Assembly: GCA_946541745.1 (NCBI GenBank)
Contig: CAMNJY010000008.1
Location: forward strand, 1-33,454
Direction of reading: 5' to 3'
Length of the DNA stretch: 33,454 bases
Source of the DNA: an uncultured Prevotellaceae bacterium
Lineage (GTDB): Bacteria > Bacteroidota > Bacteroidia > Bacteroidales > Bacteroidaceae
In this document: in pieces, positions 1 to 33,454 of the stretch
Layout of the letters: every line of letters starts with the position of its first letter
How positions within the stretch are numbered: position 1 is the stretch's first letter
Made by a program: the position numbers and the translations under genes
Notes under the pieces: generated by a model
Database searches by the model: none
What the model saw: only the letters and a program-made list of their open reading frames with translations
Told to the model about the DNA's origin: nothing

Positions 1-156
1 CCCTTCGAGGTTGAGCCCGCTCCCGCCCCTGAGCCTGCCGAGGAGGCGGAGCCGGTCCGAGCATCCGTGTCCGAAGCACCGCAGAGTCCCACCACCCTCC
101 TCGACAAGCTAAAAGTCTATCTCCTCAATCTGGTGAAAGACGATGACGACTTCTGA
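1..156 (+). CDS. C-terminal fragment of an unidentified protein (5' end outside window), acidic tail ...LLDKLKVYLLNLVKDDDDF*
   Basis: Frame 1 is open from base 1 to TGA at 154-156; product not recognisable from this fragment. Confidence 0.7.
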   Translation, partial: PFEVEPAPAPEPAEEAEPVRASVSEAPQSPTTLLDKLKVYLLNLVKDDDDF

Positions 157-242
157 AACGACCAAATGGTAGCGTCGTTGTTATTTCACGGTCATTCTGC
201 GTTAATCTTCGAAAATTGCTTCTTTGTTACAGTCTTTTTTCG

Positions 243-250
243 TAACTTTG
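243..250 (+). promoter_or_regulatory. Putative Bacteroidetes -7 box (TAACTTTG) for the nitroreductase gene
   Basis: Matches TAnnTTTG, 20 nt before the ATG at 270; no well-spaced -33 element was found. Confidence 0.5.
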
Positions 251-269
251 TGCGCAAAAACGAATATAT

Positions 270-1010
270 ATGAAAAACCTGCTTAACCGCCGCACCATCC
301 GCCGCTACACGGACCAGCCCGTCAGCGACGAACTGCTGAACCGCCTCCTGACCGAGGCCGCCCGCACGCAGACCATGGGCAACCTGCAACTCTACTCCGT
401 CGTCGTCACCCGCTCGGCCGACATGAAGGCCCGCCTCGCCCCCGCCCACTTCAACCAGCCCATGGTGACCGGGGCGCCGGTGGTGCTCACTGTCTGCGCC
501 GACTTCAACCGCACCACCCGCTGGTGTCAGGAGCGGCAGGCCGCCCCGGGCTACGACAACCCGCTGTCGTTCATCAACGCCGCTACCGACGCCCTGCTCT
601 ACACGCAGACGCTCTGCAACCTCATGGACGAGGAGGGCCTGGGCTACTGCTACCTCGGCACCACCGTCTACCAGCCCCAGCTCATCATCGACACGCTGCA
701 GCTGCCCCGCCTCACCTTCCCCGTGGCCACGCTCACCGTGGGATGGCCTGCCGAGCAGCCTCCGCTCTCTGACCGTCTGTCCGCCGAGAGCTTTGTCCAT
801 CAGGAGTCCTATCACGACTATACGCCGGAGGCTATCGACCACTACTACGCCGAGAAGGAACAACTGCCAGAAAACCGCCATTTCGTAGAAGAAAACGGCA
901 AACAGACCCTGGCCCAGGTGTTCACCGACATACGCTACACCCGCCGCGACAACGAGGCCCTCTCCGCCACCCTCCTCCAGGCTATCGCCCGTCAGGGGTT
1001 CGCCAAGTAG
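270..1010 (+). CDS. Nitroreductase family protein (FMN-dependent NAD(P)H oxidoreductase)
   Basis: N-terminus MKNLLNRRTIRRYTDQPVSDELLNRLLTEAARTQTMGNLQLYSVVV and 246 aa length are typical of the nitroreductase fold; ends in TAG. Confidence 0.85.
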   Translation: MKNLLNRRTIRRYTDQPVSDELLNRLLTEAARTQTMGNLQLYSVVVTRSADMKARLAPAHFNQPMVTGAPVVLTVCADFNRTTRWCQERQAAPGYDNPLSFINAATDALLYTQTLCNLMDEEGLGYCYLGTTVYQPQLIIDTLQLPRLTFPVATLTVGWPAEQPPLSDRLSAESFVHQESYHDYTPEAIDHYYAEKEQLPENRHFVEENGKQTLAQVFTDIRYTRRDNEALSATLLQAIARQGFAK

Positions 1011-1101
1011 CCACTTCCCTGTCTATCCATCAAAAAGGCCAAAACCCTGCTATACCGGCTATAGTTGGATGTAACCCTCTTGATGTCAGCAGATTACCCT
1101 A

Positions 1102-1127
1102 TAGCATAGTTTCCGGAAACTATGCTA
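1102..1127. repeat. 26-bp perfect palindrome TAGCATAGTTTCC/GGAAACTATGCTA
   Basis: Read directly; symmetric about 1114/1115. A further half-site CATGCTATA follows at 1132-1140. Confidence 0.9.
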
Positions 1128-1183
1128 CAACCATGCTATAAACTGTGCAATAGCCCCAGGGAGGTTTGGGGGTGGGGTTTCTA

Positions 1184-1249
1184 TTTTGCGCTGGCCCGCA
1201 AGGCGTTTTGCGCCGGCCCGCAAAGTGTTTTGCGCCTACGCGCAAGGCT
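1184..1249. repeat. Three tandem 22-bp units: TTTTGCGCTGGCCCGCAAGGCG / TTTTGCGCCGGCCCGCAAAGTG / TTTTGCGCCTACGCGCAAGGCT
   Basis: Period of exactly 22 bp at 1184-1205, 1206-1227 and 1228-1249; each unit contains a TTGCG...CGCAA-type dyad. Confidence 0.85.
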
Positions 1250-1450
1250 GCAACCATATAGCTTTTTCCCCTCAAACCAGCCTCGCTGTGCCGTCACACC
1301 ACACCGTCTGCCACGCCAACCAACACCGTCTGGCCGACAACAGGCAAGCGGTGTCTCTGTCGGCGGCGGCTGCAAGCGATAAAACCAATGTACCTTTTCG
1401 AGGGCAATCATCCTACAAATCCCCGACTATAGCATAGTTCATAGCATGGT

Positions 1451-1480
1451 TATAGCATAGTTTCCGAAAACTATGCTATA
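1451..1480. repeat. 30-bp near-perfect palindrome TATAGCATAGTTTCC/GAAAACTATGCTATA
   Basis: Same family as 1102-1127, one mismatched pair; partial copies lie at 1428-1439 and 1526-1540. Confidence 0.9.
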
Positions 1481-1658
1481 AGCCAACCAGCTTATCAACA
1501 ATCAATTATAGCCAACTATAGCACTCATAGCATAGTTTCCAGTTTTATTTGTTCGTATGGAAAATAATAATCCATAACAATAATTAAAATTGTGTTAATT
1601 TTACTCAATGTTATGTAAATAATTATATAAGATTGTACACATCTACAAAAAAATTATA

Positions 1659-1666
1659 TATATTTG
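1659..1666 (+). promoter_or_regulatory. Candidate -7 box (TATATTTG) for the fimbrial cluster
   Basis: Matches TAnnTTTG in an AT-rich stretch about 100 nt before the ATG at 1764; the candidate upstream TTG (1633-1635) is slightly too far away. Confidence 0.35.
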
Positions 1667-1763
1667 TATTTTCAATGGGTTAATAAATGTTTCGTGCTGA
1701 TAAAATTTTACAACAGCGCAATACTCGTAAGAGGAACATAACAATCAACTATAATAACCAATT

Positions 1764-3308
1764 ATGGATAAAAGGGGAATGTATGTAATGGCTGTAGGCG
1801 TAGCCGCGGTGATGCTGACATCGCGACTGCAGGCTACCGTCATACCCTCACCGGTATTCGTTCCCGACACCACCTTCTACCACCAGTACCCCTACATACG
1901 TTTTGTGGAAAAGGGCGACACCATCGCCATCAGCGATGAGGCTTTCTACGACCAGTCTGCCCGGCTGCCCTTCGCCGTCAACCAGTACCGGCCCAACATC
2001 AACGACCCGCTGTTGCGCGAACTGAACGACAGGGTGCTGCCGCGCATCAATGCCGACAGCCTCGAGCTGGCCTACATCATCATCAGGGGCGCGGCATCGC
2101 CCGAAGGGCACTACCTCAACAACAAGACGCTGGGATAGAAGCGCGCCCAGGCCCTTATCAGTTTCCTGCGCCAGCGCATGCTCTTCAACGCGGCCGAGCG
2201 CGACCTCAGCCTCGACACAGAGCCCGAGGACTACCGCACGCTGGCACTCATGATGCTGCGCAACGGCGACCACGACTACCCGCTGGTGCAGCAGCTCTGC
2301 GACCAACACCTGCCCACAGGCGACTACGCCAATCTCAAGCTGTCGCTGCAGTCGGCCGGCGGGGGGGCCCTCTGGCGCCGCCTGCTGCGCGACTATTTCC
2401 CCGCCCTGCGCACGGCCCGCATCATGCTCTTCTTCCGCCGCGCCACCCCACCCCGCCCCGAGACGGTCCCGATGACTCACCTCAGGCCCATCGCCCCCCT
2501 CCCCCGCGTTGCCCCTGCCGACACCGCCGCCGTAGGTTGGCTATGCAGCGGCGTCGCCATAGGTCCGCTATGCAGCGGCGTCGCCGCTGCCACTGCCTCC
2601 GTCGCTACTGCCGCTCCCCGCCGCGAGATGCTCTCCGTGAAGACCAACCTGCTGATGGACTTCGCCTACATGCCCGGCTACAACCGCTGGTGTCCCATGC
2701 CCAACATCGCCATAGAGTACTACCCCAAGCGGGGCCATATAACCTACGGCGCCTCCTTCGACATGCCGTGGTGGCAGGACTACGACGCCCACAAGTATTT
2801 CCAGGTGCGCAACTACCAGGTGGAGACCCGCTACTACCTGAGGGCCAACGGGTCCGGCCCCCCCTACAAGGCCCCCGCCTACGCCGGTTTCTACCTGCAG
2901 GCCTACGCCCACGGCGGCCTCTTCGGCATCTGCTTCGACGCCAACCGCGGATGGGTGGGCGAAGGCTTCGGTGCGGGCCTCGGCGCGGGCTATGCCGTGC
3001 CCCTGTCTAAGAACGGCCACTGGCGCATGGAGCTGGGCCTGCAGGCCGGCTTCTTCCACTGCAAGTACGACCCCTACCAGTACGAGAACCCTGTCAATCC
3101 CGCCTACCGCGACCACCTCTATTACTACAAGTGGACGCAGAAGCCCGCCCTCTTCAAGAAGCGGCAGTACCGCTGGAACTGGCTCGGCCCCACCCGCATC
3201 GGCATCACCCTGAGCTACGACCTGCTCTACCGCCGTCAGCAGAAGCGCGGCGCCAGTTTCATCGGCCATGAGCCTTATGAGCCCCAGGAAAGGAGGACCG
3301 CCCCATGA
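1764..3308 (+). pseudogene. OmpA-like N-terminal region plus DUF3575-type C-terminal domain, interrupted by one in-frame TAG (2136-2138)
   Basis: ORFs 1764-2138 and 2178-3308 are in the same frame and separated only by the TAG; sequence reads through as ...ASPEGHYLNNKTLG*KRAQALISFLRQRMLFNAAERD.... C-terminal half (SVKTNLLMDFAYMPGYNRWCPMPNIAIEYYPKRGHITYGASFDMPWW...) looks like DUF3575, a common partner of fimbrillin genes. Confidence 0.75.
2533..2586 (+). repeat. Two tandem copies of a 27-bp unit encoding VGWLCSGVA / IGPLCSGVA
   Basis: 2533-2559 and 2560-2586 share CTATGCAGCGGCGTCGCC at identical offsets. Confidence 0.85.
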
Positions 3309-4489
3309 CACGCCAAGCCCAATCCCCCCGCTTGTCGGCTGTGCTGCGGCGTTGCCGCAGCCTCCTCCTCGTCGCCACTCTCCCCCTGGCGCTCACCGCC
3401 TCCTGCAGCCCCGAGCCGCCGCTCCACCTCTACGACGCCCAGGAGGTGACGATGCACCTGCCCATCGTAGACCTCAGCCTCGACGTCTACTGGGACTATG
3501 ACGACCCCTACGACTGGCACGACGAGTGGTACTACGGATGGGACGACGAGGACCGCCGCCTCTTCGGCGAGCAGGGCTACGTCATGCCCACCACCTTCTG
3601 CCTCAGGCGCTACTACACCGGCAGCGCGCCCCGCGCCCCCCACACCGGCGTCGTCAGCAACACCGTCAAGGGCAACTACTTCCAAGAGCGCTACGACTGG
3701 GGGTTCTGGGATCTCCTTGTGTGGAACGACATACAGACCCTCGACGGCGTGCAAAGCCTCGTCTTCAACGAGCAGGCGTCGCTCGACAGCGTCACCGCCT
3801 ACACCAACCAGAGCATGCGGCCCGCACGCTACCATGCCCCGCGCTACACCCAGGCCTTCTACGAGCCGGAGCCCCTCTTCACGGCCTATGAGCAGGCCAT
3901 AGAAATCAATGCCGACCTGCGGGGCTTCACCTACGACCCGCAGCGCCAGGCCTACGTCAGGACCCTCTACATGATGCTGCGCCCCGTCACCTACATCTAC
4001 CTCACACAGGTCATCATCCACAACAACCGGGGCCGCGTGGCCGGCATCGACGGCGCCGCCGACCTCTCAGGGCTGGCGCGCACCACCAACCTCAACACCG
4101 GCCAGGCGGGCACCGACGCCATCACCGTCTACTACAACGCCCGGCTGAAGCCCAACTGCCGCATGAACGACGAGCGCGTCGACATCATCGGCGGACGGCT
4201 CATGACCTTCGGCATCTGCAACCACCGCGCCAACGACATCAGCCGGGCCAGCGAGGTGCGCGACGAATACCGGCACTACATGGATGTCAACATGCAGTTC
4301 AACAACGGCATGGACTCCACCTTCGTCTTCGACGTCACCGACCAGGTGCGCCGGCGATACAAGGGCGGCATCATCACCGTCGAGCTCAACATGGACACCA
4401 TCCCCGTACCCCAGCGTTCCGGCGGCTCAGGCTTCGACGCCGTGGTCAAGGACTATGAGGACGGGGGCACCCACGAATTTGAAATGTAA
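3305..4489 (+). CDS. DUF5119-type putative lipoprotein of fimbrial cluster
   Basis: Lipobox-like LALTASCS; order after a DUF3575-type gene and before fimbrillin is the usual Bacteroidales arrangement; ATGA overlap with the upstream gene. Confidence 0.75.
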   Translation: MTRQAQSPRLSAVLRRCRSLLLVATLPLALTASCSPEPPLHLYDAQEVTMHLPIVDLSLDVYWDYDDPYDWHDEWYYGWDDEDRRLFGEQGYVMPTTFCLRRYYTGSAPRAPHTGVVSNTVKGNYFQERYDWGFWDLLVWNDIQTLDGVQSLVFNEQASLDSVTAYTNQSMRPARYHAPRYTQAFYEPEPLFTAYEQAIEINADLRGFTYDPQRQAYVRTLYMMLRPVTYIYLTQVIIHNNRGRVAGIDGAADLSGLARTTNLNTGQAGTDAITVYYNARLKPNCRMNDERVDIIGGRLMTFGICNHRANDISRASEVRDEYRHYMDVNMQFNNGMDSTFVFDVTDQVRRRYKGGIITVELNMDTIPVPQRSGGSGFDAVVKDYEDGGTHEFEM

Positions 4490-4537
4490 CATCAGAATAC
4501 AGGAAACATTATTAACTCTCTAATTTTTTAAAGCATT

Positions 4538-6982
4538 ATGAAAACGAAGCATTACATTTACGCAGCCTTGGCAATCACGGCATTGGCCAGCTGCTCCAGC
4601 GATGACTTCATCGCTGAGGCCCCGCCCGTTGAGACGACGGACACCATGGCCCCCATCATGTTCAGTTCGCTGAAGAACAACTTCACCCGCGCCGACCTCA
4701 CGGGCAAGGAGGCTGCCGAGAAACTCGGCAACAAGTTCGTGGTCAGCGGTTACAAAGGCTCAAAAACTGCTTGGGAAGACGGCAAAAGTAGCCTCGTGTT
4801 CGACAACTACCTCGTAGAGTACGCCGAGAACACCGCCAACACCACCGAGTCGAACTCCGCTAACTGGGAGTACGTGGGCAAAGCACCTATCCAGCACGCC
4901 ACTGACAACGGCATCGTCGCCCAGACCATCAAGTACTGGGACTACTCGCAGCCGCAGTATGACTTTATTGCATGGGCTATGGGTACCTACGATGACAACG
5001 GTACCAAAAAAACTGTTACGCCTATCTACTCAGGCACACCTGAGTCTGGCAAAGTGCTTGTTTCTGAAATTGACACAAAGAGCGCAACAGGAGCGTCTGG
5101 TGCAGCCTACACATTCCAAGGGTCAGCTATTGACTTAGCCAACTGCTACATCTCTGACCTTGTAACAGTGGCGAAAGATGACTACCAGAAACCCGTCACA
5201 CTCAAATTCCGCCAGCTCGGCTCAAAGGTGCGTATGGGTATCTACGAGACGGTGCCCGGCTACTCCGTTAAGGATGTGCAATTCTATGCAGAGGCTGACA
5301 AGGCTCTTCCTACAGAATCGACAAAGCCTGTTCTTTTCACAACTACCGCCGGAGCGATTTACAATGAGGGTACATACACCATCTATTTCCCCACGGTTGA
5401 CACTCCCGCCGATGCTGACAACAACCAGGCCCACATCAAGTTCGATGGTAAAATCGGAGGCGTAGATAAAGATCAGAAAACGACCGTTGATTTTGGAGGG
5501 CTTAACTACACCATCGCCGAGAAGGGTGAGAAGACCGAAGGCAACGTGTTCCTCGGACGCACCTCTAACACCGCCTCTATGGCAGGACAGGCCCAAGGCA
5601 ACTACTACACCCAGTATCTGCCCAACGAGAGCGGTACCAACCTGAACCTCCGTGTGAACTACACGCTTGAGAGCATTGACGGCTCGGGCGAGACCATCAC
5701 CGTCAAGGGAGCCACCGCCCAGGTGCCCAGCATCTACACGCAGTGGAAGGCCGGCTACGCCTACACCTACCTCTTCAAAATCAGCGACAAGACCAACGGC
5801 TACACCGGTGTCTACGACCCCACCAAGCCCGATGACACCAGTGTCAACAGCGACCCCGCAGGCCTCTATCCCATCACCTTCGACGCCGTAGTAGTGAACG
5901 ACGAAGACAATGACAACACGCAGGAGACCATCACCCTTGTGTCAACACCCAGCATCACTACCTACCAGAAAGGCTCGAACGTGGTTAACAACAATGAGTA
6001 TATTGCTTCTACTGGTGATATCTACGTAACTGTAAACGACGGTAACACCGGCAATACACCCGACCTTGCCAACGGCAAACTGGTGAAATTCCAACCATCA
6101 GGCAATGGAATGGTAGCACTCTATCAAGTGGCAGAAGGAACAACCGAAGCACTTGTAAACGATGCGCTCCAAATTCGCGATGACGACACGAAGAATGGCA
6201 ATGTTGTTGGACGGAATGGATTGGAATTGGTGAAAACCGACAGTAAACCTGACAAGTTGACTTTAACAGACAAGGTTGAATACGGCGTTGACGGCAACGT
6301 TATCACCGTGGAAACAAATCAGGCTGCCAAGTTCACTCCACAGGCAGGTAAAACATACGCTTTTGTTTACTTCAAGACTATCAAGACAACCGCAAACGAC
6401 AAAGACATCTATCAGGCTCTTGCCTTTAACGAGTTCGCCACTGGTCAGACCAAGTACCGCTACGACTACAAGACTCCCGCCGCCACCGATGCTCAGAAGG
6501 GCGTGAAGTATTTCGCTTTGAATGGAGGAGTCTACACCATGCAGACCCCGTTCATCGGCCAGGGTGTTGGCAACCTGTACCTTGACGAACACGGCACCAC
6601 CATCGCCTCCGGCTATGCTAAAACGGGTACTACGTATTACTATACTACCGACAACGGTATGACCTACAAGGCTGCTAACAACATTGCCTACGCAGCCTTC
6701 GCTGATACCGAACTCTATACGTTCGACGGCACAAACTATACAGGCAAGACGGATACCACCCCTGTCAACGGCACCGCCTACTACCAGAAGACCACAGATG
6801 GTGAGGTTGAAGTCTACACCTACTGCGTCATCCTGCCCCAGCAGACCACCGACTGGTACGAGCTTGACACTACCAACTACGTCGAAGCCACCGAGACCGA
6901 AGCTGTGAATGGCCAGACCTACTTCGACAAATACACTAAGAACGACGGCGTGTACTACACCAAGATCATCAAGGTGCAGTAA
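4538..6982 (+). CDS. Fimbrillin family lipoprotein (814 aa), candidate major subunit
   Basis: N-terminus MKTKHYIYAALAITALASCSSDD (lipobox LASC), IMFSS...NFTRADLTG and WEYVGKAPIQ...QTIKYWDYSQPQYDFIAWA typical of fimbrillin-like proteins. Confidence 0.8.
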   Translation: MKTKHYIYAALAITALASCSSDDFIAEAPPVETTDTMAPIMFSSLKNNFTRADLTGKEAAEKLGNKFVVSGYKGSKTAWEDGKSSLVFDNYLVEYAENTANTTESNSANWEYVGKAPIQHATDNGIVAQTIKYWDYSQPQYDFIAWAMGTYDDNGTKKTVTPIYSGTPESGKVLVSEIDTKSATGASGAAYTFQGSAIDLANCYISDLVTVAKDDYQKPVTLKFRQLGSKVRMGIYETVPGYSVKDVQFYAEADKALPTESTKPVLFTTTAGAIYNEGTYTIYFPTVDTPADADNNQAHIKFDGKIGGVDKDQKTTVDFGGLNYTIAEKGEKTEGNVFLGRTSNTASMAGQAQGNYYTQYLPNESGTNLNLRVNYTLESIDGSGETITVKGATAQVPSIYTQWKAGYAYTYLFKISDKTNGYTGVYDPTKPDDTSVNSDPAGLYPITFDAVVVNDEDNDNTQETITLVSTPSITTYQKGSNVVNNNEYIASTGDIYVTVNDGNTGNTPDLANGKLVKFQPSGNGMVALYQVAEGTTEALVNDALQIRDDDTKNGNVVGRNGLELVKTDSKPDKLTLTDKVEYGVDGNVITVETNQAAKFTPQAGKTYAFVYFKTIKTTANDKDIYQALAFNEFATGQTKYRYDYKTPAATDAQKGVKYFALNGGVYTMQTPFIGQGVGNLYLDEHGTTIASGYAKTGTTYYYTTDNGMTYKAANNIAYAAFADTELYTFDGTNYTGKTDTTPVNGTAYYQKTTDGEVEVYTYCVILPQQTTDWYELDTTNYVEATETEAVNGQTYFDKYTKNDGVYYTKIIKVQ

Positions 6983-7030
6983 GCCCGCTGACCACAAAAG
7001 CTCGCTGGGGTTCGACTCCCCGGCGGGCTA
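6982..7030 (+). ncRNA. tRNA-minihelix-like structure: 7-bp acceptor-type stem plus T-arm, lacking D- and anticodon arms
   Basis: AGCCCGC (6982-6988) is the exact complement of GCGGGCT (7023-7029). Directly 5' of the latter is TGGGG-TTCGACT-CCCCG (7006-7022), a 5-bp stem with the canonical 7-nt T-loop. Linker is 17 nt; no encoded CCA (ACAA follows). Confidence 0.4.
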
Positions 7031-7046
7031 CAAACCAAAATATAAA

Positions 7047-7078
7047 GGTACGCGCAAAGAGGCCGGGCCTCGCGTGCC
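7047..7078 (+). other. Second intergenic stem-loop
   Basis: Outer GGTACGC (7047-7053)/GCGTGCC (7072-7078) with one wobble; inner GAGGC (7059-7063)/GCCTC (7067-7071). Confidence 0.5.
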
Positions 7079-7094
7079 GGAAAAGAAAAACAGA

Positions 7095-8246
7095 ATGGAC
7101 AATAAAGAGACCAAACGACAGCGCCCCACAGGAGGCGACAAGTGCTATGAGGCCAATAAGGGCAACAGACCCATGGGCCTCATTGCCCTTGCCGCCCTGT
7201 TCGCCCTCACGGCCTGCTCCGGCGAGCGCGCTGAGGAGGTGCCCCCTCAGCCGGTGCCCGCCGCGGTCCCCATCAGCTTCAGCAGCTCCTTGGCCGACGG
7301 CACCGAGGTGACCCGCAGCACGACACCGCTCGAGGCAACGGCCCAGACCTTCCACGTCTACGGCTACAAGAACATGAGCTACGGCGAAACGGCCGGCTAC
7401 GGCGACCTGCAGCAGGTGTTCCCGGGCTACCGGGTGAACTGGGTGGCGAACTCGGCCAACAGTTCTGCCACCAACAGCGACGGCTGGGAATACCTGGGCC
7501 AGCAGCCCGCCGGCCAGCAGGAACAGACCATCAAATACTGGGACTGGAGCGCCAGGGCCTACCGGTTTCTGGCCTTTGCCGAAGTGTCGGCCACCGGCAC
7601 GGTGACGGCCACCGCCGCGCCCACGGCCTGCAGGCTGACCTTCAGCGCCGACGCCACCACCCAAAGCGCCATCGACGACACCCCCTACTACAGCCGCCTG
7701 TGGTTCAGCACCGGCAATGCCGCCGACTATCCCGACCGGCCGTTCGGCAGGCCCGTGAAGCTCGTCTTCATGAAGCCCTACGCCAAGGTGCGCTACATGT
7801 TCACCTTTGCCGACCCCGCCGACGAAGCCATAGCGTCGCTCAGCCAGACAAGCTTCCGGCCCACTGACCTGGCCAGGACCATCAACCGCAAATCCACCGT
7901 CACCGTGGCCTACCCCCTCACGGGCACCGACACCCGCGAGCAATGGGCGCTGAGCGCCATCGACCAGGGAGCGGCCCTGACGGCGTTCACCGTCACCGGC
8001 GATTTCTACTATGTGCTGCCCGCCGCCGACCAGGGAACCTACACGGTGGCCGTCAGCGTCAACGGCACGGAGCAGACCGCCGTCGTGCCCGCCGAGTTCA
8101 TGAACTGGGAGCCGGGCTATGAGTACACCTACATCTTCAAAATCCTCGACGTCAGCGGGGGAGGCATCGTACTCGAGTCCGTGCAGGCCAGTTTCACCCC
8201 GTGGCAGGTGGTCGGCAACATGGAGCACGAAGTGTATAACTGGTAA
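7095..8246 (+). CDS. Fimbrillin family lipoprotein (second)
   Basis: Start at internal ATG 7095 (MDNKETKRQRP); lipobox ALTACSGE; shares WEYLGQQPAG...QTIKYWDWSARAYRFLAFA with the 4538 product. Confidence 0.75.
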   Translation: MDNKETKRQRPTGGDKCYEANKGNRPMGLIALAALFALTACSGERAEEVPPQPVPAAVPISFSSSLADGTEVTRSTTPLEATAQTFHVYGYKNMSYGETAGYGDLQQVFPGYRVNWVANSANSSATNSDGWEYLGQQPAGQQEQTIKYWDWSARAYRFLAFAEVSATGTVTATAAPTACRLTFSADATTQSAIDDTPYYSRLWFSTGNAADYPDRPFGRPVKLVFMKPYAKVRYMFTFADPADEAIASLSQTSFRPTDLARTINRKSTVTVAYPLTGTDTREQWALSAIDQGAALTAFTVTGDFYYVLPAADQGTYTVAVSVNGTEQTAVVPAEFMNWEPGYEYTYIFKILDVSGGGIVLESVQASFTPWQVVGNMEHEVYNW

Positions 8247-8261
8247 ACACCATAACAAGAC

Positions 8262-9362
8262 ATGAAGACAACCCTTCACCATATAGCCCGCCTCGCAGTG
8301 ACCATCGCCATGGCCACCCTGGGCAGCTGTGCTGACGACCAGCCCGAGAGGCAGTGGCAGACCGTGGAGCTGCGCGCCCTCAGCCCCTCGTTCCTGCTGG
8401 TGGAGCCGTTCACCCGCGCCGTGGCGTGGCCCACGGGCTACTACGACTACAGCGACGTGGAGGCCGGCGGCGACTACGCCCTGCAGGCACCAATGCTGAG
8501 CAAGACCATCGGCGCGTGCTTCACTCAGGGCACGACGGAGAGCTACAACCAGTTCGCCTACAACAGCACCGAGCACAGATGGCACACCACCGCAGACCTG
8601 ACGGAGGGCACCTACCAGCTTTACGGGTTTATACCCGCCGGCGACGTGCTGACGCACACCATCAGCCCCGTGGACGGCGACTTCGCCAACGGGGCCACGC
8701 TGACGCTCACCGGGCTGAAGGCCGTCACCGCCTCTGACGTGTGCATCATCGTAGGGGCCAAGGAGGGCACGGGACCGGAGACCGTCGAGGGTCTCGCCAC
8801 CGGGCGGTTCCAGACCGTCATCGGCGAGAGCGGCAAGAAGTACCTCTTCCTGCTCTTCGACCACCTCTACGCCGGCGTGCGCTTCAGCTTCAAGGTGGAT
8901 GCCGGCTACGCCGCGCTGCGCACCGTCAAGCTGAAGAAGCTGGAGATGACCGCCACCGCCCCGCCACGGGTGAACGCCGTCGTCCGGATAGAGCAGACCA
9001 ACGACGGCTCGACGCCTGTCAAGAGCGTCGCCTTCAGCGAGTATGAGGGCAGCACTCAGTTTACAGAGACCATCTATAGCGGCGGCGACATCACGCTCAC
9101 CACCAGCCCCTCGCTCTTCAAGGCCTGCTTCGTGCCACAGACGGTGAGCAGCTTCAGGATACGCAGCACGTACGACGTCTACGACCGCCGCGGCAACCTC
9201 ATACGCCAGAACTGCACGGCAGAGAACGCCGTCAGCCTGGGCGAATACATACACTTGGCGCGAGGCAGGATGTTCACCGTCAACATGACCGTGAACCCCA
9301 CCTATTTATATATGCTCTCCGACCCGGACTTGGACAACCCGACGGTGAAGATTGAGAATTGA
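8262..9362 (+). CDS. Fimbrillin-like lipoprotein (third)
   Basis: Lipobox ATLGSCADD; FTRAV motif; DLTEGTYQLYGFIPAGD...; tightly packed in the same cluster. Confidence 0.7.
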   Translation: MKTTLHHIARLAVTIAMATLGSCADDQPERQWQTVELRALSPSFLLVEPFTRAVAWPTGYYDYSDVEAGGDYALQAPMLSKTIGACFTQGTTESYNQFAYNSTEHRWHTTADLTEGTYQLYGFIPAGDVLTHTISPVDGDFANGATLTLTGLKAVTASDVCIIVGAKEGTGPETVEGLATGRFQTVIGESGKKYLFLLFDHLYAGVRFSFKVDAGYAALRTVKLKKLEMTATAPPRVNAVVRIEQTNDGSTPVKSVAFSEYEGSTQFTETIYSGGDITLTTSPSLFKACFVPQTVSSFRIRSTYDVYDRRGNLIRQNCTAENAVSLGEYIHLARGRMFTVNMTVNPTYLYMLSDPDLDNPTVKIEN

Positions 9363-9392
9363 ACATTGAGGATTGAAAATCGAAGATTGATG
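9351..9392 (+). repeat. Six-copy degenerate 7-bp tandem array: ATTGAGA ATTGAAC ATTGAGG ATTGAAA ATCGAAG ATTGATG
   Basis: Exact 7-bp register; covers the upstream stop codon (9360-9362) and ends on ATG 9390-9392. Confidence 0.9.
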
Positions 9393-12300
9393 ATGAAGAT
9401 ATATAGTTATAGTAAGAGCAGGAGTAAACGTAGAACGACCGTGCTGGCGCTGTTGCTGAACATCGCCACGCTGGGGGTCGTGTTGCCCACGGGCCAGCTA
9501 CAGCGCTCCGTCTTCCATCTTCAGTCAGCCCAGGCCCAGATCCACATCGGCGGCAACGTCTACGGCGGTGGCAACGCCGGCGACCTGACAGGCAGCACCA
9601 GCGTCACCGTGCGCGCCGGCAACCTGGAGGGCAGTGTCTTTGGCGGTGCCCGTCAGGCCAACGTTGGCGGCAACACCTTCGTCCATGTCGACGGCGAGCA
9701 TATCAGCGGCGACATCACCATCAACTACGTCTATGGCGGCAACGACATATCGGGCACCGTAGGCAACAACAGTGAAGCCACAAGAACCGTGCCGGCGGAA
9801 CTGCAGAAAGCCACCGCCAACGGCATTGACGACAGCTATGACGCCTTTACCCTCGTCACGCCGGAGCGGACGGTGACGAGCACCACCGGCGAAGGCGGCC
9901 AGGCCGTCACCACCACGTCGCAGCCCTTCAGCATCTTCATAGGCCAGATGTTCGGCGGCGGCAACGGTGCCTACGACTACCGGGCAGGCACGGCCGAGAC
10001 CAACCCTTACTTCGGCATGACGCTGCCCGAAGTGAACAAGACCTACCAGGAAATACGGGGCGGCACCTACGGCTACGTCTTCGCCGGCGGCAACAACGCC
10101 ACGGTGAAGGGGGCGGCCGACATCTGCATCGACAACGCCGTGGAGCCGATGACCGCCAACGGGCACCTCACCCTGCCCGAGACCGTCAACCTAAGCAACC
10201 TGTCGGCAGAACTGGACAAGCCCTACAACCAGCGACTGATGGACATGGGGCTGAACATCACCACCTTCAAGCGCGGCTATAACTTCCAGCGCGTCTTCGG
10301 CGGCAACAACATGGCCGACATGCACATACAGCCCACATGGCACTTGGAGGACGGCAAGATAGGCAGCCTCTACAGCGGCGGCAACGAGGGCGACATGACC
10401 TCGCCCATAGGCCTGCTGCTGGAGATAGGCAAGAAAGACCCTGCCACGGGCCTTGTCAGACCCTCTGAGATTGAGGTGGTCAACGTCTTCGGCGGCTGCC
10501 GCAAGGCCAACGTGGAGCCGCTCGACGCCCCCCGCGAGGAGGGTGGAGAGGCTGTCACGGAAATCTTGTCGCCCGAGGGCTACAAGTTTCCCAACGACCT
10601 CGCCGCACGTGTGCTCGTGCGCAGCGGACACATCACCAACGTCTACGGCGGCAACGACATCACCGGCCACGTGCGCGGCGGCACCGCCATAGGTGTCTAC
10701 ACCACCATCGGCGGCAGCGTCTACGGCGGCGGCAACGGCTCCTATGCCTATACCGACAACGACAAGTTCAAGGGCGACGTGCTCTGGGGCGACTTCTACT
10801 ACGACGTGAACAGCATCCTCGGCAACGCGGAGGGCACGGCGTTCACCGGCCTGCAGTCGGCCGAGGCCCTCAACCGTCACCGCCCCAACGCCGAGCAGGT
10901 GTCAATACGCATCTGGGGACCCGACGAAGCCACCCCCACCGTGGTCAAAGGCGCCGTCTATCTTGGCGGCAACAGCGCCTCGCTGGCCACGAGCAGCAAG
11001 GCGAAGCCCAAGGTGGAGCTGAAGATAGGCTCGCACGTCATTGCCGAGAGCGTCTTCCTCGGCAACAACGGCGAGAACATGGTGGATGCGCAGGAGGGCG
11101 GCGTGCTGTGGCAGTATGCCCAGAAGCAGCTTCACTATCAGACCGGCTCCACCGAGAGCGAGGAGGAGGTGGCCTTCAGCACGATGGACCTCACCGACAA
11201 GGAGGTGTTTGCCAAATACATGGAGGGTTGCGCCATGAAGCTCATACCCAGCGTGGTGTTCGACAACGAGGCCAACGGCGACCCCGACACCTATTTAGGC
11301 CACACGGCCTACATAGGCTCCTTTTTCTGTGGCGGCAACGTGGGCAGCATGATGATTGACGGCGTTGAGCAGATAAACTTCAACCACAAGGTGACCATCT
11401 ACGACAAACTCGTGGGCGGCTGCAACAAGGCCAATGTCGAGGCCCACGACGGGATGAACGCCTTCTACGAGGGCGGACTGCTCGGCAGCAGGGATGCCGC
11501 CACGGGCAACAAGCTGGTGCTCGACCTGGAGGGTCTGCAGATAGAGCCCAAGCGGTGGGCCGACGACAGCAAGACAGCCCTGGTATGGAACGTGATTGAC
11601 GGCGAAGGAGAGCCGACCACCGTGCCCACCGCACTGCCCGCAGGCGGCACCCCCACCGACGCCGACAAGGCACGCCGCCTGAAGAACGGCCACGTGTACG
11701 GAGGCTGCTATGAGAGCGGACACGTGGACGGCAACGTGGTCATCAACATCAACGAGACCCTCATGGACCGCAACAAACTCTTCGACAAGCTGGAATATGA
11801 GAGCGGCGAACCCAAGCTCTACGAGGGCGGCTACAAAATCACGCAGCGCAACACCGGCGTCATACTCAACGAGCAGGGCATGGACGTGCTCGGGTCGGCC
11901 CTCAACATCTTCGGCGGCGGCTACGGCCGCTACTCCGAAATCTGGGGATCTACCACCATCAACCTCAACAAGGGCTACGTCTTCCAGATATTCGGCGGCG
12001 GCGAGAAGGGAGCCGTTGGCAAGCGCAAAGAAACGGCGGCAGGTATGCCCGACAAGGATGACAACGGCGACTACAGCTACGACTACAACGCAGCCTACAG
12101 CACCACCATCAACCTCAAGGGCGACAGCCGATGGCCGGGCGTTGCCCGCTTTGCCGACGGCGACGACCCCGGCATGGCCGAGGCCGAGTTCATCTACGGC
12201 GGCGGCTTCGAGGGCATCATTGCCGGCGACACCCATGTCTACTTAGGCAACGGGCGCATCTTCAACAGCTTTGCCGGCTCATGCAACGCCGACATCCTGG

Positions 12301-15300
12301 GACACACAGAGACCTACGTGGGTCTCAACACCAGCAACGCCAACGACACCGGCTTCCCCTGGATTCGCGACCACATCTACGGCGGCAACGACCTGGGCGG
12401 CGAAATCAAGGGCAGCGCCAGCTTCGCCAGCCACGTCAGCACCGAGGCCGCCGGCATGGTGTACCACCCCGCTGGGGCGGGCGTGGCCGAGCCCACCACC
12501 GCCTCAGCCTACACCGAATACCTGCAAGGCCACGTGGGCAACATCTTCGGCGGCTGCTACGGCGACTATGACTACACGTCGGCACCCTATAAGGAGCACG
12601 TGAAAAAGAAGCCCGCACTGGACAACGCCTTTGTCAACATTCGCCCGATAACCAACGAAGGCAACGCCTTCACCCATGTCTTTGGTGCCGGCCAGGGCTA
12701 CAGCGGCTACCGTGAGGGCGACAACTCGCAAAACCGCAGCTACGTCCTCATAGACATCAGGCAGAGCGTGGACAAATTCAAGACGGCCGAGGTGTTCGGG
12801 GCTGGAGCCTACGACGGCTTAGGCATGGATTTCAAGCCGGAAGACGTGACGACCGCCAATGCCGACAAGGCCACGGCTATCATCGACCTCGTCCACGGCG
12901 AACTGAGTGCCGCATACGGCGGCAGCTTCAACGAGGGCATCACCCGGCGCACCATGGTCAACGTGCCGGCCGGCGCCACCGTCAAGATAGGGAAAATATT
13001 CGGTGGGGCTTACGGCAACTCAACCGTCAGGCCCTGCGACGTCTATGAGTCGAATGTCAACTATGCGAGCCACGACGCTGAGACGTCGGCCATCTACGGC
13101 GGCAACAACAGTGAGCGCCGCACCGTCTACACCAAGGTCAACATCGGCTCGAAAGTGTATTCCAACAAGCAGCGGGGCTACACCGCCTCGGTCTATGGAG
13201 CAGGCTTCGGTCCCAACACCTGGGCCGAATACACGGAGGTGGCCCTCAACAGCGGTGCCGAAGTCTATGAGGTCTATGGCGGCGGCCAGAACGGAAAGGT
13301 GTTCAACGCCGAGAGCGTACAGGCTTACATGCAAGCCTATAAGACCACCCCGCCGGCCACCATCACGACCGACCAGTACTCCGGCGACTGGAAGACCGAA
13401 GCATGGCCTGAAGCCTGGACGTTTGGCAAGTACTACACCCCTGACGAGGGCTTCACCAACTACAACACCGACAGCAAGTTCAACCTCAGCAACGCATCGC
13501 TGGTGAGGACAGCCGAGATGGACGACCGCGACAGGAAAAGCTACCGCTACAACACCAACGTCATCATCAACGAGGGAGCCACCGTGGCGGGCTATGCCTA
13601 TGGCGGCGGCCGAGGCGCCGGGGCCACCATTGCCGGCACCACCTACATAGCACTGCTGGGAGGCACGGTGGTCAAAGACCTCTATGCGGCCGGTACCAGC
13701 GGTGCCGTGATTGACATGATGGGGATAGGCCACTATGACCAGACAGCCAACCCCAACGGCTTCACCGCCAGCAGCAACGCCTACATCCTCGGCGGAACGG
13801 CACGCAACGTCTATGGCGGCGGATGGGAGGGCCATGTAGGCTACCATATCGGCAACGTGGAACAGTCTAACGACCATGACATCGACGGCGAGACCCACGT
13901 CGTCATCGGCCGCCCCGGCGGCACCAGCCTGACCGACGGACAGCCCGCCATTGCGCGCAACGTCTACGGTGGAGGCGAGGGCGGCTCCATCTACGGCAAG
14001 GCTCACGTCACCATGAACAACGGCTACATCGGCTACCGCTACACAGTGCCCGGCGGTTCCACCACCGGGACTTACGCAGAGGTGCTTGACGACGCCACCG
14101 AGGGCGACAACCTGCTCGACAAGGCCGGCAACATCTTCGGCGGCGGCTACGTGGCCAACAGCTTCACCGACGAGTCGGCCATCAAGATGTATGGCGGCAC
14201 CGTGCGCGGCTCGCTCTACGGCGGCGGCGAGATAGGCCCCATAGGCCGCGGCACGGCATTGCCCGAGAAACAGGCCAGCAGGCCCGAGTGGGCCTTCGTC
14301 AACAATGAGGCCACCATCTACAAGGGCGGCAAGGCCAGCGTAGAGCTGTATGGCGGCCACGTCATGCGCAACGTCTTCGGAGGAGGGCGCGGCTTCGACA
14401 ACTGGGGCGGCGACGGCACCAAATTCATGTCGGAGGAGGTGCTGGCCACGCTCGACAAAAGTGTGAAGGGCTTCGTCTTCGGCAGCACCGACGTGCATAT
14501 CCGCGGCGGCGAGGTGGGTACGGTCTACAACGTCACTCACGGCGGTTACGGCAACGTCTTCGGCGGCGGCGACGTGGGCTACGTCTACAGTGCTACGGGC
14601 ACGAAAAAAGGCGTGCGCAAGACCCAGGCCCTGAGCGAGATGACCAACGGGCTGCCCAACGACGGCGGCGGCTACTACTACAGCAAATGGGTAGAAGAAG
14701 ACCGCATCCAGTGCGAGCTGAGCCTCGACTGCAACGTCGTGGTAGAGCCGTACTGCCAAGTGAAGCCTGGGCAGGAAATCACCATCAACAACACCTACAC
14801 CGAGGGCCAGTACGTACCCACAGAGGAGCTGAACAGCCTTCTCAACAAGACGGCCGACAAAGCCCAGTGGGACAAAATCAACTACGAGAGCGGCGTCACC
14901 ATCCACAACGCCGTCTTCGCCGGCGGCAATGTCACCATTGGTTCCGACCTGACCTACGTCAACACCGGCACCGTCTACGGCAACGTCTCCGCCGCCCTGC
15001 GCGATGTCTACAACCGCGACCTCATCACCATCGGCACCGAGCATACCGGCGGCCTCTACGGCGACGGCAACCTCACCATGGTCGACGGCTGGCGCGAACT
15101 GCACATCGACAATTTCGGCACCGACTACTACAGCCAGAACCAGGAGATAAGCAAGGAGGAGTACGACAACATGAGCGACAGGGAGCGTGCCTACTTCGTG
15201 CTCAACTACCGCTGCAAGAGTGAGGTCACCGACAATAACGGCACCGTCCACGGCAAGGGTTCCCGCATGACCAGCGACGAGTTTAAAGATGCCTTTGCCT

Positions 15301-18300
15301 ATGAGGTATACCCCAACATCGAAGACAATCCCTCCTACCAAGCCGGCTTCATCCTCGCCGACGGCACCCCCAACCCCGAATACTTCGAGGAACTGGGCTT
15401 CTGCTCACTCTATGCCGGCCGACTGCTCAACACCATACAGCGCTGCGACATGGCCGCCATCTGGGGCAGCCGCATCGTGCTGCAGGGCGCCCGCGACCGC
15501 GTGCCAGAGAAAGCCGACTACGCACGCTACACGCTGAACCGCGTGGGCGAACTATCGCTCAACCAGCGGAAAGCCCAGAACACGTCGGAGCCGAAAGACA
15601 ACAAGAAGCATGGCAACTACTTCGGCATCTACAGCATGGTGAACTACTTGGGCAACCTGACCAGCGACGTGTTCTTCATCACCAATGAGCAGGCCACGGC
15701 CGCCGGGGTGTCGAACGACGAATACTCCTACATACGCACCACCAACAGCAGCAGGGAGGAGAATGCCGCCAACGGCACCACCACCTACTATGAGTGGAAA
15801 AAGAGTCACGCGGGACAGCCCAACCGCAACAACGCCACCTGTCCCAACAAAGTCAGTCTGGCATCGGGCGTCTATCTGGAGCTTATCCGCGAGGAGAGCG
15901 AGAAAAAACCCGACAGCGAGAAGGAGTGGGGCCTTATCACGGGCGTGGTAGAGCTCGACCTCATCGACGTGAAGACCGGCCTCGGCGGCGGCTACGTCTA
16001 CGCCCGCAACCAGCACGGCACAAAGACGTGGCACCCGGAATGGAGCAAGGTGAACCTGTCGCCCTACAATGCCACGGCACGCACCTACAAGCGCTTCGTC
16101 TACGACGAGACGGAGTCAAACCTGAAGGAGATTGAAACCTCAGGCAACTTTGTCCACAACACCAAGCAGATAGTAGACGACTGCTACCCCAACGCCAATG
16201 CCTACCACGGCGCCGACAAGTCGCCAGCCCACTACTGGTACATCAAGGGCAGCGTCTACGTCTACGACCAATACATATCGGCCTATACCGGTGCCGCCTC
16301 GGCCTACGCCCAGACGGTGAGCATACCGCTGACCATTTCGGCAGCCTCGCACGGCAAGCTGACACTGCGCGACGTGCAGCCCAACCTCTATGCCTACTAT
16401 GGCGACGACTACGCTGACGGCCAGCGCCAGCCCCTCGGTACGGGCAGCGTCATCGTCAACGGCATCACCTATCACGCCGGCGACCCCATAGACTACTGGA
16501 GCTACCAGTCGCTGACCGCCGCCGACCAGCAGCACTTCGTACCCAAGGTTTACAACACCATCGCCGAGTGTGAGATAACTGTCAACGGCAAGACCACTAC
16601 CTACCCCGAGGGTACCGTCCTGCTGCCCAACGACTACACGGCGCTGAAAAACCGTGTGCCTGCCATCGCCAACCCCGACAACGAGAACGACCCCGCAGGC
16701 CAATACATCTATGACAAGGAGCGCAAGGAGTGGGTCACCTTCGACCACGTCTTCCGCGAGGCCAACGTCATCGGCCACAACCAGGGCTTCATCCTCACCT
16801 ACGACATGAACAACCCAGGCCTGTGGGATGACTACTATACGCTGAAGACTGACAAGAACGAAAAGATTTCTGCTGAGGCCTACAACGAGAAGGACAAAAG
16901 CGGCAGCTACAAAGTAGACCACTCGCTCTACTACGAGAGTCCCACCTACTCGCCAAAGGTGAGCGGAGTGTACGGGCAGAAGGTGTACAAGCCGGGCGAC
17001 ATCATACCCTCCAGCGTATATCACAACTACACGGCCAACGTGGCAAGCTACGTTGGCGAAGGCCAGGCCACGGTAGCACAGGCTTACGTCATGACCGACT
17101 CCTGGAGCGGCAAGAACGTGAACGGCGAAGACCAGCAGCTGGCCAAGGGCACGCCCGTCTACGAGGCCAACTACGCCCCCGAAGTATGGGCCGCCATGCC
17201 CAAGGCTGAAGCCAAGCTCTGCACCAGTACGCTGCAGATTTCAGAAACGGAGTACATCTACGTAGGCCAGCTCATATCCACCGCCGAATATGACGGCCTG
17301 GCGAGCAGGCTTACCGGCGTCGCCCTCACCAACTATTTCGACGGAGCCTACTACGTCACCCAGGGTGGTAAGTACGGCGGTTCCTACTACACTACCAATC
17401 AGGCCTACCGCGCTCTTGACGCATGGTGCGACCTGTCGGCCACCGACCGCCAGAACTTCATCTTCAACTACGATGCCCTCGACCTGCTCATCGACCCCAC
17501 TTACGCCGGCGGCTACGGCTTCAAGCCGCAGTATGACGGCTACAAGCCGGGCACCACACAGAGGCAGATTGACATCCATTCGGCTACCGCTCAGTACGAC
17601 GGCCACACACCGCTCAGCCCGAACATCTACTCCACCACGCAACCGATTGACTACGAGGCTGAGTTCAGTCCTACCGACGTGCATCAGTCGGAATTAGGCA
17701 ATTACTACCACAACGACAGCCAGACACTGACATATACAGACGAAAACAACCAAACGGTCACTATCAACACCGGCTACGACGCCCGCATCAAGCGCCCAGC
17801 CTTTGAGGACATCCCCAACGAGCGGGTCCACTGGTCGCCCATCCTCATCAGCGCGCCTGGCACCTACTACGTGGTAAAGCAGCCCTTCATCCGCGGCGAC
17901 CTGCCCTACACCGTAGGACAGCAGATAGACCAGACGCTCTACAACTCACTGACGGACAATGAGCGGGCCAACAACATACGGGAGGTGAACATCACCGAAG
18001 AGTTGGCTGAGAAAGACGAGGATACCAACCAGTACAAGCAGAAATACTACTTCTACTGCCGCGAGTCCTACACCGTGGGCGAGAAGGGCGAAGGCGTCCC
18101 CTTCACAAGTCTGACGAATGTGGATAACAAAACCACCTATGCAGTGGGCGAGCCTGTGCCGCAAGACATCTTCATCACCGAGGACACCTACCGCTCGCTC
18201 CACAACCTGCAGACGGGCTTCATCATCCACGGCACGGCTCCTATTGAGACGGCCACCTTCTACGTGGCCCGCGAGCCAGACATCTACGACCTGAAGAAGG

Positions 18301-21300
18301 AGAAGATTATCAGCGTCATCTATCTCTACGAATACCAGGAGAGCGACGAGAGTGGCAACAACATCACCCCGGTGAGCGAGCGCCACATTGTCAACATACA
18401 CATCAACTTCGAAAGTGGCATCCCCGAGATTGGCTCGCTCACGCCGCCCGACATCGTGCTGCCCGGCACCACCGTAGGCCTGAACATCCCAAGCGTCGCG
18501 CCCGGTGCCTTCGAGATTACCAGTGCCGGCTGGGAGATATTCCCCTCCGAGGGCGACGCCGACCTGCACAAGAACGGTCTGCCATACGAGAACAACAACA
18601 CGCCCATGTACTGGTATCAGAACAACTACTACGTGGCCTACTACGCCCAGACCTACCTCGGCAAGACCTACTCCAACGCCGTGCCCGTCAGCGTGGCCAA
18701 CTACCACGACCTGAAGAAGGTGATGGAAGACAAGCAGCACCACTACTACATTGACCATGAAGACGTAGACCGCGCCTCAAAGATTTACATCAACGACTAC
18801 ACAGTGACCGACGCTTCCGGCACCGAGACTCCTGAGAGCCAGAACGGCCTCGCCCTCTTCCGCCAGCTCTTCGACCTCAGCGTACTCAACGGCTCCTCCG
18901 TCGCGACCGACCCGGCAACCGGCCTCATCACTCAGGGCGACCTCACCGGCCACGCCCTCCTGAAGCCCCGTGTCAAGGCAGGCCAGAACCTGGAGTTCAT
19001 ACTCCGCGCCAACCAGACGGCGCCAGGCGGTGCCACCGCTTGGACCCCCATCGGCGACGACACGAATTGCTTTGAGGGCAACTTCCACGGCGACGGCTAC
19101 ACCGTCAGCGGCCTCGACCACTCACTCTTCGGCCGCCTCTGCGGCAATGTCTACAACCTCGGCGTTACCGGTTCGTTCACCTCGGCTGGCGTAGCCGACA
19201 GTGGCGACGGGTTCGTGGAAAACTGCTGGATCAAGACCACTGCCACCAGCCGGCCCGAGGGAGCAGCGGCGGTGAACCCCGTCTTCGGCACCGCCACCGA
19301 CAACACCCAGCTCGTCAACAGCTACTACCCGGCAAGCAACGCCGCCCTCTATACAGCCACAGCGGGCAGTGGTTCCGCCACCAGAATGCCCGACCAGGCC
19401 TTCTACAACGGCACCGTGGCCTACAACCTCAACGGCTACTATCTCGCCAAGCGCTACTACGACCACACAGCGCCCGCCGGCTCCACCGACGGTAACACGG
19501 CCTACACCTACCTCAAGCCCAACACCGCCGACGGCACCCTGCAACCGCTCTCCGGCAGCTATCCATCGCAGTACGTCTACTACCCGTTGGACAAGACCGA
19601 CAAGAAGTATGGCTACGTGGAGGACCGCTATGCCTATCCTGACTTCATCTACGCCAACGGCACCATCCCCGAGAATGCCGACGCAAGGCTGCTCGCCGAC
19701 GGGCTGAGCTACGCCCCCATCTGGCCCGACGACTACCTCTTCTTCGGACAGATGCTTACCTACGGCTATAACGACCAGCGGCCCCACGAGCCACTGCCGG
19801 CCCACAACGTGAAGAGCGGCAACGGCCGTCTGCCGGGTGGCGACGAGAGCAACCGCGTCTACCGCGCGCCGGCCTATTTCCGCTCCAAGGTCATGGGCGT
19901 GGCCCACTACAACCCCTGGGCCAACCTGGCCGGCCACTCCGCCGACGGCCTCCATGAGGCATACCCCAACATGACCGCCATCGACTTCACCGGCTGCAAC
20001 GACGTGTCGGCCCCCTACAGGCAAGGCTTCGTCACAACGCTCAACGGTTCTGTCATGGAGTTGCCCGGTGCCTTCTATCCCCCGCTGTTAGACAACGACG
20101 GCCTCACCGGCATCGCCAACCGCGACCTGACGAAGAACCTGCTCATCTACATCCCCGAGAGCACCGCCGACGCTGCTACCGCCGAGGGCATGACACGCAC
20201 CGTGGTCAACAATTACAACAGCGACCCAAGCTACTGGGACTACGACACCGACAACGGCAGCGGCTACCGCCGCGTCGCCGAGAACAAGACAGCGGTCAAC
20301 GCCCACATCGTAGAGCGCACAGAGGGCAGCGGTTCCACCCCACCCTACCAGAGCCTGTACGACCACTACCTGGTAGACCGTCAGGATTTCAACGCGCCAA
20401 TAGCCTACACCTTCACCGAAGACAAGCGCATGTGGTACCAGCGCAAGCCCGACAACTACGTCACCACAGCATGGACAGACCACGACAACGACGAGGCTAC
20501 CGCCCCCGTGCGCACCACCACCGGCTGGGAGGGTGTCTGCCTGCCCTTCGAGGCCGAGCTGGTGTCAACGCACCAGAAGGGCGAAATCACCCACTTCTAC
20601 AGCGGCGGGCTGCAGAGCAGGGACGACAGCCCCGTAAGCATCGGCCACGAGTACTGGCTGCGCAGCTATACCGGCGGTAGCGTCTCGGCTACCGACAGCA
20701 AGGTGTTTGAGGCCACCATGTCCTACCCCGCAGCGCTTGTTGGTTCCACCGCCAAGGACTACACCAACACCTTCCTCTGGGACCATTATTACAGCCACAA
20801 CGGCTACGACGACGCCAACCGCGACGACTACCAGGAGGACGATGCCCACAATACCTACTATAAGGAGCCACGCACCTACGAAGGCTACGCCCGCCTGCAG
20901 GCGGCCACGCCCTATATCATAGGATTCCCCGGCAGGCAGTACTATGAGTTCGACCTCAGCGGCGACTTCCTGGCCGAGAATGCAGCCGCGCCCCGTCCCG
21001 CCAAGCTCGACAAGCAGGTCATCAGCTTCGTCTCCACCCCTGGCATCACCATCGGCGTGAGCGACGACGAGACGGCTGGCATCACCGCCGACGGCTACAC
21101 CTTCAAGCCCAGCTACCTCAACTGGTCGTACACCGCCGCCGCCACCGTGCCTACAGGTTTTGCCGGCGGAACCACCAGCGCCTACGCCCTTAGCTCCACA
21201 GGTGCCAGCTACGACGTATTACCCACCGCCGCCGCCACAGCCGGCACGACCATCGCCGAGGCCTTCCGCCCCTACTTCGCCGCCGCCCCGTCGCCCTCGC

Positions 21301-21605
21301 GCCAGACAGCCACCCGCAGCATCGTCTTCAGCACCAGCCTGAGCAACCTCGGCGGCAGCGACAAGCCTGCTGCTGAGGCGGCCATCCCAGGCACACTCAC
21401 CGTCAGCGCCTCCCGCCACAGAGTGCTGGTCACCAGCACCCTCGACGCCCCCGCCGACGTGCGCATCGTCAGCATGACGGGCATCACCGTCAACACCTTC
21501 GCCATCCAGCCCGGCGAGACGGTCGAGACCCGCATCTACACCCCCGGCGTCTACATCGTCCAAGACGCCGACGGCCGCTACCTCAAAAAGCTCGCCGTCC
21601 GCTAA
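9390..21605 (+). CDS. Giant secreted GGGN-repeat beta-helix-like protein (about 4071 aa) with C-terminal T9SS-type sorting domain
   Basis: Uninterrupted ORF (track starts at a TTG at 9366; ATGs at 9390/9393 preferred). Hydrophobic N-terminal segment TTVLALLLNIATLGVVLP. About three dozen [VIL][YF]xGGx motifs in the N-terminal half. GLUG-like segment near 19065-19250. C-terminus VRIVSMTGITVNTFAIQPGETVETRIYTPGVYIVQDADGRYLKKLAVR* resembles a type A T9SS CTD. Confidence 0.85.
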   Translation: MMKIYSYSKSRSKRRTTVLALLLNIATLGVVLPTGQLQRSVFHLQSAQAQIHIGGNVYGGGNAGDLTGSTSVTVRAGNLEGSVFGGARQANVGGNTFVHVDGEHISGDITINYVYGGNDISGTVGNNSEATRTVPAELQKATANGIDDSYDAFTLVTPERTVTSTTGEGGQAVTTTSQPFSIFIGQMFGGGNGAYDYRAGTAETNPYFGMTLPEVNKTYQEIRGGTYGYVFAGGNNATVKGAADICIDNAVEPMTANGHLTLPETVNLSNLSAELDKPYNQRLMDMGLNITTFKRGYNFQRVFGGNNMADMHIQPTWHLEDGKIGSLYSGGNEGDMTSPIGLLLEIGKKDPATGLVRPSEIEVVNVFGGCRKANVEPLDAPREEGGEAVTEILSPEGYKFPNDLAARVLVRSGHITNVYGGNDITGHVRGGTAIGVYTTIGGSVYGGGNGSYAYTDNDKFKGDVLWGDFYYDVNSILGNAEGTAFTGLQSAEALNRHRPNAEQVSIRIWGPDEATPTVVKGAVYLGGNSASLATSSKAKPKVELKIGSHVIAESVFLGNNGENMVDAQEGGVLWQYAQKQLHYQTGSTESEEEVAFSTMDLTDKEVFAKYMEGCAMKLIPSVVFDNEANGDPDTYLGHTAYIGSFFCGGNVGSMMIDGVEQINFNHKVTIYDKLVGGCNKANVEAHDGMNAFYEGGLLGSRDAATGNKLVLDLEGLQIEPKRWADDSKTALVWNVIDGEGEPTTVPTALPAGGTPTDADKARRLKNGHVYGGCYESGHVDGNVVININETLMDRNKLFDKLEYESGEPKLYEGGYKITQRNTGVILNEQGMDVLGSALNIFGGGYGRYSEIWGSTTINLNKGYVFQIFGGGEKGAVGKRKETAAGMPDKDDNGDYSYDYNAAYSTTINLKGDSRWPGVARFADGDDPGMAEAEFIYGGGFEGIIAGDTHVYLGNGRIFNSFAGSCNADILGHTETYVGLNTSNANDTGFPWIRDHIYGGNDLGGEIKGSASFASHVSTEAAGMVYHPAGAGVAEPTTASAYTEYLQGHVGNIFGGCYGDYDYTSAPYKEHVKKKPALDNAFVNIRPITNEGNAFTHVFGAGQGYSGYREGDNSQNRSYVLIDIRQSVDKFKTAEVFGAGAYDGLGMDFKPEDVTTANADKATAIIDLVHGELSAAYGGSFNEGITRRTMVNVPAGATVKIGKIFGGAYGNSTVRPCDVYESNVNYASHDAETSAIYGGNNSERRTVYTKVNIGSKVYSNKQRGYTASVYGAGFGPNTWAEYTEVALNSGAEVYEVYGGGQNGKVFNAESVQAYMQAYKTTPPATITTDQYSGDWKTEAWPEAWTFGKYYTPDEGFTNYNTDSKFNLSNASLVRTAEMDDRDRKSYRYNTNVIINEGATVAGYAYGGGRGAGATIAGTTYIALLGGTVVKDLYAAGTSGAVIDMMGIGHYDQTANPNGFTASSNAYILGGTARNVYGGGWEGHVGYHIGNVEQSNDHDIDGETHVVIGRPGGTSLTDGQPAIARNVYGGGEGGSIYGKAHVTMNNGYIGYRYTVPGGSTTGTYAEVLDDATEGDNLLDKAGNIFGGGYVANSFTDESAIKMYGGTVRGSLYGGGEIGPIGRGTALPEKQASRPEWAFVNNEATIYKGGKASVELYGGHVMRNVFGGGRGFDNWGGDGTKFMSEEVLATLDKSVKGFVFGSTDVHIRGGEVGTVYNVTHGGYGNVFGGGDVGYVYSATGTKKGVRKTQALSEMTNGLPNDGGGYYYSKWVEEDRIQCELSLDCNVVVEPYCQVKPGQEITINNTYTEGQYVPTEELNSLLNKTADKAQWDKINYESGVTIHNAVFAGGNVTIGSDLTYVNTGTVYGNVSAALRDVYNRDLITIGTEHTGGLYGDGNLTMVDGWRELHIDNFGTDYYSQNQEISKEEYDNMSDRERAYFVLNYRCKSEVTDNNGTVHGKGSRMTSDEFKDAFAYEVYPNIEDNPSYQAGFILADGTPNPEYFEELGFCSLYAGRLLNTIQRCDMAAIWGSRIVLQGARDRVPEKADYARYTLNRVGELSLNQRKAQNTSEPKDNKKHGNYFGIYSMVNYLGNLTSDVFFITNEQATAAGVSNDEYSYIRTTNSSREENAANGTTTYYEWKKSHAGQPNRNNATCPNKVSLASGVYLELIREESEKKPDSEKEWGLITGVVELDLIDVKTGLGGGYVYARNQHGTKTWHPEWSKVNLSPYNATARTYKRFVYDETESNLKEIETSGNFVHNTKQIVDDCYPNANAYHGADKSPAHYWYIKGSVYVYDQYISAYTGAASAYAQTVSIPLTISAASHGKLTLRDVQPNLYAYYGDDYADGQRQPLGTGSVIVNGITYHAGDPIDYWSYQSLTAADQQHFVPKVYNTIAECEITVNGKTTTYPEGTVLLPNDYTALKNRVPAIANPDNENDPAGQYIYDKERKEWVTFDHVFREANVIGHNQGFILTYDMNNPGLWDDYYTLKTDKNEKISAEAYNEKDKSGSYKVDHSLYYESPTYSPKVSGVYGQKVYKPGDIIPSSVYHNYTANVASYVGEGQATVAQAYVMTDSWSGKNVNGEDQQLAKGTPVYEANYAPEVWAAMPKAEAKLCTSTLQISETEYIYVGQLISTAEYDGLASRLTGVALTNYFDGAYYVTQGGKYGGSYYTTNQAYRALDAWCDLSATDRQNFIFNYDALDLLIDPTYAGGYGFKPQYDGYKPGTTQRQIDIHSATAQYDGHTPLSPNIYSTTQPIDYEAEFSPTDVHQSELGNYYHNDSQTLTYTDENNQTVTINTGYDARIKRPAFEDIPNERVHWSPILISAPGTYYVVKQPFIRGDLPYTVGQQIDQTLYNSLTDNERANNIREVNITEELAEKDEDTNQYKQKYYFYCRESYTVGEKGEGVPFTSLTNVDNKTTYAVGEPVPQDIFITEDTYRSLHNLQTGFIIHGTAPIETATFYVAREPDIYDLKKEKIISVIYLYEYQESDESGNNITPVSERHIVNIHINFESGIPEIGSLTPPDIVLPGTTVGLNIPSVAPGAFEITSAGWEIFPSEGDADLHKNGLPYENNNTPMYWYQNNYYVAYYAQTYLGKTYSNAVPVSVANYHDLKKVMEDKQHHYYIDHEDVDRASKIYINDYTVTDASGTETPESQNGLALFRQLFDLSVLNGSSVATDPATGLITQGDLTGHALLKPRVKAGQNLEFILRANQTAPGGATAWTPIGDDTNCFEGNFHGDGYTVSGLDHSLFGRLCGNVYNLGVTGSFTSAGVADSGDGFVENCWIKTTATSRPEGAAAVNPVFGTATDNTQLVNSYYPASNAALYTATAGSGSATRMPDQAFYNGTVAYNLNGYYLAKRYYDHTAPAGSTDGNTAYTYLKPNTADGTLQPLSGSYPSQYVYYPLDKTDKKYGYVEDRYAYPDFIYANGTIPENADARLLADGLSYAPIWPDDYLFFGQMLTYGYNDQRPHEPLPAHNVKSGNGRLPGGDESNRVYRAPAYFRSKVMGVAHYNPWANLAGHSADGLHEAYPNMTAIDFTGCNDVSAPYRQGFVTTLNGSVMELPGAFYPPLLDNDGLTGIANRDLTKNLLIYIPESTADAATAEGMTRTVVNNYNSDPSYWDYDTDNGSGYRRVAENKTAVNAHIVERTEGSGSTPPYQSLYDHYLVDRQDFNAPIAYTFTEDKRMWYQRKPDNYVTTAWTDHDNDEATAPVRTTTGWEGVCLPFEAELVSTHQKGEITHFYSGGLQSRDDSPVSIGHEYWLRSYTGGSVSATDSKVFEATMSYPAALVGSTAKDYTNTFLWDHYYSHNGYDDANRDDYQEDDAHNTYYKEPRTYEGYARLQAATPYIIGFPGRQYYEFDLSGDFLAENAAAPRPAKLDKQVISFVSTPGITIGVSDDETAGITADGYTFKPSYLNWSYTAAATVPTGFAGGTTSAYALSSTGASYDVLPTAAATAGTTIAEAFRPYFAAAPSPSRQTATRSIVFSTSLSNLGGSDKPAAEAAIPGTLTVSASRHRVLVTSTLDAPADVRIVSMTGITVNTFAIQPGETVETRIYTPGVYIVQDADGRYLKKLAVR

Positions 21606-21632
21606 AGGAAATCGCAAACTAACCGCAAAGAT

Positions 21633-24600
21633 ATGACACGCAATAAGAACAACGCACTAAGCACACCATTCAACACACACCACATCATCACCCGCGCCGT
21701 GATGCTCCTCCTGCTGATAGCGGCGGGAGCGGGCGAGACTGCGGCACAGATAGCCGATGGTTTCTATCAAATACGCAACCTCAACAACGGCGGCAATCAT
21801 CATCTTTGCCCAGCCACCACCACCTATGCCAGTTACATGCCATGGGTGACGACTTTCAAGAATCCAGACTTCAAAGAGTTTGTTTGGGAAATCAAGAAGA
21901 CAGACGACACCTATTATTATATTATCAACGTCTCAACAAAGCAATACATGACGTGGAATGCGGCTAACGACAACATGATAGTCCATCTTGAGACGACGGC
22001 CACCCCCACTGACAACATGAAGTTCCGCATTTCGCCAAACGGGAACTACCTTAAAATACAGCCATACCCCACAACAGGCGACCTCTACCTGAATCCCTAT
22101 GGAGGTAATAAGGACAACAAGACGGGTCCCGAAGGCTGTCTTGGTCTGTACAAGGCTGACGACCCTGGTTCGCGATGGGAATTCAAAGCCATCAGCGCAT
22201 CAAGCTGTAAAATGCCGGAAATCACCCCTAACTATGACACAAGGACCGTCACCATGACACAGGCCGACGGGGCTACCATTTATTATACCACAGGCGACGG
22301 TCCGCTATGCTCGACGGCTACTGCATACGGGTCTGCCCCCATAATGGCGGAGAACTCGCTCTATACTGTCCGTGCTTACGCGGTAGACGCCGACGGTAAC
22401 ATTTCCGACATTGCAACAAAGATCATTGACACCCGTACGTCAGTGGAAGCGCCAGCAATCGCCCATGACGGCACAACGCTAACCATCACTTGTGCCACCA
22501 CGGATGCACCTATCTATTACACACTGGACGGCAGTGAGCCTACCAGTGCCTCAACCTTGTACAGCGGGGCTGTTGAACTTGAGCCTGAAAGGCATACCGT
22601 CAACGCCAAGGCCATCATTCCCCTGGCGTCGAGCACCACCACTACACAAATTATCGACCTGCGCACCTCGCTCCCCAAGCCGGTCATCACGCTGAACGCG
22701 GAAAAGACACAGGCAACCATCAGCTATAGCGGCGATGCCACCGACCGGCTCTACTACACGCTGGACGGCACCGACCCCACCACCAGCTCCACGCTCTATG
22801 GCGGCTCGGCAGTGGCCATCGACCCGGCTGTGGTGGATAAGGTGAAAGTCATTGCCTACAATGCCGAGGGCGATATCTGTTCAGCCATTGCCACGAAATA
22901 CGTCAAAGGTTACGAACCGCAGTACGTGGCCATCCACCAGAACGGTTCGGGCTACCTGAAGCTGAACAGCAGCAACATATCGCTCAACAACGACGGCACG
23001 TTCCGCTATGGCGATGCTTTCAACAATGACGGCAACTCCATTTGGGAAATCACCCAAGAGGGGTACCTAAAGAATCAGTATTACTACCTGAACGTGGCCG
23101 GAGGCTCAACGCTCTATCTGTCGGTTGACCCCGTCACCAGGTGGGAACTGGACGAGGCAGATGACAATGGCAAGATGAGCATCAAATACAACGACTTGTC
23201 ACTATGCAACAGCAGCGGCATCAAGCTGCTGGCCTCACCCACGGCCAGCTACCATGCCTGCCCTATCACGCTCACCGAGGTCAGCTGGAGCGGGCCTACC
23301 ACCGATGCCATCACCGTGCAGTCGCCACAGCAGACCACCTACCTGCGCCACTATTTCACACAGAAGTTCAACTACTCCTTTGTCGACGACAGCGGAACGG
23401 CGAAGAGCGAGAGCAACAAGGACCGCCGCGTCTATGCCACGCTGGAGTATGTCAGCGGCGGCAGCAACAAGGGCACCGACTGGGACATCACCGCCGACGG
23501 TGTCATCTACAACCTGAAAACCAGCGGCAACGTTGACGTGACGGCCACTTACGCCATCGCACCGTCCGACCCTATTGCCGCCGAAAGCCATGAGGCCGTG
23601 AACAGCGACATCAAATTGACAGTGCAGCAGAAAGTCTTTGCTGCCGATGCCGCCAAAAACTACCTCCTCTTCAGCATCAAGGGTGGCGACAGCGACCGCT
23701 ATCCCTACGATGACGGCATTGCTGAGGGCAACCCCGTAAAGCCCGACGGACAGGGCGGAACGAGAAGTGGCTCGCTACTGACCGACCCTGACTCCAACCT
23801 CAACCAGCAGATCAGCTGGAAAATCGTGGCCGACGCCATGGGGTTCTACTCGTTCCAGAACAAGAGCAGCGGGCGTTACCTGTACTTCGACGATACGCCC
23901 GACGCCTCCAGCGGCTTTGGCGTACTGAGAGTAGGTGCTACCGCCATTCCTGACGGCGCTGAAGGGGAAAAATACAAATTCAAGTTCTTTAAGCCCGCCA
24001 ATGACGGCACCTACGGCGACTGCTACTGCTTCATACCCTATGGCAGGATGGACGCCGTGTACAAAAACGACGGATTGGCAGCCGACTTATACGCCACGCT
24101 CAACAATGCCAACTACAAGGGTTCGTCGCCAAAGGTGATCAGTCTCTATAAATCCGGAAACTCCACATGGCGCATCTACGAGTACAAAGCGGAATACCGT
24201 TTAAGACCTAAAGGCGAAATCGTCATCAGCGGCCCCACGAGCGCCAACGCGCTGGGCACCTATACCGTCACCTCCAGCGATGGCTGGTATGGCAAGTATA
24301 TTGTTGGCTCACCATCGTCTGGCGACGCTCAAAAGTCGCTGCTGATCAACGGTACATACAATACCGACAAGATCATGTACCAGTGGAAGATTTCCGACTT
24401 AGACGGCTATGTCAGCATTGACGGCGGGACACAAGACGGCGAAGGAACATGGTCGAAAAACATAGTGAACAACAAAAGCCTGACCTTCAACATCACTGCT
24501 CTTCCCGCCGTGGTCACTTCCGGCACCATACAACTGCAGTGGCGGGGCGGCGAGGCAAAAGATGCTGCCGTAAACCCATATCGATGGTCGGGATGGCTAA

Positions 24601-27600
24601 CCTATCCCTTCACTATCTCTGGCGACGGAACGGTTGTGCTGACAGACATCGCCACCCTCGCGGAGATAACAGACGAGAATGGGGCCTATCGGCTGACAGC
24701 GGATGTCGCCGATGCCGCATCCGACCGTCCTGGCGTTACCACCTTCAACGGCATCCTCGACGGCAATGGCAAGACCATTGCCGGCCTTGGGGCACCGCTC
24801 TTCACTACGCTGAGCAACGGCGTAGTACGCAATCTGAACCTCAGCGGGGTGAGCATCGCCGCTTCGGGCAACGTGGGAGCCATCGCCGGCACGGCTGACG
24901 GCAGCAGCCGCATCTACAATGTGGGAATACTGAGCGGCAGCCTCAGCAGCGACGGCTACTGCGGCGGACTGGTGGGCCAGCTCGACGGCTACGCCCGCGT
25001 GGTCAACTGCTTCAGCTATGCCAGCATCACGGGCGGCACCACCGTGGGCGGCATCGTGGGCTACAACAACTACGCATCAAAGGCCAACGACCTGCGCACC
25101 ATGGTGATGAACTGCATCATGTATGGCGACATCACCGGCGGCACCAACATCTCGCCCGTCTATGGCGGACAGCACTCGTCGAACAACAAAGGGCTGAACG
25201 AGTATAACTACTGGCGCAGCAAAGCTCGCCTCGCCTATACCGCCTACAACGACCAGCTGGCCATCGACAAGGATGAATACCTGACACGGTTTCCCTTCTA
25301 CCGTCACATACTGAACACCCATCGCAACCTGGCTTCCTATTACATCTTCGGCGACTACGCCGAGGTCCATGTCGACGAGGTGGGCCACTGGGTGCTCAAC
25401 ACCGACGTGGCACCCTATCCTTCTATCGAGAAATTTCAGTCGAACACACGGAAAGTGACGGGTGTAAACACATCTGGCTTGCAGACAACGACAACGGCAA
25501 GCAGAGACTATGCGGGCAAGATGCTCACCGACCGCGGCAGCGGCGGCACGCTGGCTGTCACCGTGAAGATTGACGGCACGACCTACGGCTCGCCCAACCT
25601 GCCCATCACCGACATGGACACCCTGCGCTATGACTTCACCTACGGCAAGGTGGTGCTGCCTTTCGCCAACGAGTTTGACACCTGGCGCGACAAAGCAGAC
25701 AAAGACTATACCAAGGTCATCACCGGCTGGAGAATCACATCGGTCACTAAGGAGGGCACCGACATTACAACCTTCAGCATTCCTACCACCGAGCCTTACA
25801 ACTTCGCCGACCGCAACAACCCGGCCAAGGACATCTACGACGCCGTCAGCAACCCCTACGTCTTCGCCCAGGGCGGCAACTATATCGTGCCCTACGGCGT
25901 GACAGCCATCACCATCGAGGCCAATTTCGCCAACGCCTTCTACCTGAGCGACCCGGCCTACGACATGAGCTATGACGCCAGCTACGGCAATGCCACACAG
26001 TGCTGCGGCAGCGTGCCTGCCACATACCACGGGCAGACGGTGTACACCAATTTGGCTACGCTGACGGGCAAGATGAGCAATGCCACAAATCCCAACGCAC
26101 AAGCTATCGTGCTTGTAGGCAATTTCCATTACAACAACAACGTGCTTGGCGAAGTGTTCAATAACTGCACCGGCAAAGCCCTCACCATCATGAGTGCTGA
26201 CGAGGACAACAACCAGGAACCCGACTACGGCTGGTATTCCTATCATGTGAAACAGGCCCGGCAGCCCGCTCCGCCCATGCGTTTCGATTTCGTCCCAAAC
26301 ATCGGCATCGGCATGGCGGCCCGCGTCAACAGCAGTACGCCGAATCCGTCGATAGGAATATGGAACAACCGCGGATGGTTTGAACTCACCGAAACCAGCC
26401 TCTGCGTGATGAACGAGACGGAAACCGAGGACGGCAGCTATGCCGCTAACGACGATGGTCACGGCAACAACCGCTGGATAGCCAACAGCGGGTATTTCCT
26501 GGAGTTTGTGCGCGGCTTCAATGCTGCCTGTACAAAACTGTCATACGTTCAGATAGGCGGCAGTGCCTACGTGGAGAAATTCTATCCCGGCGGTCCTCAC
26601 TTTGCCAAGAACCATGCCTCCAAGCTTTGCCCCGTCATTGTCACCGGTGGCGAGATTGAGGAGTGCTTCATGACGGGCAAGGGTCAGAACAGCAGCGCTA
26701 AGGCAACAGGCGACAACATCTACTTCTGGAGTGCCGGCGGCAAAATGCACAAATGGCTCGGCGCATATATGGTAAAATCAGAGAGTGCCAACTGCAAGGT
26801 GACAGCCAAGATAGACCACGCCATAATCAGCCGCTTCTTCGGTGGAGGCACATCAGCTATAGCGCCAATTACGGGCGACATCGACGTGACTGTAAACAAC
26901 AGCAAGGTAGACTTCTACTGCGGCGGGCCTGAATTTGGCGACATGTCCACAGGTCGCAGTGTCACTACCCATGCCACGGGGACTACCTTCGGCGAGTATT
27001 ATGGCGCAGGCTTCGGTGGCACTTCCATTAACTACGTCAACTATCAGGACCAACATATCGCAACCCTTGGAGCCACTCACACTTTCACCGGAAACTGGGA
27101 TCACTTCAAGAACCACCGGCTGCAATATGAGGCCGGCAACGGCGGATGGGGCACCTGCTACATGTTCGACTTCATCAGCTACTCAGGCGGTACCGGTGGC
27201 GGCGTGGCCCGGTTCTACACGGGGTATGCCTCCTTCTCACTGGCTCAGACCGGCAACGTGACCAATGTGCTCGACAACTGCATCATAAAGGGCAACTTCT
27301 ATGGTGGCGGCTGTCAGGGTAAAGTCAACGGAACGGTGACTTCCACACTGACGGGCTGCAAACTTATGCAAAGCGCATTCGGAGGTGGATTTAAGCCCGC
27401 TGAAACGACGGTCACCGTATATCCCGCCACACAACCGGGCTACTCGGTATATAACAGGGAGATGGGCCTGTTCAGTGACTTTGACTACAGCACCGTTAAC
27501 TCACAGCTCGAAACATGGACTTGGGAAAACATGGCGGGCAAGTCCGACGGCGACAAGGATGACACCAGCCACCATCTATACACAACCGCCGAAACCGCCA

Positions 27601-29684
27601 CTTCAGGCCAGATCACCGGTGCCATCAGCCTCAACATCGACGGCGACAGTGAGATAGCAGGCAATGTCTACGGCGGCGGCAACGAGAGCAAGTCGCTCGG
27701 CGGCACCACCGTGACGCTGAAAGGCAACACCCAAGTACACGGCAATGTCTTTGGTGGCGGCAACAAGGCCACCGTCGGCGGGGCTGTAGCAGTCCTGCTT
27801 GCCGGCCCGGCCGAGACGGCGGCCCAAGTGGTCGTCGACGGCGACGTCTACGGCGGCGGCGCCCTGGCCAGCACCAACATCAACAATGCCACAAACTATG
27901 GCACCACAGCGGAGACAGTAACCTCGACGGCTGCCAACACCACTACCGTCAACCTAAGGAGTGGCACGGTGAGGGGCGACATCTACGGCGGCGGCCTGGG
28001 CCAGATAGGCCGGGCGGCCGTAGCGGCCACAGAGGCCGTGGGCACTGAGGGCGAGGAGGGCTACGTGCCTGCCAAGCCGGCTCTCCCTGCTATTGAAGAC
28101 GTGAAGGCCATGGTCTACGGCGATGTCAGCGTGACGCTCAACGGCACCAGAATGTACAACTCTACCGGCAAGGACGACCAGGGCAACGACATCTCCGTCA
28201 GCGGTCGCATATTCGGCTGCAACAACCTCAACGGATGGCCCCTCGGCAGCGTGACGGTGACGGTAGAGAAAACCATTCCCTGGGAGGGCACCGACCACGC
28301 CGTGGGCACCTACGACGTGGCGGCCGTCTACGGCGGCGGCAACTTAGCCAAGTATGAACCCATAGGCGCAACCACAAGGACACACGTCATTGTCAATGGC
28401 TGCGAGGACACCAGCATCTACCAGGTGTACGGCGGCGGCAACGCGGCCTCCACCCCCGCCACGCAGGTCGACATCAACGGCACGTTTGAGATAGAAGAGG
28501 TGTTCGGCGGCGGCAACGGCAAAGACCGCATCAGGAAGAACGGCGAGTGGCTGCCCAACCCCGGGGCTAACGTGGGCTACCGCGAATATGCCGACGATGC
28601 CGCTGAAGCAGCTACGGCCGCTCTGCGGGCGTCCAACTACGGCTACGGCACCGGCGAAGCCGGGGTCAACATCTTCGGCGGGCGCATCCACCGCGTGTAC
28701 GGCGGCTCCAACACAAAGGGAAACGTCAAGCAGATAGCCGTAGCCATGCTCGAAGAGCTGCAGAAGACCGAGACCGTGGAGGGCGTTGAGGTAGAAGTTC
28801 CTGTCTGCGCCTTCAACGTCGACGAGGCGTATGGCGGGGGAAAGAGTGCCGAGATGGACGGCGAGGCACGGCTGGAGATGCGCTGCATACCGGGCCTGAC
28901 GGCGGCCTACGGCGGGGCTGAGAATGCCGACATCAACGCCGGCGTGACGCTCAACATCACCAACGGCAAGTACGGCCAGGTGTTCGGCGGCAACAACGTG
29001 GGCGGGCGCATCAGCGGCCCCATCACGGTGAACATCGAGGAGACGGGCTGCCGGCCCATCATCATCGGCGAGCTCTACGGCGGCGGCAACCAGGCGGCTT
29101 ACTCCGTCTATGGCTACAAGCAGGTGACCACCGGCGAGGGCGACGCTGCCGTCACCTCCTGGCAGCCGCGCACGTCGGCCGACGACAGCGGCACGGGCCC
29201 CGCCGAGGCCTACGCCAACCCGGCAGTGAACGTGAAGTCGTTCACCAGCATCGGCGACATCTACGGCGGCGGCTACGGCGCTACGGCGGTCATGGTGGGC
29301 AACCCGCAGGTGAGCGTCAACGTAGTGACGGGCGACCAGACCAACCACGCCGAGGCCGCCATTGCCACCGAGGGCACCATCACCATCGGCGAGAACGGCT
29401 CGGCGCGCACAGTGACATATCCCACCCACGAGAAGGGTAAGATCGGGGCCATCAACCGTATCTTCGGCGGCGGCAACGCTGCCGAGGTCATCGGCACGCC
29501 CCACGTCATGATAGGCACGGCCGAGAGCGTAGGCTACGTGACGAAGGCCTCGGGCGAGACGACGGCGCGCACCGGCATCGTGCCCGTGGGTGCCGACATC
29601 CGCGGCAACGTCTACGGCGGCGGCAACAACGCCGATGTAACGGGCAACACCCGGGTGGAGATAGGAAGCAAGGCTGAACATTGA
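21633..29684 (+). CDS. Second giant secreted protein (2683 aa): lectin-like N-terminus, three CHB_HEX_C/FN3-associated-type repeats, GLUG-like repeats, C-terminal GGGN region
   Basis: Signal peptide AVMLLLLIAAGAGETAAQ. Repeats such as DAPIYYTLDGSEPTSASTLYSGAVEL and DRLYYTLDGTDPTTSSTLYGG. GLUG-like VGAIAGTADGSSRIYNVGI / CGGLVGQLDGYARVVNCFSYASITG. Roughly twenty GGG motifs in the last ~1000 aa. Confidence 0.85.
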   Translation: MTRNKNNALSTPFNTHHIITRAVMLLLLIAAGAGETAAQIADGFYQIRNLNNGGNHHLCPATTTYASYMPWVTTFKNPDFKEFVWEIKKTDDTYYYIINVSTKQYMTWNAANDNMIVHLETTATPTDNMKFRISPNGNYLKIQPYPTTGDLYLNPYGGNKDNKTGPEGCLGLYKADDPGSRWEFKAISASSCKMPEITPNYDTRTVTMTQADGATIYYTTGDGPLCSTATAYGSAPIMAENSLYTVRAYAVDADGNISDIATKIIDTRTSVEAPAIAHDGTTLTITCATTDAPIYYTLDGSEPTSASTLYSGAVELEPERHTVNAKAIIPLASSTTTTQIIDLRTSLPKPVITLNAEKTQATISYSGDATDRLYYTLDGTDPTTSSTLYGGSAVAIDPAVVDKVKVIAYNAEGDICSAIATKYVKGYEPQYVAIHQNGSGYLKLNSSNISLNNDGTFRYGDAFNNDGNSIWEITQEGYLKNQYYYLNVAGGSTLYLSVDPVTRWELDEADDNGKMSIKYNDLSLCNSSGIKLLASPTASYHACPITLTEVSWSGPTTDAITVQSPQQTTYLRHYFTQKFNYSFVDDSGTAKSESNKDRRVYATLEYVSGGSNKGTDWDITADGVIYNLKTSGNVDVTATYAIAPSDPIAAESHEAVNSDIKLTVQQKVFAADAAKNYLLFSIKGGDSDRYPYDDGIAEGNPVKPDGQGGTRSGSLLTDPDSNLNQQISWKIVADAMGFYSFQNKSSGRYLYFDDTPDASSGFGVLRVGATAIPDGAEGEKYKFKFFKPANDGTYGDCYCFIPYGRMDAVYKNDGLAADLYATLNNANYKGSSPKVISLYKSGNSTWRIYEYKAEYRLRPKGEIVISGPTSANALGTYTVTSSDGWYGKYIVGSPSSGDAQKSLLINGTYNTDKIMYQWKISDLDGYVSIDGGTQDGEGTWSKNIVNNKSLTFNITALPAVVTSGTIQLQWRGGEAKDAAVNPYRWSGWLTYPFTISGDGTVVLTDIATLAEITDENGAYRLTADVADAASDRPGVTTFNGILDGNGKTIAGLGAPLFTTLSNGVVRNLNLSGVSIAASGNVGAIAGTADGSSRIYNVGILSGSLSSDGYCGGLVGQLDGYARVVNCFSYASITGGTTVGGIVGYNNYASKANDLRTMVMNCIMYGDITGGTNISPVYGGQHSSNNKGLNEYNYWRSKARLAYTAYNDQLAIDKDEYLTRFPFYRHILNTHRNLASYYIFGDYAEVHVDEVGHWVLNTDVAPYPSIEKFQSNTRKVTGVNTSGLQTTTTASRDYAGKMLTDRGSGGTLAVTVKIDGTTYGSPNLPITDMDTLRYDFTYGKVVLPFANEFDTWRDKADKDYTKVITGWRITSVTKEGTDITTFSIPTTEPYNFADRNNPAKDIYDAVSNPYVFAQGGNYIVPYGVTAITIEANFANAFYLSDPAYDMSYDASYGNATQCCGSVPATYHGQTVYTNLATLTGKMSNATNPNAQAIVLVGNFHYNNNVLGEVFNNCTGKALTIMSADEDNNQEPDYGWYSYHVKQARQPAPPMRFDFVPNIGIGMAARVNSSTPNPSIGIWNNRGWFELTETSLCVMNETETEDGSYAANDDGHGNNRWIANSGYFLEFVRGFNAACTKLSYVQIGGSAYVEKFYPGGPHFAKNHASKLCPVIVTGGEIEECFMTGKGQNSSAKATGDNIYFWSAGGKMHKWLGAYMVKSESANCKVTAKIDHAIISRFFGGGTSAIAPITGDIDVTVNNSKVDFYCGGPEFGDMSTGRSVTTHATGTTFGEYYGAGFGGTSINYVNYQDQHIATLGATHTFTGNWDHFKNHRLQYEAGNGGWGTCYMFDFISYSGGTGGGVARFYTGYASFSLAQTGNVTNVLDNCIIKGNFYGGGCQGKVNGTVTSTLTGCKLMQSAFGGGFKPAETTVTVYPATQPGYSVYNREMGLFSDFDYSTVNSQLETWTWENMAGKSDGDKDDTSHHLYTTAETATSGQITGAISLNIDGDSEIAGNVYGGGNESKSLGGTTVTLKGNTQVHGNVFGGGNKATVGGAVAVLLAGPAETAAQVVVDGDVYGGGALASTNINNATNYGTTAETVTSTAANTTTVNLRSGTVRGDIYGGGLGQIGRAAVAATEAVGTEGEEGYVPAKPALPAIEDVKAMVYGDVSVTLNGTRMYNSTGKDDQGNDISVSGRIFGCNNLNGWPLGSVTVTVEKTIPWEGTDHAVGTYDVAAVYGGGNLAKYEPIGATTRTHVIVNGCEDTSIYQVYGGGNAASTPATQVDINGTFEIEEVFGGGNGKDRIRKNGEWLPNPGANVGYREYADDAAEAATAALRASNYGYGTGEAGVNIFGGRIHRVYGGSNTKGNVKQIAVAMLEELQKTETVEGVEVEVPVCAFNVDEAYGGGKSAEMDGEARLEMRCIPGLTAAYGGAENADINAGVTLNITNGKYGQVFGGNNVGGRISGPITVNIEETGCRPIIIGELYGGGNQAAYSVYGYKQVTTGEGDAAVTSWQPRTSADDSGTGPAEAYANPAVNVKSFTSIGDIYGGGYGATAVMVGNPQVSVNVVTGDQTNHAEAAIATEGTITIGENGSARTVTYPTHEKGKIGAINRIFGGGNAAEVIGTPHVMIGTAESVGYVTKASGETTARTGIVPVGADIRGNVYGGGNNADVTGNTRVEIGSKAEH

Positions 29685-29770
29685 GGCTGAAAAGAGATAG
29701 AAGGAGTTAGAAGTCTGTGGAAATATAACAATATTTTTACCTAAAAGAGAGGAAAGACAAAAAAATTTGC

Positions 29771-29778
29771 TACCTTTG
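29771..29778 (+). promoter_or_regulatory. Putative -7 box (TACCTTTG) for the deacetylase operon
   Basis: Matches TAnnTTTG, 17 nt upstream of the ATG at 29796. Confidence 0.55.
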
Positions 29779-29795
29779 CATCTTGGAATATTGTC

Positions 29796-30587
29796 ATGAC
29801 AAAAACAAAGCCAATGATACTACTGAGTTTCGACACCGAGGAGTTTGACGTGCCACGTGAACACGGGGTGGACTACACGCTGGAGCAAGGCATGGCCGTG
29901 TCGGTCGTGGGCACCAACCGCATACTCGACGTGCTGCGGCAGAACGGCGTGAGGGCCACCTTCTTCTGTACCGGCAACTTCGCCGAGAACGCCCCCACAG
30001 TGATGGAGCGCATCATGAACGAGGGTCACGAGGTGGCCTGCCACGGTGTAGACCACTGGCAGCCGCAGCCTACCGACTTCGCCCGGTCCAAGGAGATTGT
30101 GGAGCGCGTCACGGGACGCCCGGTCTACGGCTACCGCCAGCCACGCATGTTCCCCGTGGTGGAGTCAGAAATCAAGCGCGTGGGCTACCGCTACAACTCG
30201 TCGCTCAACCCGGCCTTCATCCCCGGCCGCTACATGCACCTGACGTCGCCGCGCACGTGGTTTATGAAGGACGGCGTGATGCAGATACCGGCCTCGGTGA
30301 CTCCGCTGATACGCTTCCCCCTATTCTGGCTCGCGCTCCACAACCTGCCCGAGACGGTCTACCACTGGATGGTGCGCCGTGTGCTCGGCAAGGACGGCTA
30401 CTTCGTCACCTACTTCCACCCTTGGGAGTTCTACGAGCTGGGCGAGCACCCTGAGCTGAAGATGCCGTTCATCATACGCAACCACAGCGGCCGGCAGATG
30501 GCCGGACGCCTGGACCGCCTGGTGAAGATGCTGAAGCAGCGCGGCCATGAGTTTATCACCTTTAACGAGTTTGTTGACAGAGTATGA
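29796..30587 (+). CDS. Polysaccharide deacetylase family protein (NodB-like)
   Basis: LLSFDTEEFDVPREHG, VRATFFCTGNFAE, NEGHEVACHGVDHW and GYRQPRMFP match the NodB motif series. Confidence 0.85.
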   Translation: MTKTKPMILLSFDTEEFDVPREHGVDYTLEQGMAVSVVGTNRILDVLRQNGVRATFFCTGNFAENAPTVMERIMNEGHEVACHGVDHWQPQPTDFARSKEIVERVTGRPVYGYRQPRMFPVVESEIKRVGYRYNSSLNPAFIPGRYMHLTSPRTWFMKDGVMQIPASVTPLIRFPLFWLALHNLPETVYHWMVRRVLGKDGYFVTYFHPWEFYELGEHPELKMPFIIRNHSGRQMAGRLDRLVKMLKQRGHEFITFNEFVDRV

Positions 30588-31537
30588 TAAGACTTGCTAC
30601 CGTTTCGCCCTGCTACAACGAGGAGGAGGTGCTGCGCCACTCCGTGGAGCGGCTGTCGGTCCTCTTCAACCGGATGATAGCCGAGGGGCTTATCAGCGGC
30701 GACTCCATGATGGTGTTTGTCAACGACGGCAGCCGCGACCACACGTGGGACATTATCAGAGAGCTGCACCGCGAAAACCACTTCGTCAGGGGCATCAACC
30801 TGTCGCGCAACACAGGCCACCAGAACGCCATCTTTGCCGGTATGATGACCGCCCGCTCATGGGCCGACGCCGTCATCACCCTCGACGCCGACCTGCAGGA
30901 CGACATAGAGTGCATACCCCAGATGGTGCGTCACCTGGAGGCGGGCAACGACATCGTCTACGGCGTCAAGGTGTCGCGCCAGGCCGACCCGCCGCTGAAG
31001 CGCATGTCGGCCCAGATGTTCTACAAGCTGCAGAGCGCCCTGGGCGTGGAGAGCATCTACAACCATGCCGACTTCAGGCTGATGAGCCGACGCGCCCTCG
31101 ACATGCTGGCCACCTATCATGAGAGCAACCTCTACCTGCGCGGCCTCATCCCCCAGATAGGCCTGCCCTCGGCCACGGTCGACGACGTTATCAGCGAGCG
31201 CTATGCCGGCAAGTCGAAATACACCCTGAGGAAGATGCTCTCGCTGGCCCTCAACGGCATCACGTCGTTCTCGGTAAAGCCCCTGTATCTCATCTTCAAC
31301 ATCGGCGTGCTGTTTCTCTTCATCGCCTTCTGCATCGGCCTCTACGTCACCTGGGCCCTCGTCACGGGCGCTGCCGTCCAGGGCTGGGCCTCGCTCATGC
31401 TGTCGATATGGCTGGTGGGCGGCTTCGTGCTCATCTCGATGGGCATCACCGGCACCTATATCGGCAAGATCTACACCGAGGTGAAGCAGCGCCCGCTCTA
31501 CCACATCCAGGAAATATTAGGCCAACAAGATACATAA
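30584..31537 (+). CDS. Family 2 glycosyltransferase (DPM1/GtrB-like) with C-terminal transmembrane segments
   Basis: RLATVSPCYNEEEVL, VNDGSRDHTW, LSRNTGHQNAIFAGM, TLDADLQDD; two hydrophobic C-terminal helices; ATGA overlap with the deacetylase gene. Confidence 0.9.
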   Translation: MIRLATVSPCYNEEEVLRHSVERLSVLFNRMIAEGLISGDSMMVFVNDGSRDHTWDIIRELHRENHFVRGINLSRNTGHQNAIFAGMMTARSWADAVITLDADLQDDIECIPQMVRHLEAGNDIVYGVKVSRQADPPLKRMSAQMFYKLQSALGVESIYNHADFRLMSRRALDMLATYHESNLYLRGLIPQIGLPSATVDDVISERYAGKSKYTLRKMLSLALNGITSFSVKPLYLIFNIGVLFLFIAFCIGLYVTWALVTGAAVQGWASLMLSIWLVGGFVLISMGITGTYIGKIYTEVKQRPLYHIQEILGQQDT

Positions 31538-31558
31538 GACAAAACACCAAGACTGTAT

Positions 31559-31909
31559 ATGGCACTCAACGAGTACAAACCCAAGAAACTGTATTACACC
31601 ATCAAGGAGGTGGCCGAGATGTTCGGTCTGAACGAGAGTACGCTGCGCTACTGGGAGACGGAGTTTCCCTTCCTGAAACCCAAGACCACGGGGCCGGCCA
31701 AGGTGCGGCAGTACCAGGACAAGGACATTGAGCAGATCAAGCTTATCCACAACCTGGTGAAGGTGCGCGGCTTCAAGCTGGCCGCTGCCAAGAAGATTAT
31801 CAACAGCAACCGCGACGGTGCCGACCGCCGTGCCGACGTTCTCACCCGCCTCGTCGGCGTGCGCGACGAGTTGATGGCCCTGAAGCGTCAAATGGACTAT
31901 CTGCAATGA
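31559..31909 (+). CDS. MerR family transcriptional regulator
   Basis: YYTIKEVAEMFGLNESTLRYWETEFPFLKPKTT...VRQYQDKDIEQIKLI is a MerR-type HTH. Confidence 0.9.
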   Translation: MALNEYKPKKLYYTIKEVAEMFGLNESTLRYWETEFPFLKPKTTGPAKVRQYQDKDIEQIKLIHNLVKVRGFKLAAAKKIINSNRDGADRRADVLTRLVGVRDELMALKRQMDYLQ

Positions 31910-33060
31910 GGAGGCTCGTGTTGACTGCCGGCTGCTGGCTGTTGGCCGTCAGCCTGGGCGCCCAGACGCTGAAGCGCGGCAAGTACGAGTTTGAGCGCAA
32001 CCTGCCCGTCTATGCCGACTCGCTGCTGCGTGACCTGACCTACCCCATGGCCTGGGGCAACAGTCCTGTCAAAGACTTCGACGAGTGGCGACGCACGGCC
32101 CGCCGGAAGGTGTTCGACTGCATGCTGGAAGCCCCTCCCAGCCCCCCCGCCGGGGGGGTGAGCTGTAAGGTGCTTTTTGAGGAACGACGCGAGGGCTACC
32201 GGGCACGTAAGCTGGAGATACGCCTGAGCCGCTACTACACCGTGCCGGCCTACGTGCTCATACCCGACGGCAAGGGGCCGTTTCCCGCCGTCAACGTGCT
32301 GCACGACCACGGCGCCCACCTCTTTATAGGTAAGGAGAAGGTTGTCCGCCCCCTGGCCTGCGAGGACTCGACGGTCATCCGCGATGCCGAGGAGTGGGCC
32401 GCAGGCTATGAGGGGCAGTTTCTGGGCGACTACCTGGCCCGCCACGGCTACGTGGTCTTCGCGGCCGACGCACCGATGTGGGGCGAGCGCGGACAGAAGG
32501 AAGGGCCGCGGCGCGACCGCTACGACATGATAGCGGGCAACATGATGATGTATGGCATCAACCTCTCGGCCTACATGACCTACGACGACATCAGCGGCAC
32601 GGAGTTCCTGGCGCGGATGCCAGAGGTGGACCCCCGGCGCATAGGCTGCACTGGCTGGTCGATGGGCGGCTACCGGGCATGGATGCTCGCCGCCCTCTCA
32701 GACCGCATCAAGGCGGCGGCGTCCGTCTGCTGGCTCACCACCACCGACGAGCAGCTCAGCTTCAAGTACAGCCGCACCGAGAACGGCGGCTTCGCCAACT
32801 GCTTCCCCGGCCTGCGCCGCTGGATGGACTATCCCCACGTGGCCTCGATGGCCTGTCCGCGGGCCATGCTCTTCATCAACGGGCGGCAAGACAAGCTCTT
32901 CCCCGTGGCCGGCGTCGAGAAGGCTTTCGCCGTGATGCACGACGTATGGCGCTCGCAGGGCGCCGACGACCGCCTGGAGACCGAGCTTTGGGACATTCCC
33001 CACAGCTGCGGACTGAAGGTCCAGGAGCGCATTCTGAAGTTCTTCCAAAAGCACCTGTAA
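31906..33060 (+). CDS. Secreted alpha/beta hydrolase (dienelactone hydrolase/acetyl esterase-like)
   Basis: Signal peptide LVLTAGCWLLAVSLGAQ; nucleophile elbow GWSMGGY; FINGRQDKLFP acid region and late histidine IPHSCG; ATGA overlap with merR. Confidence 0.85.
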   Translation: MRRLVLTAGCWLLAVSLGAQTLKRGKYEFERNLPVYADSLLRDLTYPMAWGNSPVKDFDEWRRTARRKVFDCMLEAPPSPPAGGVSCKVLFEERREGYRARKLEIRLSRYYTVPAYVLIPDGKGPFPAVNVLHDHGAHLFIGKEKVVRPLACEDSTVIRDAEEWAAGYEGQFLGDYLARHGYVVFAADAPMWGERGQKEGPRRDRYDMIAGNMMMYGINLSAYMTYDDISGTEFLARMPEVDPRRIGCTGWSMGGYRAWMLAALSDRIKAAASVCWLTTTDEQLSFKYSRTENGGFANCFPGLRRWMDYPHVASMACPRAMLFINGRQDKLFPVAGVEKAFAVMHDVWRSQGADDRLETELWDIPHSCGLKVQERILKFFQKHL

Positions 33061-33082
33061 ACCCCAGCAGCCCCCCGCCCCA

Positions 33083-33175
33083 TCCCCGACTGGGGAGGGG
33101 AGTTTATGACACAAAGACCGCCATGCCTCTGTATCCGAGGCGTGGCGGTCTCTTTCTCCCCTCCCCAGTCGGGGA
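33083..33175. terminator. Nested inverted repeats between convergent genes, probable bidirectional terminator
   Basis: Inner stem 33115-33129/33137-33151 (15 bp with one G-U, 7-nt loop). Outer 20-bp perfect IR CCCGACTGGGGAGGGGAG-type at 33083-33102/33156-33175. Confidence 0.75.
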
Positions 33176-33194
33176 GGGGCAGGGGGTGGGGCTT

Positions 33195-33454
33195 TTAGTA
33201 GCCGGGATTCTGCCAGAAGCCGTCGGCCGTGCTGGCATACTGCATCACGCCGTTGGCATCCTGCTGCACCGGGGTGTTCACCTCGTTGGTCACTGCTATC
33301 ATCTGAGCCTCGGGGATGGGGCGGTAGTAGTGCTTGACAGCGATGTTGGCCGCAGCCTGACCGTTGTACTTCTTCACGCGGTCGATGAGTGTGTGGGTAC
33401 GCTTCAGGTCGAACCAGCGCTGCTGCTCGCCGCAGAGCTCCAGGGCACGCTCGT
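33195..33454 (-). CDS. RagB/SusD family outer-membrane nutrient-binding protein, C-terminal part (gene continues beyond window)
   Basis: Minus-strand reading ERALELCGEQQRWFDLKRTHTLIDRVKKYN...HYYRPIPEAQM...FWQNPGY* is the characteristic SusD C-terminus. Confidence 0.9.
   Translation of the reverse strand, partial: ERALELCGEQQRWFDLKRTHTLIDRVKKYNGQAAANIAVKHYYRPIPEAQMIAVTNEVNTPVQQDANGVMQYASTADGFWQNPGY

Follow-up and report, generated by a model that had tools for sequence, protein, structure and literature searches.

Just behind the stop codon of a major fimbrillin-type gene lies a conserved hairpin which, as predicted, has exactly the geometry of a tRNA's coaxial acceptor (7 bp) and T (5 bp) arms, with the D and anticodon arms missing. 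The existence of this element is nearly certain, and comparison of its copies shows a sense-strand RNA hairpin under selection at operon junctions, mimicry of tRNA at the RNA level being likely. Our best model, to which we give a probability of about 0.5, is that of an acceptor/T-arm mimic with an N73-C74 tail, read by tRNA 3'-processing enzymes and forming or protecting the 3' end of the fimbrillin mRNA; the enzyme, the cleavage and the effect on stoichiometry are the parts that we infer.

The window, that is, the whole stretch of DNA analysed, comprises 33,454 bases and is one complete contig of a 2.5 Mb, 62%-complete genome. It contains a fimbrillin-type operon in which a DUF3575 gene (2178) and a DUF5119 gene (3305) are followed by the gene for an 814-aa fimbrillin-type protein, by two accessory lipoprotein-type genes (7095 and 8262) and by giant ORFs of 4079 and 2683 codons. 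The 814-aa protein has no match in Pfam, although its counterparts L076 and L077 match Mfa_like_1, and its probable membership of the fimbrillin family is deduced from its operon position and from a C-terminus common to homologues. The product of the gene starting at 7095 is likewise without a Pfam match, and occupies what seems to be an accessory fimbrillin-type position. The TAA stop of the 814-aa gene (6980-6982) lies 16 nt 5' of the hairpin. An RNase Z gene is present in the window's own genome (288 bits, just below the curated cut-off). The features of the junction are collected in Table 1.

Table 1. Features of the fimbrillin junction, in window coordinates.
Feature	Position	Strand	Details
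Major fimbrillin-type gene	4538..6982	+	814 aa, C-terminus ..DKYTKNDGVYYTKIIKVQ*
AGCCCGC, formerly proposed acceptor 5' arm	6982..6988	+	Alternative pairing, not conserved; overlaps TAA stop
N-1 = A, conserved	6998..6998	+	A in 56/62, C in 6/62 copies; native tRNA genes opposite (T in 28/45)
Minihelix hairpin	6999..7029	+	MFE fold; covariance-model match 60.8 bits; 59-sequence alignment, 11/12 covarying pairs
Hairpin 5' strand, AGCTCGC-TGGGG	6999-7010	+	
T-type loop, TTCGACT	7011-7017	+	
Hairpin 3' strand, CCCCG-GCGGGCT	7018-7029	+	
A73 (discriminator-like) and C74, then AAACC...	7030..7031	+	Tail as in the clade's native tRNA genes
Second conserved hairpin	7047..7078	+	By fold; outer stem GGTACGCG.., inner GAGGC-CGG-GCCTC (CGG triloop); begins some 20-30 nt behind minihelix
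Accessory gene, predicted lipoprotein	7095..8246	+	Start 65 nt 3' of hairpin

The predicted fold is an uninterrupted 12-bp hairpin (-24.4 kcal/mol), well outside what chance would give (fold z = -3.2) and composed of a 7-bp acceptor-like and a 5-bp T-like stem, in which AGCTCGC (6999-7005) pairs with GCGGGCT (7023-7029) through six Watson-Crick pairs and one U.G pair. The sequence-only reading had placed the acceptor 5' arm at 6982-6988, separated from the T-arm by a 17-nt linker. The letters it cited are present at those positions, and its T-arm, TGGGG-TTCGACT-CCCCG (7006-7022), and 3' acceptor strand GCGGGCT are confirmed. Its 5' arm is wrong, since the true partner AGCTCGC is the final 7 nt of the supposed linker, and therefore no linker exists. 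A fold using the distal arm reaches -19.3 kcal/mol, 5 kcal/mol weaker. Moreover, taking into account that such an arm within 60 nt is found in one of 62 unique copies, the window alone, when shuffled sequences lead one to expect a mean of 1.14, its presence is coincidental.

Conservation and covariation, the lack of which had been named beforehand as the refutation of this element, are both strong. A 151-base probe found matches in 17 other genomes of the genus, mostly over the hairpin, and the first 15 hairpins already contained compensatory changes at 10 of the 12 pairs. A first covariance model gave about 80 matches better than 1e-5, including many further congeners; most of its weaker matches, of about 36 nt, are probably ordinary tRNA genes. 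The second model was built from 59 sequences, in whose alignment two-sided changes occur at 11 of the 12 pairs and 98% of the cells are paired, with a covariation of 0.764 against 0.223 for shuffled and at most 0.128 for slid alignments. At E <= 1e-6 this model detected the element in 20 of the 350 family genomes, and it did so in 10 of the 30 genera drawn; outside the family, a genus from a different family of the same order also has the element. In all, about 60 distinct copies are distributed over the window's Prevotella-type genus, at least nine further genera of its family and a second family within the order. Since most congeners lack it (20/350 family genomes), the element is not essential for pilus operons. 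A global search over 85,462 species, made with a pattern blind to pairing in which C74 was demanded, returned 39 contigs, nearly all from Bacteroidales and nearly all adjoining fimbrillin genes. These belong mostly to ruminant or horse gut Prevotella, Bacteroidaceae and Ca. Minthosoma, the sole contig not of Bacteroidales type being a Pirellulaceae record (L140) with 10 of 12 pairs. The stem is free to vary across copies and the loop is fixed. Compensatory changes at 11 of 12 pairs alongside a fixed loop and C74 show ongoing selection.

The pairing also reveals on which strand the element acts. Among the 62 unique hairpins, the non-Watson-Crick cells comprise 35 G.U or U.G against 4 A.C or C.A, and at the four unconstrained positions of the 31 distinct hairpins from the pairing-blind pattern set, 102 of 124 cells are Watson-Crick, with 11 G.U against 3 A.C. 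This excess of G.U over A.C indicates that the element folds as sense RNA. In addition, 12-bp hairpins were enumerated on both strands regardless of loop sequence, in loci chosen for holding at least one such hairpin: the sense strand yielded 57 with a T[TG]CGACT loop against 9 with other 7-nt loops, and only 33 hairpins passed when the same loci were read on the opposite strand.

No Rfam family reaches its gathering threshold within the window. In a cmscan of the hairpin region, mascRNA (RF01684) was the sole match up to E 1 (20.6 bits, E 0.048, gathering 42.5), and L011 scored 23.8 bits against the same family, also below gathering; an Rfam match to HOTAIR_2 is due to chance. ARAGORN predicted no tRNA in the window, and RF00005 gave no match at E <= 1 in the hairpin region. 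The hairpin has the 7-bp acceptor and 5-bp T stem of a tRNA with a TTCRANY loop, together with the 3' tail proper to the clade's tRNA genes (N73-C74, CCA not encoded). As for an intrinsic terminator, no terminator-like site was found on the + strand at 6800-7300 and the 3' flank is A-rich, so that, without a U-run, the hairpin is not one. Literature searches found no description of this element.

As a native reference, 45 distinct tRNA genes (L186-L235) of a complete congener genome (G346) were used. C74 is encoded in all 45 of them and in all 62 hairpins, although this invariance was partly favoured by the collection, since C was demanded by the pattern and is rewarded by the models; no such demand was made in collecting the first 15 copies. 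C75 is encoded in only 4 of the 45 native genes, and CCA is mostly not templated in Bacteroidetes tRNA genes (PMC5143459), so that C74 alone is the signature common to hairpins and tRNA genes. A73 occurs in 51/62 hairpins and 28/45 native genes, and positions N75-N76 are A/T-rich in both. Of eight single-base bulges (several from close relatives), seven coincide exactly with the 7/5 boundary between the acceptor and T stems, the point from which the remaining arms of a tRNA would emerge. The opposite is found on the 5' side: U or G is never present at -1 in the 62 hairpins, whereas U occupies it in 28/45 native genes, and G1 appears in 6/62 hairpins versus 36/45 native genes (Fisher P below 1e-13 for each contrast). 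Judged by this reference, the 3' determinants are shown to be tRNA-like and the 5' determinants non-tRNA. The loop TTCGACT is found in only one of the 45 native tRNA loops, that of tRNA-Glu(UUC), a rarity which hints at origin or at extra recognition; a congener tRNA-Glu reads AGGGGTTCGACTCCCCTACGCGCTACAAAAC. Four to five copies have a TGCGACT loop, with a G at position 55, which tRNAs avoid. None of the hairpins has a D-arm or anticodon arm, their helix being continuous with at most a 1-nt bulge at the junction.

With regard to placement, a long sense ORF ends upstream of 60 of the 62 copies, at a median distance of 29 nt (20 nt or less in 27), and the hairpin is almost always found in sense orientation in the intergenic space that follows a fimbrillin gene on its 3' side. 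These upstream ORFs are mostly fimbrillins: L076 and L077 match Mfa_like_1, and the rest were identified from C-terminal sequences like ..KVIKVQ. Where fimbrillin paralogues stand in tandem, every one of them is followed by its own copy (L099, L100, L101, L102), and a few copies follow genes for other surface or secreted proteins (L084, L087, L088, L091, L103). Cargo genes lying between fimbrillins also have copies before or after them, and include PIN toxin, HigB/HigA, AAA-ATPase-like/PDDEXK_9, Bro-N, 23S_rRNA_IVP, HepT/NTase and ORF6N genes. At five loci (L097, L095, L075, L108, L099) toxin-antitoxin and accessory genes are found inside fimbrillin operons, namely HigBA, PIN, HepT/NTase, a 23S_rRNA_IVP four-helix bundle, ORF6N and AAA-ATPase-like with PDDEXK_9.

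A hairpin with a CGG triloop is found behind 26 of the 62 minihelices, mostly at 23-36 nt, with differing stems, and might serve to protect the downstream mRNA at its 5' end. This hairpin (GAGGC-CGG-GCCTC and variants) precedes the next gene and also occurs without a minihelix; copies were observed in the window and in L079, L093, L094, L099, L101, L102, L105, L106, L110, L111, L126, L137 and L149.

A 940-bp module consisting of CGG palindrome, Bro-N gene and hairpin is 99.8% identical in L120 (822-2820, reverse-complement coordinates) and L138 (6330-7307), where it ends at palindrome and hairpin, and the flanking fimbrillins are diverged; we take it for a recent transfer of a gene with its own hairpin and palindrome. 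When used as a DNA probe across the family, the module retrieved ordinary Bro-N homologues only, at 65-77% identity, which say nothing about where exchange borders lie. In the pairs L137/L139 and L077/L118, fimbrillins are diverged up to the hairpin/palindrome region and similarity resumes in or after it. The borders of the modules lie between hairpin and palindrome, at no single fixed base. We read this as modular genes that would carry their own 5' and 3' RNA elements. In L095, L097 and L108 (reoriented strand), a repeat-like hairpin of 30-38 nt is inserted between TTC and GACT of the loop, and one further loop-insertion copy measures 79 nt in all. A similar repeat (..GCGAGCAAAGCTCGAGCGCGACTCC) stands alone 5' of other minihelix copies. 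Scanning of phage sequences gave one good copy (L154:10451-10527, IMGVR_UViG_3300037400_001574), the others looking like chance or prophage-like sequence. This copy follows a phage gene, shares the CTCTCTA 5' flank, and carries an outer stem of 11 bases, AATCTTTCTCT/AGAGAAAGATT, whose end lies immediately 5' of the next ATG.

According to our best model, the hairpin would fold in the polycistronic pilus mRNA just behind the major fimbrillin stop. There RNase Z would make or repair a protected 3' end, perhaps with CCA then being added to the helix that ends in C74. In this way the abundant fimbrillin message would become detached from the accessory genes and more stable than theirs, and the CGG-triloop hairpin, some 30 nt further on, would shield the new 5' end of the accessory message. 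RNase P would be avoided (A at -1, A1-U72), and the hairpin would stay on the fimbrillin mRNA. RNase Z is known to clamp the acceptor/T minihelix (human ELAC2, PMC11996679). However, the G19-C56 elbow makes an about 100-fold contribution to RNase Z binding (PMC4810234), and without a D-loop the hairpin has no such elbow, the loss of which should weaken binding. The loop TTCGACT, being stricter than tRNA enzymes need, also counts against this model. A more specific proposal, which we hold only tentatively, is that the D-arm-less minihelix serves as mRNA punctuation in Bacteroidales, pilin mRNA ending in a CCA terminus through RNase Z and CCA addition, which would set subunit stoichiometry.

Several other explanations have to be weighed. 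A strong hairpin immediately following the stop codon of the major pilin, with a variable stem, a fixed loop stricter than those of tRNAs, and no U-run that would make it an intrinsic terminator, might be an exonuclease-blocking 3' stem-loop whose T-like loop is the target of a different factor (an RNA or protein that binds T-loops, or modification enzymes of the TruB/TrmA type), and which tunes major and accessory mRNA without tRNA-end processing. We consider this unlikely, since it leaves unexplained the invariant C74, the A73 bias and the bulges at the 7/5 junction, all of which follow the rules of tRNA genes. Distinctly unlikely is a full excision in the manner of mascRNA, in which cuts by RNase P at the 5' side and RNase Z at the 3' side free a minihelix of about 33 nt and split the operon mRNA. 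Acceptor/T hairpins of the pATSer type are classic RNase P model substrates (PMC10465520) and mascRNA is the nearest Rfam family, but A or C at -1, never U, and the rarity of G1 are the opposite of native tRNA genes, and a cut at -1 would strip the 3' hairpin from the fimbrillin mRNA. For the same reasons (neither U nor G at -1; G1 in 6/62 against 36/45), the RNase P processing put forward in the sequence-only reading is not favoured. Its wider idea of a minihelix between major and accessory fimbrillins, perhaps with a role in mRNA processing, agrees well with the comparison of copies, in conservation, covariation, the 7/5 bulges and the 3' tail, whereas its 5' arm does not stand.

At the DNA level, the hairpin region could be an exchange site at which fimbrillin alleles and cargo (toxin-antitoxin pairs, Bro-N, AAA-ATPase/PDDEXK, 23S-IVP and HEPN/MNT genes) are shuffled as modules, as in integrons. 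The nearly identical Bro-N module amid diverged fimbrillins, the two further pairs in which similarity switches on at hairpin/palindrome and the cargo genes between hairpins agree with this. We nevertheless hold it to be improbable, given the sense-strand G.U bias of the pairing, the absence of a recombinase among the window genes tested, and borders that do not fall at one fixed base; diversifying selection with homologous recombination also yields sharp fimbrillin divergence. That the element lacks function, being a remnant of tRNA-Glu(UUC) or a dispersed repeat that arose from it, is extremely unlikely. Among the 45 native genes only this tRNA has TTCGACT, and the ..GACT/GCGCT-A-C 3' end is common to both, but the compensatory changes at 11/12 pairs around a fixed loop and C74 show ongoing selection. 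This refutes the absence of function only, an origin from tRNA-Glu being possible. A remnant of tRNA-targeted integration, the other suggestion made from the letters alone, is unsupported as the main explanation because many loci show covariation of the stems around a loop and a C74 that do not change.

If our best model is true, a kind of structure known chiefly from laboratory substrates, the acceptor/T-arm minihelix, would act naturally in bacterial mRNA, and it would offer a possible mechanism by which multi-fimbrillin pilus operons of Bacteroidales make more major than minor subunit. The comparison also exposes a clade-wide oddity, namely that tRNA genes retain C74 and not CCA.

Among known systems, pap-type intercistronic stem-loops behind major pilin genes are stabilising, and they share with this hairpin a position just behind the major pilin stop and an expected excess of major subunit. 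The hairpin differs from them in its fixed T-type loop, its tRNA 3' tail and its 7/5 geometry, and in belonging to Bacteroidales fimbrillin operons, a different pilus class. In integrons, attC sites in cassette arrays are hairpin-forming sites that separate exchangeable genes, often of the toxin-antitoxin kind, and the same arrangement is seen here; in contrast to attC, no conserved recombination core or integrase is apparent, the pairing bias points to RNA, and the module borders are not at one base. The mascRNA/menRNA family (RF01684), like the hairpin, is tRNA-like inside a longer transcript, with a 7-bp acceptor, a 5-bp T-arm and a canonical T loop. It keeps a reduced D-arm, is cut by RNase P and RNase Z and is CCA-tailed (PMC11693755), whereas the hairpin lacks a D-arm, has a continuous helix and anti-tRNA 5' determinants, and is bacterial and intercistronic. 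Finally, the pATSer-type RNase P model hairpins are, as this element is, acceptor/T-stem hairpins with a T loop (PMC10465520), but the element is natural and lies in mRNA, has mostly A at -1 and A1-U72, and ends in an NC tail without an encoded CCA.
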